Part shown: positions 1 to 46,239 of the stretch, piece after piece
Layout of the letters: each line of letters begins with the position of its first letter
How positions within the stretch are numbered: position 1 is the stretch's first letter
From: an uncultured Clostridia bacterium
Lineage (GTDB): Bacteria > Bacillota > Clostridia > Oscillospirales > UBA644
DNA: 46,239 nucleotides
NCBI GenBank assembly: GCA_948443805.1
Contig: CAOJUB010000013.1
Location: forward strand, 1-46,239
Direction of reading: 5' to 3'
Notes under the pieces: generated by a model
What the model saw: the letters and a program-made list of their open reading frames with translations, nothing else
What the model was told of the DNA's origin: nothing
Databases searched by the model: none
Made by a program: the position numbers and the translations under genes

Positions 1-80
1 GCAAAATTCAGCGGAAGCTGGGCAAAAAGAATCGCAAACAGAAGAACGAAAGAGAAAACGGCTGTTATTTTTTTTGTCAT
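1..80 (-). CDS. N-terminus of a secreted or membrane protein (partial)
   Basis: Only the first 26 codons lie in the window; the gene runs off the left edge. They begin MTKKITAVF and continue into a hydrophobic stretch, which is a typical signal peptide or first membrane segment. The ATG is at 80, preceded by AAAGG about ten bases upstream, and a consensus promoter lies 200 bases upstream on the same strand. The gene points away from the phage-derived cluster on the other strand. No function can be given from this fragment. Confidence 0.6.
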   Translation of the reverse strand, partial: MTKKITAVFSFVLLFAILFAQLPLNF

Positions 81-281
81 GGTTCGATCGTACCTTTCTT
101 TGTCTGGGTTTTCGGAAACAGAATGTTCCGATATGGAAAAAACGACGGCGTTTGCCGGGCGTTTCAGGAAAGATTCAAATGGATTTTCGGCTTTCCCTTA
201 CAGGGAGACCGGTGACTGTGTGGGGAGACATTCGGTGAAATAGAAAAATTGAAGAAAAGAAAGCAAAATTTTCTACTATTT

Positions 282-310
282 ATTATACTGTATATTTTCC
301 TTTTTGTCAA
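282..310 (-). promoter_or_regulatory. Sigma-A promoter for the gene ending at 1
   Basis: On the minus strand TTGACA (310-305) and TATAAT (287-282) are separated by 17 bases. Transcription would start near 275, giving an untranslated leader of about 195 bases. The leader contains a short hairpin (TCCCT-GTA-AGGGA) but I recognise no riboswitch class. Nothing else was seen in the gene-free stretch 81-459. Confidence 0.7.
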
Positions 311-476
311 GTCAAATCAGGAGAAAAGCAAGCGGCTTTTTGGGAACTTTTTGAAATGATTTGTTTCTGTGATAATTCGAGAGGATTTGTCTGTGTTTTT
401 ATTTTATAACTAGAACATATACGAACAAATAATGAATAAAAATTAATAAAACAGCAGAATTGATATAGCGTAAATG

Positions 477-507
477 TGATATAATAGGGGCGCCGGAAAG
501 AAAGGAG
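477..507 (+). promoter_or_regulatory. Extended -10 promoter and ribosome binding site of the phage-like cluster
   Basis: TATAAT at 480-485 is preceded by TG one base upstream (477-478), an extended -10 element. The only -35 candidate, TTGATA at 460-465, is just 14 bases away, so the extended -10 probably carries the promoter. AAAGGAG at 501-507 sits 7 bases before a TTG codon and fixes it as the start of the first gene. The unit seems to have its own promoter and no phage regulator. Confidence 0.5.
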
Positions 508-514
508 CGATTTT

Positions 515-883
515 TTGGCGGAGAGAAAGAAAAAAAGGCGCTGCCGCTATACCAGCCTGATGAAGAATCAGGACAGAATGAAGAAAAAAGTGCTGGAGGA
601 ACTTTGTCATACGGCGTTTGACAGCATGGACAATTATGTTGACCTGACGGAAGAAGAGGGGAAAACGACGGTTCGGCTCCGGCGTTCGGAAATGACGGAT
701 CTCAGCAATGTGAAGGAAATTTCCAGCGGAAAAAACGGGGTGAATGTCAAACTGTACAGCAAGGATCGGGCAATCGACCGGCTGGCGCGGTATCTGGGAA
801 TCTGGAAAGAAAACGCAAAGGAAAACACTGCGGCGGAGTGGGAAGACCTGGAAGCGATTGAGCAGATGGTAAAGAAGACGTGA
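515..883 (+). CDS. Phage terminase small subunit-like protein
   Basis: 122 residues, starting at TTG with AAAGGAG 7 bases upstream. The stretch around residues 65-97 (NVKEISSGKNG, then KLYSKDRAIDRLARYLGIW) matches the C-terminal half typical of Terminase_2 small subunits: a short beta segment followed by a helix ending in a hydrophobic Gly-containing motif. The N-terminus is very basic (MAERKKKRR). Small subunits recognise packaging sites and load the large subunit. The large subunit follows after 16 bases, which supports the call. At 122 residues it is short for the family, so part of the DNA-binding domain may be missing. Confidence 0.65.
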   Translation: MAERKKKRRCRYTSLMKNQDRMKKKVLEELCHTAFDSMDNYVDLTEEEGKTTVRLRRSEMTDLSNVKEISSGKNGVNVKLYSKDRAIDRLARYLGIWKENAKENTAAEWEDLEAIEQMVKKT

Positions 884-899
884 ACAGAAAGGGAAGGAA

Positions 900-2186
900 A
901 TGATTCGGTTCAAAGAATTTTCGGAAGCGCACAAAGAGTATATTTCAAAATGTGCTTTTTCTACGTTTAACATTGCGGAGGGGGCGGTGCGGTCGGGAAA
1001 GACGATCGCGAATCTGCTGGCTTTTGCTTTTGAATTGGAAAAGACGCCGGATACCCTTCATTTGGCGAGCGGGGTGACGCTTTCCGCCGCGCGGCTGAAT
1101 CTTGGCGACTGCAACGGTTTCGGGCTGGAACATCTTTTCCGCGGACGGTGCCGCTGGGGGCGGTATAACGGCTGCGAGAGTCTGTATATCCGAACGAAAA
1201 CAGGGCGGAAGGTGGTTCTGTTTACCGGCGGCGGCTTATCGGATAGTTATAAGAAAATCCGGGGGAATTCATATGGCATGTGGATTGCCACCGAGGTGAA
1301 CAAACATTATTTATCCAATGACGATACCTCGTTTCTCAATGAGGCGTTCAACCGCCAGCTGGCTGCGGAGAACCGAAAAATTTTTTGGGATTTGAATCCG
1401 GATTATCCTACGCATCCGATTTATACGGAGTATATTGATAAATATCTTTCTTTGGGGATGCCGGTTAATTACCGGCGGTTTACGATGGCGGACAATTTAT
1501 CGATCAGCGAGAAGCGCCGGCAGGAGATTGAAGCGCAGTATGATCCCGGAAGCGTATGGTACAAGCGTTCGATATTAGGGCTTCGTGTGGCGGCGGAGGG
1601 ACTGATATTCCGGCAATTTGCCGATTCCCCGGAACGGTGGATTTGTTCTTCGCCGCCGGAGGATATTGAATTTATTTCGATCGGCGGAGATTATGGCGGA
1701 AATCTTTCGAAAACGGTGTTTGTCGCAACGGGAATCCGGAAAAATTTCGCAGGGGTTTGCGTGCTGCGGTCGCATAAAGTGGCGGGGGAAAAGGGGGAAA
1801 TTTCTCCCGGAAAGATTGAATCGGAGTTCCTTGATTTTGTCCGAAGCCTTTCGGTGTTTCCCTGGCCGGTTTTCTATGCCTTTATGGATGGAGAGGGGCA
1901 GTATCTGACCAACGGGATAGTTCGGGCATCGGCAGAAGCAGGGCTTTCGCTGCGAATTGGGGATTGCCGGAAAAACCGGATTGTAGACCGAATTGCCTGT
2001 AAGTCCCGGCTGATTGCAGAGAATCGATGGAAGGCGCTGGAGGGATGCCGGGAGGTGATTGATTCCACGGCAACGCAGGTTTGGGATCCGAAAAATCCGG
2101 ACCGGCGGCTTGACAATGGTTCCCGTGATATTGATACTGCCGATGCAGAAGAGTATTCATGGGAAGCGTTTATGAAAAAATTTTAA
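900..2186 (+). CDS. Phage terminase large subunit (TerL)
   Basis: 428 residues. The Walker A loop is EGAVRSGKT at residues 27-35, in the style of PBSX/SPP1-type terminases. The ATPase half is followed by an RNase H-like nuclease half with spaced acidic clusters: GGDYGG, then MDGEGQY, then the late DIDTADAEE. This is the motor that pumps DNA into the prohead and cuts it. Length is normal and the reading frame is intact, with no sign of decay. ATG at 900 is preceded by GGGAAGG. It lies between the small terminase and the portal, the standard phage order. Confidence 0.9.
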   Translation: MIRFKEFSEAHKEYISKCAFSTFNIAEGAVRSGKTIANLLAFAFELEKTPDTLHLASGVTLSAARLNLGDCNGFGLEHLFRGRCRWGRYNGCESLYIRTKTGRKVVLFTGGGLSDSYKKIRGNSYGMWIATEVNKHYLSNDDTSFLNEAFNRQLAAENRKIFWDLNPDYPTHPIYTEYIDKYLSLGMPVNYRRFTMADNLSISEKRRQEIEAQYDPGSVWYKRSILGLRVAAEGLIFRQFADSPERWICSSPPEDIEFISIGGDYGGNLSKTVFVATGIRKNFAGVCVLRSHKVAGEKGEISPGKIESEFLDFVRSLSVFPWPVFYAFMDGEGQYLTNGIVRASAEAGLSLRIGDCRKNRIVDRIACKSRLIAENRWKALEGCREVIDSTATQVWDPKNPDRRLDNGSRDIDTADAEEYSWEAFMKKF

Positions 2187-2203
2187 TGTATGGGAGGGGT
2201 TCC

Positions 2204-3643
2204 ATGCTGAATATGGAACAAATTTTTGAGTATCTGCGGAAAGAATACCGCTCTTCACCGCCGGACCCTGTTTTTTACCGGACGGTCGAAACCTGGAACG
2301 ACTGGTACCGGGGGACTGACGAGAGTTTTCACCGGATGACGGTGAATAATGGGATCACGACCGGGGAACGGGAGATGTTCCGGCTGCACATGGCGAAAAA
2401 GGTCGCGGAGGACTGGGCGAATATGCTGTTGAATGAGAAAACGAATATTGTGCTTGACGACAGCGTTTCTTCAGAATTTTTGCAGGGAACAGACGGCTGC
2501 GGCGGCGTTTTCGGAGAAAACGATTTCTGGACCCGGGCGAACCGGCTTCTGGAGAAGGTTTTTGCGTTGGGAACCGGTGCGGTGGTTCTTTATTTGGATC
2601 ATGCCGCGATTTCTTCCGATGGGAGTTTGCTTTCGTCTCCGGAAGCGAAGATCCGGCTGGATTTTTTGCCTGCGCAGGCGGTGATTCCTCTGTCCTGCCA
2701 GGGGGACGTTGTGTATGAAGCCGCTTTTGTCAGTGAAGTCAGCGAATGCGATGGGAAATATATTTATTTGCAGATTCACCGAAAGGAAAAGGACGGCTAT
2801 GTGATTGTCAGCCGCTATTTCCGGAACGATTCGGGAAAGCTGACCGAAGCGGCGCTGCCTGCCGGCCTGTCGCCGGTAATCCGAACCGGAAGCGGTATTC
2901 CGTGGTTTTGTATTTTCCGGCCGAATATTGTGAACACGCTGAATCCCGACTGCGGAATGGGTATGTCGGTATTTGCGAACAGCATTGACGTTCTGAAAGG
3001 GATCGATTTGTGCTACGACAGCCTGAACACCGAATTTTATTTGGGACGGAAGATGGTTTTTATGCGAAAGGATTTGCTTGCCAAGGATGAAAGCGGGTTG
3101 TTCTTTCCGCCGCAGGACGCAAAGCGTCAGCTGTTTATGTATATCGGTGACAAGGCGTTCGACGGGGATATGGTGCCGAAGGAATTCAATCCGGTTTTGC
3201 GGGTGGACGAGCATATCCAGGCGTTGCAGCAGCAGTTGAATCTGCTGTCTTCCAAATGCGGATTCGGCGAGCGGTTTTACCGGTTTACTTCCGGCACAGT
3301 CATTACGGCGACGCAGATTGTCAGTGAAAATTCAAACCTTTACCGGAGTATCAAAAAACATGAGATCGCAATAGAGAAACCGTTGATTTCGATTACAAGA
3401 GCGATACTTGACGTGGCGAAAAACAAGCTGGGCAAGCGGGTCAACAGCGATGCCTGTATCAGTATTGCTTTTGACGACAGCGTGGTGGAGGACAAGGCGG
3501 CGGAACAGACGAGAGACCTGGAGCTACTGCGGCAGGGCGTAATGCAGAAATGGGAATTTCGAATGAAGTATTTTGGGGAAGATGAGACGAAAGCCAAAGA
3601 AATGACAGGGTTTTTGGCTGCGACCCCAGAATGGAACCAATAA
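2204..3643 (+). CDS. Phage portal protein, SPP1 Gp6-like
   Basis: 479 residues from ATG 2204, chosen because GGGAGGGGT lies directly upstream; an in-frame ATG at 2159 overlaps the terminase and has no ribosome binding site. The C-terminal portion carries the family hallmark ATQIVSENSNLYRSIKKHE, as in SPP1 Gp6-like portals, and the N-terminal YRGTDESFH region fits too. The portal forms the dodecameric ring through which DNA enters the capsid. The minor head protein that usually follows this portal type is absent: the coat gene comes next, 39 bases downstream. Confidence 0.87.
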   Translation: MLNMEQIFEYLRKEYRSSPPDPVFYRTVETWNDWYRGTDESFHRMTVNNGITTGEREMFRLHMAKKVAEDWANMLLNEKTNIVLDDSVSSEFLQGTDGCGGVFGENDFWTRANRLLEKVFALGTGAVVLYLDHAAISSDGSLLSSPEAKIRLDFLPAQAVIPLSCQGDVVYEAAFVSEVSECDGKYIYLQIHRKEKDGYVIVSRYFRNDSGKLTEAALPAGLSPVIRTGSGIPWFCIFRPNIVNTLNPDCGMGMSVFANSIDVLKGIDLCYDSLNTEFYLGRKMVFMRKDLLAKDESGLFFPPQDAKRQLFMYIGDKAFDGDMVPKEFNPVLRVDEHIQALQQQLNLLSSKCGFGERFYRFTSGTVITATQIVSENSNLYRSIKKHEIAIEKPLISITRAILDVAKNKLGKRVNSDACISIAFDDSVVEDKAAEQTRDLELLRQGVMQKWEFRMKYFGEDETKAKEMTGFLAATPEWNQ

Positions 3644-3682
3644 CAAAAATGATTGTATTATCAGAAAGGATGGAGATCATCA

Positions 3683-4798
3683 ATGGCAAATCAATTTATA
3701 TCAATTCAGGATATTGCACGATCGGCTTTGCCGATTCTTCGGAATAATCTGATTTTTCCGGCGCTTGCCTATACGGATTATTCCAATGATTTCAGCAAGA
3801 AAGGAGATACCGTTCAGGTAAAAAAACCTCCGGTGTATGTGGCAGATGAGTTTTCTTCCCAGATTACCGTGCAGGATGTCAAGGAAGAAAGCGTGTTGGT
3901 GAAGCTGGATAAAATAGCTGACGTTTCGGTCACGCTGACCGCCAAGGAGATGGCGCTGAACCTGGAGGATTTTTCAAAGCAGGTCATCGAACCTGCGGCG
4001 GTTGCCCTTGCGGAAAAAATAAATGCCGACGGACTGGCGCTGTATGAAGATATTCCGTATTGCTGCGGAACGGCGGGAACGGCACCGTCTTCGATCGATG
4101 TTTTTGCGGAAGCTTCGAAAGTACTGAATGACAATAAAGCGCCGACGACGAAACGAAGCGCCGTCTGGAACAGTGAAGCGCTGCTGAATTTTCAGAAGAT
4201 TCCGGCGATTATCAATGCCGAAAAATCCGGCAGCACCAGCGCACTCAGGGAAGGGAGCGTCGGACGGGTCATCGGGCTGGATAATTATATGTCGCAGCAG
4301 GTTTGCAATCATGTTTCCGGCGGGCTTTCAGCCAAAGGCGGTGAATTGCAGACATCTTCCATTTCTCCTGCCGACAGTGTTGTTCTGATACTCCAGGCTT
4401 CGTCCGGCGGGCAGCTTACCGGAACGGTGAAAAAGGGGGATCTGCTGGTCGTCGATGGTCAGAGCCATGTTGTTACCACTGTTTTGAACTGCAGCAGTTC
4501 GGTTGCAACGGTTCGGGTTTATCCTGCTTTTAAAAAAAATATAGCAGCGGAAACAAAAGTTCAGATGATCGGTGACCATGCGGCGAATCTTGCTTTTCAT
4601 AAGAATGCGTTCGGTTTTGTTACCAGACCGCTGGAACGGGCGAGAGGAGCTGAAAGCTATGTAACCTCTTTTGGCGGACTGACGCTGCGGGTAACGATGG
4701 GCTATGACATCATAACGAAAAAACAGACGCTTTCGATTGACACATTATACGGTTTCAAGACTCTTTATCCGGAATTGGCGGTCCGGATTCTGGGCTGA
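3683..4798 (+). CDS. Major capsid protein, P22 coat-like
   Basis: 371 residues from ATG 3683 (GGAG eleven bases upstream). The N-terminal region (SIQDIARSALPILRNNL), the E-loop-like block GDTVQVKKPP and the late segment NLAFHKNAFGFVTRPL match the P22 coat family (HK97 fold). A beta-rich insertion at about residues 215-300 corresponds to the accessory domain of that family. It would form the capsid shell. P22-type coats normally need a scaffolding protein encoded just upstream; none is there, and the scaffold-like gene lies 2.9 kb downstream at 7689. The frame is intact. Confidence 0.85.
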   Translation: MANQFISIQDIARSALPILRNNLIFPALAYTDYSNDFSKKGDTVQVKKPPVYVADEFSSQITVQDVKEESVLVKLDKIADVSVTLTAKEMALNLEDFSKQVIEPAAVALAEKINADGLALYEDIPYCCGTAGTAPSSIDVFAEASKVLNDNKAPTTKRSAVWNSEALLNFQKIPAIINAEKSGSTSALREGSVGRVIGLDNYMSQQVCNHVSGGLSAKGGELQTSSISPADSVVLILQASSGGQLTGTVKKGDLLVVDGQSHVVTTVLNCSSSVATVRVYPAFKKNIAAETKVQMIGDHAANLAFHKNAFGFVTRPLERARGAESYVTSFGGLTLRVTMGYDIITKKQTLSIDTLYGFKTLYPELAVRILG

Positions 4799-4825
4799 CA
4801 AAAAAACGGAGAGAGGGATCGATTG

Positions 4826-5203
4826 ATGGCGTATATCAATGAACTCTACTACATGACACAGTATATGGGTTCCGACGTCGACCTGTCGGAATTCAGAAAA
4901 CTTGCCGAACGGGCTTCGGAAATGATTGACCTGCTGACGCATGGAAAAAGCGCTTCTTTTTCGAAGGAGGAACTGCCGGAAGCCGTGAAAAAGGCGGTGG
5001 CAGCGCAGGTGGAGTATTTAGCGCGTCATGGGGGAATGAAGGCTTATACCGGCTTCCCTGAGGGCGATATTTTCAAAGAAACGATCGGCGGATACAGTTA
5101 TGAGAAAACCGGGAAAACGCCGGTTACGATCGGCGGAATCCCGGTTTCGCCGCTGGCGGTTTCTTATCTTGATTCGGAGGGACTGCGGTGCGGACTGATT
5201 TGA
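4826..5203 (+). CDS. Head-tail connector-like protein
   Basis: 125 residues from ATG 4826 behind GAGAGGGA. It is largely helical, with an early segment containing DLSEFRKLAERASEMIDLLT, then a linker and a short beta-rich end. Size, helical build and position just after the coat gene fit the Gp6/Gp15-type connectors that sit beneath the portal. The assignment is by context and shape; no diagnostic motif is visible. Confidence 0.55.
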   Translation: MAYINELYYMTQYMGSDVDLSEFRKLAERASEMIDLLTHGKSASFSKEELPEAVKKAVAAQVEYLARHGGMKAYTGFPEGDIFKETIGGYSYEKTGKTPVTIGGIPVSPLAVSYLDSEGLRCGLI

Positions 5204-5227
5204 AAAAGTGCGGGAAAGGGGATTTGA

Positions 5228-5689
5228 ATGGCGTTATCGAAAGAACTGTTATGCCATACGGTAACGGTTTTTAACCGGTTGGAGGACGACGACGGGACGG
5301 AGCGACTCCGCGGCATCTGGCTCAAAAATGTTCGGATTGAACAGCGGATCGGTATTTTTCAGCAGAAAGACGGGCAGTTTTCTCATGATACGTTCAAGCT
5401 TTTCGCCGATCCGGAAATAACGGAAGCCTGTCGGGTGGATACGAAGTTAGAATATTGGGAAAAACAGAGTTTTTCCTATTCGCCGTTTTCTTTTAAAATG
5501 ACCCATTGGACATTTGCGGAAGGCGATTATCTGATACCGAAAGAAGTTTCCCTTTTGCAGGAGGATGAAGAACTGGACGACATCCGGAAGTATGAGCAGG
5601 TATTTGTGATCAATTCGGTCAATCCGGTATATGCGGGAAAGAGGCTGCATCATTGGGAGGTGAGCGGGCGTGGGCGTATCCTTGAATAA
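5228..5689 (+). CDS. Head completion or head-tail joining protein (hypothetical)
   Basis: 153 residues, beta-rich, starting MALSKELLCHTVTVFNRL. I see no recognisable motif. The second gene after the coat in siphovirus-type clusters is commonly a head-closure protein, and the opening (a short lead, then a strand describing a reagent-like nucleotide-binding fold is not seen) does not contradict this. The end overlaps the next start by 20 bases, so translation is probably coupled. Function is inferred from position only. Confidence 0.5.
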   Translation: MALSKELLCHTVTVFNRLEDDDGTERLRGIWLKNVRIEQRIGIFQQKDGQFSHDTFKLFADPEITEACRVDTKLEYWEKQSFSYSPFSFKMTHWTFAEGDYLIPKEVSLLQEDEELDDIRKYEQVFVINSVNPVYAGKRLHHWEVSGRGRILE

Positions 5690-6107
5690 ATCGCTTCTGC
5701 GGCGGATTTGTGCGTATTTAAACGCCAGATTCTCCGGTATTCTTGACGACGGGCTTCGTTTCCGACCCGGCCAGCTTCTGAAAGACGGGGGGCATGTCGC
5801 AGTATTTCCGGAGGGCTTTTGCGACCGGGTCGATTTTGTGGACGGCGGGATTCGGGAAAGTTTCTTGTTTACGCTGATGATGCGGACGGTAGGAGACCGG
5901 TCGGAAAGCCGGTATAGAGTTTGTGAAATTCTGGATTATATCGTGGCGAACTTAAAAGAAGCCGAAGATTTTACACCCGGAGACGAATATGATTTTTTGT
6001 ATTTTGACGTCCGCACCGGGTTCCGGTTGGTTTCCCGCGGGATTAACGGCGACGAGGTGTATGCGGTAAAAATGCTGGCGCGCTATGACCGGAAGGGGGC
6101 TTGGTAA
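5670..6107 (+). CDS. Tail terminator or minor capsid-like protein (hypothetical)
   Basis: 145 residues from GTG 5670, preceded by GGGAGGT. It overlaps the preceding gene by 20 bases and its stop overlaps the next start (TAATG). The mixed alpha/beta protein has an N-terminal helix (LLRRICAYLNARF) followed by strands and a helix (RYRVCEILDYIVANLK), which resembles the compact fold of tail terminators in size and layout. No conserved motif decides it. The tight overlaps show that this block is translated as one unit. Confidence 0.45.
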   Translation: MGVSLNKSLLRRICAYLNARFSGILDDGLRFRPGQLLKDGGHVAVFPEGFCDRVDFVDGGIRESFLFTLMMRTVGDRSESRYRVCEILDYIVANLKEAEDFTPGDEYDFLYFDVRTGFRLVSRGINGDEVYAVKMLARYDRKGAW

Positions 6108-6550
6108 TGTTCCGGTATTATATCAACATCACCCCATCGTCTTCCCTCGCGGCATACCGTCCGCTCGGCCGTTGGATGACTGAGTTTTCCGAAAAAGAGG
6201 ATCCTCAGATTTTTTCAGGACGCTATTGGGAAAGTAATAATTTTTTTTATGAAACAACGGGGTGTCGGTCTCGTTTGTGTTTTAAAGGGTTTCTGAAAAA
6301 AAATGATCCGGTGGGTATGTTTCTTGCATCCTTTGCCCGGAAGACTGGAAAAAACTGCGAGGCAACAGTTGTTCAGATCAATGAAAACTCTTCCCCGCAG
6401 AACGGCGTTTATTATGCGTATTTCTGGACGGCTGCCGTGAAAATAACAGAAATTACCCGGGCGGGAAGAGAAACGCGGATAGAGGGCGAACTTCTTCTTT
6501 CGGGAGAGCAGACGCTCGGCCGGTTTCAGCTGCCGGAGGCCGGTTTGTAA
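6107..6550 (+). CDS. Possible tail tube protein (hypothetical)
   Basis: 147 residues from ATG 6107, chosen because GGAAGGGGG lies 7 bases upstream; the TTG at 6101 is too close to it. The protein is beta-rich and ends in a strand pattern (TRIEGELLLSGEQTLGRF) reminiscent of tail tube proteins, which finish with alternating strands around a Gly turn. Its place before a tail hub gene supports this. Identity is uncertain; a minor head protein is an alternative. Confidence 0.4.
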   Translation: MFRYYINITPSSSLAAYRPLGRWMTEFSEKEDPQIFSGRYWESNNFFYETTGCRSRLCFKGFLKKNDPVGMFLASFARKTGKNCEATVVQINENSSPQNGVYYAYFWTAAVKITEITRAGRETRIEGELLLSGEQTLGRFQLPEAGL

Positions 6551-6575
6551 ATACGGTGCAAGGAGAGAAAAAAGA

Positions 6576-7628
6576 GTGAAAATTACAGTTCATGGGGTGG
6601 ATATCAGTTCGTTTCTTCTGACCGACAGCTTTCTGCTGGACCGGTATGGGGCAAACCGGAGTTCGTTTTCCTTTGCACTGGCCGTGTTTTCTGATTCGGG
6701 GAAAAGCAGCCCCGTTATAGAAGCTGGGATGGAGGTAAAACTGTACGGCGATGAAGAAACGGTTGTCTGGGGCGGCGTAGTGGACCGTCTTTCGGTCTTC
6801 AAACGGAGCGGGAGACTTCGGGAGTTTCGGGTTTCATGCTATGGCTATGAGCAGATTCTTTACCGGCTTGCGATTGAACCTTTTTATGCGAAAGCCGCCA
6901 ATGTCGGCCGCGCAGCGCAGGTTCTTTTTACAAGATATCTTTTGCCGGAAGGGTTGAAAGCGTCGGCTGGAAATTTCAGTATGTCCGGCACGATTACGGA
7001 ATATGCAAGCGGAAAGTGGAAAATGCTTTTCCGGGTTTTCGACGAGCTGGCGGATTTGTACGGCCATTGCTGGTGGGTGGATCAACAGAAAAACTTTTTC
7101 TTTCGGGATTCCATGCCGGCAACCGAGACCGGAAACCGCCTGCGGCCGGACGGGCAGTCCACTTTCTCGTATTGCGATTTGGTATTCCGGAAAAAAATCG
7201 GAAGCTACCGGAATTGCCAGGTGGCTTCCGACCGGGGAATGGTGTTCGGGGTGGCGGAAAACGCTGCGGAAATTGCAAAAATGGAGCCCTATTTGGGAAC
7301 CGGAAAGTATTACGGAATCATGGAAAGTTCTCATATTGAATCGGCGGCGCAGGCGGCGGGAATGGCGGAAAATCTTTTGCAGAAAGCAGAAGGAATGCCG
7401 GAGAGCGTGCAATTTTGTTCGGATGATTACTGTCCCGCGCTCTTTGAGATTTTGCGGGTGCAGGGAGCGGAATATGGTTATCCGAATTTGACGCGGTTTT
7501 TTATTTCCCGCGTGCAGTCCCGTTTTTCCGAAGGGAAATGGACCCATCGGATTCTTGCCGAACGGATGACTGCCGGCATTATTCGTCCGGCAAGGATAAA
7601 AGAGCTTCATTTTTATGAAGAGAATTAA
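6576..7628 (+). CDS. Phage tail hub / baseplate-like protein
   Basis: 350 residues from GTG 6576, with AAGGAG upstream. It opens with a beta-rich domain (MKITVHGVDISSFL, then a ring-type segment around VVWGGVVDRLSVF), the pattern seen in phage late-control D / XkdQ-type hub proteins that cap the tail tube. A helical middle (FRVFDELADLYGHCWWV) follows, again as in hub proteins. It would sit at the distal tail end. No tape-measure gene lies upstream, although hub genes normally follow one. Confidence 0.6.
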   Translation: MKITVHGVDISSFLLTDSFLLDRYGANRSSFSFALAVFSDSGKSSPVIEAGMEVKLYGDEETVVWGGVVDRLSVFKRSGRLREFRVSCYGYEQILYRLAIEPFYAKAANVGRAAQVLFTRYLLPEGLKASAGNFSMSGTITEYASGKWKMLFRVFDELADLYGHCWWVDQQKNFFFRDSMPATETGNRLRPDGQSTFSYCDLVFRKKIGSYRNCQVASDRGMVFGVAENAAEIAKMEPYLGTGKYYGIMESSHIESAAQAAGMAENLLQKAEGMPESVQFCSDDYCPALFEILRVQGAEYGYPNLTRFFISRVQSRFSEGKWTHRILAERMTAGIIRPARIKELHFYEEN

Positions 7629-7688
7629 AAATACGTCCGGGGAGACCGGACTTTGCACAGCCGCAAAGCGGCGGAAGGGAGAGAACCT

Positions 7689-8012
7689 ATGGAAAAGGAA
7701 ACAGAACTGCTTCGGGAAGAATTTCAGCGAAGAGAAGAAGAGCATAAAATTGAGTTGGCGCTGGCCAAAAACCGGGTGAGAAATATCAAAGCCGCAATGG
7801 CGATTCTGCAGCCGGAAAAAATAGCCAAGGGAGAAGACGGCGAGGCGGATATTGACGGTTATATCGCCGATTTCAGAAAAGAAAACAGCTGGCTTTTTGA
7901 AAACGACGGCTATACCGTGTCGACGGCCAGGCCGCATGGCCGGGCGGAAAGCCGAAGTTATGATAAAATGAGTGATGAAGAATTTTATCGTACGGTGATG
8001 GGAGAGATTTGA
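7689..8012 (+). CDS. Phage scaffold-like protein (GP20 type)
   Basis: 107 residues from ATG 7689 (AAGGGAG 7 bases upstream). A charged coiled-coil N-terminus (about residues 1-30) leads into ALAKNRVRNIKAAMAIL, then DGEADIDGYIADFRKENSWL. This matches the layout of phage GP20 scaffolds: a coil, a repeat with Asn-X-Lys-Ala, a Leu-Asp/Glu segment, and an Asp-Gly loop before a Phe-containing end. Scaffolds template capsid assembly and are usually encoded directly before the coat gene; here the gene follows the tail hub and precedes the lysin. It could instead be an unrelated coiled-coil protein. Confidence 0.55.
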   Translation: MEKETELLREEFQRREEEHKIELALAKNRVRNIKAAMAILQPEKIAKGEDGEADIDGYIADFRKENSWLFENDGYTVSTARPHGRAESRSYDKMSDEEFYRTVMGEI

Positions 8013-8025
8013 CGGAGGGCTGCCT

Positions 8026-8547
8026 GTGAAAAATCTGACTATGATTCTTTCACCGAACCGGACGTCGAGAAAGGGGTCGGTTCCGGATGTGATCTGCTGC
8101 CATCAATCAAATGCGCCGATACAGGATCGGCTGCGCGTTTATTCTGATCCGAAAAGCATGGAATCGGTGCATTTTGCCGTGGCAAAATCGGGAGCGGTAT
8201 ATCAGATTGCGGAAATCGGGTTTTCGGCTATGGCTTTTCCTCATCCCGAAGAAGAGCCGCTTTGTCGGACCGTAAGGGAACGTCTGGCGGCGCCCGACCG
8301 GTATACGGTTTCGGTAGAATTTGAAAATGAAAAATCGGGGATTCTGACGATCGCGCAATATCGGGCAGGGTTGGAGGTTTTTCTTTCGGTCATTGACGGA
8401 ATCCGGAAAATTTACGGCGGTTTTCTGCTGGATCGGGAACATTTTATCGGTCACTATGAGATAGAGCCTTCGGAGGCTCCAAACTGTCCGGGAATCGATT
8501 TCCCGCTGAACCGGTATCTTGCCGACCTGAAAAAAATCCTTGGATAA
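8026..8547 (+). CDS. N-acetylmuramoyl-L-alanine amidase (Amidase_2 fold)
   Basis: 173 residues from GTG 8026. The zinc ligands expected for the T7-lysozyme-like amidase fold are visible: His in VICCHQS near the N-terminus, and His then Cys in GHYEIEPSEAPNCPG near the C-terminus. The HFAVAKSGAVYQIAE strand pair between them is typical. It cuts the amide bond between muramic acid and the stem peptide and is the probable lysin of the cluster. It has no signal peptide and no cell-wall-binding domain. No holin is encoded on this strand. A strong terminator follows 2 bases later. Confidence 0.82.
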   Translation: MKNLTMILSPNRTSRKGSVPDVICCHQSNAPIQDRLRVYSDPKSMESVHFAVAKSGAVYQIAEIGFSAMAFPHPEEEPLCRTVRERLAAPDRYTVSVEFENEKSGILTIAQYRAGLEVFLSVIDGIRKIYGGFLLDREHFIGHYEIEPSEAPNCPGIDFPLNRYLADLKKILG

Positions 8548-8548
8548 G

Positions 8549-8584
8549 AAAACGCGGAGGATATTTTTATTCCTCCGCGTTTTT
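8549..8584. terminator. Bidirectional terminator between the phage-like cluster and the Bce module
   Basis: A 13-bp perfect stem (AAAACGCGGAGGA with its complement, 9-base loop) is flanked by A and T tracts. It ends the plus-strand cluster, and on the minus strand it ends the transcript of the 44-residue peptide that stops at 8589. Confidence 0.9.
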
Positions 8585-8588
8585 CTCT

Positions 8589-8723
8589 TTATTTTTTCTT
8601 TCCGCTCATCATGCAGATAACGGTAACTGCAATGCCGGCAAGAAGCACGGCAACCGCCGCTATGGGCAGCCAGGTTTCGGTAATAGACTGCCAGACGGCG
8701 TTCCAATTGATTCCATTTGTCAT
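8589..8723 (-). CDS. 44-residue single-span membrane peptide
   Basis: A short gene with ATG at 8723 and an AAAGGAG site 10 bases upstream. The product begins MTNGINWNAVWQSITETW, continues with one hydrophobic helix (about residues 18-39) and ends in SGKKK, so the C-terminus is probably cytoplasmic. It begins 17 bases after the lipoprotein gene and ends at a strong terminator, so it is the last gene of the Bce-type operon. Function unknown; a small regulator or stabiliser of the transporter is one possibility, and a stray holin-like peptide is another. Confidence 0.65.
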   Translation of the reverse strand: MTNGINWNAVWQSITETWLPIAAVAVLLAGIAVTVICMMSGKKK

Positions 8724-8740
8724 GAATAATCCGCTCCTTT

Positions 8741-9175
8741 TTAATTCTGCTGGGAAGTCAGCGTAACGGTTCCGGTGAAGTTGTGATATTCAATCATAAT
8801 ATAATTTCCGCCGGAAGAGAAAAGCAGTTCTGTCCGGAAGGTTCCGTCCTCCTTTACCGTGGGAAAGACGACCGTTTCGTTTTGCCGGATCCGGATATAC
8901 GCTTCTCCGCTTTCGGTTTCGATTGTTCCGGAAAGAATCAACGCTTTTTCTTTTGTGGAAGCGCCGCCGAAAATTACTTCCCGGCCGTTTCGGTTATTGG
9001 CTTCGGAGGTATAGCTCCCGGTATAGGTATTGTTTCCGAGGATTCGTTCTCCGGCCAGATTCTGGCTTTTGGTCAGTTGGGTTTTTCCGAGAACGGTCAC
9101 TGCTTTTTCAAGACTGCAGCCGGAAAATAACAGCAGCAGAAACAGCGTCAGCGAAGCGCAGAGTATTTTTTTCAT
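8741..9175 (-). CDS. Small lipoprotein of the Bce-type operon
   Basis: 144 residues. A signal peptide ends in the lipobox FSGC, with Cys20 as the lipidation site, so the mature protein is anchored on the outer face of the membrane. The remainder is beta-rich (SGTIETESGEAYIRIRQNE and later strands), suggesting a small beta-sandwich. The ATG overlaps the permease stop (ATGA), so translation is coupled to the permease. I recognise no named family. Its location suggests a role in binding or excluding the peptide substrate at the membrane surface; that is inference. Confidence 0.75.
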   Translation of the reverse strand: MKKILCASLTLFLLLLFSGCSLEKAVTVLGKTQLTKSQNLAGERILGNNTYTGSYTSEANNRNGREVIFGGASTKEKALILSGTIETESGEAYIRIRQNETVVFPTVKEDGTFRTELLFSSGGNYIMIEYHNFTGTVTLTSQQN

Positions 9176-11193
9176 ACGGAATCCTCTTTTCTGCCGCTGA
9201 CAATTCCGTAATAGGCCCGGGAAGTGATCCGGTAGACAAAGATGTAGAAAACGGCGAAAATCAGATAAGTCACGAAGGTTGATCCTGCCAGAAGCGGCGT
9301 GTTTTCGATTGAAAACAGCATCAGCATTTTAGAGATGATCGGGAAAGCCAGCGCCGTGTGAACGCCGGCGGCAATCAGCGGCAGGAAGAATACGGTGAGA
9401 ATCTGGGAATTGATGCTTTTTCGGATTTCCTTTTTTGTCATGCCGACTTTTTGCATAATCTCGAACTTCGACTGGTCTTCATAGCCTTCGGATATCTGTT
9501 TATAGTACATAATCAGTACTGTTGCCGCAAGGAAAATCAGTCCGAGGAAAATTCCGAGGAAGAAAAATCCGCCGTTAAGTTCATAATGTCCCGGCCGCTC
9601 GTTTGCCAGAGATTTGATCTGAAAATGATACGGCGTTTCTGTTTTGGAGAACTCTTCTTTCATCCGAGCAAAGATTTCTTCATAAATTTCAATTTGTTTT
9701 TTATCATTCAGGTTGAGATTGAATGCATAGTAATCGGTGATTTCCGATGCGTTTTTGCCGTATGCTTCTGCCTGTATGCGGGAAATCTGTTCCATAGTTT
9801 CTGCGTCCGGAACGATGAGGAACAGCGAGGAGGAAAACATCGTGGAGGCCTCTCCGTCGGGTATATAATCGTCTACTGTTTTTTTAATCTGCAGTTCCGG
9901 ACATCCTTCAATCCGAATGCTGCTTTCGGCAAAATCGGTTCTGGATGTGTGGAGCAGCACTTCATTTTCCCCAAGCGTTTCTTCTTTTCCGAGTATCCGA
10001 TTATAATCTTCCAGTGTGTAGATACAGAGCAGACGGAGATTGGTGAAGGATATATTCTGGATCGAATTGGTGTCGAGAATCAGCGTTCCGTTTTCCAGAT
10101 AGGAGGTAAAACTCAGTTCCCGGTATTCCATTTCGTCTTTCGGTTCGGCTTGTTTTTCTTTCAGGATGTCAGCCGCTATATGTTTGATTGGCTCCGGCTG
10201 AGAAGTGTTTTCGGTGGAGATGATGATATCTCTCGGATAAACTTCTTTCAGGCTGTTTTCTGTTCCCACAAAAAGACAGACCGTTGAGGAAACCATGACC
10301 AGAATCATGGTGGAAAGGATGCAGATTGAAGCCAGTCCGGCGCCGTTGCGCTTCATCCGGTACAGCATGGAGGAAACCGAAACGAAGTGGTTGGTCTTGT
10401 AATAGTAATTTTTATTTTTTTGCAGCAGTTTGCAGAGCGCCACGGATCCGGATACAAACAGGATATAGGTGCCGATGATGACCAGAATGACCGCAAGGAA
10501 AAAGTTGAGAATCGCCTGAATCGGGTTGTCTATCATCAGGGCAATGGTATATGCCGCCGCCAGGATTACCGCGCCGAGAATCGCCAGAAACCAGTTTGCT
10601 TTCGGCGGCTTTTCTCCGACCGATTCGCTGTGCAGCAATTCGATGGGTTTTGCCACACGGATTTGCCGCAGGGTATTGAGCAGAATCAGGATAAAGATCG
10701 CGGAAAAAAGCAGCGCGCAATTGACCAGCGCTTTGGGTTCAACAGAAAAAGTCAGGGTGATTTCTTCGTTAAGGATATTGGTTAGGCAGAGTTCCGCCGC
10801 TTTGGAAAGCAGAACGCCGCAGCAGAGTCCGCAGATTAGGGAAATTCCTGCAACAATCAGCGTTTCCCACAGAAGAATGATCGCCAGGTTCCGTTTTCCC
10901 ATGCCGAGAATATTATACAAGCCGAATTCTTTTTTCCGTTTTCGGATCAGAAAAGAATTGGTGTAAAACAGAAAGATCAGGGAAAAGGCGCCGATGACCC
11001 AGGTTCCGAGGGAGAGGATGTACTGGACAATATTTCCCGCGCGCATTCCGGCGGTGGCGCGGTTTTCCGAAAGGAAAGCCAGAATATAGAAAATGGTAAT
11101 CATACCCGTGCAGGTCAGAAGATAGGGGAGATAGAGTTTTTTATTTTTTCTGATTCCGTTCCAGGCCAGTTTCGGATAAAATCCTGCGTTCAT
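9172..11193 (-). CDS. BceB-type ABC transporter permease
   Basis: 673 residues. The membrane layout is that of BceB permeases: one N-terminal span, a group of spans to about residue 310, one large extracellular domain (about residues 312-525) and three final spans. The conserved RKRKKEFGLYNILGMGKRN segment between early spans is characteristic. Partnered with the ATPase encoded upstream (overlapping ATGA), it would recognise antimicrobial peptides bound to lipid II cycle intermediates and pass flux information to the sensor kinase. Length is in the family range of about 640-670. Confidence 0.9.
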   Translation of the reverse strand: MNAGFYPKLAWNGIRKNKKLYLPYLLTCTGMITIFYILAFLSENRATAGMRAGNIVQYILSLGTWVIGAFSLIFLFYTNSFLIRKRKKEFGLYNILGMGKRNLAIILLWETLIVAGISLICGLCCGVLLSKAAELCLTNILNEEITLTFSVEPKALVNCALLFSAIFILILLNTLRQIRVAKPIELLHSESVGEKPPKANWFLAILGAVILAAAYTIALMIDNPIQAILNFFLAVILVIIGTYILFVSGSVALCKLLQKNKNYYYKTNHFVSVSSMLYRMKRNGAGLASICILSTMILVMVSSTVCLFVGTENSLKEVYPRDIIISTENTSQPEPIKHIAADILKEKQAEPKDEMEYRELSFTSYLENGTLILDTNSIQNISFTNLRLLCIYTLEDYNRILGKEETLGENEVLLHTSRTDFAESSIRIEGCPELQIKKTVDDYIPDGEASTMFSSSLFLIVPDAETMEQISRIQAEAYGKNASEITDYYAFNLNLNDKKQIEIYEEIFARMKEEFSKTETPYHFQIKSLANERPGHYELNGGFFFLGIFLGLIFLAATVLIMYYKQISEGYEDQSKFEIMQKVGMTKKEIRKSINSQILTVFFLPLIAAGVHTALAFPIISKMLMLFSIENTPLLAGSTFVTYLIFAVFYIFVYRITSRAYYGIVSGRKEDSV

Positions 11194-11954
11194 TTTTGTT
11201 CACCGCCCGTCGCCAGCATTGTCAGGGTGTCGGAAATTTTCTGATAGAGCTGGGTATCGCTGTTTTCGCCCCGGAATATCTGATGAAACAGCGCGCCGTC
11301 CTTGATAAACAGAACTCTGCCCGCGTGGCTTGCCGCGGCAACGGAATGGGTGACCATGATGATCGTTTGCCCGTCTTGGTTGATCTGGGAAAACAGTTCC
11401 AGCATTTCTCCGGTGGATTTGGAATCCAGCGCGCCGGTCGGTTCGTCGGCAAGGATGACGCTTGGTTCGGTAATCAGCGCTCTTGCCACAGCCGCGCGCT
11501 GTTTTTGTCCTCCGGAAACTTCGTAGGGATATTTATTCAGCAATTCGGTAATTCCCAGTTTTTTTGCGATCGGCAGAATTTTCTGCTGCATTTCTGCCGG
11601 TTTTCTGCCTTCGAGAACAAGAGGCAGATAAATATTGTCCCGGAGAGTGAAGGTGTCGAGCAGATTAAAATCCTGAAAGACAAAACCGAGATTATCCCGG
11701 CGAAAAGCAGCAATCTGTGATTCTTTGATTTTGGACAGTTCCCGGCCTTCCAGCAGCACCGAACCGCCCGAGGGCCGGTCGAGCGCCGCGAGAATATTCA
11801 GCAGGGTTGTTTTTCCGGAACCGGATTCGCCCATAATAGCGACATATTCGCCTTTTTCTACGTTAAAGGAGATGTTCTTCAGCGCTACTACATGCTGTCC
11901 GCCGAAACGGGTGGTGTAGATTTTTTTCAGGTTGCATACTTCCAACAGAGCCAT
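11190..11954 (-). CDS. BceA-type ABC transporter ATP-binding protein
   Basis: 254 residues with every ABC motif: Walker A GESGSGKTT, Q-loop VFQDFNLL, signature VSGGQKQR, Walker B VILADEPTGALDS and the switch His in MVTHS. It is of the MacB/BceA/LolD type and energises the permease whose start overlaps its stop. Together with the kinase and regulator upstream it forms the standard Bce module for resistance to bacitracin-like and related cell-wall peptides. The leader carries a regulated-looking promoter (12030-12094). Confidence 0.92.
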   Translation of the reverse strand: MALLEVCNLKKIYTTRFGGQHVVALKNISFNVEKGEYVAIMGESGSGKTTLLNILAALDRPSGGSVLLEGRELSKIKESQIAAFRRDNLGFVFQDFNLLDTFTLRDNIYLPLVLEGRKPAEMQQKILPIAKKLGITELLNKYPYEVSGGQKQRAAVARALITEPSVILADEPTGALDSKSTGEMLELFSQINQDGQTIIMVTHSVAAASHAGRVLFIKDGALFHQIFRGENSDTQLYQKISDTLTMLATGGEQK

Positions 11955-11988
11955 ATTTTTTCATTCCTTTTTTTGTTTTTTGCGGGCA

Positions 11989-12011
11989 GCCGCGTCTGAA
12001 AAAGGCGCGGC
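11989..12011 (-). other. GC-rich hairpin in the BceA-type leader
   Basis: GCCGCG and CGCGGC form a 6-bp stem around an 11-base loop, about 20 bases into the predicted transcript. No T tract follows, so it is unlikely to be a terminator. It may protect the mRNA 5' end; its role is unknown. Confidence 0.35.
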
Positions 12012-12029
12012 ATGATTCAGCCCTGTTGT

Positions 12030-12094
12030 ATTATAACAGAAAAGGAGAACCGTCCGCCATTGATTCGGCTTACAATTCTCCGTAAAATCTTACA
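12030..12094 (-). promoter_or_regulatory. Activator-dependent promoter with operator repeats for the BceAB-type operon
   Basis: On the minus strand TATAAT lies at 12035-12030. The position 17 bases upstream reads GGCGGA, a very poor -35. Just above it are two direct copies of TGTAAG exactly 20 bases apart (12094-12089 and 12074-12069), and the first is half of an inverted repeat CTGTAA-GATT-TTACGG. A weak -35 with repeats two helical turns apart is the usual layout for OmpR-family activators. The response regulator at 13298 is the likely ligand (inference). Confidence 0.55.
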
Positions 12095-12116
12095 GTTTTG
12101 AAAGGTCGTCCGCACG

Positions 12117-13100
12117 TTATTCGATCTGAAGCTCCCGGTGCTGCAGCTCGATACGGATTTCTGTTCCGGATTCGGAAGACGCGGCGCTGATCGTATGACC
12201 CAGGTTCTGGCAGATTCTCCGGCAGAGATACAGGCCGATTCCGCTGGCTTTTTTTTCTTTGCGGCCGTTATAACCGGTGTATCCCTTTTCAAAAACCCGC
12301 GGCAAATCTTCCGGGGCAATCCCGATCCCCGTATCCCGGATAATCAGGGTCTTGGGCGCTTCTATGGCGATTGTGACCGCCCCTTTGGGAGTATATTGCA
12401 GAGCGTTTTGCAGAACCTGCTCCAGAACGAAGAGCAACCATTTTTCATCGGTTAGAACCGTGGTGTTGACCGGCTGATATTCCAGCCGGATTTTCCGGCG
12501 GATAAACTGGGAAGCGTATTTGCGGACGGCCTGGCGGATAATGGAATCCAGGTCGTATTTTGCAATCATATAGTCGGTTTCGTTGGCGTCAAGCCGCAGA
12601 TAACCAAGGATCATTTCGACATACTGTTCAATGCGCATCAGTTCTTCGCTTAGTTCCGGATCGGGCTGTTCGCGGTTTTGCAGGATCAGCTTCATGGCGG
12701 CGATCGGCGTTTTGATCTGATGCGTCCAGAGAGTATAGTAATCGATCATCGCGCCGTATTTTTTGCCGATTTCTTCCGAGAGGTCTTCCTTTTCGCCGAT
12801 CAGGCGGCGGATCAGGGATAAATAATCTTCTTCGAGTTGATTGTCCGGTATGGGAAGGCGGTCGGCGGCCAGATCGTTTTGTTTGGCGAGGGTTTGAAGC
12901 AGAAGATGTTTTTTCCGGAATTGCCTGAACTGAAGGATCATTGCCATTAAGCCAAGAAAGGCGCAGAGGGCAAGCGTATAGAAGATTGGAGGAAGGGGCA
13001 GCTGGAACAGACGCAAGACCACGGCCGCGGTAAGCGCGCAGACGGCTGACAGGAAAATCTTTTTTTTCGCCGCTTTCAGATACGCAAAGAAAAGTTTCAT
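12117..13100 (-). CDS. BceS-type intramembrane-sensing histidine kinase
   Basis: 327 residues from ATG 13100 (GAGGGG upstream; an earlier in-frame start lacks a binding site). Two membrane helices (about 14-30 and 38-57) leave almost no external loop, so the kinase cannot bind the peptide itself; this is the BceS pattern in which the transporter is the sensor. H-box WTHQIKTPIAAM with the phosphorylated His127, N-box EQVLQNALQYTP, G-boxes DTGIGI and GIGLYL. It is separated from the regulator gene by 197 bases that hold a weak hairpin and a TATAAT, so it may be transcribed separately, which is unusual for these pairs. Confidence 0.9.
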   Translation of the reverse strand: MKLFFAYLKAAKKKIFLSAVCALTAAVVLRLFQLPLPPIFYTLALCAFLGLMAMILQFRQFRKKHLLLQTLAKQNDLAADRLPIPDNQLEEDYLSLIRRLIGEKEDLSEEIGKKYGAMIDYYTLWTHQIKTPIAAMKLILQNREQPDPELSEELMRIEQYVEMILGYLRLDANETDYMIAKYDLDSIIRQAVRKYASQFIRRKIRLEYQPVNTTVLTDEKWLLFVLEQVLQNALQYTPKGAVTIAIEAPKTLIIRDTGIGIAPEDLPRVFEKGYTGYNGRKEKKASGIGLYLCRRICQNLGHTISAASSESGTEIRIELQHRELQIE

Positions 13101-13268
13101 GTCATCCCCTCTTTTTTTCTTTCCGGAAAGAAATCCGGTTGATACCCCTGATTCCATACATTATAATATTGGCAGGAAAGCTTTTGTGACTCAAATGATA
13201 TGGATTTCATACCGGAAAAACAGGATCGGCACAGCGGGCCGCCCCGTATCGCCGAAAAATAGTTTTGG

Positions 13269-13292
13269 AAAAACGCATGTATAAGGCATGTG
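13269..13292 (-). terminator. Weak terminator after the response regulator
   Basis: On the minus strand ACACATG and CATGCGT pair with one mismatch around a 7-base loop and are followed by TTTTTCC. It starts almost at the regulator's stop codon. It would reduce read-through from the regulator into the kinase gene. Confidence 0.35.
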
Positions 13293-13297
13293 TTTTT

Positions 13298-13969
13298 TTA
13301 TTCCACGATATACCCCATCCCGATTTTGGTTGCAATAAAATTGGTAAGTCCTGCATTTTCCAGTTTTTTCCGGAGCCGCGCGATATTGACGGTCAGGGTA
13401 TTTTCATCAACAAAGCTATCGGTCTCCCAGAGTTTCTGCATCAGCGTGTCCCGGCTGACGACCTTGCCTTTATTTTCCATCAGCGCCGAAAGAATCCGGT
13501 AGTCGTTTTTTGTCAGCTCGATTTTTTCTCCATTGTAGGTCAGCGACGCGTCTGCAGTGTTGAGGATCGCGCCCCGGTGTTCAATCAGCTTTGTTTGGCC
13601 GGCAAAATCGTAAGTCCGGCGCAGGATTGCCTGAATTTTTGCCATAAGCACATGAAAATCAAACGGTTTTGCGATGAAATCGTCGCCGCCCATGTTCATG
13701 GCCATAACGATATTCATATTTTCCGAAGCGGAAGAAATAAATACGACCGGAATCTTTGATATTTTTCGGATTTTTTCGCACCAATAATAGCCGTCGTAAA
13801 AGGGCAGGGAAAGATCCAGCAGGATCAGGTGCGGAGAAAAAGCGGAGAACTGCGGCATGATATCCCGCAGGTTTTCCGCGCAGGCGGCTTCTAATCCCCA
13901 GGTTTCCAGATGCTTTTTTATTGCGGAGGCGATCCGTTCGTCGTCTTCAATAATTAAAATCCGGTACAT
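13298..13969 (-). CDS. BceR-type response regulator (OmpR family)
   Basis: 223 residues. Receiver domain with the acidic pair EDD near the N-terminus, phosphoacceptor Asp52 in LILLDLSLP, the Ser/Thr position in VVFISS and Lys in FIAKPFDFHVL. A C-terminal winged helix (about 125-223) contains NDYRILSALMENKGKVVSR and ENTLTVNIARLRKKLE. Paired with the BceS-type kinase downstream, it should activate the transporter operon at the repeats around 12069-12094. It has its own consensus promoter. Confidence 0.92.
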   Translation of the reverse strand: MYRILIIEDDERIASAIKKHLETWGLEAACAENLRDIMPQFSAFSPHLILLDLSLPFYDGYYWCEKIRKISKIPVVFISSASENMNIVMAMNMGGDDFIAKPFDFHVLMAKIQAILRRTYDFAGQTKLIEHRGAILNTADASLTYNGEKIELTKNDYRILSALMENKGKVVSRDTLMQKLWETDSFVDENTLTVNIARLRKKLENAGLTNFIATKIGMGYIVE

Positions 13970-14040
13970 GGCCTTTCTTTTCCTTTCCGTTTTTTTCGGC
14001 GCTGTGAAAGAGATGCGCAGTCAAATCTTCCTTAACTTAT

Positions 14041-14069
14041 ATTATAACCAAATATGCGGGCAATGTCAA
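14041..14069 (-). promoter_or_regulatory. Sigma-A promoter of the BceR-type regulator
   Basis: TTGACA (14069-14064), 17 bases, TATAAT (14046-14041) on the minus strand, directly after the terminator of the preceding gene. This gives the regulator constitutive expression independent of the transporter promoter. Confidence 0.8.
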
Positions 14070-14082
14070 GCCGGTAAATGAC

Positions 14083-14111
14083 AAAAAAAAGAGGCGAATA
14101 TCCGCCTCTTT
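14083..14111 (-). terminator. Terminator of the P-loop ATPase gene
   Basis: AAAGAGGCG and CGCCTCTTT form a 9-bp stem with a 6-base loop, followed on the minus strand by a run of eight T. It begins 11 bases after the stop codon. Confidence 0.85.
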
Positions 14112-14121
14112 CGTAGTTTTT

Positions 14122-15207
14122 TTACCGCCGCGTTTCTTTTTCTTTCGGGAGAAGCAGCGTTTCAATCGTCTTTTCGGCAAGATCGTTTTCCTGTTCAAAA
14201 TCCATTGCTGCGATATAGAATTCTTCCAGGTCGTCGTGATAGGCTTTTTCTGCCTTCAGCGCCGCACAGGCTTCTTCGATGCACATGGCCATGACTTTTT
14301 TTGCGAATGCCAGCCGCTTGGCGGAAAAATAGATATCGTCATCGATAAAGCGGTTGAGGTTAATTCCTTTTGTTTTTTCCGGACGGAAGGTCTGGGTTTT
14401 GGAAGACGTTACCACCGCAAGGCCGATTTCCGGGATGGCGATATGTTCGGGCGTCGCCGGATCAAAAGGTGAATAAAAAACATAGACTTCCCGGCAGGAT
14501 TCGGCTGCTTTTTCCAGGATTTTTTCAATGAAATATCCGCTGATGAACCAGTCGTCGCGAAGCACAAGAACCCGGTCGCAGAGCGTATAGATGGTATCTT
14601 TGAAACAGACGATTCCGTCTTCGGTGAAAGCCGAAAGAAATCGTTTTTGAATCACGGCTTTTTGATCCTGCTTTTTCGGGAAATTTTTTGCGCAGAGATT
14701 TTTTATGTAGCGGTCGGCCTTTTCTTTCTGCAGATGTTCCGACGTTGTGACCGAAATATCTTCCCGGATGCTTCCGGCGGCAGAAAGGTAGCTGTAACAG
14801 CGGGCAAAGGATGCAGAGATTCTTTTTTTCAGGTCTAAAATATCTTCAGCCGACGCCTCCAGTTTTTTTTCATTCCAGAAGCCGGAGAGATTAATGATTC
14901 CTCCCAATACGCCGGGAACGGCCGGCTCGAGAATATGGGGCGGCGTTCCGTCGGCAAGAATCAGATTTAAATCCGGGACGAACACGCCGTCGAGCGATTC
15001 GTAGTCTGAAGAACAATAGGCGTATTCGGTGAAATAGTTTCGGTTAACCGCTTCCGCCGCCACTTTTTTCATAAAACTACTTTTCCCGGTGCCGGGGCCG
15101 CCTTTGATGATGTATGCTTTCTTTCCTTCGATAAACGGTTCATAATAAGAAAAGAATCCGTTCGGCGTGTTTGCGCCGAGGAAGGTCCGTATCGTTTTCC
15201 CGTTCAT
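14122..15207 (-). CDS. P-loop ATPase of the PRK06851 type
   Basis: 361 residues from ATG 15207, chosen because AGGAG lies 8 bases upstream; a GTG three codons earlier overlaps that site. Walker A GGPGTGKSSFM is near residue 35. A second nucleotide-binding-like block with CFKDTIYTLCDRVLVLRDDW lies in the centre, and the C-terminus is helical (MAMCIEEACAALKAEKAYHDDLEEFYI). The two-lobed layout and the opening (FLGANTPNGFFSYYEPFIEG) match the uncharacterised Clostridia/Bacilli ATPases annotated as PRK06851. Substrate and role are unknown. It is transcribed alone. Confidence 0.75.
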   Translation of the reverse strand: MNGKTIRTFLGANTPNGFFSYYEPFIEGKKAYIIKGGPGTGKSSFMKKVAAEAVNRNYFTEYAYCSSDYESLDGVFVPDLNLILADGTPPHILEPAVPGVLGGIINLSGFWNEKKLEASAEDILDLKKRISASFARCYSYLSAAGSIREDISVTTSEHLQKEKADRYIKNLCAKNFPKKQDQKAVIQKRFLSAFTEDGIVCFKDTIYTLCDRVLVLRDDWFISGYFIEKILEKAAESCREVYVFYSPFDPATPEHIAIPEIGLAVVTSSKTQTFRPEKTKGINLNRFIDDDIYFSAKRLAFAKKVMAMCIEEACAALKAEKAYHDDLEEFYIAAMDFEQENDLAEKTIETLLLPKEKETRR

Positions 15208-15343
15208 ATCCGTCACTCCTAACGCTCAGATTCATATCGGCTGCCAAAATCCGCCGGACGGCGAGAATTTGCCGACGTTACAGTATATGCTGCGGCCGAA
15301 AAATGTGCGAATGTTAAAAAAAATCAAACTCTGACAAAATCGC

Positions 15344-15372
15344 TTGCAAAAAAAGGAAAGATATGATAGGAT
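15344..15372 (+). promoter_or_regulatory. Probable promoter of the Gfo/Idh/MocA oxidoreductase
   Basis: TTGCAA at 15344-15349, 17 bases, TAGGAT at 15367-15372. Both boxes differ from consensus, so the call is tentative. Confidence 0.4.
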
Positions 15373-15417
15373 ATGGATTAGAAGAAAATTGACGATCCGA
15401 AGGGAAGGTTTTACAGT

Positions 15418-16707
15418 ATGAGCGGAAGAGTAAAAGTCGGCGTTTTCGGCGCCGCGCGGGGCATGACGATGATTAAACAGCTTGCCAACAGCCAGGACGG
15501 CGTGCTGGTGGCTGTCTGTGATAAATATAAGCCGCTGCTTGATAAATGCAGGGCTTTGGCCGAGGAAAAAGGCCTGAAACTGGAGCTGTTCGAAGATTTT
15601 GAAGATTTTATTCAGTGCGATATGGACGCGGTAGTTCTGGCCAACTACGCCAATGAACACGTTCCGTTTGCCATCCGGCTGCTGGAGAGCGGACGGCATG
15701 TTATGAGCGAGGTTCTGACCTGCGCTACCATGGCCGAAGGGCTTCGTTTGGCCGAGGCGGTGGAGCGTACCGGGAAAATCTATTGCTATGCGGAAAACTA
15801 CTGCTATTTCAACACGACGACCGAGATGAGAAAACGTTATATGAAAGGCGATTTCGGCGAACTTCTGCATGCGGAAGGCGAGTATATTCACGACTGCTCT
15901 TCCATCTGGCCGGATATCACCTACGGCGAGAGAAACCATTGGCGCAATCAGTGCTATTCTTCGTTTTACTGCACCCATTCTATCGGGCCGATTCTCTTTT
16001 CCACAGGTCTCCGTCCCAAACGGGTAATCGGGATTGAGAATCCGAACACCTACATGCGTCAGTATGGCATGAACGGCGGCGGCCATGCCATGGAAATTAT
16101 TGAACTGGAAAACGGCGCAACCCTGAAAAGCATTCATTTTTCCCTGAAACGCGAACCGTTTTCTGTCAACTATGAAATGTATTGTGAAAAAGGCGTGATG
16201 GAAACCGACCGCTGGGATTTCCAGAAGCTGCATACTTATATTGAGGGAGAAGAACTCTGCAAGGGAGAACATCTTGAGTTCAAACCGGAGTTCGACGTGG
16301 CTAAAGAATTGGTCGAGGCGGCCGGCCACGGCGGAAGCGACTTCTTTACCGTTTATTATTTCATCCGCCAGATTCTCGGTGATGAGGAAGCGAAGAAAAA
16401 CTGCATTGATGTTTATCAGGCGCTGGATATGTGTACGCCCGGGATTCTCGCTTTTAAATCGATCTGCAACGGAAATGTTCCGTTTGATGTTCCCGACTTC
16501 CGGGATAAAACCGTTAGAGAACAGTACCGGAACGATAATTTCTGTACCTTTAAGGAGATTGCCGGCGATCAGTGGGTCAGCCCCGACCGTTTAAACCGGC
16601 CGGAAATTCCCGATTCTGCTTACCAGGCAATGTATCGGCAGTGGCAGGAAAATCTGGAAAAAGCCAAAAAAGAAAACAGCGACAACAACGCGAATGTCGC
16701 GTTCTGA
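15418..16707 (+). CDS. Gfo/Idh/MocA family oxidoreductase
   Basis: 429 residues. The N-terminal Rossmann fold begins VKVGVFGAARGMTM, then VAVCDKY at the end of the second strand. The usual EKP is replaced by SEVLTCATMAEG. The C-terminal half has the family's beta-sheet dimer face with ALKSIHFSLKR-type strands. Members oxidise or reduce sugars and related polyols with NAD(P). AAGGGAAGG lies 9 bases before the ATG. The gene stands alone between a weak promoter and a strong terminator; its sugar is unknown, although the glycan cluster 5 kb downstream suggests carbohydrate use. Confidence 0.85.
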   Translation: MSGRVKVGVFGAARGMTMIKQLANSQDGVLVAVCDKYKPLLDKCRALAEEKGLKLELFEDFEDFIQCDMDAVVLANYANEHVPFAIRLLESGRHVMSEVLTCATMAEGLRLAEAVERTGKIYCYAENYCYFNTTTEMRKRYMKGDFGELLHAEGEYIHDCSSIWPDITYGERNHWRNQCYSSFYCTHSIGPILFSTGLRPKRVIGIENPNTYMRQYGMNGGGHAMEIIELENGATLKSIHFSLKREPFSVNYEMYCEKGVMETDRWDFQKLHTYIEGEELCKGEHLEFKPEFDVAKELVEAAGHGGSDFFTVYYFIRQILGDEEAKKNCIDVYQALDMCTPGILAFKSICNGNVPFDVPDFRDKTVREQYRNDNFCTFKEIAGDQWVSPDRLNRPEIPDSAYQAMYRQWQENLEKAKKENSDNNANVAF

Positions 16708-16744
16708 AAAAAAGACCGCCCGGAAAACCGGGCGGTCTTTTTTT
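16707..16744. terminator. Bidirectional terminator between convergent genes
   Basis: A perfect 13-bp stem AAAGACCGCCCGG with loop AAAA, with A and T tracts on either side. It serves the oxidoreductase on the plus strand and the reductase ending at 16772 on the minus strand. Confidence 0.92.
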
Positions 16745-16771
16745 CAGAAAACAGAGCGAAACTGATTTCGT

Positions 16772-17719
16772 TTATTTCCGAAGGGAAGATTCTTCATACT
16801 GAAATTTTCCCTGATTTTTTTCTTCCAGCGCTTTGATTGCGTGATACGCAAAATCGCTGTAGGGGGTGGGTATCTTGCATTCGCCGCCCATTTTTCTCAT
16901 TGCGCCGGCAAAAATTTCAATTTCGGTGGGGCGTTTGGCGTCCAGATCCTGAAGGGTGGAATATTTTGCGCTTTTTAAGAGTAGCGGCCGGGTTTTCAGG
17001 TCTTCCGCCAGATCGGCAATGTCGATTCCTTTCGCCGCGGCAACAGCGGTAACCTCGTCGATGAGCTGTTCCATCAGATTTTTTACATGAATGCTGTCCC
17101 GGTAAGCACCCACGCCTACGCCAAGGATTGCCTGCGGCAGATTATAGCCGATGTTCAGCGCGAATTTCCCCCACAGCTCCCGGATGATATCCTCACAGAA
17201 AAACCAGTGCAGCGGCGTGCCGGAAAAAAGTTCTTCGATCGCTTTTATCCGTTCGGTCGGCTGCCGGCTGCCGACTTCTCCGAAATAAATTCCCTGCGTA
17301 TTGGGTCCATCGAAGGTGATTTGATTTCCTTTTCTTTCGGCGGCGATTTTAATCATGGAATAGATCAGATGTTCTTTGCCAATCTTTTCGGCGATCAGTT
17401 CCTCGCTTCCGATCCCGTTGAGCAGGCTCATGACGAGGGTGTGCTTTTGTGTGACGGCGGCGATCGCCTCCAGGGACTGCGTCAGCGCGCCGTATTTGGT
17501 TGCTACCAGAAGCAGGTCGGCGCCGCAGGCTTCATTCGGCGTTTTCAGGTGGAGAGGGCAGGGGACGCCGTTGATGAAAAGGCCGTTTGTTTCCAGCCGT
17601 TTTTTGCGTTCGCCTTCGGCAATCACCCAGAGGTTTTCGCCCAATTTTTCGGTCAGCCCCCAAAGGAAGTAACTGCCGACTGCGCCCGCGCCGAGAAGAG
17701 CAACCGTTTTGATTTTCAT
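16772..17719 (-). CDS. 2-dehydropantoate 2-reductase family protein
   Basis: 315 residues from ATG 17719 (AAAGGA upstream). The N-terminal NADP-binding fold is VALLGAGAVGSYFLWGL; the mid-protein GIGSEELIAE and the C-terminal helical domain with KFALNIGYNLPQAIL and KSAKYSTLQDLDAKRPTEIE are those of ketopantoate reductases, including the conserved Lys, Asn and Glu. The true enzyme (PanE) makes pantoate for coenzyme A, but many paralogues act on other keto acids and nothing here, such as neighbouring pan genes, settles it. Confidence 0.85.
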   Translation of the reverse strand: MKIKTVALLGAGAVGSYFLWGLTEKLGENLWVIAEGERKKRLETNGLFINGVPCPLHLKTPNEACGADLLLVATKYGALTQSLEAIAAVTQKHTLVMSLLNGIGSEELIAEKIGKEHLIYSMIKIAAERKGNQITFDGPNTQGIYFGEVGSRQPTERIKAIEELFSGTPLHWFFCEDIIRELWGKFALNIGYNLPQAILGVGVGAYRDSIHVKNLMEQLIDEVTAVAAAKGIDIADLAEDLKTRPLLLKSAKYSTLQDLDAKRPTEIEIFAGAMRKMGGECKIPTPYSDFAYHAIKALEEKNQGKFQYEESSLRK

Positions 17720-17744
17720 CGGGGTTTTTCCTTTCTTTTTGCTG

Positions 17745-17780
17745 AAAAACCGTCCGCCGAGCCTGTCGGCGAACGGTTTT
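17745..17780 (-). terminator. Terminator of the NfeD-SPFH operon
   Basis: AAAACCGT plus TCGCCGA pair with TCGGCGG plus ACGGTTTT on the minus strand around a short loop, ending in a T run. It lies between the operon's last gene (ends 17814) and the start of the reductase. Confidence 0.8.
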
Positions 17781-17813
17781 CTGTTGTCTTGATTTTTCCG
17801 GAACAGAATCGGG

Positions 17814-18248
17814 TTAATCTTTGATCCAAGAAATTTTGTAGCCGGTTTTCCGGTCTCCGGAAACCCCCATCTGATAGCCTTCGGCAAAGGATGCGGCAAA
17901 GGTTTTTTTGCCGGCAAAAATTTCTTCGCCGTTTTCAGCCAGAAGATAGAATTCTATGGAAAAGTCCGAAAGAATCGCCTCTGCTTCAAAATCTTCTTCC
18001 GTAAAGGAAATCTTTAAAAAATGCCCGGTTTCCGTTTTGCCGTTGGCTGAATGTACGGTGCCTCCGCCGGCAGGCGTTTCACCGAGTGAATACCGGTAAC
18101 GAAGGCCGTTGATTTCTTCCTTGCAGTTGTTTTTGACCAGGATAAAAAATTCGTTGCTGTTTGCTTTTCGGGCTACCGGGCGCAAAAACGCTTCCGAAAT
18201 CACAATAATCCATATGGCTGCAAGGAGGATTGTCGCCCATTTTTTCAT
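17814..18248 (-). CDS. Membrane-anchored protein of unknown function in the NfeD-SPFH operon
   Basis: 144 residues from ATG 18248. An N-terminal membrane helix (MKKWATILLAAIWIIVISEAF) is followed by an external beta-rich domain. The start is uncertain: no clear binding site precedes it, and a TTG at 18278 inside the SPFH gene has AAAAGG only a few bases before it. The gene begins 11 bases after the SPFH stop and ends at the operon terminator. I recognise no family. A helper of the membrane microdomain proteins is possible (inference from position). Confidence 0.6.
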   Translation of the reverse strand: MKKWATILLAAIWIIVISEAFLRPVARKANSNEFFILVKNNCKEEINGLRYRYSLGETPAGGGTVHSANGKTETGHFLKISFTEEDFEAEAILSDFSIEFYLLAENGEEIFAGKKTFAASFAEGYQMGVSGDRKTGYKISWIKD

Positions 18249-18258
18249 TGCAGAAACT

Positions 18259-19233
18259 TTACTTGTCGTCGCCGACAATGCCTTTTAGAGAAGCTGCAAG
18301 GCCGGCCAGTCCCTGAATTTCAGAGGGAATGATGATTTTGGTTGCTTTCCCGTCAGCTGCTTTTTCAAAGGCTTCCAGCGATTTGATGGCAATCACCTTT
18401 TCCGAAGGCGCGGCTTCGTTGATTTTCCGGATTCCTTCTGCGGTGGCTTCCTGGATTTTCAGAATAGCTTCGGCTTCACCCTCCGCCTCTTTAATCTTGG
18501 CTTCTTTTTCGGCTTCCGCATGGAGGATTGCCGCTTGTTTTTCGGCTTCCGCCGCGAGGATTTTACTTTCTTTCTGTCCTTCCGCTACAAGGATTGCCGA
18601 TTTCTTTTCTCCTTCGGCGCGGAGTATGGATTCTCTTCTTTCGCGTTCGGCTTTCATCTGTTTTTCCATGGCGTCTCGGATTTCTTTGGGCGGAATAATG
18701 TTTTTGAGTTCCACGCGGTTTACTTTAATCCCCCAAGGGTCGGTTGCGGTGTCCAGAATGGAACGCATTTTGGTATTGATCAGGTCGCGGGAAGTCAGCG
18801 TTGCGTCGAGTTCCAGATCGCCGATGATATTCCGCAGGGTGGTTGCCGTGAGGTTCTCAATGGCCGCCATAGGGTTGTCAACGCCGTAGATAAAAAGCTT
18901 CGGGTCGGTGATCTGAAAATAAACCACCGTGTCGATCTGCATGGTTACGTTATCCTTTGTGATAACCGGCTGCGGTTTAAAATCAACCACCTGCTCCTTG
19001 AGCGAAACATTTTTGGCGATTTTGTCAATGAACGGGATTTTGACATGAAGGCCGGTTGACCAGGTTTTTAAATATGCGCCGAACCGTTCCACAACCATCG
19101 CGTGCGCCTGCGAGACGATTTTAATGTTCGCGACGATCAAGAGGATCAGAATCCCGAGAATGATCAGCAGGGTGATGAACAGCGCGTTAAAATTTTCAGC
19201 GCCTTTTGCCAGAATAAACAATGGATTAAACAT
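18259..19233 (-). CDS. SPFH / band 7 (stomatin-like) membrane protein
   Basis: 324 residues. One N-terminal membrane helix (about 16-36) is followed by a band-7 domain: MVVERFGAYLKTWSTGLHVKIPF, VVDFKPQPVITKDNVTMQIDTVVYFQI and the DPWGIKVNRVELKNI motif. Next is a long coiled coil rich in AEAEKQA and AEGEAEA repeats (about 190-270). It oligomerises into membrane rings associated with microdomains and protease control. The start overlaps the end of the NfeD gene by 8 bases; NfeD/SPFH pairing is a known conserved operon. Confidence 0.92.
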   Translation of the reverse strand: MFNPLFILAKGAENFNALFITLLIILGILILLIVANIKIVSQAHAMVVERFGAYLKTWSTGLHVKIPFIDKIAKNVSLKEQVVDFKPQPVITKDNVTMQIDTVVYFQITDPKLFIYGVDNPMAAIENLTATTLRNIIGDLELDATLTSRDLINTKMRSILDTATDPWGIKVNRVELKNIIPPKEIRDAMEKQMKAERERRESILRAEGEKKSAILVAEGQKESKILAAEAEKQAAILHAEAEKEAKIKEAEGEAEAILKIQEATAEGIRKINEAAPSEKVIAIKSLEAFEKAADGKATKIIIPSEIQGLAGLAASLKGIVGDDK

Positions 19234-19696
19234 GATAAGCTTCCTCCTCTGATTGGTTTACAATAAGTTTCACGCCGGTGATTTTTACGGCGGAAACGGT
19301 TGTTCCTTCCGGAATTACAGAGCCGTCTTCCGAGCGGGCGGTCCAGGTTTTCCCGTCAATAAAGACCTCGCCTGTCTGCAGCAGGTTGTTAATCTCTTCG
19401 GTTACTTTTCCCTGCCTGCCAATGATCTGGTCTAAATTGGTCGCTTCTTTTTTCGGAAGCAGAAATTTTTTGACCACCGGCCGGGTAAAGATCAGCGTCA
19501 GTAGCGAGATCGAAAGAAACAGCGTGATCTGCAGCCAGACATTCCCTCCGAGCAGCGATGTTACCAGCGCTGTGAGCGAGCCGAAGGCGAACCAGATGGT
19601 GGCTAGATTAATGGTTGCCGCTTCAATCACGACAAAGGCCACAAATAAAATCAGCCAGAAAATCCACGCGCCGCCGGCGGTGAAAATAAGTTCCGT
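19226..19696 (-). CDS. NfeD-like membrane protein, apparent ACG start
   Basis: About 156 residues if it starts at ACG 19696. Two or three membrane helices (AWIFWLILFVAFVVIEAATI, then LWLQITLFLSISLLT-like) precede a C-terminal OB-fold-like domain (GRQGKVTEEI to GVKLIV), the NfeD architecture. The nearest canonical start, GTG 19642, cuts the first membrane helix in half and has no ribosome binding site. The frame is open upstream, and AAGGGGGG sits 7 bases before the in-frame ACG. The partner SPFH gene overlaps its end. See the separate finding. Confidence 0.75.
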   Translation of the reverse strand, partial: TELIFTAGGAWIFWLILFVAFVVIEAATINLATIWFAFGSLTALVTSLLGGNVWLQITLFLSISLLTLIFTRPVVKKFLLPKKEATNLDQIIGRQGKVTEEINNLLQTGEVFIDGKTWTARSEDGSVIPEGTTVSAVKITGVKLIVNQSEEEAYHV

Positions 19697-19803
19697 AAAA
19701 ATTCCCCCCTTCGTTGCGCCGCCGGTCTAAAAAAACAGCGAGGCAACCGATCAATTTTTTGTTGAATTGTTTTTCCGGCAGAGCCGTATTCTGTATTTGT
19801 TAT

Positions 19804-19832
19804 AGTATAGCACAGTTCTTTGGAGAAATCAA
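19804..19832 (-). promoter_or_regulatory. Promoter of the NfeD-SPFH operon
   Basis: TTGATT (19832-19827), 17 bases, TATACT (19809-19804) on the minus strand. The leader to the NfeD start is about 100 bases. The rest of the gap up to 20063 shows no other feature I can support. Confidence 0.6.
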
Positions 19833-20063
19833 GAGTTTTATCCCTGATTTTTTTGATAAATGTACCCCCAAACAGGATCGTTTTTCCGGTTTTTATCTTT
19901 TTGTGAAAAAAATTCGCCGCTGGGAGAAACTTCAGGGCGGCGAATTTCATATGATATAGGGGTGAGATTGTAGAAAAGATAGGAAGAAAGATTTCATCTC
20001 CGCATCTCTGTCTTTCTTTCGGGGGAGATATGGAGACTGCGGAAAATCGATAAAGGTACGGTC

Positions 20064-20303
20064 ATGACTATGAATTATAAATGTATTTTAGTAAAATCTG
20101 TGACTTATGCTCAAAAGGCAAAAAAATTACTGGCGGAAAAAGGAATCTCGGTTTTTATTTCCAAACAGAATATCGGCCCGGAATATTCCTGCGCCTGGTG
20201 TGTGAGGGTTCCGGAAAAATCTGTCGGCGACGCGCTGTCGGTAATGGAAAAAAACGGCGTAAAAAGAAAAGGGGATGCAATTTTCGATGATATACCTCGA
20301 TAA
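20064..20303 (+). CDS. DUF3343 putative Se/S carrier-like protein
   Basis: 79 residues with the DUF3343 pattern: KCILVKSVTYAQKAKKLLAEKGI, a short loop, then CAWCVRVPEKSVGDALSVMEKNGV. Cys-X-X-Cys (CAWC) is the likely sulfur or selenium carrying site. The family is annotated as a putative selenium/sulfur carrier. It overlaps the cysteine desulfurase that follows, which liberates sulfur from cysteine, so a relay from the desulfurase to this protein is plausible. AAAGGT lies 7 bases before ATG 20064. Confidence 0.8.
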   Translation: MTMNYKCILVKSVTYAQKAKKLLAEKGISVFISKQNIGPEYSCAWCVRVPEKSVGDALSVMEKNGVKRKGDAIFDDIPR

Positions 20304-21417
20304 TGCCGCATCGTCTTTCCCCAAACCCCAGTCCGTTGTTTCCCGCGCGGTAACTTTTCTTCGAGAAAACGGGGCGAATCCCGGCAGAAGCGGCCATTTT
20401 CTTTCGGCTCAGGCTTCGGAAGCGGTTTTTGAGGTTCGGGATTTGGCTGCTTCGTTTTTTTCGGCGGATCCGGAAAGTGTTGTTTTTACCAAAAACGCGA
20501 CCGAGGGCCTTAACTGTGCGATAGCGGGGCTTTCCGAAAAGGGAAAAACCTGTGTGATTTCCGATATCGAGCATAATTCCGTGATCCGCCCCGTAATGCG
20601 CCTGAAACAGCGGGGAGAAACTTCCGTTTTTGTGCTGAAAACCGGGGAAAACATGTTTTCCGAACTAGAAAAGAAACTTTCCGCCGGCAGGATCTCCTTT
20701 GTCGCCATGAGCCATGCGTCAAACGTTACCGGAGAGATTCTTCCGCTGGAAGAGGTGTATTCGCTTTGCCAGAAATCCGGGATTCCGCTGATTAATGATG
20801 CTTCGCAGACGGCGGGATTTTTGGAATATGAACCGGGCGATATCCTTTGTATGCCGGGTCATAAAGGTCTGTACGGGCCGCAGGGAACCGGGCTGATGAT
20901 TTTCCGGAACCGGGAACTGCTTCCGCGGATCCGACCCCTTCTTGCCGGCGGGACCGGTACGGATTCTGCCGATCTTTTTCCGCCGGAAATACTGCCGGAA
21001 TCGTTCGAGGCCGGAACGCTGAATACGCCGGGAATCTGCGGGCTGGGAGAAGGAATTTCCTTTGTCAAAAGAAAAGCTGCGGTTTTCCGTCCCCGGGAAA
21101 CGCGGTTGCGGGATTTTTTGCTGAACGGCCTTTTGGCTATGCCCGGGATCGAAGTGTATTCTTCTTCCGGAAATTCCGTTCCGGTTCTTTCTTTTAATGT
21201 TGCCGGTTTTTCTTCGGAAGCGGTTACCGAGGTTCTGAGCCTTCGCGGAATCTGCGTCCGGGGCGGACTGCACTGCGCTCCTTTTTGCCATGAAAAACTG
21301 GGAACGCTTTCCAGAAAAGGCGCTGTCCGGGTTAGCTTGGGTGCATTCAACAAGCAGGAAGAGTGTGAAATTTTTCTGCGTGAGATAAAACGGATTGCCC
21401 CAAAAAAGGAAAAATAA
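20287..21417 (+). CDS. Cysteine desulfurase family aminotransferase
   Basis: 376 residues from ATG 20287, picked because the family begins MIYLDNAAS; an in-frame ATG at 20275 abuts the binding site. It is PLP-dependent: His in DIEHNSVIRP and SHASNVTGE, the Lys that binds PLP in CMPGHKGLYGPQGTG, Asp in INDASQTAG, and the substrate-capturing Cys in GGLHCAPFCHEKLG. It overlaps the DUF3343 gene by 17 bases. It mobilises sulfur (or selenium) as a persulfide. Belongs to the class II (SufS/Csd-like) group by the conserved RGGLHCAP loop. Confidence 0.88.
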   Translation: MIYLDNAASSFPKPQSVVSRAVTFLRENGANPGRSGHFLSAQASEAVFEVRDLAASFFSADPESVVFTKNATEGLNCAIAGLSEKGKTCVISDIEHNSVIRPVMRLKQRGETSVFVLKTGENMFSELEKKLSAGRISFVAMSHASNVTGEILPLEEVYSLCQKSGIPLINDASQTAGFLEYEPGDILCMPGHKGLYGPQGTGLMIFRNRELLPRIRPLLAGGTGTDSADLFPPEILPESFEAGTLNTPGICGLGEGISFVKRKAAVFRPRETRLRDFLLNGLLAMPGIEVYSSSGNSVPVLSFNVAGFSSEAVTEVLSLRGICVRGGLHCAPFCHEKLGTLSRKGAVRVSLGAFNKQEECEIFLREIKRIAPKKEK

Positions 21418-21449
21418 AAAAATACGAATAGAACAATCATTATGGGTAT

Positions 21450-21490
21450 AAAAAACGGCGGCCGGAGAAAGAAAGTTCCGGCCGCTGCTT
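21450..21490. terminator. Terminator between convergent genes
   Basis: A 9-bp stem GCGGCCGGA/TCCGGCCGC. On the minus strand it is followed by CCGTTTTTT and ends the DUF378 gene; on the plus strand only a weak T tract follows the desulfurase. Confidence 0.75.
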
Positions 21491-21515
21491 TTATCTTGCT
21501 TCTGGCGAAGCTGTT

Positions 21516-21740
21516 TTACTGGTGAAGCACATCAGGGTCTTCATTGTGTCTTTCTCTGAACAGCAGGGAAACGCACCATACGCCCGCCAAGCCGACGAGG
21601 GTATAGATGATTCTGCTGATTGCAGACATTTCGCCGCCGAACAGCCAAGCTACCGCGTCAAAAGAAAAGATTCCGACGCTGCCCCAGTTAAGCGCTCCTA
21701 TGATAACCAGAAACAAGGCAATTCTATCAATTATCATCAT
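21516..21740 (-). CDS. DUF378 small membrane protein (YuzA-like)
   Basis: 74 residues from ATG 21740, with GAGGTG 6 bases upstream. The sequence has the DUF378 hallmark IGALNWGSVGIFSFDAVAWL between two membrane helices, with a second helix at IIYTLVGLAGVWCVSLLF. Function of the family is unknown. It is transcribed alone towards the desulfurase. Confidence 0.82.
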   Translation of the reverse strand: MMIIDRIALFLVIIGALNWGSVGIFSFDAVAWLFGGEMSAISRIIYTLVGLAGVWCVSLLFRERHNEDPDVLHQ

Positions 21741-21990
21741 AAAAATCACCTCATCAGAGAGTTTCTCCAGAAAAACTTTTTTTATACGTTGGTTTTCAGA
21801 AAAAATGTCTGAAATTTTCCGCCAGCTTTTAGACGGCTTTTATTGTCTAATAAAATTTGTTTTTCCGTCTTTGATTTTTAAAAAAGTTCACATTTATATG
21901 TTAAACTATTCCATCTAAATATGGATTTCCGAAACGTTTTTGTCCGATCATTTTTTTCAGGCTGAGCGGAAGGAAAAAGGAGAGTTCTTG

Positions 21991-24168
21991 ATGTCTTCTG
22001 TTTATACTTTGAACTGCGCCCGTTTTACGGTTATAACCGAAGGGATTATCCGCTGCGAATATTCTGCCGATGAAACTTTTGTTGACGCGCCGACTCTATT
22101 GGCGAACAGAACCGGTTTTTCCCCCTGCGCCGGCACGGTTTCCGACGGCTGCGTGACGATTTGTACCGGCAAGATCAGGCTTTCCTATACGGAAAACGGA
22201 AAACCGTTTGAAAAAGAGAATCTTTCCGCACAGATCACCTGCGGGGATTTTTGCTTTGATTGGTATTTCGGAAAACCACAGACGAAAAATTTAAAAGGGA
22301 CGTTGGTGACGCTGGACGGCGTTGACGGTTTCCGCGACACGCCGGACGGGCTGATTTCCCGCGATGGCTGGGTTGTGATTGACGATTCGGGTTCGCCGGT
22401 TCTGTCCGACGGCTGGATTGCCAATCGTTCTGAAAACCATAAACAGGATATTTATCTGCTTGCCTATGGCTTGGATTATAAACAGGCGCTGCGTGATTTT
22501 GCTGTTCTTTCGGGCGATTTTGCGCTGCCCCGGAAATATTTTTTCGGTTCCTGGTATTCCCGCTGGTGGGCCTATACCGAGGACGATTTCCGGAAAATTG
22601 TCGATGAATATGAAGAACACGGTTTTCCGCTGGATATTCTGGTTATGGATATGGACTGGCATTATTCCGACTGGCATTACGCCGAAGGGGATCCCAAACC
22701 GACATACGGGCACGGCCATGCAGGGGGGAATCTGGGCTGGTCCGGCTATTCCTGGCAGCGGCGTTATCTTCCGCATGCGGAAGAACTGCTGCGGGAACTG
22801 GCGGAAAAGGGGATTCGCGTTACTTTGAACGATCATCCGGCCGACGGCGTTCGGGATACCGATGAAGTATATCCCGGTTTTGCGGCGGATATGGGGCTGA
22901 ACGCCGAGAAAAAGGAAAATATACCGTTTAATGCCGGTGACCGGAAATATATGGAAGCGTTTTTCCGGAACGCGCATCATCATTTTGAAGAACAGGGCGT
23001 TAGTTTTTGGTGGCTGGACTGGCAGCAGGATTATCTTTTCCCGGAAGTTCCCGGGGTGAAAGGGCTTTCACACCTTCCGTGGCTGAACCGTCTGTATTTT
23101 GAGAACAGTCGGCGGGAGGGACGCCGGGGGCAGTCGTTCAGCCGGTGGGGCGGTTTTGGCGACCATAAACATCCGGCGTATTTTTCCGGAGACTGCGTGA
23201 GTACCTGGGAAGCGCTGGCCTATGAGGTGCAGATGACCGTAAGCGCCGCTAATGCAGGTTGTTTTTGGTGGAGCCATGATATCGGCGGTTTTCAGGATGT
23301 AACGAAAAGTGATGAACTGTATGTGCGTTGGGTACAGTTCGGCGCCGTTTCGGCCGCGTTGCGGCTGCATATGTGCGGCGAGGAAAATTTCGACCGCCGC
23401 CCGTGGACATGGGGAGAACGGGCCTGCGGCGTAATGCGGGAGATGTTCCGCCTACGAAGCAGGTTGTTTCCGTATATTTATTCATCGGCTTATCGCAGTG
23501 CAAAAGAAGCGCTTCCTCTGCTGAAACCGATGTATTATGAAAATCCGGAGACCGAAGAGGCTTACCGGTATCCCGATCAGTATTATTTCGGGCCGGATAT
23601 GATTGCTTCTCCGGTTACCGAAAAAGGCGCCGGTCAAGATTGTACGGCAGAAAAAGAGATTTATCTTCCGGACGGCATTTGGTATGATTGGTTTTCTGGC
23701 GCCCGTTTTGCCGGTTCTACGACCGTCACGGTTTCTTCACCGCTGGAAACGTTTCCTCTTTTTGTCCGGGGCAATGCCGGTATTGTGTCTCAGCCCTATA
23801 CGAACCGAATGGCTTCCTCGTCGCTTCGCGAACTGATTGTGACAGTTTTTGACGGCGGAGAAGGAACGCATACCACATTTTTATATGAAGATGACGGAGA
23901 ATCCTGCTGCGAAGAAAACGGCGCATTTTTGAAAACGGAAATTGAAACCGTCCGGGAAGCGGATCGCCTGATTCTCCGGTTCCGGCCTTCCGGCAACGGT
24001 TTTTCCAGCCTTCCCGAAAAGCGGAATCTTACCCTTATTTTCAAAGGATTTCCGGAATTTGAGCCGGCTGTTTCCGGGTCTTTTACTCTGGAGAATGGTA
24101 GGGAGATAAAAATGCCGGACGTTAATCCGCGGCTTCCGCTTGAACTGGCGTATACTTTCACTGTATGA
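21991..24168 (+). CDS. Glycoside hydrolase family 31 (alpha-glucosidase-like), catalytic copy
   Basis: 725 residues from ATG 21991 (AAAGGAGAG upstream). The TIM barrel holds the expected residues: Asp343 as nucleophile in FWWLDWQQDY, Asp401 as acid/base in FSGDCVSTW, Asp222 in VMDMDWH, and HDIGG after the acid/base. Beta-sandwich domains lie at both ends, with a C-terminal DUF5110-like segment (FLYEDDGES). No signal peptide, so it is cytoplasmic. It removes alpha-linked sugar from intracellular oligosaccharides; the exact linkage is unknown. It is 28 bases before its paralogue. Confidence 0.9.
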   Translation: MSSVYTLNCARFTVITEGIIRCEYSADETFVDAPTLLANRTGFSPCAGTVSDGCVTICTGKIRLSYTENGKPFEKENLSAQITCGDFCFDWYFGKPQTKNLKGTLVTLDGVDGFRDTPDGLISRDGWVVIDDSGSPVLSDGWIANRSENHKQDIYLLAYGLDYKQALRDFAVLSGDFALPRKYFFGSWYSRWWAYTEDDFRKIVDEYEEHGFPLDILVMDMDWHYSDWHYAEGDPKPTYGHGHAGGNLGWSGYSWQRRYLPHAEELLRELAEKGIRVTLNDHPADGVRDTDEVYPGFAADMGLNAEKKENIPFNAGDRKYMEAFFRNAHHHFEEQGVSFWWLDWQQDYLFPEVPGVKGLSHLPWLNRLYFENSRREGRRGQSFSRWGGFGDHKHPAYFSGDCVSTWEALAYEVQMTVSAANAGCFWWSHDIGGFQDVTKSDELYVRWVQFGAVSAALRLHMCGEENFDRRPWTWGERACGVMREMFRLRSRLFPYIYSSAYRSAKEALPLLKPMYYENPETEEAYRYPDQYYFGPDMIASPVTEKGAGQDCTAEKEIYLPDGIWYDWFSGARFAGSTTVTVSSPLETFPLFVRGNAGIVSQPYTNRMASSSLRELIVTVFDGGEGTHTTFLYEDDGESCCEENGAFLKTEIETVREADRLILRFRPSGNGFSSLPEKRNLTLIFKGFPEFEPAVSGSFTLENGREIKMPDVNPRLPLELAYTFTV

Positions 24169-24199
24169 ACCTAAATTTTCTGAATGGGTGGCGATGATG

Positions 24200-26302
24200 A
24201 TGAACAGAACTTTTATTTCCGGGAACTGCCGTTTTTCGGTGATTTCCGAAACGCTGATCCGTGTAGAGGTGTCTTCCGACAAACGGTTTGTCGATGAGGA
24301 AACGCTTCTTGCGAAAAGACGGGGGATTCCCGCACGGTTCTCGGTCAGTGAAAGCGAAAGCCGGCTGGTGATTGAAACCCCGCATATCCGCCTGATACAT
24401 AATAACGACGGGAATTTTCCGCATCAGGATAACCTGAGGGCGGAGATTGTTTACCGGGATGGGATTGTCCGGTGGTTTTACCGGAAGGAACCGTCCGTAC
24501 CGCCCGTTGGCATTTTTTCCCGCGACGGCTGGTACATTCTGGAGGATACCGGAACTCCCGTGCTGCGTGACGGTTGGCTGACCAACCGTCCGGAAAGTCA
24601 TAAAAAAGATTTTTATTTGTTTGCTTACGGCGCTGATTACCGGCAGGCGCTGCGCGATCTGGCGCTGCTCAGCGGTGATTTTGTTCTGCCCAGAAAGAAA
24701 ACGCTTGGTTTCTGGTACGGCAGCGAGAAACTTTTTTCTTCTGAAGAAGTTCTCCGGATTATCGGCGAATATGAAGCCTATCGGTTTCCGCTGGATGTTT
24801 TTGTGATGGATCGAACATGGCATACCGGGTTTCCCGGCGAGCCGACCGGATATACCTGGAATGAAGACCGGTTTGGCGATTGTTCGGCGTTTGTTGCCGG
24901 CCTTTCCAAGCGGGGGATTTCTTTTTCTCTGTGCGACCGTCCGTTCGGGGGAATCCGGCCGGAAGAAGAGGCTTACGGCGATTTTATGCGCGCGATGTGC
25001 TGTTCTCCGGAAGCAAAGGAACTAAAACCGTTCCGCGCCGGCGACAGCGCTTATATGCGCTGCTTTTTTTCTCAGGTGCAGCAACGGCTGACAGAAAACG
25101 GCGTTGATTTCTTCTGTTTTGATTCCGGAAGCGAGGAATATTCTTCCGATATTCCCGGGATTCTGGGACAGAAACTGCTGCCGTGGCTGAAAACCCTGTA
25201 TTATGAAAACAGCCGCAAAACGGGGCTGCGCGGACAGGTTTCCGGTGCGTTTGGCGGGATTGGCGACCATAAACGGCCGCTTTGTTTTTCCGGAAGCTCC
25301 TGTTCAGGCTGGGATTCTTTTGCGCAGGAGGGTGTATGGTTTTGTTGGTGTGGCGCGTCGGGGAATTTTTTTAGGGGTTTGGGGATGGGGGGCGTTCATC
25401 CTGCCGAAAAAGATCCGGAATTTTTTCTCCGCCGGGTGCAGTTCGGCGTTACCTGCGCGGCGCTTTGTTTTCGCGATTTCGGCGGCGATACGGTGGATTG
25501 CCGTCCGTGGCTCTGGGGAGAAAAAAATTGTGATTCGCTCCGGAAAATGACGGCGCTTCGGGCGGAATTGGCTCCGTACCGGTATTCTACTGCCTATGCC
25601 TGTTATGATAATCAGACGCCGTTTCTTCGTCCGCTATCTTGGGAAGATTCGGAAAATAAAGAGAATGGTCAGTGTTTGGATTCCTATTATTTCGGCGATT
25701 CGTTTTTTGTTTCTCCCATTACGGAAGCCGGGAAGGACGAGAATTTCACCGTAACGAAAACGGTGCGTCTGCCGGAAGGACAGTGGGTGGACTGGTTTAG
25801 CGGAGAACGGTATCAGGGCGGCGGGTCTGCCGAGATTTGCTGCGGCCGGGATTCTTTTCCGTTTTTTGTTCGGGTCGGCGTTCCGGTTCCCATGCAGCCC
25901 TATGCCGACTATGCGGCCGGGGAACCGTTGAAAAATCTGATGGTGAAGATTTTCGACTGCGATCCGGGGCGGACCGGTACCTTTACGCTTTATGAAGACG
26001 ACGGCGTCAGCGAGAAGTATATGGACGGAGCGTTTTTGACGACCGATCTGTGCTATGAACGGTTGGAAAATGAAATCAATCTGTCGTTTTTGCCGGCGGG
26101 GAACGTTTTTGACGGACAGGTTTCGTCGCGGAATATTCTGATTGAAATTAACGGCCTGTGCGACTCCTACCGGTGCGACAGCCCGAAGGTCAAAGTGGTG
26201 CTGGACACCGAAAACTGCCGGACGCTGATTAAGGTGGGAAAAGTCAATCCTCGGGCGGAGATTCATATTTGTCTGAGAAAAGAAACGCCCGGCCGCTGGT
26301 AG
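24200..26302 (+). CDS. Degenerate GH31 paralogue, probable pseudoenzyme
   Basis: 700 residues from ATG 24200 (GGGTGG 8 bases upstream). It aligns end to end with the preceding GH31 in block order, including FPLDVFVMDRTWH, the RGQVSGAFGGIGDHKRP segment and the C-terminal ends. Key residues have changed: the acid/base position is Ser366 (FSGSSCSGW for FSGDCVSTW), MDMDWH became MDRTWH, WWLDWQQ became FCFDSGSEEY with only the nucleophile Asp308 kept, and the HDIGG loop became LGMGG. The frame is intact, so it is not an ordinary pseudogene. Hydrolytic activity is doubtful; a binding or partner role for the first enzyme is possible. Confidence 0.85.
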   Translation: MNRTFISGNCRFSVISETLIRVEVSSDKRFVDEETLLAKRRGIPARFSVSESESRLVIETPHIRLIHNNDGNFPHQDNLRAEIVYRDGIVRWFYRKEPSVPPVGIFSRDGWYILEDTGTPVLRDGWLTNRPESHKKDFYLFAYGADYRQALRDLALLSGDFVLPRKKTLGFWYGSEKLFSSEEVLRIIGEYEAYRFPLDVFVMDRTWHTGFPGEPTGYTWNEDRFGDCSAFVAGLSKRGISFSLCDRPFGGIRPEEEAYGDFMRAMCCSPEAKELKPFRAGDSAYMRCFFSQVQQRLTENGVDFFCFDSGSEEYSSDIPGILGQKLLPWLKTLYYENSRKTGLRGQVSGAFGGIGDHKRPLCFSGSSCSGWDSFAQEGVWFCWCGASGNFFRGLGMGGVHPAEKDPEFFLRRVQFGVTCAALCFRDFGGDTVDCRPWLWGEKNCDSLRKMTALRAELAPYRYSTAYACYDNQTPFLRPLSWEDSENKENGQCLDSYYFGDSFFVSPITEAGKDENFTVTKTVRLPEGQWVDWFSGERYQGGGSAEICCGRDSFPFFVRVGVPVPMQPYADYAAGEPLKNLMVKIFDCDPGRTGTFTLYEDDGVSEKYMDGAFLTTDLCYERLENEINLSFLPAGNVFDGQVSSRNILIEINGLCDSYRCDSPKVKVVLDTENCRTLIKVGKVNPRAEIHICLRKETPGRW

Positions 26303-26339
26303 ATTGAGACGAAAAAAAGAAAAGAATGGTGATGACAGT

Positions 26340-27428
26340 ATGCCTTATCAATTGGAACTGCTCTCTTCCGTCCGGTACGGAGACGGGCACTATCCCTGCC
26401 ATGATACGCAGGACGGAAAGAAAGTCAATGTCGGGATTCTGACGCTGGACGGCTCGTATTCTCTTTTTTCGGAAGACGGCGGAAAGAGCTGGGCGCGCCG
26501 GGAAAATCCGAACCGGGAAAATATTCGCTATAAAAAATTGAAGGACGGCACGTTTCTCGGACTTGCCATGCATAATCTGGCAACCGGAAAAATCAATCCG
26601 GCGCAGAAAAAAATTCCCTGCGTTGCGCAGGTTTTCCGGGCGGACAGCCTGGAGGATCTTGCAGCGGAACGGTATTCAGTCGATTTTGCCCTGATCGATA
26701 TCCCCGGGCTGGGGATCGGCTACGGCGACAGCGGCGAGGCCGATGATTATCATTGTTCGATTTTTGACCACGGTCTGATCCAGCTGGAAAACGGCGACCT
26801 GATCGCCACCATGTACGGCCAGTTCCAGTGCGATAAAAACCGGGTAGACTATTTTGACAAATATCCGTTTTATCAATACCGGTCGTGGTGTATCCGTTCA
26901 CAGGATAACGGCCGGACCTGGGAATTTCTTTCGGTGATAGCCGATACTCATACCCATCCGGTCGATCCGACGGCGGAGGGGTATTGTGAAGGCGATCTGC
27001 TGGATCTGGGCGGCGGTCATCTGCTCTGTTCGCTCCGGACGATGGGGCATGAGGTTTATACGCCGCTGTATATGGCGCATTCTCTGGATTCCGGAAAAAC
27101 CTGGCAGAAACCGTTTATTGTTCATCCGGACGGTGTTTTTCCGCGCCTGCTGCAAACCGAGAACGGCGCGATTCTCTGCGCTTCCGGGAAAAAGGGGATT
27201 TTCCTTCTGGTCAGCGAAGACGGCTACGCCTGGCAGGATCCGTTTTATGTGACCGACAACGACGGCCAGTGGGATAAAGGCCCGTCCGGCTATAATACGC
27301 TGCTGGAAGTCTCTCCGAACGAAATTTTGCTTTTGTTTGACGAGACCGAAAACCGGACCGGGGAAATGCCGGCCGGCGAAATGCGCCGGAAGGTGTATAT
27401 CAACCGCTACCGGGTGACTAAATATTGA
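26340..27428 (+). CDS. BNR/Asp-box sialidase-like protein
   Basis: 362 residues from ATG 26340. At least four Asp-box motifs are visible: SEDGGKSW, SQDNGRTW, SLDSGKTW and SEDGYAW, spaced as blades of a beta-propeller. The family includes exo-sialidases and related glycoside hydrolases; an Arg triad could not be confirmed. No signal peptide is present. It follows the GH31 pair after 37 bases and is probably co-transcribed, so it should act on an imported sugar. The ribosome binding site is weak (GGTGATG). Confidence 0.75.
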   Translation: MPYQLELLSSVRYGDGHYPCHDTQDGKKVNVGILTLDGSYSLFSEDGGKSWARRENPNRENIRYKKLKDGTFLGLAMHNLATGKINPAQKKIPCVAQVFRADSLEDLAAERYSVDFALIDIPGLGIGYGDSGEADDYHCSIFDHGLIQLENGDLIATMYGQFQCDKNRVDYFDKYPFYQYRSWCIRSQDNGRTWEFLSVIADTHTHPVDPTAEGYCEGDLLDLGGGHLLCSLRTMGHEVYTPLYMAHSLDSGKTWQKPFIVHPDGVFPRLLQTENGAILCASGKKGIFLLVSEDGYAWQDPFYVTDNDGQWDKGPSGYNTLLEVSPNEILLLFDETENRTGEMPAGEMRRKVYINRYRVTKY

Positions 27429-27436
27429 AAAAAAGA

Positions 27437-27465
27437 TTGACAACTTCTTTATTTTATGATAAAAT
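27437..27465 (+). promoter_or_regulatory. Sigma-A promoter of the dockerin-DUF4838 gene
   Basis: TTGACA at 27437-27442, 17 bases, TAAAAT at 27460-27465. The secreted protein is therefore expressed separately from the intracellular enzymes upstream. Confidence 0.75.
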
Positions 27466-27570
27466 GAAAAACAACAAACGGTTCTCTTGAAAACAGCGGG
27501 AATTTTCCGGTTTTTCGGGTTATTCCTGACTGCGGTTTTCGTTTAAAAAATAAAAATACGGAGGGTATTT

Positions 27571-30327
27571 ATGAAAAAGAAACTTTCGGTCTTTCTTGCG
27601 GCCGCGCTGGTTTTTTCAATGCTCGGTGTTTTTGCCGCCGGTTCTTCGGCTGCCAGCAGTCTCTACGGCGATGTTGACGGCAACGGGAAAATTGCATCGC
27701 TGGACGTCGTTTTGCTGAAGCGGCATTTGGCCAAATGGAACGTAACGGTCGATCTTACCGCCGCCGATGTGGACGGAAACGAAAAAGTCAATTCTACCGA
27801 TGCGGTGATTCTTGCCCGTTATCTGGCAAAATGGACTTTTGAAAACAAAGTCGGCACGCCGATACCGACAACGCCGGCGGAACTTTCCGATATCAAGGTT
27901 TCCCTGTCTTTTCCGGCAGAAACAACCGTTCAGGTCGGCACGCCGGTTCAGCTGACGTGTCTGGCGGAAGCCGATGGCAGCCCGGAATATACCTATGTTT
28001 ATTTTTCTGAAAATGCCGATGCGGTTTCGGTTTCTCCCGATGGATTGGTTACCGCCAAATGCGGGGCGGAAACGGAAATCACCGTTTATGTCAGAGCGTA
28101 TTATCCCGAAACGGGCAAGACTTTGGTCGGCAGCGCTTCGGTATCGGTCAAAGCCATCGATTCTTCCGCGAAAACCCAGGTCGTTTCCGGCGCTTACTCC
28201 GCCGTGGTTCTTGCCGATGACGGCGCGGCCGTTGCCGAAACGCTTTCCTCCGGGATCAGCAGCAGGCTCGGTTTTACCGGTACGGTTTCTTCGAAACCCT
28301 CTTTGGATGCAGCGTCTTATGCGCTTATCGTCGACCTGAAAGGGGAGACGGCGGCCTCTCTCGGCCTGACTTCTGAAGTTTCACAAATGCAGGACGATGG
28401 TTTTATTCTGAAACTGTCGGGAAATACCCTGTACTGCCTGGCGAAAACCCAGAGCGGCGCAGACCGTGCCGTCCGCTTTGTTCTGAACCAGTATGCGGAT
28501 GAAACGGCGAAAACCCTTGCCGTTCCGTCAAATTTGGTTTATATGCAGTCGGTCGGTGTTCCGGTTAAAAAAGTTACGGTAAACGGCAACCCGCTTTCGG
28601 ATTATTCGGTTGTCTGCCCGGCCGGCGCTTCGGAAAGCATGACCTTTGCCGCCGAAGAACTGGTTTCTTATATCCGCCAGGCAACGGGCATAACCCTTCC
28701 GGTTGTTGCCGAATCTTCTTCTGACCGTGTCTTCGAACTGGCCGCCGATACCAACGAAAAATACGGCGACGACGGCTTTACCCTCCGCAGCCAGAACGGA
28801 AAAGTCACGATTTCCGGCGCGGCAAAACGGGGCGTTTTATACGGCGTATATGAATTTTTGGAAGATTATATCGGCTGGCGCTTTATTTTCGATGATCTCG
28901 AATTTGTTTATCCTGCCGATGAAATCAATGTCCCGGACGGCATTCAGGATACCCAACTGCCTTCCTTCTACAGCCGCGACAGCCAGTCCCTCAGCTACGA
29001 TGGCGATCATCTTAACGCCGCGGTAAAAAGAAAGATCAATTCCTGGAAAAACCGCGAGGCTCTGCATAAATCGGCAACCAAATACGGCCTCGGCGTCGGC
29101 TATATCGGCACGGCGCACACCTACCAGGATTATATCAAGAGCATCAACAACACAGCGCAGCCGTGTCTGAGCGACGAAAGCATTTACGAAGAATGTCTCA
29201 GCGGCGTTCTGGAAAAACTGCGCAGCCATGAGGAACGGAATTATCCCATTCCGCTGATTTCCGTTTCCCAGATGGATAACTATAAATACTGCACCTGCCC
29301 CCGATGCACCCGGGTTAATCAGCAGGAATATTCCTATGCCGGAACAACCGTTCGCTTTATCAACCGGATGGCCGCCGCGGTGGCGGAAGTCTACCCCGAT
29401 ACCGATATCTGGACGCTTTCCTACCAGTGGTCGCGCAAACCCACCCAGACCGAGGTCAGCGATGATGTGACCATCATGTGGGCGTTTGAAGGCTGCTATA
29501 ACCATCCGCTGAACGCCGGCGAATGCTCCGCAAAGGGGATCGGTCTTCAGATGACCGGCTTTGAACCGCAGCAGAACACCAATTACGATTCCTATATGCA
29601 CGGCTGGCTGGAAAAAGCGGACAACGTCTGGTGCTGGTATTATGCGCAGGAATATCTTTTCTATCTCTGCCCGATGCCTGCCTGGGATGTCCACCGCCAG
29701 AATTACCGCTATCTTGCCGAATCCGGCATCCAGGGCATTTACGCCGAGGGCTTCTACGGGTCTGACCCGACCGAAGGCTACGGCTTCGACCGGATGAACG
29801 TTTATCTCCTGGCAAAACTGGCCTGGAACCCCTATATGTCCGAATCCGAATACAATGCGGTAACCGAGGAATATCTCGCCGCAGCCTACGGCTCCGGCTG
29901 GCGTTATCTCCGCGAATATCTCGATCTCTGGACCGCCGCCGGCAACGCTTCCGGCTGCTGGATGGGCAACTATAACCAACCGCAGGAAATCGTGTCCTTC
30001 GAATATTATTCCGAAAATTATGCCAAAATGTGCGAATTGTTCGACAATGCGGAAAAATACGCCGATACCGCCGAACAGGCCGAGCTGATCGGCAAATTCC
30101 GCTGCCATATGGAATATCTCGCTCTCTGCGCCGATTACAAAACCATGTTCGAAAACGGAACGGCCGAACAGAAAGCGGCCTATCAGCAGCGCTACTCCGC
30201 ACTCGTTCAGTTCATGAAAGATCATAACGTTCCCTATAGCTGGAACGGCGTTCTCCCCGAAACCGATGAAGTCACCGCTTCGCCGCTGGCATGGTATGGC
30301 ATCACAAACGATAAAATCAGAAACTGA
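27571..30327 (+). CDS. Secreted dockerin / Big-like / DUF4838 protein
   Basis: 918 residues. Signal peptide 1-28. An N-terminal type I dockerin (about 30-92) has two calcium loops, YGDVDGNGKIASLD and ADVDGNEKVNSTD, each followed by a KRHLAKW or ARYLAKW helix. Then a Big-like sandwich (about 105-192), an alpha-glucuronidase-like N-terminal domain, and DUF4838 (about 440-900) with the zinc-type CTCPRC motif. The dockerin should attach it to a cohesin elsewhere in the genome; none is in the window. The second half uses more C-ending codons than the first. AGGAGG-type site before ATG. Confidence 0.85.
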   Translation: MKKKLSVFLAAALVFSMLGVFAAGSSAASSLYGDVDGNGKIASLDVVLLKRHLAKWNVTVDLTAADVDGNEKVNSTDAVILARYLAKWTFENKVGTPIPTTPAELSDIKVSLSFPAETTVQVGTPVQLTCLAEADGSPEYTYVYFSENADAVSVSPDGLVTAKCGAETEITVYVRAYYPETGKTLVGSASVSVKAIDSSAKTQVVSGAYSAVVLADDGAAVAETLSSGISSRLGFTGTVSSKPSLDAASYALIVDLKGETAASLGLTSEVSQMQDDGFILKLSGNTLYCLAKTQSGADRAVRFVLNQYADETAKTLAVPSNLVYMQSVGVPVKKVTVNGNPLSDYSVVCPAGASESMTFAAEELVSYIRQATGITLPVVAESSSDRVFELAADTNEKYGDDGFTLRSQNGKVTISGAAKRGVLYGVYEFLEDYIGWRFIFDDLEFVYPADEINVPDGIQDTQLPSFYSRDSQSLSYDGDHLNAAVKRKINSWKNREALHKSATKYGLGVGYIGTAHTYQDYIKSINNTAQPCLSDESIYEECLSGVLEKLRSHEERNYPIPLISVSQMDNYKYCTCPRCTRVNQQEYSYAGTTVRFINRMAAAVAEVYPDTDIWTLSYQWSRKPTQTEVSDDVTIMWAFEGCYNHPLNAGECSAKGIGLQMTGFEPQQNTNYDSYMHGWLEKADNVWCWYYAQEYLFYLCPMPAWDVHRQNYRYLAESGIQGIYAEGFYGSDPTEGYGFDRMNVYLLAKLAWNPYMSESEYNAVTEEYLAAAYGSGWRYLREYLDLWTAAGNASGCWMGNYNQPQEIVSFEYYSENYAKMCELFDNAEKYADTAEQAELIGKFRCHMEYLALCADYKTMFENGTAEQKAAYQQRYSALVQFMKDHNVPYSWNGVLPETDEVTASPLAWYGITNDKIRN

Positions 30328-30329
30328 GT

Positions 30330-30366
30330 AAAAAGAAGGGCGGCCTTTGGGGTCGCCCTTCTTTTT
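30330..30366 (+). terminator. Terminator of the dockerin-DUF4838 gene
   Basis: A 13-bp perfect stem AAAAAGAAGGGCG with its complement around an 11-base loop, ending in TTTTT. Confidence 0.92.
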
Positions 30367-30379
30367 AAAAACAGGCCGC

Positions 30380-30482
30380 AAAAAACAACGCCGTCGGGAA
30401 TTTTGAACGACAATCAAAATTCCCAGCTGTTTCTGTGCTCGAAACACAGAAACAGCTGCCGGAACCCCGGCGGCGGCGTTGT
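30380..30482 (-). ncRNA. Cloverleaf RNA, copy 1 (intact)
   Basis: About 96 bases. On the minus strand a closing stem CAACGCCG/CGGCGTTG (30481-30474 with 30393-30386) encloses: a hairpin GCCGG-GGTT-CCGGC (30471-30458), a perfect 13-bp hairpin (30457-30425, loop TTTCGAG) and a perfect 11-bp hairpin (30424-30396, loop TTGTCGT). A run of six T follows the closing stem (30385-30380), as in an intrinsic terminator. A consensus promoter places the start at about 30482, right at the closing stem. It has no ORF. I know no named family with this layout. Confidence 0.7.
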
Positions 30483-30488
30483 GGATAT

Positions 30489-30517
30489 AGTATATCATAT
30501 CGGTGGGCTGATGTCAA
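30489..30517 (-). promoter_or_regulatory. Sigma-A promoter of cloverleaf RNA copy 1
   Basis: TTGACA (30517-30512), 17 bases, TATACT (30494-30489) on the minus strand. The predicted start is 7 bases further on, at the first base of the RNA closing stem. Confidence 0.85.
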
Positions 30518-30605
30518 GATTTCCTGCGAACAAGGGGTGTTTTTCTGCAAAATTGGCTTTCCCCGGCAGGAAAAGGAGATTTTTTTGTCTTTTTCCCAAA
30601 ACCTC

Positions 30606-30634
30606 TTGACAATCCCTTCCATCTGTGCTATACT
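30606..30634 (+). promoter_or_regulatory. Plus-strand promoter facing cloverleaf RNA copy 2
   Basis: TTGACA at 30606-30611, 17 bases, TATACT at 30629-30634. The transcript would begin near 30641 and read through copy 2 on the opposite strand. The next plus-strand gene is 850 bases away, so an antisense or independent RNA is as likely as a gene leader. Confidence 0.65.
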
Positions 30635-30664
30635 GACAATAGAAATCAGTCCTTCGGCGGGGAC

Positions 30665-30763
30665 AAAAAACAAACGCCGGCGGGAAGTTTGAACGACAAT
30701 CAAAATTCCCGGCTGTTTATGTGCTAGAGACACAGAAACAACAACCGGAACCCCGGCGGCGTT
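30665..30763 (-). ncRNA. Cloverleaf RNA, copy 2 (decayed)
   Basis: Same layout as copy 1: closing stem AACGCCG/CGGCGTT (30763-30757, 30679-30673), the CCGG-GGTT-CCGG hairpin (30756-30745), a hairpin with loop TCTCTAG (30739-30715) and a hairpin with loop TTGTCGT (30710-30682), then six T (30670-30665). Both long stems contain a single mismatch and no good minus-strand promoter lies in front. It looks like a silenced copy. Confidence 0.55.
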
Positions 30764-30978
30764 ATCGCGTTGCCATGAATTTGCAAAGGGGTTTTTCCGG
30801 TTTTTCTATCGATTGTTGCCGATCGGATAGCTGTGTTGGGGGCGCAGGTGTCCGGTTTTATTTTTTTATATAGGGTGTGAATGCAAAATGTCGGATCCCG
30901 ATCGGAGTAAAAATCGCATAGAATAATCGACTGTTGGCTGCCGGAAGCCCCTTTCTGCAAGGGTTAAATCCTTCCGGG

Positions 30979-31070
30979 CAAAAGAAAAGCCGTAGCCGAC
31001 GTAAGAGACGACAACTCTTACGCCGGAACGACAGGGTTGCTAGAGACAACGCCTGCGTTACTTCTACGAC
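30979..31070 (-). ncRNA. Cloverleaf RNA, copy 3 (divergent stems, same loops)
   Basis: Minus strand, closing stem GTCGTAG/CTACGGC (31070-31064, 30995-30989) with one G-U pair that is a C-A clash on the plus strand, which fixes the RNA strand. Inside are an interrupted 8-bp hairpin with loop TCTCTAG (31055-31032), the conserved GTTCCGG (31029-31023), and a perfect 8-bp hairpin CGTAAGAG/CTCTTACG with loop TTGTCGT (31022-31000). A TTTTCTTTTG tract follows. Stem sequences are unlike copies 1 and 2 while the loops are the same. Confidence 0.7.
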
Positions 31071-31076
31071 GGAATG

Positions 31077-31105
31077 ATTATACCATATTTCTCCCCATTT
31101 GTCAA
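31077..31105 (-). promoter_or_regulatory. Sigma-A promoter of cloverleaf RNA copy 3
   Basis: Perfect TTGACA (31105-31100), 17 bases, TATAAT (31082-31077). The start would be at about 31070, the first base of the closing stem, as for copy 1. Confidence 0.88.
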
Positions 31106-31488
31106 GGGGGGCGGCGGTATAAAAAACGTTTTACAGAAGTAGTTGTGCAGTCGATAGAGGAATGAATATACGACGACAGGGGAAGCCTTCTTTGATCGCT
31201 TCTTTCGTATGCCGGGCGGTTTTTCGCCCGATAGTTCCACAGCCTTGTTGTTCATAAGCTTCTGTTTCAGGTTGTCCGGAAGTTTAACTGGCCCGGCGGT
31301 GAAGCCGTTTTTCTGCGGCGGGCGCCCTCTCAGGCGGAGAGAGCTGCCTTCCTCGGAAGAGCGGCCGAGCCGGGTGATAAAGGATTTCCTCTTTTTTTGG
31401 GGGAAGTCTTGCAAATGTGCAGGCCGCAGGGGATGCGGTCTGTCTGTTTTTTAGGCTTGTGTAAAACAAAAGGACAGGAGGTTTTGGG
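31106..31488. other. Gene-free stretch upstream of the 162-residue protein
   Basis: It contains small inverted repeats such as GGGCG-GTTTTT-CGCCC near 31215-31231 but no ORF with a ribosome binding site and no promoter I can support for the gene at 31489. A minus-strand open frame here has no initiation signal. Confidence 0.4.
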
Positions 31489-31977
31489 ATGTTTGTAGAA
31501 GCGGAAGTTTTTTATGAAACGTTCGCAAACGGTCTTCTTAGAGCGCAGATGGAGATACTCGGCAGCAATTGCCGGAAAGCCTTTGCCTATGACCTGAAGG
31601 GAACGGGGTTGTCGAAAGAAGAGGAACTGGAGGCCGCCACGGCTTTGGGAGATCATTTTGCCGGTGTAACCAAAGGGCTGCTCAAAGCATCGAAAGGGAA
31701 TGAGCCGGTGTTATTGATGGGCGCCGTACAGGACAGTGTGGTGTATTATACCTGCTTGATTTTTACCGAAGCGTTGATTCACAATCCAACGTTTGTGGCC
31801 TATCTCGATAAACTGGGGGCAAGTTACTATACCAGGCTGTCCAAGGGAAAATGGTTCGGTTTGGAAATATCCATCAAAGTTACGCCCGAATTGCGTGAAG
31901 AAGTAATCCGGGAAGACCGGGAAAATCAAAAAAAGAAGAAAGCTGCCCAATCTTTTTTATCAAATGAAAATCCCTGA
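31489..31977 (+). CDS. Uncharacterised 162-residue cytoplasmic protein
   Basis: ATG 31489 has a perfect AGGAGG site. The product is soluble and mainly helical in its first half (FYETFANGLLRAQMEILGSN), with a helix-rich centre (LGDHFAGVTKGLLKAS) and a charged C-terminus (REDRENQKKKKAAQ). No signal peptide, membrane segment or motif I recognise. It stands alone between the cloverleaf RNA block and uppP and ends at a strong terminator. Function unknown. Confidence 0.75.
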   Translation: MFVEAEVFYETFANGLLRAQMEILGSNCRKAFAYDLKGTGLSKEEELEAATALGDHFAGVTKGLLKASKGNEPVLLMGAVQDSVVYYTCLIFTEALIHNPTFVAYLDKLGASYYTRLSKGKWFGLEISIKVTPELREEVIREDRENQKKKKAAQSFLSNENP

Positions 31978-31982
31978 AAAAA

Positions 31983-32020
31983 CGCCCGCTCCGGTTTTTG
32001 CCGGAGCGGGTTCTTTTTTT
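31983..32020. terminator. Terminator between the 162-residue protein and uppP
   Basis: 10-bp stem CCCGCTCCGG/CCGGAGCGGG with a 6-base loop, then TTCTTTTTTT on the plus strand. The minus-strand uppP ends 14 bases away and may share it. Confidence 0.88.
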
Positions 32021-32033
32021 GTTATCCGTTTGG

Positions 32034-32861
32034 TTACAGAATTCCGGTCAGGCACAGCAGCAAAACCAGTGCGCCCAGCGCGATTCGGTACCACCCGAAC
32101 GCCTGAAAATCGTGCTTTCTCACATAATTCATCAAAAACCGGATAGCGAGAACCGAAACCGTAAACGCAACCGCCATGCCGAGAACCAGCGTAATCAGCT
32201 CTGCGGCAGTAAAGGCAAAGCCGAATTTCAGCAGTTTGACCAGGCTTGCGCCGAGCATGGTGGGCACCGCAAGGAAAAACGTGAATTCCGCCGCGGCGGT
32301 TCTCGATACCCCGATCAGCAGCGCGCCGACAATCGTTGCGCCCGACCGCGATGTTCCGGGAATCATCGCAAGAACCTGAAAAAGGCCGATGACAAACGCT
32401 GTTTTATAACTGATTTCTTCCAGCGTTTTTACCTTCGGCGTCCGGCCGCGGTTCCATTTTTCCACCGCAATAAACGCAATGCCGTAAAGGATCAGCATGG
32501 CCGCAATGGTTGGTGCGTTGCCGAAATGCGCTTCTAAAAAATCGTCGAACAGCAGCCCGAGAACCGCCGAGGGGATGCAGGCCACGACCACTTTGAACCA
32601 CATCGAAAAAATATCTTTCTGAATCACCGGTTTTTCCTGAAACCGGAACGGGAACATTTTTTTCCAGAACACCGCCACAACCGCCAGAATCGCGCCCAGC
32701 TGGATCACAACAAAAAACATTTCCTTAAAGGCTTCGCTCATGTTCAGCGGAATAAATTCGTCTACTAGCAGCATATGCCCCGTGCTGCTGATGGGAAGCC
32801 ATTCGGTAATCCCTTCAACAATGCCGAGGAAAATTATTTTCAGTATTTCAATCAAATTCAT
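32034..32861 (-). CDS. uppP: Undecaprenyl-diphosphatase
   Basis: 275 residues, a polytopic membrane protein. The BacA/UppP signatures are present: [17 protein letters not shown] with the catalytic Glu and Ser, and the second consensus [10 protein letters not shown] with the conserved Arg. It dephosphorylates undecaprenyl diphosphate to recycle the lipid carrier for cell-wall synthesis, and overexpression gives bacitracin resistance. TAAGGAG precedes the ATG and a consensus promoter lies 107 bases upstream. Functionally it complements the Bce-type module at 8.6-14 kb, although the two are not linked. Confidence 0.95.
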
Positions 32862-32967
32862 CCGTTTTTCTCCTTATGCAGAATCAGAGCCGGAAACGCC
32901 GGCTTCTGTCATCATGATATTTCCTTTCGGAAAAAAATATGCGGGCGGATCCTGTCCGCCGCCTATC

Positions 32968-32996
32968 ATTATATCGGAAAAGGAGAAAAATGTCAA
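32968..32996 (-). promoter_or_regulatory. Sigma-A promoter of uppP
   Basis: TTGACA (32996-32991), 17 bases, TATAAT (32973-32968), minus strand. A small hairpin GGCGGA-CAGGA-TCCGCC lies near the start of the leader. Confidence 0.85.
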
Positions 32997-33025
32997 GGGG
33001 ATTTGGGGCTTGCGGAGGGAAATTA

Positions 33026-33047
33026 ACAAAAACGGCAAAATCCGTTT
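33026..33047 (-). terminator. Terminator of the spoIIA operon
   Basis: AAACGG-ATTTTG-CCGTTT followed by TTGTT on the minus strand, 26 bases after the sigF stop. A short stem, so moderate strength. Confidence 0.5.
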
Positions 33048-33072
33048 CTGGATGAATCCTTTCTGCGCCGGG

Positions 33073-33774
33073 TCAGGAGATCATCCGTTCCTTCATCTTT
33101 TCAATGATCTTTTTTTCTTTTCTCGAAACCTGCACCTGCGTCATTCCCATCAGTTCGGCCGTCTGTTGCTGGGTCTTGCAAAGAAAATAGCGCAGCGAAA
33201 TCAGCTGTTTTTCCTCCGGCAGAAGGGCAGAGATTCCGTCTTTAAGCGCCAGATGGTCCATCTGTTTGTCATCGGTGGTGCTGATCGTGTCGGAAAGCGT
33301 TGCCGATGAGTCGCCGGCAATCGGCGCGTCAAGGGAAACCGGGTGGTTGCCCGCTTCCAGCGCTTCGGGGATATTTTCAAGCGGAATGCCGGTTTTTTCC
33401 GCAAGTTCGCTTAAAGTGGGTTCCCGTTCGTTTTTGGAAAGAAAGGTTTCCCGGGCTTTTTGCAGTTTCATATATTGTTCGCGGAGCGTCCGGCTGATTT
33501 TTACGCTGCCGTTGTCCCGGAGAAATTTTTTGATTTCCCCGGCGATGACCGGAACCGCGTAGGTCGAAAACATCACGCCGCGTTCCAGGTCGAAATTCCG
33601 CAGCGCCTTTAACAGACCGATCGAACCGATCTGGGCGAGGTCTTCGTATTCAACGCCGCTGTAAAGAAACCGTTTGGCCACCGAGAGAACCAGCCCGGTG
33701 TTTTGGCGGATGATTTCGTCTTCCACGTCTTCGCCCTGCTTCAGGCGGGAAAGAAGCTCTAAATTCTGATCCAT
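33073..33774 (-). CDS. sigF: Forespore sigma factor SigF
   Basis: 233 residues. Region 2 (GLVLSVAKRFLYSGVEYEDLAQIGSIGLLKALRNFD and FSTYAVPVIAGEIKKFLRDNG), region 3 (REPTLSELAEKTGI) and region 4 with the helix-turn-helix QQQTAELMGMTQVQVSRKEKKI. Third gene of the spoIIA operon, where the anti-sigma factor and its antagonist precede it. SigF starts forespore gene expression after asymmetric division. The GAGG before ATG 33774 and the 10-base gap to spoIIAB fit the standard operon. Somewhat shorter than the 255 residues of B. subtilis. Confidence 0.95.
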   Translation of the reverse strand: MDQNLELLSRLKQGEDVEDEIIRQNTGLVLSVAKRFLYSGVEYEDLAQIGSIGLLKALRNFDLERGVMFSTYAVPVIAGEIKKFLRDNGSVKISRTLREQYMKLQKARETFLSKNEREPTLSELAEKTGIPLENIPEALEAGNHPVSLDAPIAGDSSATLSDTISTTDDKQMDHLALKDGISALLPEEKQLISLRYFLCKTQQQTAELMGMTQVQVSRKEKKIIEKMKERMIS

Positions 33775-33784
33775 ACAAACCTCG

Positions 33785-34210
33785 TCAAAGGGCTTTTTCC
33801 ATGGTCAGCGTGGTTCCTTTGCCCGGTCTGGAAACCACCTTCAGCTTGTCCGTAAAGGTTTGCATAATGGTAAAGCCCATGCCGGCGCGGTCGGCGTTCC
33901 CGGTAGTGTAAAGGGGTTCCATAGCTTTGTGGATGTCGGGGATTCCCACCCCTTTGTCCTTCACCACAATTTTCAGCGTCTTTTCTTTCAGCAGCGAAAC
34001 TTTCACATGGATAATTCCCGGTTCGTTTTGATAGCCGTGGACCACGGCGTTGGTAATGGCCTCCGAGATGACGGTTTTGATTTCGGCTAACTGCTCGATG
34101 GTCGGGTCGGTCTGCGAGGCAAAAGCCGAAACCGCCATTCTGGCAAACCCTTCGTTGATCGATTTGCTGGGGATTTTCATTTCAAAAAAATTAAGTATTT
34201 CCCGTTTCAA
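33785..34210 (-). CDS. spoIIAB: Anti-sigma F factor, serine kinase
   Basis: 141 residues from TTG 34210 with AAAGGAGG ten bases upstream inside the end of spoIIAA. GHKL kinase motifs: N-box SEAITNAVVHGYQ, G1 VKDKGVGIPD and G2 AGMGFTIMQTF. It binds and inhibits SigF and phosphorylates SpoIIAA. The start codon is the rarer TTG, which lowers translation relative to its neighbours in several Clostridia operons. Length matches the family (about 146). Confidence 0.95.
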   Translation of the reverse strand: MKREILNFFEMKIPSKSINEGFARMAVSAFASQTDPTIEQLAEIKTVISEAITNAVVHGYQNEPGIIHVKVSLLKEKTLKIVVKDKGVGIPDIHKAMEPLYTTGNADRAGMGFTIMQTFTDKLKVVSRPGKGTTLTMEKAL

Positions 34211-34212
34211 GT

Positions 34213-34524
34213 TTACACTTCCTCCTTTATTCTGACAAACCGGTCAAGACCCGCCATCAGAAAAATATTTTTTGCGGATTTCGGCAGGGAACACAGGGTT
34301 ACTTTGCCGCCGGCGGCGTTCATCAGTTTATACCGCCCTAAAACCAGCGCGATGCCGCTGCTGTCGCAGAAGGTCACGCCGCTGAAGTCCAGGACGGTTT
34401 CTTCCGGCTCGGTTTTTCGTATGATTTCATCGATTTCTTTCCGGAGAAGCTCGCTGGAATGGTGGTCGATGTCTCCGCTCAGAAAAATGACCGTTTTTTC
34501 TTTTTTTGTCTGATATTCGATCAT
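34213..34524 (-). CDS. spoIIAA: Anti-anti-sigma factor
   Basis: 103 residues from ATG 34524 (AAAGGAG upstream); an earlier in-frame start would add a highly basic tail without a binding site. STAS domain with the phosphorylation motif FCDSSGIAL, Ser56 the likely phosphosite. Unphosphorylated it binds SpoIIAB and frees SigF. It is the first gene of the operon. The SigH-type promoter expected in front was not found by eye; the region is filled by T-rich sequence and then the 40-bp repeats. Confidence 0.93.
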   Translation of the reverse strand: MIEYQTKKEKTVIFLSGDIDHHSSELLRKEIDEIIRKTEPEETVLDFSGVTFCDSSGIALVLGRYKLMNAAGGKVTLCSLPKSAKNIFLMAGLDRFVRIKEEV

Positions 34525-34679
34525 TCTTTTTCTCCTTTTTTGTTTTTTTTTGATCCTTTTTTTGTTTTTCAGGGCTGTCTTTTTCATGGAGGGGGTGCTG
34601 CTTTGGTTTCCGGTTGATTTTTCCCCTCTCTTTTTTCCGCGTTTTTGTGAGCCTTGTAACAGGCCTGCTTTTGAGAGGT

Positions 34680-34919
34680 ATGTCCGGATGTCTCAACGGC
34701 TAGTCCGTATGATCCCACGGCACGGCTTGTCATCTATTAGAAACATGTCCGTATGGGTCAACGGCCTGTCTGGTATGTCCGTATTTTCCCATGCCCTGTT
34801 TTTTCTTGAAAGGCATGTCCGGATGTTCCCACGGCTCGTCTTCTCTTGAGAGGCATGTCCGTGTGATTCTACGGCCTATCTTTTCTTGAGAGACATATCC
34901 TGATGTGCCGATGAATTGG
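34680..34919. repeat. Degenerate 40-bp tandem repeat array
   Basis: Seven units begin at 34680, 34701, 34745, 34775, 34815, 34855 and 34895. The last complete units (34775-34894) have exactly 40-bp spacing; the first ones are shortened to 21-44. The consensus is ATGTCCGTATG, then a variable centre, ACGGCCTGTC, and TTTTCTTGAGAGGC. CCGT...ACGG inside a unit can pair, and TCTCTTGAGA is nearly self-complementary. The last unit is decayed. No ORF runs through it. It sits upstream of spoIIAA. Confidence 0.75.
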
Positions 34920-35078
34920 CGGCTGTTTGGAAAAAAACAGCATGCAGAGGTGGACGTTTTTTATTGTAGCATATTTCCTCCGTCGTTTTTTGTCGGATCG
35001 GCTGAATGGCGGTTTGTTTTTTTTGAAAATTTCTTTTTTCCGGTTTTTTATGACGGCTGTTTGGAAAATTTTTTGCAT

Positions 35079-35123
35079 AAAAAAGGCTCCCTTCCCGGCA
35101 GGAAGCCCTGCGGAAAGGGAGCC
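35079..35123 (-). terminator. Terminator of the repressor-protease pair
   Basis: GGCTCCCTT/AAGGGAGCC plus an internal GCAGGG/CCCTGC-type helper stem, ending in a T run on the minus strand, 24 bases after the stop of the 72-residue gene. Confidence 0.85.
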
Positions 35124-35146
35124 TTCGGCAAAAGTGCCGGAGGGGC

Positions 35147-35365
35147 TTATTTATTTTCGGCGCGGCGTTCAATCTTTCGGATATCTTCAAAAGACGCAAA
35201 ATCGTCGTAGTGGATGTGTCTTTTTTCATGCTCAAGAACCTCCCGTTGCTGGGAGGGCGCAAGTTTATTGTTGATATAAATATTGAAGTCTCCTTCATCG
35301 TCGATCACGGTAACGCCTCTGACCGTATGCGGAAGGCTGATCGTCCGTACGAAAATATCGTTCAT
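35147..35365 (-). CDS. Minimal ImmA/IrrE-like HExxH protein
   Basis: 72 residues. A beta hairpin (RGVTVIDDEGDFNIYINNKL) is followed by a helix with LEHEKRHIHYDDF: HEKRH is a HExxH zinc-protease motif, as in ImmA/IrrE antirepressor proteases. Those are usually about 120-180 residues; this one keeps little more than the catalytic helix. It follows the XRE repressor by 54 bases. In ICEBs1-type systems ImmA cleaves the repressor ImmR; a similar pair is inferred here. The start lacks a good binding site at ideal spacing. Confidence 0.65.
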   Translation of the reverse strand: MNDIFVRTISLPHTVRGVTVIDDEGDFNIYINNKLAPSQQREVLEHEKRHIHYDDFASFEDIRKIERRAENK

Positions 35366-35419
35366 CCTTTTGGTGTTGTCCTTTCGGATAGGTTTTCTCC
35401 GGATTTCAATATACTGATT

Positions 35420-35815
35420 TTATTCCGGAACAGAACCTTTTAATGCTTCAATAATAGCAACGGTTCTTTCAATGTCTTCCTTGGTTGCGTTTTTGGATAC
35501 GGAAAAGAGCATTTTCATTTCCGGCCTTGTCCGGAGCAGTTCCCGGATCGAAAAAACTTCGTCGTCTTCGTAGGCAACATAAATTTCATCGCTGTCAAGC
35601 GCTTCTTTTTCTTCCTTGTCTTCCAAAAGGTCGTCAAACGATATGCCGAAAAAGTCAGCGATACGGTTCAGCATTTGATAATCCGGCTGCCGGCTGCCGG
35701 TCTCCCACATGGCAACGGTGGAAAGCGCCACGCCTAATTTTTCAGAGAGCGCTTTTTGGGTCAACCCCTTGCTTTTTCTTGCTTTTTTCAGGTTTTCGTT
35801 GAATTTAATGGCCAT
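35420..35815 (-). CDS. XRE-family phage-type repressor
   Basis: 131 residues from ATG 35815, where GGAG sits 6 bases upstream. N-terminal helix-turn-helix: NLKKARKSKGLTQKALSEKLGVALSTVAMWETGSRQPDYQML (residues about 7-48), followed by an acidic linker (EDKEEKEALDSDE) and a C-terminal segment. Its promoter carries a perfect 15-bp palindrome exactly in the spacer, so it should repress itself. It pairs with the HExxH protein downstream and faces a divergent membrane-protein gene. Confidence 0.88.
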   Translation of the reverse strand: MAIKFNENLKKARKSKGLTQKALSEKLGVALSTVAMWETGSRQPDYQMLNRIADFFGISFDDLLEDKEEKEALDSDEIYVAYEDDEVFSIRELLRTRPEMKMLFSVSKNATKEDIERTVAIIEALKGSVPE

Positions 35816-35938
35816 CGTAAACTCCATTCCTCCGGGGGCGCCCGGAACTTTTTATTATATAAATAGGTAGTCAAACTCGTTGGCTTGGGAAAAAAAGTTT
35901 TTCTTTGCTGTGCAGGGTGAAGGATAAATTCTGATTTT

Positions 35939-35967
35939 ATTATATATCACTTCAAGTGATTTGTCAA
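35939..35967 (-). promoter_or_regulatory. Repressor promoter with operator in the spacer
   Basis: Minus-strand TTGACA (35967-35962), 17 bases, TATAAT (35944-35939). The spacer is the perfect palindrome ATCACTTCAAGTGAT (35946-35960, 7+1+7). A protein bound there would block its own promoter. Confidence 0.8.
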
Positions 35968-36000
35968 GATGTGATATTGATTTGACATAAAAAGTTCAAA

Positions 36001-36021
36001 TATCACTTTTGAAAGGTGTTA
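36001..36021. promoter_or_regulatory. Second operator, imperfect palindrome
   Basis: TATCACTTT-TGA-AAGGTGTTA shares the CACTT half of the palindrome at 35946. A further half site GTGATAT is at 35971-35977. These lie between the divergent promoters. Confidence 0.5.
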
Positions 36022-36058
36022 TTGTGCGATTCCCTTTAAAAAGTTCACAAAAAAGACA

Positions 36059-36090
36059 TTGACTTTATTTGCAAAATGTGATATACTCAC
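36059..36090 (+). promoter_or_regulatory. Divergent promoter with operator over the -10
   Basis: TTGACT (36059-36064), 17 bases, TATACT (36082-36087). GTGA-TATAC-TCAC (36078-36090) is a 13-bp palindrome covering the -10 and sharing the GTGAT half site. It drives the gene at 36191 and should be closed when the XRE repressor binds. Confidence 0.7.
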
Positions 36091-36190
36091 GATATGAGAT
36101 GTTTCTTGTAGAAGATATTTATCACAATAAAGAGAAGGTAAGTGCCGAAGCGGAGAATTTTAATCGTTTACGGTAGAAAGGAAGATGACA

Positions 36191-36646
36191 ATGCCGAGAC
36201 CTGTGTATCATTATAATAGAGAGGGAGCGCTGTGTTTGGAAAAGGGGATTACGATGCCGTCATCGGGAATCGGACTTGAAAGAAAGCTGATGGAAGAAAC
36301 ATTTTCCGCTTGGAAGAAAAAAAATGTGAATCTTCTGCGGCGTTTTCTTCTCAGAATGGTTCGCAACGGCCGGTTGTTCCGGAAAAAATTGCAGAAAGCA
36401 TGGCATTCGCTGATGAAAGAGTTAGAAGCTTCCCGGGCGGAGCGCAAGGCCTGTTCCGTAGCGAAGCGGTTTTTTCTGTCGCTTCCTGTTTTGTCTTCTT
36501 CTGTGACCGTTGCGGTTACGCTGTTTACCTTTTTTGCCGCGGTTGCTGCTGCGGAACGCGGTGCTTGGGGAATGATCGGCGGCGAGGTCTTTTTGGTAGG
36601 GCTTGGCGTTTACTTGTTTTATCGGTTTGCCTCCAAATTTATTTGA
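36191..36646 (+). CDS. Small membrane protein controlled by the XRE switch
   Basis: 151 residues from ATG 36191 (AAAGG 9 bases upstream; an ATG at 36185 is too close). The first 95 residues are basic and helical (LERKLMEETFSAWKKKNVNLLRRFLLRMVRNGRLFRKKL), and the C-terminus has two membrane helices (about 100-121 and 131-148). I recognise no family. Its promoter is covered by an operator of the neighbouring repressor, so it is the switch's only visible target in the window. A toxin-like or stress-released membrane protein is possible; this is inference. Confidence 0.65.
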   Translation: MPRPVYHYNREGALCLEKGITMPSSGIGLERKLMEETFSAWKKKNVNLLRRFLLRMVRNGRLFRKKLQKAWHSLMKELEASRAERKACSVAKRFFLSLPVLSSSVTVAVTLFTFFAAVAAAERGAWGMIGGEVFLVGLGVYLFYRFASKFI

Positions 36647-36689
36647 TTGCGATATCTGCGGTGCGACCGGTTTTTCGAAGCGGTAGGAT

Positions 36690-36729
36690 AAAAAAAGACG
36701 GTCTTTTTGTGAAACGGGTCGTCTTTTTT
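36690..36729 (+). terminator. Terminator after the switch target gene
   Basis: AAAAAGACG pairs with CGTCTTTTT across 19 bases and ends in a T run, in front of the purA promoter. Confidence 0.6.
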
Positions 36730-36758
36730 ATATTTATTTGAATTTTCAATAAAATTTC

Positions 36759-36787
36759 TTGACTTGCCGGGTTTGGTGTGGTATACT
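36759..36787 (+). promoter_or_regulatory. Sigma-A promoter of purA
   Basis: TTGACT (36759-36764), 17 bases, TATACT (36782-36787). The leader is only about 45 bases, too short for a riboswitch. Confidence 0.8.
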
Positions 36788-36838
36788 GTATTTGTAAAAA
36801 ATTTGCATAAAAATTCTATTTTAAAGGATGATTAAAAA

Positions 36839-38125
36839 ATGGTAAAAGCGATAGTCGGCGGTAACTGGGGCGACGAGGGAAAAGGAAAGATTACCGACTT
36901 TCTTGCCGAAGACGCCGATATAGTAGTCCGTTTTCAGGGCGGCGCCAATGCGGGTCATACAATTATTAACGAATATGGCCGGTTTGCTCTGCATATTCTT
37001 CCTTCGGGTGTTTTCCGCCAGAAAGTTGCGAACGTGATTGCCCAGGGCGTTGCGCTGGATCTCGGGAAACTTCTTTCCGAATACGACGCTTTGGTCACCA
37101 ACGGCGTCCCCGCGCCGCAGCTGTATGTTTCCGACCGGGCGCAGCTGGTTCTTCCGTATCATGTGCTTTTTGACGAACTGGAAGAGACTCGTCTTGGAAA
37201 GAACAGCTACGGTTCGACCAAATCCGGAATCGCTCCGTTTTATTCTGATAAATATATGAAAATCGGTATTCAGGTTTGCGAAATTTTTGACGATGAAATT
37301 CTCCGGGCTCGTCTGGAAAAGGTTTGTTCAATTAAAAATGTCACGCTGGAAAGCCTGTATCACCATGAACCTCTGTCGGTTCAGAAAATGTATGACTATG
37401 TCGTTTCTTTCCGGGAACGGCTTGCTCCGATGATGATCGATGTCGCGAAATTTCTGAACGATGCGATCCGCGCGGATAAAAATATTCTTTTGGAAGGGCA
37501 GCTCGGCACCCTGAAAGATACCGATAACGGAATCTATCCCTTTGTTACGTCGTCTTCTCCTCTTGCCGGTTTTGCCACCGTTGGCGCGGGCATTCCGCCG
37601 CATGCTATTAAAAAGATTTATACCGTTGTCAAAGCCTATTCTTCGGCTGTCGGAGCCGGCGCTTTTGTCAGCGAAATCTTCGGTGACGAAGCGGAAGAAC
37701 TCCGGAAACGGGGCGGTGATAAGGGCGAGTATGGCGCGACGACCGGCAGACCCCGCCGCGTTGGCTATCTCGACTGTGTCGCTTCCCGCTACGGCTGTAT
37801 GCTTCAGGGAACGACCGATGTTGTATTTTCGCTTCTTGATGTCCTGGGATATTTGGATGAGATTCCGGTTGTGACTTCCTATCTCTGCGATGGCCGGGAG
37901 ATTACGGATTTCCCCACAACGCCTACGCTGAACAAGTGTCAGCCTGTTGTTACGCGCCTGAAGGGATGGAAAAGCGATATCCGGGAAATCCGGCGCTATG
38001 AGGATTTGCCGCAGGAAGCGCGGGATTACGTTGATTTTGTTGAACGCCAGCTCGGTTATCCGATCACTTTGGTGTCAAATGGCCCCGGCCGGGATTATAT
38101 TCTTCGCCGTACGCCGAAAATTTAA
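36839..38125 (+). CDS. purA: Adenylosuccinate synthetase
   Basis: 428 residues, the normal length. The GTP-binding opening AIVGGNWGDEGKGKITDFLAE contains the catalytic Asp and Lys. QGGANAGHTI with the catalytic His, the IMP loop, EGQLGTLKDTDNG and TTGRPRRVGYLD are all present. It condenses IMP with aspartate using GTP, the first committed step to AMP. AAAGGA is upstream of the ATG. No other purine gene is nearby; purA is often alone. Confidence 0.96.
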   Translation: MVKAIVGGNWGDEGKGKITDFLAEDADIVVRFQGGANAGHTIINEYGRFALHILPSGVFRQKVANVIAQGVALDLGKLLSEYDALVTNGVPAPQLYVSDRAQLVLPYHVLFDELEETRLGKNSYGSTKSGIAPFYSDKYMKIGIQVCEIFDDEILRARLEKVCSIKNVTLESLYHHEPLSVQKMYDYVVSFRERLAPMMIDVAKFLNDAIRADKNILLEGQLGTLKDTDNGIYPFVTSSSPLAGFATVGAGIPPHAIKKIYTVVKAYSSAVGAGAFVSEIFGDEAEELRKRGGDKGEYGATTGRPRRVGYLDCVASRYGCMLQGTTDVVFSLLDVLGYLDEIPVVTSYLCDGREITDFPTTPTLNKCQPVVTRLKGWKSDIREIRRYEDLPQEARDYVDFVERQLGYPITLVSNGPGRDYILRRTPKI

Positions 38126-38172
38126 CAGCGAAAAAATAAAATATTCTGAATAAAAGCAAAAGAGGTTGAAAA

Positions 38173-38571
38173 ATGTTTTGTAAAAATTGCGGAAACGAGA
38201 TTCCTGAGGGAACGAAATTTTGTGCTAACTGCGGACAGGCAGTAGAGGAGAGCATGCCAAACGGCGGGTCTTCGTATAGCTATACGCCGCCGCAGAATAC
38301 AACGGTTTATACCACGGCGCCGGGTTCGGAGGCAAAAAGCAAAATGGCCGCGGGGCTTTTGGGTATTTTTCTCGGCGGTTTTGGGATTCATAATTTTTAT
38401 CTGGGCTTTACCAATAAGGCTTTGATTCAGCTTCTCGTCAGCCTGATAGGCGGCGTGATAACCTGTGGCTTGGCGACTGTTGCTATGGAGATTTGGGGTC
38501 TGGTGGAAGGCATTCAGATTTTGACCGGTACCATCAATACCGATGCTCAGGGCGTTCCTCTGAAGGACTGA
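38173..38571 (+). CDS. Zinc-ribbon TM2-domain membrane protein
   Basis: 132 residues. An N-terminal zinc ribbon FCKNCGNEIPEGTKFCANCG (two Cys-X2-Cys pairs) is followed by a Ser/Tyr/Pro-rich linker and a TM2 domain with GLLGIFLGGFGIHNFYLG and a second helix. TM2 proteins with such ribbons are common in gut Clostridia; function unknown. It starts 47 bases after purA and ends at a strong terminator, so it may be read from the purA promoter. Confidence 0.85.
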   Translation: MFCKNCGNEIPEGTKFCANCGQAVEESMPNGGSSYSYTPPQNTTVYTTAPGSEAKSKMAAGLLGIFLGGFGIHNFYLGFTNKALIQLLVSLIGGVITCGLATVAMEIWGLVEGIQILTGTINTDAQGVPLKD

Positions 38572-38603
38572 TTGTTGTTTTTAGAAAAATAAATGGCAGA
38601 GAA

Positions 38604-38642
38604 TAAAAAAAGAGATTCCGGATTCCGGAATCTCTTTTTTTT
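38604..38642. terminator. Bidirectional terminator
   Basis: An 11-bp stem AGAGATTCCGG/CCGGAATCTCT with a 3-base loop and A/T tracts on both sides. It serves the TM2 gene and the convergent ECF gene ending at 38725. Confidence 0.9.
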
Positions 38643-38724
38643 AGGATAAGAAATGGCATTGAATTTTTTGGCTTCACAGTGAAAGAACAAAAAGCAGAAG
38701 GGGAATTTCAGTAAATTTTATAGT

Positions 38725-39264
38725 TTATGATTCCTTCCCGTTGGGAATTCCTGTGGTTTGGTTCAGTTTTCGAAGCAGTTTCGCCAGGGGAACGATCAAC
38801 AGACCGGTTATCAGATTTCCTGCGCCGTGAAGCGCGTCCCAGGGAAGCCCTGCTGCGATCCAGGCAAGCGTTGTTTGGAAAGAAAAACCGAACAACAGCG
38901 CCTGCACCGGCGCATAAAGGGTTCCGAAAGCAAGGCCATGCAGGCCGCATACGATTGGATAAACTACCGAAGCGGTTTTGCCGTTCATCTGCTTTGGCAG
39001 CAGCATGGTAACGCCCCAGAGAGCCGTCCAGATATATAAATAGGGGAGCCACCAGGCCGAAAATCCGCTGTAGAGCCCGTTTAAGAAAACATAGATATAG
39101 ATTGGGATCAGTGCTTTTTTACGGTAAACTACGGTGTAGGTCATGGTCAGCATGCCGAGTAGATGGATATTCGGCGCCCATTCCAGAAGGATTTTTGAAA
39201 GGAACATGATGGTTCCTAAGCCGGAAAATAAAATCCATTCTTTGATCGGAATTTTTTTCTTCAT
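38725..39264 (-). CDS. ECF-type transporter S component
   Basis: 179 residues with about five to six membrane helices, an opening KEWILFSGLGTIMFLSK and the glycine/tryptophan-rich loop WWLPYLYIWTALWGVTMLLP. It fits the S components of energy-coupling-factor vitamin importers in size and layout. The preceding lipoprotein gene lies 6 bases away and carries a DUF4430 domain, a pairing that has been linked to cobalamin-type substrates; the substrate here is not shown by the sequence. The A, A' and T subunits are not in the window. Confidence 0.72.
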   Translation of the reverse strand: MKKKIPIKEWILFSGLGTIMFLSKILLEWAPNIHLLGMLTMTYTVVYRKKALIPIYIYVFLNGLYSGFSAWWLPYLYIWTALWGVTMLLPKQMNGKTASVVYPIVCGLHGLAFGTLYAPVQALLFGFSFQTTLAWIAAGLPWDALHGAGNLITGLLIVPLAKLLRKLNQTTGIPNGKES

Positions 39265-39270
39265 CAGAAA

Positions 39271-39696
39271 TTAGCCGGCCGTTGCTTCCAGCCGGTAGGT
39301 TCTGCCGTTTTCCGCCGGGGTGCTGTCAACGCCGGTCATGGCATATTCGCCGTCGATATAGAAAGCCCAGTACATATGATCGGTGTTATAGTCAAGGGTT
39401 TCTCCGCAGACGGTTTCCACCATCAGGCCGTATTCGCCTTCGGTTCCGGCGATCAGGTTGTTTTCCTGCAGCGCTTGTCCGACGGTTTGGCTATCGGTGT
39501 GGACCGAATATACTTTTTCGGTTTTATCTTTTTTGATGATTTGGAAAGTGAAAACCGTTTCCCCCTGGCCGATATCTTCCGCCGTTGTCTGCGTCGGTTC
39601 TTTTTCCTGCGGTTTGGGAGCGCAGGCGTAGGCGGCAAACAGCATGGCTGCGGCAAGCAGGGTTAACAGGATTCTGGAAAGATTTTTCGTGTTCAT
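39271..39696 (-). CDS. DUF4430 lipoprotein
   Basis: 141 residues from ATG 39696 (AAAGGAG upstream). The lipobox AYAC gives Cys25 as the lipidation site, then a Pro/Thr linker and a DUF4430 domain (FQIIKKDKTEKVYSVHTDSQTVGQALQENNLI and the closing MYWAFYIDGEYAMTGVD). This domain resembles the C-terminal part of transcobalamin/intrinsic-factor proteins. It is an outer-face substrate-binding partner of the S component downstream (inference). Confidence 0.8.
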   Translation of the reverse strand: MNTKNLSRILLTLLAAAMLFAAYACAPKPQEKEPTQTTAEDIGQGETVFTFQIIKKDKTEKVYSVHTDSQTVGQALQENNLIAGTEGEYGLMVETVCGETLDYNTDHMYWAFYIDGEYAMTGVDSTPAENGRTYRLEATAG

Positions 39697-39845
39697 TGAT
39701 AATACTCCTTTTGTTTTAAAAATTTTGAAAGAAACCGTTTTCTTTCGGGGAAGAGGAGAGATGGCTGAAATAAATTTTAGCACCGGAAAAACACCGGCGG
39801 CGCAGCGCGCTGTTCGGCTGGATAGCCGAAAGATGTTTTTTCGAA

Positions 39846-39881
39846 GAACAACTTGTTGTTCTTTAGAGCAGCTTGCTATTC
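39846..39881. promoter_or_regulatory. Tandem 16-bp palindromic operators of the DUF4430-ECF operon
   Basis: GAACAACTTGTTGTTC (39846-39861) is a perfect palindrome. GAGCAGCTTGCTATTC (39866-39881) is a near-perfect relative. They are exactly 20 bp apart, two helical turns. They lie from about +1 to +35 of the minus-strand promoter, where a repressor would block transcription. Regulator unknown. Confidence 0.6.
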
Positions 39882-39884
39882 TTT

Positions 39885-39913
39885 ATTATACCATCATCGT
39901 TTTTTTTTGTCAA
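39885..39913 (-). promoter_or_regulatory. Sigma-A promoter of the DUF4430-ECF operon
   Basis: TTGACA (39913-39908), 17 bases, TATAAT (39890-39885). The leader of about 180 bases holds the operators and a hairpin TTCGGCT-ATCC-AGCCGAA. I see no cobalamin riboswitch box. Confidence 0.85.
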
Positions 39914-39987
39914 CCTTTTTTCTGTCGGAGTTTGCTGTTATTTGTTTCAAAATGGTGGACTTTTTGTAAAAAAACGGATGTCGGCTC

Positions 39988-40016
39988 TTGACAAAAAAAA
40001 AGATATACAGTATAAT
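39988..40016 (+). promoter_or_regulatory. Sigma-A promoter of the TrpXYZ-like operon
   Basis: TTGACA (39988-39993), 17 bases, TATAAT (40011-40016), a perfect match. The -10 surroundings (ATATACAGTATAATAAA) are repeated at 282-300 on the minus strand. Confidence 0.9.
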
Positions 40017-40027
40017 AAAGTAAATCA

Positions 40028-40049
40028 TTTATCAGATTGCTCTGATAAA
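40028..40049 (+). promoter_or_regulatory. Hairpin at the 5' end of the TrpXYZ-like mRNA
   Basis: TTTATCAGA-TTGC-TCTGATAAA, a perfect 9-bp inverted repeat starting a few bases after the expected transcript start and ending 20 bases before the start codon. It may be a protein operator or a 5' stabiliser. Confidence 0.5.
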
Positions 40050-40069
40050 GTAAGAAGAGGAGTGTTACC

Positions 40070-41038
40070 ATGAACGCAAAAAAAATATTCGCAATGCTTT
40101 TGGCGGTCGTATTTTGTCTTTCTCTGGCGGCCTGCAATCAGCAGCCTTCCGAGAAAAAGGTTTATAAAGTCGGCATTTGCCAGCTGGTAAAACATGAGGC
40201 GCTGGACGAGGCAACGAGAGGTTTCCGCCAGGCGCTGGTTGACAAATTCGGCGAGGACGGCGTTGTTATTGACGAACAGAATGCCGCCGGTGCGAACGAT
40301 ACCTGCACGACGATTGTGAACAATTTTGTTTCTCAGAAAGTGGACCTGATAATGGCCAATGCTACCGGCGCGCTTCAGGCTGCTTATAATGCGACGACGG
40401 AAATTCCGGTTCTCGGCACATCGATTACGGAATACAGCGTAGCTCTTGAACTGGAGAACTTTAACGGTACTGTCGGCGGAAATATTTCCGGAACTTCCGA
40501 CCTTGCGCCGCTTGACGAGCAGGCTCAGATGATTCTTGATTTCTTCCCCAGTGTGAAAAAGGTCGGCCTTCTTTACTGTTCCGGAGAAGCGAATTCCCAG
40601 TATCAGATCGATGTGGTAAAAGCGTTTCTGGAAGGAAAAGGCGTTACCTGCACCGAATATAAATTTGCCGATTCCAACGATGTGGCAATGATTGCCGAAA
40701 AGGCTGCGGCTGACAGTGAGGTTCTTTATGTTCCGACCGACAATACCGCTGCTTCCTGTGCGGAAACGATCAACAATGTTGTTCTTCCGACTAAAACGCC
40801 GATTATTGCCGGCGAAGAGGGAATTGCAAAGGGCTGCGGCATTGTAACGCTTTCGATCAGCTACTATGAAATCGGTTATAAAACCGGTGAAATGGCGGCG
40901 CAGATTCTTACCGGTGAAGCCGATATTTCTGAAATGCCGATTGCCTATGATCCGAATCCTGTCAAAAAATATAACAAAGCGCTTTGCGAAGAACTGCAGA
41001 TTAATGTTCCTTCGGATTACGTTGCAATCGGAGAGTAA
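40070..41038 (+). CDS. ABC transporter substrate-binding lipoprotein, TrpX-like
   Basis: 322 residues. Lipobox SLAAC, Cys22 lipidated. The mature protein has the two-lobed fold of the ABC_sub_bind family: KVGICQLVKHEALDEATRGF, IMANATGALQAAYNAT, then ISYYEIGYKTGEMAAQIL. Members of this family serve TrpXYZ-type tryptophan/aromatic and purine uptake, so the substrate is not decided. GAGGAG is upstream. The permease gene follows after an mRNA hairpin that may lower its expression. Confidence 0.85.
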   Translation: MNAKKIFAMLLAVVFCLSLAACNQQPSEKKVYKVGICQLVKHEALDEATRGFRQALVDKFGEDGVVIDEQNAAGANDTCTTIVNNFVSQKVDLIMANATGALQAAYNATTEIPVLGTSITEYSVALELENFNGTVGGNISGTSDLAPLDEQAQMILDFFPSVKKVGLLYCSGEANSQYQIDVVKAFLEGKGVTCTEYKFADSNDVAMIAEKAAADSEVLYVPTDNTAASCAETINNVVLPTKTPIIAGEEGIAKGCGIVTLSISYYEIGYKTGEMAAQILTGEADISEMPIAYDPNPVKKYNKALCEELQINVPSDYVAIGE

Positions 41039-41080
41039 TCGTTTTACAGCAGAAGACGGTTTAAAAATCAAATAAAAAGA

Positions 41081-41130
41081 GGATTTCCCGAAGACGGCTG
41101 CCTTGTTTTCGGGAAATTCCGTCATTTTTT
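41081..41130 (+). terminator. Intercistronic hairpin, likely partial terminator
   Basis: ATTTCCCGAA/TTCGGGAAAT, 10 bp, with a T run 8 bases after the stem. It sits between the binding protein and permease genes. Partial termination or 3' protection would keep the binding protein in excess. Confidence 0.5.
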
Positions 41131-41163
41131 ACCTGCCGCAATGCGGCGGAACGGAGTTGGAAA

Positions 41164-42072
41164 ATGGGGTTGTTAAATGCTTTGCCGGGCGCTGCCGCTC
41201 AGGGAATTATCTGGGGGATTATGGCGATTGGCGTTTATATTACATATAAGATTCTTGATTTGGCGGATCTGACGGTCGACGGTTCGATTTGTACCGGAAT
41301 GGCGGTCTGTACGATGATGATTGTTTCCGGTCATCACGTATGGTTCGCTATGCTGGCAGCTCTTCTTGCCGGAATGGCAGCAGGGCTGCTGACCGGAATT
41401 TTTCATACGCTGATGGGAATTCCTGCGATCCTGGCCGGTATTTTGACACAGCTGATCCTCTGGTCGGTTAACCTGAAGATTCTGGGAAAAGCCAATCAGG
41501 CGCTTCCTGCCCGGAATTACGGTGTTCTTGTAACTTCTCTCCGGAAAGAGGAAGCAATTTTTGTTCTGATCCTTTTTGCCGTTGTGATTATCGCGCTGCT
41601 GTACTGGTTTTTCGGCACGGAGTTCGGCGCTTCTGTCCGGGCGACGGGCTGCAATGCGAAAATGAGCGTTGCGCAGGGAATCAACACCCAGTTTAATAAA
41701 GTTTTCGGTTTTATTCTTTCCAACGGAATTGTCGCCCTGGCGGGCGCGCTGCTCGCACAGTATTCCGGAAAAGCGGATATTAACGACGGGCGGGGCGCGA
41801 TCGTTATCGGGCTTGCGGCTGTGATTATCGGCGAAGCCCTGATCTCCCGGCTTTCTCAAAATTTTATCCTTCGGCTTTTCGGCGTGATTCTCGGCGGCGT
41901 GATTTATTATCTGGTGTATCAGACGGTTATTTTCTTCGGGCTGGATACCGACCTTCTGAAGATGCTTTCCGCTTTGGTCGTTGCCGTTTTCCTTGCGATT
42001 CCTTATTGGAAAAAACACTTCTTTTCAAAAACAAAATTGCCGAAGGCCGGGGAGGAAAAACAGGATGCTTGA
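41164..42072 (+). CDS. ABC transporter permease, TrpY-like
   Basis: 302 residues, about eight or nine membrane helices, with an opening LPGAAAQGIIWGIMAIGVYITYKILDLADLTVDG typical of this permease family, and the cytoplasmic coupling segment RATGCNAKMSVAQGINTQFNKVFGF. GGAG precedes ATG 41164. It overlaps the ATP-binding gene by 8 bases. Confidence 0.87.
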   Translation: MGLLNALPGAAAQGIIWGIMAIGVYITYKILDLADLTVDGSICTGMAVCTMMIVSGHHVWFAMLAALLAGMAAGLLTGIFHTLMGIPAILAGILTQLILWSVNLKILGKANQALPARNYGVLVTSLRKEEAIFVLILFAVVIIALLYWFFGTEFGASVRATGCNAKMSVAQGINTQFNKVFGFILSNGIVALAGALLAQYSGKADINDGRGAIVIGLAAVIIGEALISRLSQNFILRLFGVILGGVIYYLVYQTVIFFGLDTDLLKMLSALVVAVFLAIPYWKKHFFSKTKLPKAGEEKQDA

Positions 42073-42859
42073 AATCAGTCGTATCACCAAAATATTCAAC
42101 GCCGGCACCGTCAATGAAAAGGTTGCGCTCAATGATCTTTCCCTGACGATTCACGATGGGGATTTTATTACGGTTATCGGCGGAAACGGCGCGGGAAAAT
42201 CAACGCTTTTAAATTCGATTGCCGGCACGTTTCCTGTCGACGCCGGTAATATCCGGATTGATGATTCGGATATTACCCGTCTTCCGGAATATAAACGGGC
42301 CAAATTTATCGGGCGTGTTTTTCAGGATCCGATGACCGGAACGGCCGGCGATATGTGGATTGAAGAAAATATGGCGCTGGCTCTGCGGCGGGGAAAACGC
42401 CGTGGACTTGGCTGGGCGATTACATCGAAAGACCGCGCGCTTTTTAAAGAAATGCTCAAAGAACTGAATCTCGGTTTGGAAGACCGTCTTTCTACCAAAG
42501 TCGGCCTTCTTTCAGGGGGGCAGAGGCAGGCGATTACGCTTTTGATGGCTACGCTGCAAAAACCGAAACTGCTTCTTCTGGATGAGCACACCGCAGCGCT
42601 TGACCCGAAAACTGCGGCGAAAGTGCTGGAGCTGACCGAGACGATTATCCGGGAACATGCGCTTACCGCTCTGATGGTTACGCATAATATGAAGGACGCG
42701 ATCCGTCTTGGCAACCGGCTGATTATGATGGCCGACGGAAAGATTATTTTTGATGTTTCGGGCGAAGAAAAAAAGAAGCTGACCGTGAATGATCTGCTTG
42801 AGAAATTTGAAGAAGCCAGCCACGGCGGTTTTGCCAACGACCGGATGATTCTCGGCTGA
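42065..42859 (+). CDS. ABC transporter ATP-binding protein, TrpZ-like
   Basis: 264 residues from ATG 42065, with GGAGG inside the end of the permease gene. Walker A GGNGAGKSTLL, Q-loop VFQDPMTG, signature LLSGGQRQAI, Walker B LLLLDEHTAALDP with His in place of the common Pro, and the switch His in MVTHNMKDA. It energises the two proteins upstream. A terminator lies 26 bases after the stop. Confidence 0.9.
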   Translation: MLEISRITKIFNAGTVNEKVALNDLSLTIHDGDFITVIGGNGAGKSTLLNSIAGTFPVDAGNIRIDDSDITRLPEYKRAKFIGRVFQDPMTGTAGDMWIEENMALALRRGKRRGLGWAITSKDRALFKEMLKELNLGLEDRLSTKVGLLSGGQRQAITLLMATLQKPKLLLLDEHTAALDPKTAAKVLELTETIIREHALTALMVTHNMKDAIRLGNRLIMMADGKIIFDVSGEEKKKLTVNDLLEKFEEASHGGFANDRMILG

Positions 42860-42884
42860 GAAGTTTGTTTTTTGAACGAAAATG

Positions 42885-42914
42885 GAACCGTGATTGAAAC
42901 ACGGTTCTTTTTCT
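42885..42914 (+). terminator. Terminator of the TrpXYZ-like operon
   Basis: 8-bp stem GAACCGTG/CACGGTTC with a 7-base loop, followed by TTTTTC. Confidence 0.85.
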
Positions 42915-42958
42915 TTTGTCAAAAATATGCTTGTTCCCGATTTTGTCGAAAATACCCC

Positions 42959-42987
42959 TTGATTTTTTCTTTTTGAAGTGCTATAAT
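42959..42987 (+). promoter_or_regulatory. Promoter of trkA-trkH
   Basis: TTGATT (42959-42964), 17 bases, TATAAT (42982-42987). The leader of about 40 bases leaves no room for a c-di-AMP riboswitch. Confidence 0.8.
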
Positions 42988-43030
42988 AGTGCAGAAATAT
43001 TTTATTTGTGAAATCAGGTGCGGAATCGTT

Positions 43031-44386
43031 ATGAATATCGTTGTTGTCGGCTGCGGAAAAATCGGAACAACTATTCTTGCCAGTCTTGTCTCTGAAGGGC
43101 ACGACGTTGTTGCGCTGGATTCTGATCCGGCCGTTGTTTCTGAAATTGTCAATATTTACGATGTGATGGGGGTTTGCGGAAACGGCGCGGATATGGAATC
43201 GCTGGAAGAAGCGCAGGCCGAACGGGCGGAAATGTTTATTGCCGTGACAGGTTCGGACGAGCTGAATATGCTGAGCTGTTTTATGGCGAAAAAAATGGGC
43301 GCCAAACATACCGTTGCACGTATTCGGAATCCGGAATACAACGATAAAGGGCTGGCGTTCATGCGGCAGCAGCTGGATCTTTCCCTCTCGATTAACCCGG
43401 ATCTGATGGCGGCAAGAGAGCTGCTGAATATTCTGAAACTGCCTTCGGCTGTTAAAATTGAAACTTTTTCTCAGGGCAGCTTTGAGATTATAGAACTCTG
43501 GCTGAAGAATTCGGTTCTTGATGGCAAAAGAATCAGCGAGATCCGGGATAAATACAAAACTAAATTTCTTATCTGCGCCGTTCGCCGCGGAGAACAGGTC
43601 TTTATTCCGGACGGAAATTTTGAATTAAAGAACGGAGACAAAATCGGCCTGACGGCTTCTCCTGCAGAAATGCAGAAATTCCTTCGTTCGGTCGGCGTGC
43701 TGCAGAAACAGGCGCGCAATGTGATGATTCTCGGCGGAAGCCGAACCGCTTATTATCTTGCAAAAATGCTTGGCAGTATCGGAAATTCGGTGAAAATCAT
43801 CGAAAAAGATCCCGCGGTTTGTAGCGAGCTTTGTGAGGCGCTTCCGAAAACCGTTATTATTCAGGGTGACGGCGCGCAGCAGGAATTGCTTCTGGAAGAA
43901 GGGATTCGGACGGTCGATGCCTTTGTGGCGCTGACGGGCATGGATGAAGAGAATATTTTGATTTCCATCTTTGCCGCCCTGCAGAATGTTCCGAAAGTAA
44001 TTTCAAAGATCAACCGGGATGAACTTTTTTCCATGGCGGAAAAACTGGGGCTGGATTGTCTTATCTCTCCGAAAAAAATTATTTCGGACGTTATGGTTCG
44101 GTATGCACGGGCGCTGCAAAATTCGCTTGGAAGCAATGTCGAAACACTCTATAAATTAATGGGGGACAGAGCGGAGGCGTTGGAATTCAATGTGAAAGCC
44201 GACCCGAAACTGACCGGCATTCCGCTGAAGGAACTTCGTTTGAAATCGAATATTTTGATCGCCGGGATTATCCGTGACCGGAAGACCGTTATTCCTGTCG
44301 GCGAGGATATGATTCTTCCCGGAGATCGGGTGATCGTCCTTTCAGCCGGGCAGCGGTTGAATGATTTATCCGATATCTTAAAATAA
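43031..44386 (+). CDS. trkA: Potassium uptake regulatory protein TrkA
   Basis: 451 residues from ATG 43031 (AGGTG upstream). Two RCK repeats: a first NAD-binding fold starts MNIVVVGCGKIGTTI with an acidic end of the second strand (ALDSDP), a second starts VMILGGSRTAYYLAKM. TrkA-C domains follow each (KNSVLDGKRISEIRD and later LTGIPLKELRLKSN). It is the cytosolic nucleotide-sensing ring that gates TrkH, encoded 17 bases downstream. The double-RCK length separates it from the half-size KtrA. Confidence 0.92.
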   Translation: MNIVVVGCGKIGTTILASLVSEGHDVVALDSDPAVVSEIVNIYDVMGVCGNGADMESLEEAQAERAEMFIAVTGSDELNMLSCFMAKKMGAKHTVARIRNPEYNDKGLAFMRQQLDLSLSINPDLMAARELLNILKLPSAVKIETFSQGSFEIIELWLKNSVLDGKRISEIRDKYKTKFLICAVRRGEQVFIPDGNFELKNGDKIGLTASPAEMQKFLRSVGVLQKQARNVMILGGSRTAYYLAKMLGSIGNSVKIIEKDPAVCSELCEALPKTVIIQGDGAQQELLLEEGIRTVDAFVALTGMDEENILISIFAALQNVPKVISKINRDELFSMAEKLGLDCLISPKKIISDVMVRYARALQNSLGSNVETLYKLMGDRAEALEFNVKADPKLTGIPLKELRLKSNILIAGIIRDRKTVIPVGEDMILPGDRVIVLSAGQRLNDLSDILK

Positions 44387-44403
44387 AGGTTGGCTTTTTT
44401 GAT

Positions 44404-45846
44404 ATGAATCGCAGAATGGTTTTTTATATGATCGGTCAGATTATCAAGCTGGAAGCGGCTTTGCTGCTGTTTCCTGTCTTGGTTTCCCTGTTTTTCCGGG
44501 AACGCTGTCTCTGGTCTTTTTTGATCACCGCCGGGATTGCCGTCGTTTTCGGTTTTGGTCTGACCCTGCTTTTTAAACCGAAGGATAAGCTGATTTATGC
44601 CAAAGAAGGCTTTGTGATCGTCGCTTTTGCCTGGCTGCTTCTGTCTGCCTTGGGGGCGCTTCCGTTTTTTCTCAGCGGTGAAATTCCCAGCTATATCGAC
44701 GCTTTTTTTGAAACGGTCAGCGGTTTTACGACAACCGGCGCTTCGATTCTCCGCTCCCCCGAGCCGTTGAGCCGGGGACTGCTGTTCTGGCGAAGTTTTA
44801 CCCACTGGATCGGCGGCATGGGCGTTTTGGTGCTGATTATGGCGATTATGCCAAACGATTCGGGTCGGAGTATTCATATTCTCCGGGCTGAAATTCCGGG
44901 TCCGATTGTCGGCAAATTGGTTCCGAAAATCCGGGAAACGGCGAAAATCCTTTATCTGATTTATGTCGCGATGACGGTCGCCGAAATTATTTTTCTTCTT
45001 TGCGGCGGTATGTCTCCTTTTGAGAGTGTTGTGCATACCTTCGGTACGGCCGGAACCGGAGGCTTTTCTACAAGAGTAGACAGCATTGCGGGGTATAGTC
45101 CGTATCTGCAAAACGTCATTACGATATTTATGCTGCTGTTCGGGATCAATTTCAATCTTTATTTTCTGTTGCTTGTCCGTCACTTTCGTTCGGTTTTCAA
45201 AAGTGCGGAACTGTGGTGCTATATCGGTCTGTTTGCCGGTTCTGTTGGGGTGATAACCGCGAATATCTATCCGCTTTACCGGAATTTTTCCGAATCGCTG
45301 CGTCTTTCGGCTTTTCAGGTTTCTTCCATTATGACGACGACCGGATATGCCACGGCTGACTTTAATCTGTGGCCTGATCTTTCCAAAAGTATTTTATTCT
45401 TTTTGATGTTTGTCGGCGCGTGCGCCGGTTCTACTGCGGGCGGGTTAAAGATTTCAAGAATTCTTCTTCTTTTTAAAATCATGCGCCGGGAGTTGAAACG
45501 CTTGCTGCATCCCCGGTCGGTCGGCACGGTTCACTTTGAGGGGAAAACCGTTTCTGACGCGACTCTCAGCAGCGTCGGCTCCTATTTCATTCTGTATGCT
45601 GTGGTATTGGTTTTTTCCTTTTTGCTGCTGAGCTTTGAGCCTTTCGGGCTGGAAACCAATCTTTCGGCGGTCGTTGCCTGCTTCAACAATGTCGGCCCGG
45701 GTTTGGGCGGTGTAGGACCTGCGGCCTGTTACGCCGATTATTCTGCCTTTTCAAAAATGGTGCTTTCGTTTGCCATGCTTTTCGGACGGCTGGAGATTTA
45801 CCCGATTCTTTTTGCTCTTTCTCCCTCGACCTGGACGCGGAAATGA
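44404..45846 (+). CDS. trkH: Potassium channel subunit TrkH
   Basis: 480 residues, a polytopic membrane protein. Four pore-type repeats are visible: FFETVSGFTTTGASIL, HTFGTAGTGGFSTR, SSIMTTTGYATADF and ACFNNVGPGLGGVGP, each with the conserved filter Gly. Also the central FWRSFTHWIGGMGVLVL helix. It works with TrkA as a low-affinity potassium importer. AAAGGTTGG precedes the ATG. Length matches the family. Confidence 0.93.
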   Translation: MNRRMVFYMIGQIIKLEAALLLFPVLVSLFFRERCLWSFLITAGIAVVFGFGLTLLFKPKDKLIYAKEGFVIVAFAWLLLSALGALPFFLSGEIPSYIDAFFETVSGFTTTGASILRSPEPLSRGLLFWRSFTHWIGGMGVLVLIMAIMPNDSGRSIHILRAEIPGPIVGKLVPKIRETAKILYLIYVAMTVAEIIFLLCGGMSPFESVVHTFGTAGTGGFSTRVDSIAGYSPYLQNVITIFMLLFGINFNLYFLLLVRHFRSVFKSAELWCYIGLFAGSVGVITANIYPLYRNFSESLRLSAFQVSSIMTTTGYATADFNLWPDLSKSILFFLMFVGACAGSTAGGLKISRILLLFKIMRRELKRLLHPRSVGTVHFEGKTVSDATLSSVGSYFILYAVVLVFSFLLLSFEPFGLETNLSAVVACFNNVGPGLGGVGPAACYADYSAFSKMVLSFAMLFGRLEIYPILFALSPSTWTRK

Positions 45847-45925
45847 GCCGGGTAAAAGAATTTTTTTTGCAGAGAACGGAAAAAGAGAAGTTAATAATAA
45901 AAGGGAATCATAGCATGATGTAAAA

Positions 45926-45960
45926 ATACCCGCCGAAAAGTTCATTTTTTCGGCGGGTAT
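45926..45960. terminator. Terminator after trkH
   Basis: A stem of at least 12 bp around ACCCGCCG...CGGCGGGT with AAAA/TTTT at the inner end. The T run is stronger on the minus strand (TATTTTTAC), so it may also stop transcripts from the right-hand end. Confidence 0.75.
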
Positions 45961-45991
45961 TCCTTTATGTGATATTAAGAGCCTATTGGTC

Positions 45992-46020
45992 AGGGGTTTC
46001 ACCCAAAAGGTGAAACCCCT
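45992..46020. other. Perfect 12-bp hairpin of unknown role
   Basis: AGGGGTTTCACC-CAAAA-GGTGAAACCCCT. There is no T tract on either side, so it is not a clear terminator. It could mark the boundary of an inserted element. Confidence 0.5.
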
Positions 46021-46035
46021 TCGATAAACTGGAAT

Positions 46036-46137
46036 TTATCTGTTTTCGATAATCAATTCTTTGCACTTCCATTCTTCACCCAGAACACAATATGTTTCTG
46101 TAATCCAAAACGCAAGCAACAGAGCAGGAAATATCAA
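46036..46137 (-). CDS. Possible 33-residue membrane peptide
   Basis: TTG 46137 is preceded by GGGAGG at ideal spacing. The product starts hydrophobic (MIFPALLLAFWITETY) and ends with charged residues (EEWKCKELIIENR). The sequence competes with a plus-strand open frame in the same place; only one can be right. Confidence 0.3.
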   Translation of the reverse strand: MIFPALLLAFWITETYCVLGEEWKCKELIIENR

Positions 46138-46239
46138 ATATACCTCCCAAACCTGTTATGTCCGCTGAAGCCGTCGCATATCCGAAGCTGTTAAAGATTT
46201 ATAAGGAACTAAACCGCCAAAACGGGATTATCTTTGACG
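46109..46239 (+). pseudogene. Possible gene fragment running off the right edge
   Basis: The plus-strand frame is open from 46109 to the window end and reads like real protein, ending AEAVAYPKLLKIYKELNRQN then GIIFD. The first ATG is at 46157, but no ribosome binding site precedes it, so it may be a 5'-truncated gene or an unrecognised start. I do not recognise the family. Confidence 0.3.

Follow-up and report, generated by a model that had tools for sequence, protein, structure and literature searches.

A family of two differently folded RNAs that share hypervariable loops in gut Clostridia, with a predicted antisense partner

Introduction

Convergent, overlapping RNAs characterize par of pAD1, the type I toxin-antitoxin system of fst RNA I and RNA II, and toxin-antitoxin pairs made of RNA only also exist. 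Other bacterial RNAs occur as multi-copy siblings: sibling small RNAs (sRNAs) such as LhrC of Listeria and Qrr of Vibrio normally hold the seed and vary elsewhere. The C4 antisense RNA of P1/P7 and the CI RNA of P4 are small antisense RNAs that pair through two variable segments. For c4 RNAs, Proteobacteria and phages are the listed carriers (PMC2864571), and diversified RNAI/RNAII loops give compatible origins (PMC9458437). A survey of the human microbiome has contributed thousands of candidate structured RNAs (PMC8040213).

Here we describe a locus in 46,239 nucleotides of DNA from an uncultured Clostridia bacterium (the window), at which an RNA that we call alpha is followed by two copies of a second RNA, beta, the nearer of which is covered by a predicted antisense RNA, gamma. 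Like ColE1 RNA I/RNA II, these RNAs place short loops on multi-stem molecules that would form a sense-antisense pair, and divergence of the loops would make copies in one cell orthogonal: loops of 6–8 nt are complementary in cognate pairs and divergent in non-cognate ones, and facing promoters and terminators, read as consensus matches, are conserved and predict transcription from both strands of one segment, the ColE1 arrangement. The differences are that the module is chromosomal and intergenic, with many copies per genome; that neither replication gene nor primer was found with it and it is absent from plasmid records; and that it possesses a second, differently folded sense RNA (alpha) with the same loops. 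Despite the like design it is not a member of the ColE1 family. The layout of predicted convergent, overlapping RNAs also recalls par of pAD1, but the module is RNA-only and no toxin ORF was found in it. As with LhrC and Qrr, the paralogues are both tandem and dispersed, with their own promoters and exposed loop seeds; unlike in those siblings, it is the loops that evolve fastest, and they agree only within a locus.

Results

Two different RNAs at one locus

The first-pass annotation of the window recorded three elements of one layout on the minus strand, and three elements are present there, between 31105 and 30378 (Table 1). A single layout holds for copies 1 and 2; copy 3 is another type of RNA, without the small CCGG hairpin. 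Copy 3 (alpha, about 90 nt) consists of a closing stem, GTCGTAG/CTACGGC, hairpin A with the loop TCTCTAG and hairpin B with the loop TTGTCGT, whereas copies 1 and 2 (beta, about 105 nt) are four-way cloverleaves in which the CCGG hairpin is extra relative to alpha. Alpha and beta are two different RNAs. The exchange of stems between copies 1/2 and copy 3, previously offered as compensatory evidence, loses that meaning: these stems are not homologous. The same applies to GTTCCGG, described as a single constant motif, which in copies 1 and 2 makes up the end of the loop and the 3' arm in the small hairpin and in copy 3 spans the bases of two stems (homologues of copy 3 read GTTCGGA or GTTCGAC in its place); the differing order of hairpin and motif in copy 3 is thereby explained.

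The loops of beta2, TCTCTAG and TTGTCGT, match those of the window alpha exactly; those of beta1 are TTTCGAG and TTGTCGT. Across the 46 kb of the window, TTGTCGT or T[TC]TC[GT]AG in a loop closed by at least four pairs occurs only at these three places. Folding z-scores are −8.8 for copy 1 (minimum free energy of beta1, −61.2 kcal/mol), −3.8 for copy 2 and −6.2 for copy 3 with its full closing stem, and no shuffled sequence folded as well as any of the three. Copies 1 and 2 are tandem duplicates (89% identical) whose agreement mostly reflects recent descent. A promoter scan found no recognisable minus-strand promoter for beta2, and neither ARAGORN nor Rfam found a tRNA in the window.

Table 1. 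Features of the window locus (positions in the window; promoters are consensus matches).
Feature	Position	Strand	Evidence or remark
Alpha RNA (copy 3), three-way junction: closing stem, hairpin A, hairpin B	30982..31069	-	covariance model R2, 84.7 bits; alignment of 31 alphas
Alpha promoter, TTGACA-17-TATAAT, extended -10	31077..31105	-	consensus match, 12/12
Alpha loop A, TCTCTAG	31040..31046	-	
Alpha loop B, TTGTCGT	31008..31014	-	
Beta2 RNA (copy 2), four-way cloverleaf	30664..30766	-	covariance model R3, 73.7 bits
Beta1 RNA (copy 1), four-way cloverleaf plus T6	30378..30480	-	covariance model R3, 89.7 bits
Beta1 promoter, TTGACA-17-TATACT	30489..30517	-	consensus match, 11/12
Convergent promoter, TTGACA-17-TATACT, reading through beta2	30606..30634	+	consensus match, 11/12; would drive predicted gamma
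Predicted antisense RNA gamma	30641..30860	+	extent inferred from promoter and terminator
Antisense terminator, hairpin then T run, between alpha and beta2	30840..30853	+	
Block D1, conserved, directly after alpha (CCCGGAAGGATTTAACCC)	30961..30979	-	homologues read CCCGRAAGRTAACTCC
Block D2, downstream of alpha	30926..30933		
Block U1, conserved, upstream of alpha (CAGTTAAACTTCCGG), inverted relative to D1	31276..31290	-	sequence comparison
Block U2, upstream of alpha	31148..31155		

Distribution of the family

Homologues were reached by covariance models, not by blastn: copy 1 searched against 59 relatives and phages, and the module of locus L085 against plasmids and phages, gave no real homologue by blastn. 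The model built on copies 1 and 2 detected three units in one genome, from a different genus within the same family, arranged as two loci with an alpha-type RNA first in each. A second model, made from three alphas, extended the range to a further bacterial family within the order (G338 with 11 alphas, G185 with 7, G194 with 4, G826 with 3 and G892 with 1). CANRVI came from a pattern scan across 85,000 genomes, and a model of beta recovered remote betas from four additional families in the order (G177, G102, G336, G094, G293). The family stands at 31 alphas and about 45 betas from gut Clostridia, carriers including Candidatus Geddesella, Candidatus Avispirillum and other Clostridia MAGs; class-wide sampling yielded no member outside the order. 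Matches of the first model in G058, G057 and G037 (20–26 bits) were set aside, and the one inspected, in G058, is an unrelated hairpin. Collecting homologues by their pair of loops, as the first-pass annotation had proposed, did not work: a search of 394 genomes of the order matched ten, and the matches outside the module's own locus were judged to be chance because loops are not conserved between loci.

The absence of an Rfam family was borne out. At the gathering threshold Rfam 15 has no match in the window, and in homologous loci it recognises only tRNA, an FMN riboswitch and an S10 leader, all outside the modules; sub-threshold scans of the window and nine loci gave nothing coherent. Alpha/beta is an RNA family absent from Rfam. 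An unnamed prediction among those of the microbiome survey (PMC8040213) may overlap it.

These searches bear on the suggestion that alpha and beta are C4-like immunity RNAs: antisense repressors of phages or other elements that silence incoming relatives, with the loops as immunity groups. Like C4, they are multi-stem RNAs with two variable pairing segments, and their patchy distribution, with several copies per genome in differing contexts, would be in keeping. However, the C4 model (RF01695, c4-a1b1) found no match at E up to 10 in the window or up to 3 in nine loci; viral contigs gave five pattern matches, all of which score as chance, and none to beta; and phage and plasmid records contain no family member. 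There is no ant-like operon – indeed no protein operon recurs beside the loci, most of which have unrelated neighbours – and, in further contrast to C4, the loops are common to two RNA types and the complementary strand is the antisense of the locus itself. We regard a C4-like function as distinctly unlikely. Candidate targets of the C4 kind were sought and rejected, both near the loci (no cis enrichment) and elsewhere in the module's own genome.

Selection on the folded RNA

The claim of a structured RNA family with compensatory stem changes holds when alphas are aligned with alphas and betas with betas. Among the 31 alphas, whose alignment was fitted to the model and is thus biased towards structure (28 of the 31 sequences were not used in building it), 98.1% of pair cells are standard, double changes occur in 18 of 31 pairs and 84 cells carry changes on both sides against 18 in shuffles; pairing falls to 36–50% when partners are slid. 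For 24 betas, aligned with MAFFT without structure and scored on their own consensus fold, 95.6% of cells are paired, with double changes in 15 of 31 pairs and in 65 cells against 17. On the sense strand G-U exceeds A-C by 109:11 in alpha and 97:14 in beta, an excess showing that the folded molecule is the RNA of that strand.

Promoters, which like terminators are throughout identified as consensus matches, agree with the sense direction of both RNAs. TTGACA with a 17-nt spacer precedes 30 of 30 alphas that have upstream sequence, each in the form TTGACA-17-TAnnnT with an extended -10, and the corresponding element of nearly all betas is TTGnnn-17-TATAAT or closely similar.

Hairpins with conserved stems, dispersed as repeats of which many lie at contig ends (G338, G185), and flanked, in the case of alpha, by the inverted U and D blocks, might instead act as folded single-stranded DNA, serving as sites of recombination or transposition in the manner of attC or IS200/IS605. 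Sites of that kind account poorly for strict promoters and T runs and for a strong G-U excess on one strand, as expected for RNA; moreover it is the loops, not the stems, that diversify, with matching between alpha and beta. We give this explanation very little credence.

Loops are hypervariable between loci and matched within them

The constancy of the loops noted at first is a property of single loci: loops are common to the RNAs within a locus, but between loci they are hypervariable, and are the most variable part of the RNAs. Among the alphas of G338 – where whole alpha-to-beta units are 80–94% identical – loop A shows 0.60 differences per site against 0.10 for the rest, about sixfold. 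When each alpha is compared with the first beta to follow it (with loop boundaries and pairs assigned manually), loop A is identical in 11 of 20 loci where 0.7 are expected (the maximum in 100,000 permutations being 6), and loop B in 13 of 20 where 1.5 are expected. Matched alpha/beta loops include TTTATGC/TTTATGC, TTGATCC/TTGATCC, TTGTTTC/TTGTTTC and the 6-nt TGGCTG/TGGCTG. The stems that close them are unrelated (GTTG/CAAC in alpha, ATGTG/CACAT in beta), which makes gene conversion of 7 nt an unlikely cause; the natural reading is selection for one shared partner. Remote tandem betas also share loops (CTTAGTC twice in L176, CTTGCCA twice in L178).

Matching has exceptions. The A loops are mismatched in L090, L097, L109, L125 and L126 despite both promoters being intact, and in loci with two betas behind one alpha, loop A of the second beta is often different even within the predicted reach of gamma (L182, L179). 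Some alpha-beta pairs, for example the mismatched L090, L109, L125 and L126, could have been misjoined at repeats in assembly. All loci come from draft genomes, mostly metagenome-assembled, and in multi-copy genomes contigs often break inside the module.

The variation also speaks to the proposal that self-complementary tetramers in the second loop (CTAG, TCGA) allow kissing dimers. CTAG and TCGA are absent from most homologues, whose loops (TTTCGTC, TTTGCTG, TTTATGC, TTGATCC, TTGTTTC and others) are mostly not self-complementary. To judge from these loops, palindromic dimers are unlikely, and kissing with the antisense strand of beta fits better.

Several loci show loop changes of other kinds. 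At three positions (L084:9365, L113:3187, L100:1016) the loops differ by a single base, always an A in alpha against a G in beta; a G-U pair would accommodate this if the antisense of alpha paired with beta. A second alpha, with other loops and no beta of its own nearby, lies downstream of beta in L085 (8623-8711), L084 (8703-8791) and L113 (2546-2634), and the A loop TTTACGG is common to alpha1 of L113 and alpha2 of L085, as if loops had swapped position. The L101 array (G185:C13) comprises one alpha and four beta-like units with unmatched loops and is apparently degenerating; a decayed alpha with its own D block (L087:1458-1800), upstream of an intact module, suggests tandem duplication and decay.

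A predicted antisense RNA over beta

Behind beta, on the opposite strand and in most homologues at the position seen in the window, a promoter agrees with the consensus at 11 or more of 12 positions in 30 of 45 cases and at all 12 in 21 of 45 (0.3% and 0.02% of shuffled windows, respectively); behind alpha the same scan reaches 11 in only 3 of 31. Most betas without such a convergent promoter are followed by another beta that has one. Besides the window, antisense terminators lie between alpha and beta in L085 (9106-9131), L103 (2915-2876) and L104 (9202-9171). Promoter and terminator together lead us to predict an antisense RNA, gamma, over beta. Its predicted folds include a B' hairpin in five loci and an A' hairpin in three, and it is predicted to fold less well than sense beta. 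The G-U excess of beta indicates that selection acts on its fold in the sense direction, which we count against the gamma model.

Predicted gamma of the window carries CTAGAGA and ACGACAA, the complements of both alpha loops. The beta2 that it covers matches alpha exactly, and in the uncovered beta1 the A loop has diverged. A search of the window genome for exact complements of the two loops (one order, spacing up to 30 nt) found them only opposite beta2 and alpha, on the antisense strands; loop A complements are not enriched in the 900 nt around alpha (0.29 against 0.26 in controls for 6-mers). For eight loci of G338, A-loop duplexes between alpha and its cognate gamma average −5.8 kcal/mol, against 0.06 for 56 non-cognate pairs. 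Also against the gamma model, the antisense promoter is absent from L095 and L100, whose A loops are identical and one base apart, respectively; the exceptions to loop matching given above count against it too.

The main rival explanation is that alpha and beta are sibling sRNAs, redundant in trans, whose loops are seeds for the same mRNAs with locus-specific targets; gamma, if made, would be a sponge. Free-standing, strongly promoted and terminated multi-copy RNAs with short exposed loops common to alpha and beta are what such siblings would look like. But conserved targets should fix the loops, and loop A changes fastest even between near-identical copies; the window genome has no further exact two-loop complement in the tested order and spacing; and the facing promoter behind beta is left unexplained. 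We therefore think sibling sRNAs unlikely, if the most serious of the alternatives.

An antisense promoter over a sense RNA, in many copies with copy-specific loops, could also be drawn as a toxin-antitoxin system, type I or RNA-type, in which alpha or an extended transcript is toxic and gamma is the antitoxin. Inspection by eye of a 7-locus alignment revealed no conserved small ORF, and one clade has a possible ATG in hairpin B of alpha, which the window and both G002 loci lack. This seems to us improbable, slightly more so than a C4-like function.

Two observations concern the antisense side of other loci. A divergent antisense terminator left of U in L085, with a candidate in L087, hints at another leftward transcript; and a conserved hairpin-like block, GGATCTGACAAAAGATTCACATCC, stands before the antisense terminator in most f20 loci (for example L087:2240-2270).

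Discussion

We favor, with a probability of about 0.5, the reading that this is a module of RNA alone, acting through kissing loops in the manner of ColE1, and that its copies diverge in their loops to avoid cross-talk. From what is observed – the folds, the matched hypervariable loops, and the layout of promoters and terminators – we infer transcription, kissing, the direction of control, and orthogonality as the selective force. The convergent promoter would make gamma as an antisense RNA of roughly 220–290 nt over beta, or about 470 nt where two betas are spanned. Gamma could form a full duplex with beta, but would reach alpha, the likely effector, only via the two complementary loops, starting by loop-loop kissing; beta, or the beta:gamma ratio, would then set how much gamma is left free for alpha, so that the three RNAs may constitute a small titration circuit. 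Since the gamma of one copy could attack the alpha of another, selection would favor duplicated copies in which alpha and beta change both loops jointly, giving orthogonal specificities.

More tentatively, and at somewhat worse than even odds, we suggest that the modules represent an undescribed chromosomal, protein-free class in which two folds carry one hypervariable two-loop code, read by an antisense RNA and rewritten after duplication. If so, numerous mutually orthogonal groups of RNA recognition would coexist in a single genome as a natural, multiplexed system of kissing loops, and the module might be a selfish or self-recognition element built of RNA alone. The structured family itself has an unusual signature: its loops outpace its stems yet match across two folds. 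Work on RNA-RNA specificity has so far leaned on plasmid copy control and engineered variants; the family offers about 20 natural, apparently orthogonal loop pairs, with up to 11 alpha copies per genome, and prompts one to ask what role a multi-copy module made only of RNA has in gut bacteria, and why its copies need private codes.

Sequences flanking the module

The U and D blocks on either side of alpha are inverted complements, and from one genome to another they vary together (ATCGACTG/CAGTCGAT in the window, AATAAATCG/CGATTTATT in L104, ATAGACTGACA/TGTCAGTCTAT in L085). Their order, U1-U2-alpha-D1-D2, would give crossed pairing; no clear common fold emerged when alifold was run on these flanking regions.

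One divergent gene recurs beside the module, in four loci only (L085:9646-10743, L113:3677-3955, L104:7448-8188, L121:5472-6641), with 36% identity between two bacterial families; two copies show a weak match to a zinc ribbon, and just before the ribosome-binding site of the L085 copy sits a leftward terminator, attenuator-like. A remote beta (L173:187-291) lies just upstream of a gene that, as read from the sequence, is relB/dinJ-like and encodes an antitoxin (453-728), probably by coincidence. In two different families the module is within about 5 kb of the spoIIAA-spoIIAB-sigF operon (33073-34587 in the window; L095:1808-3395).
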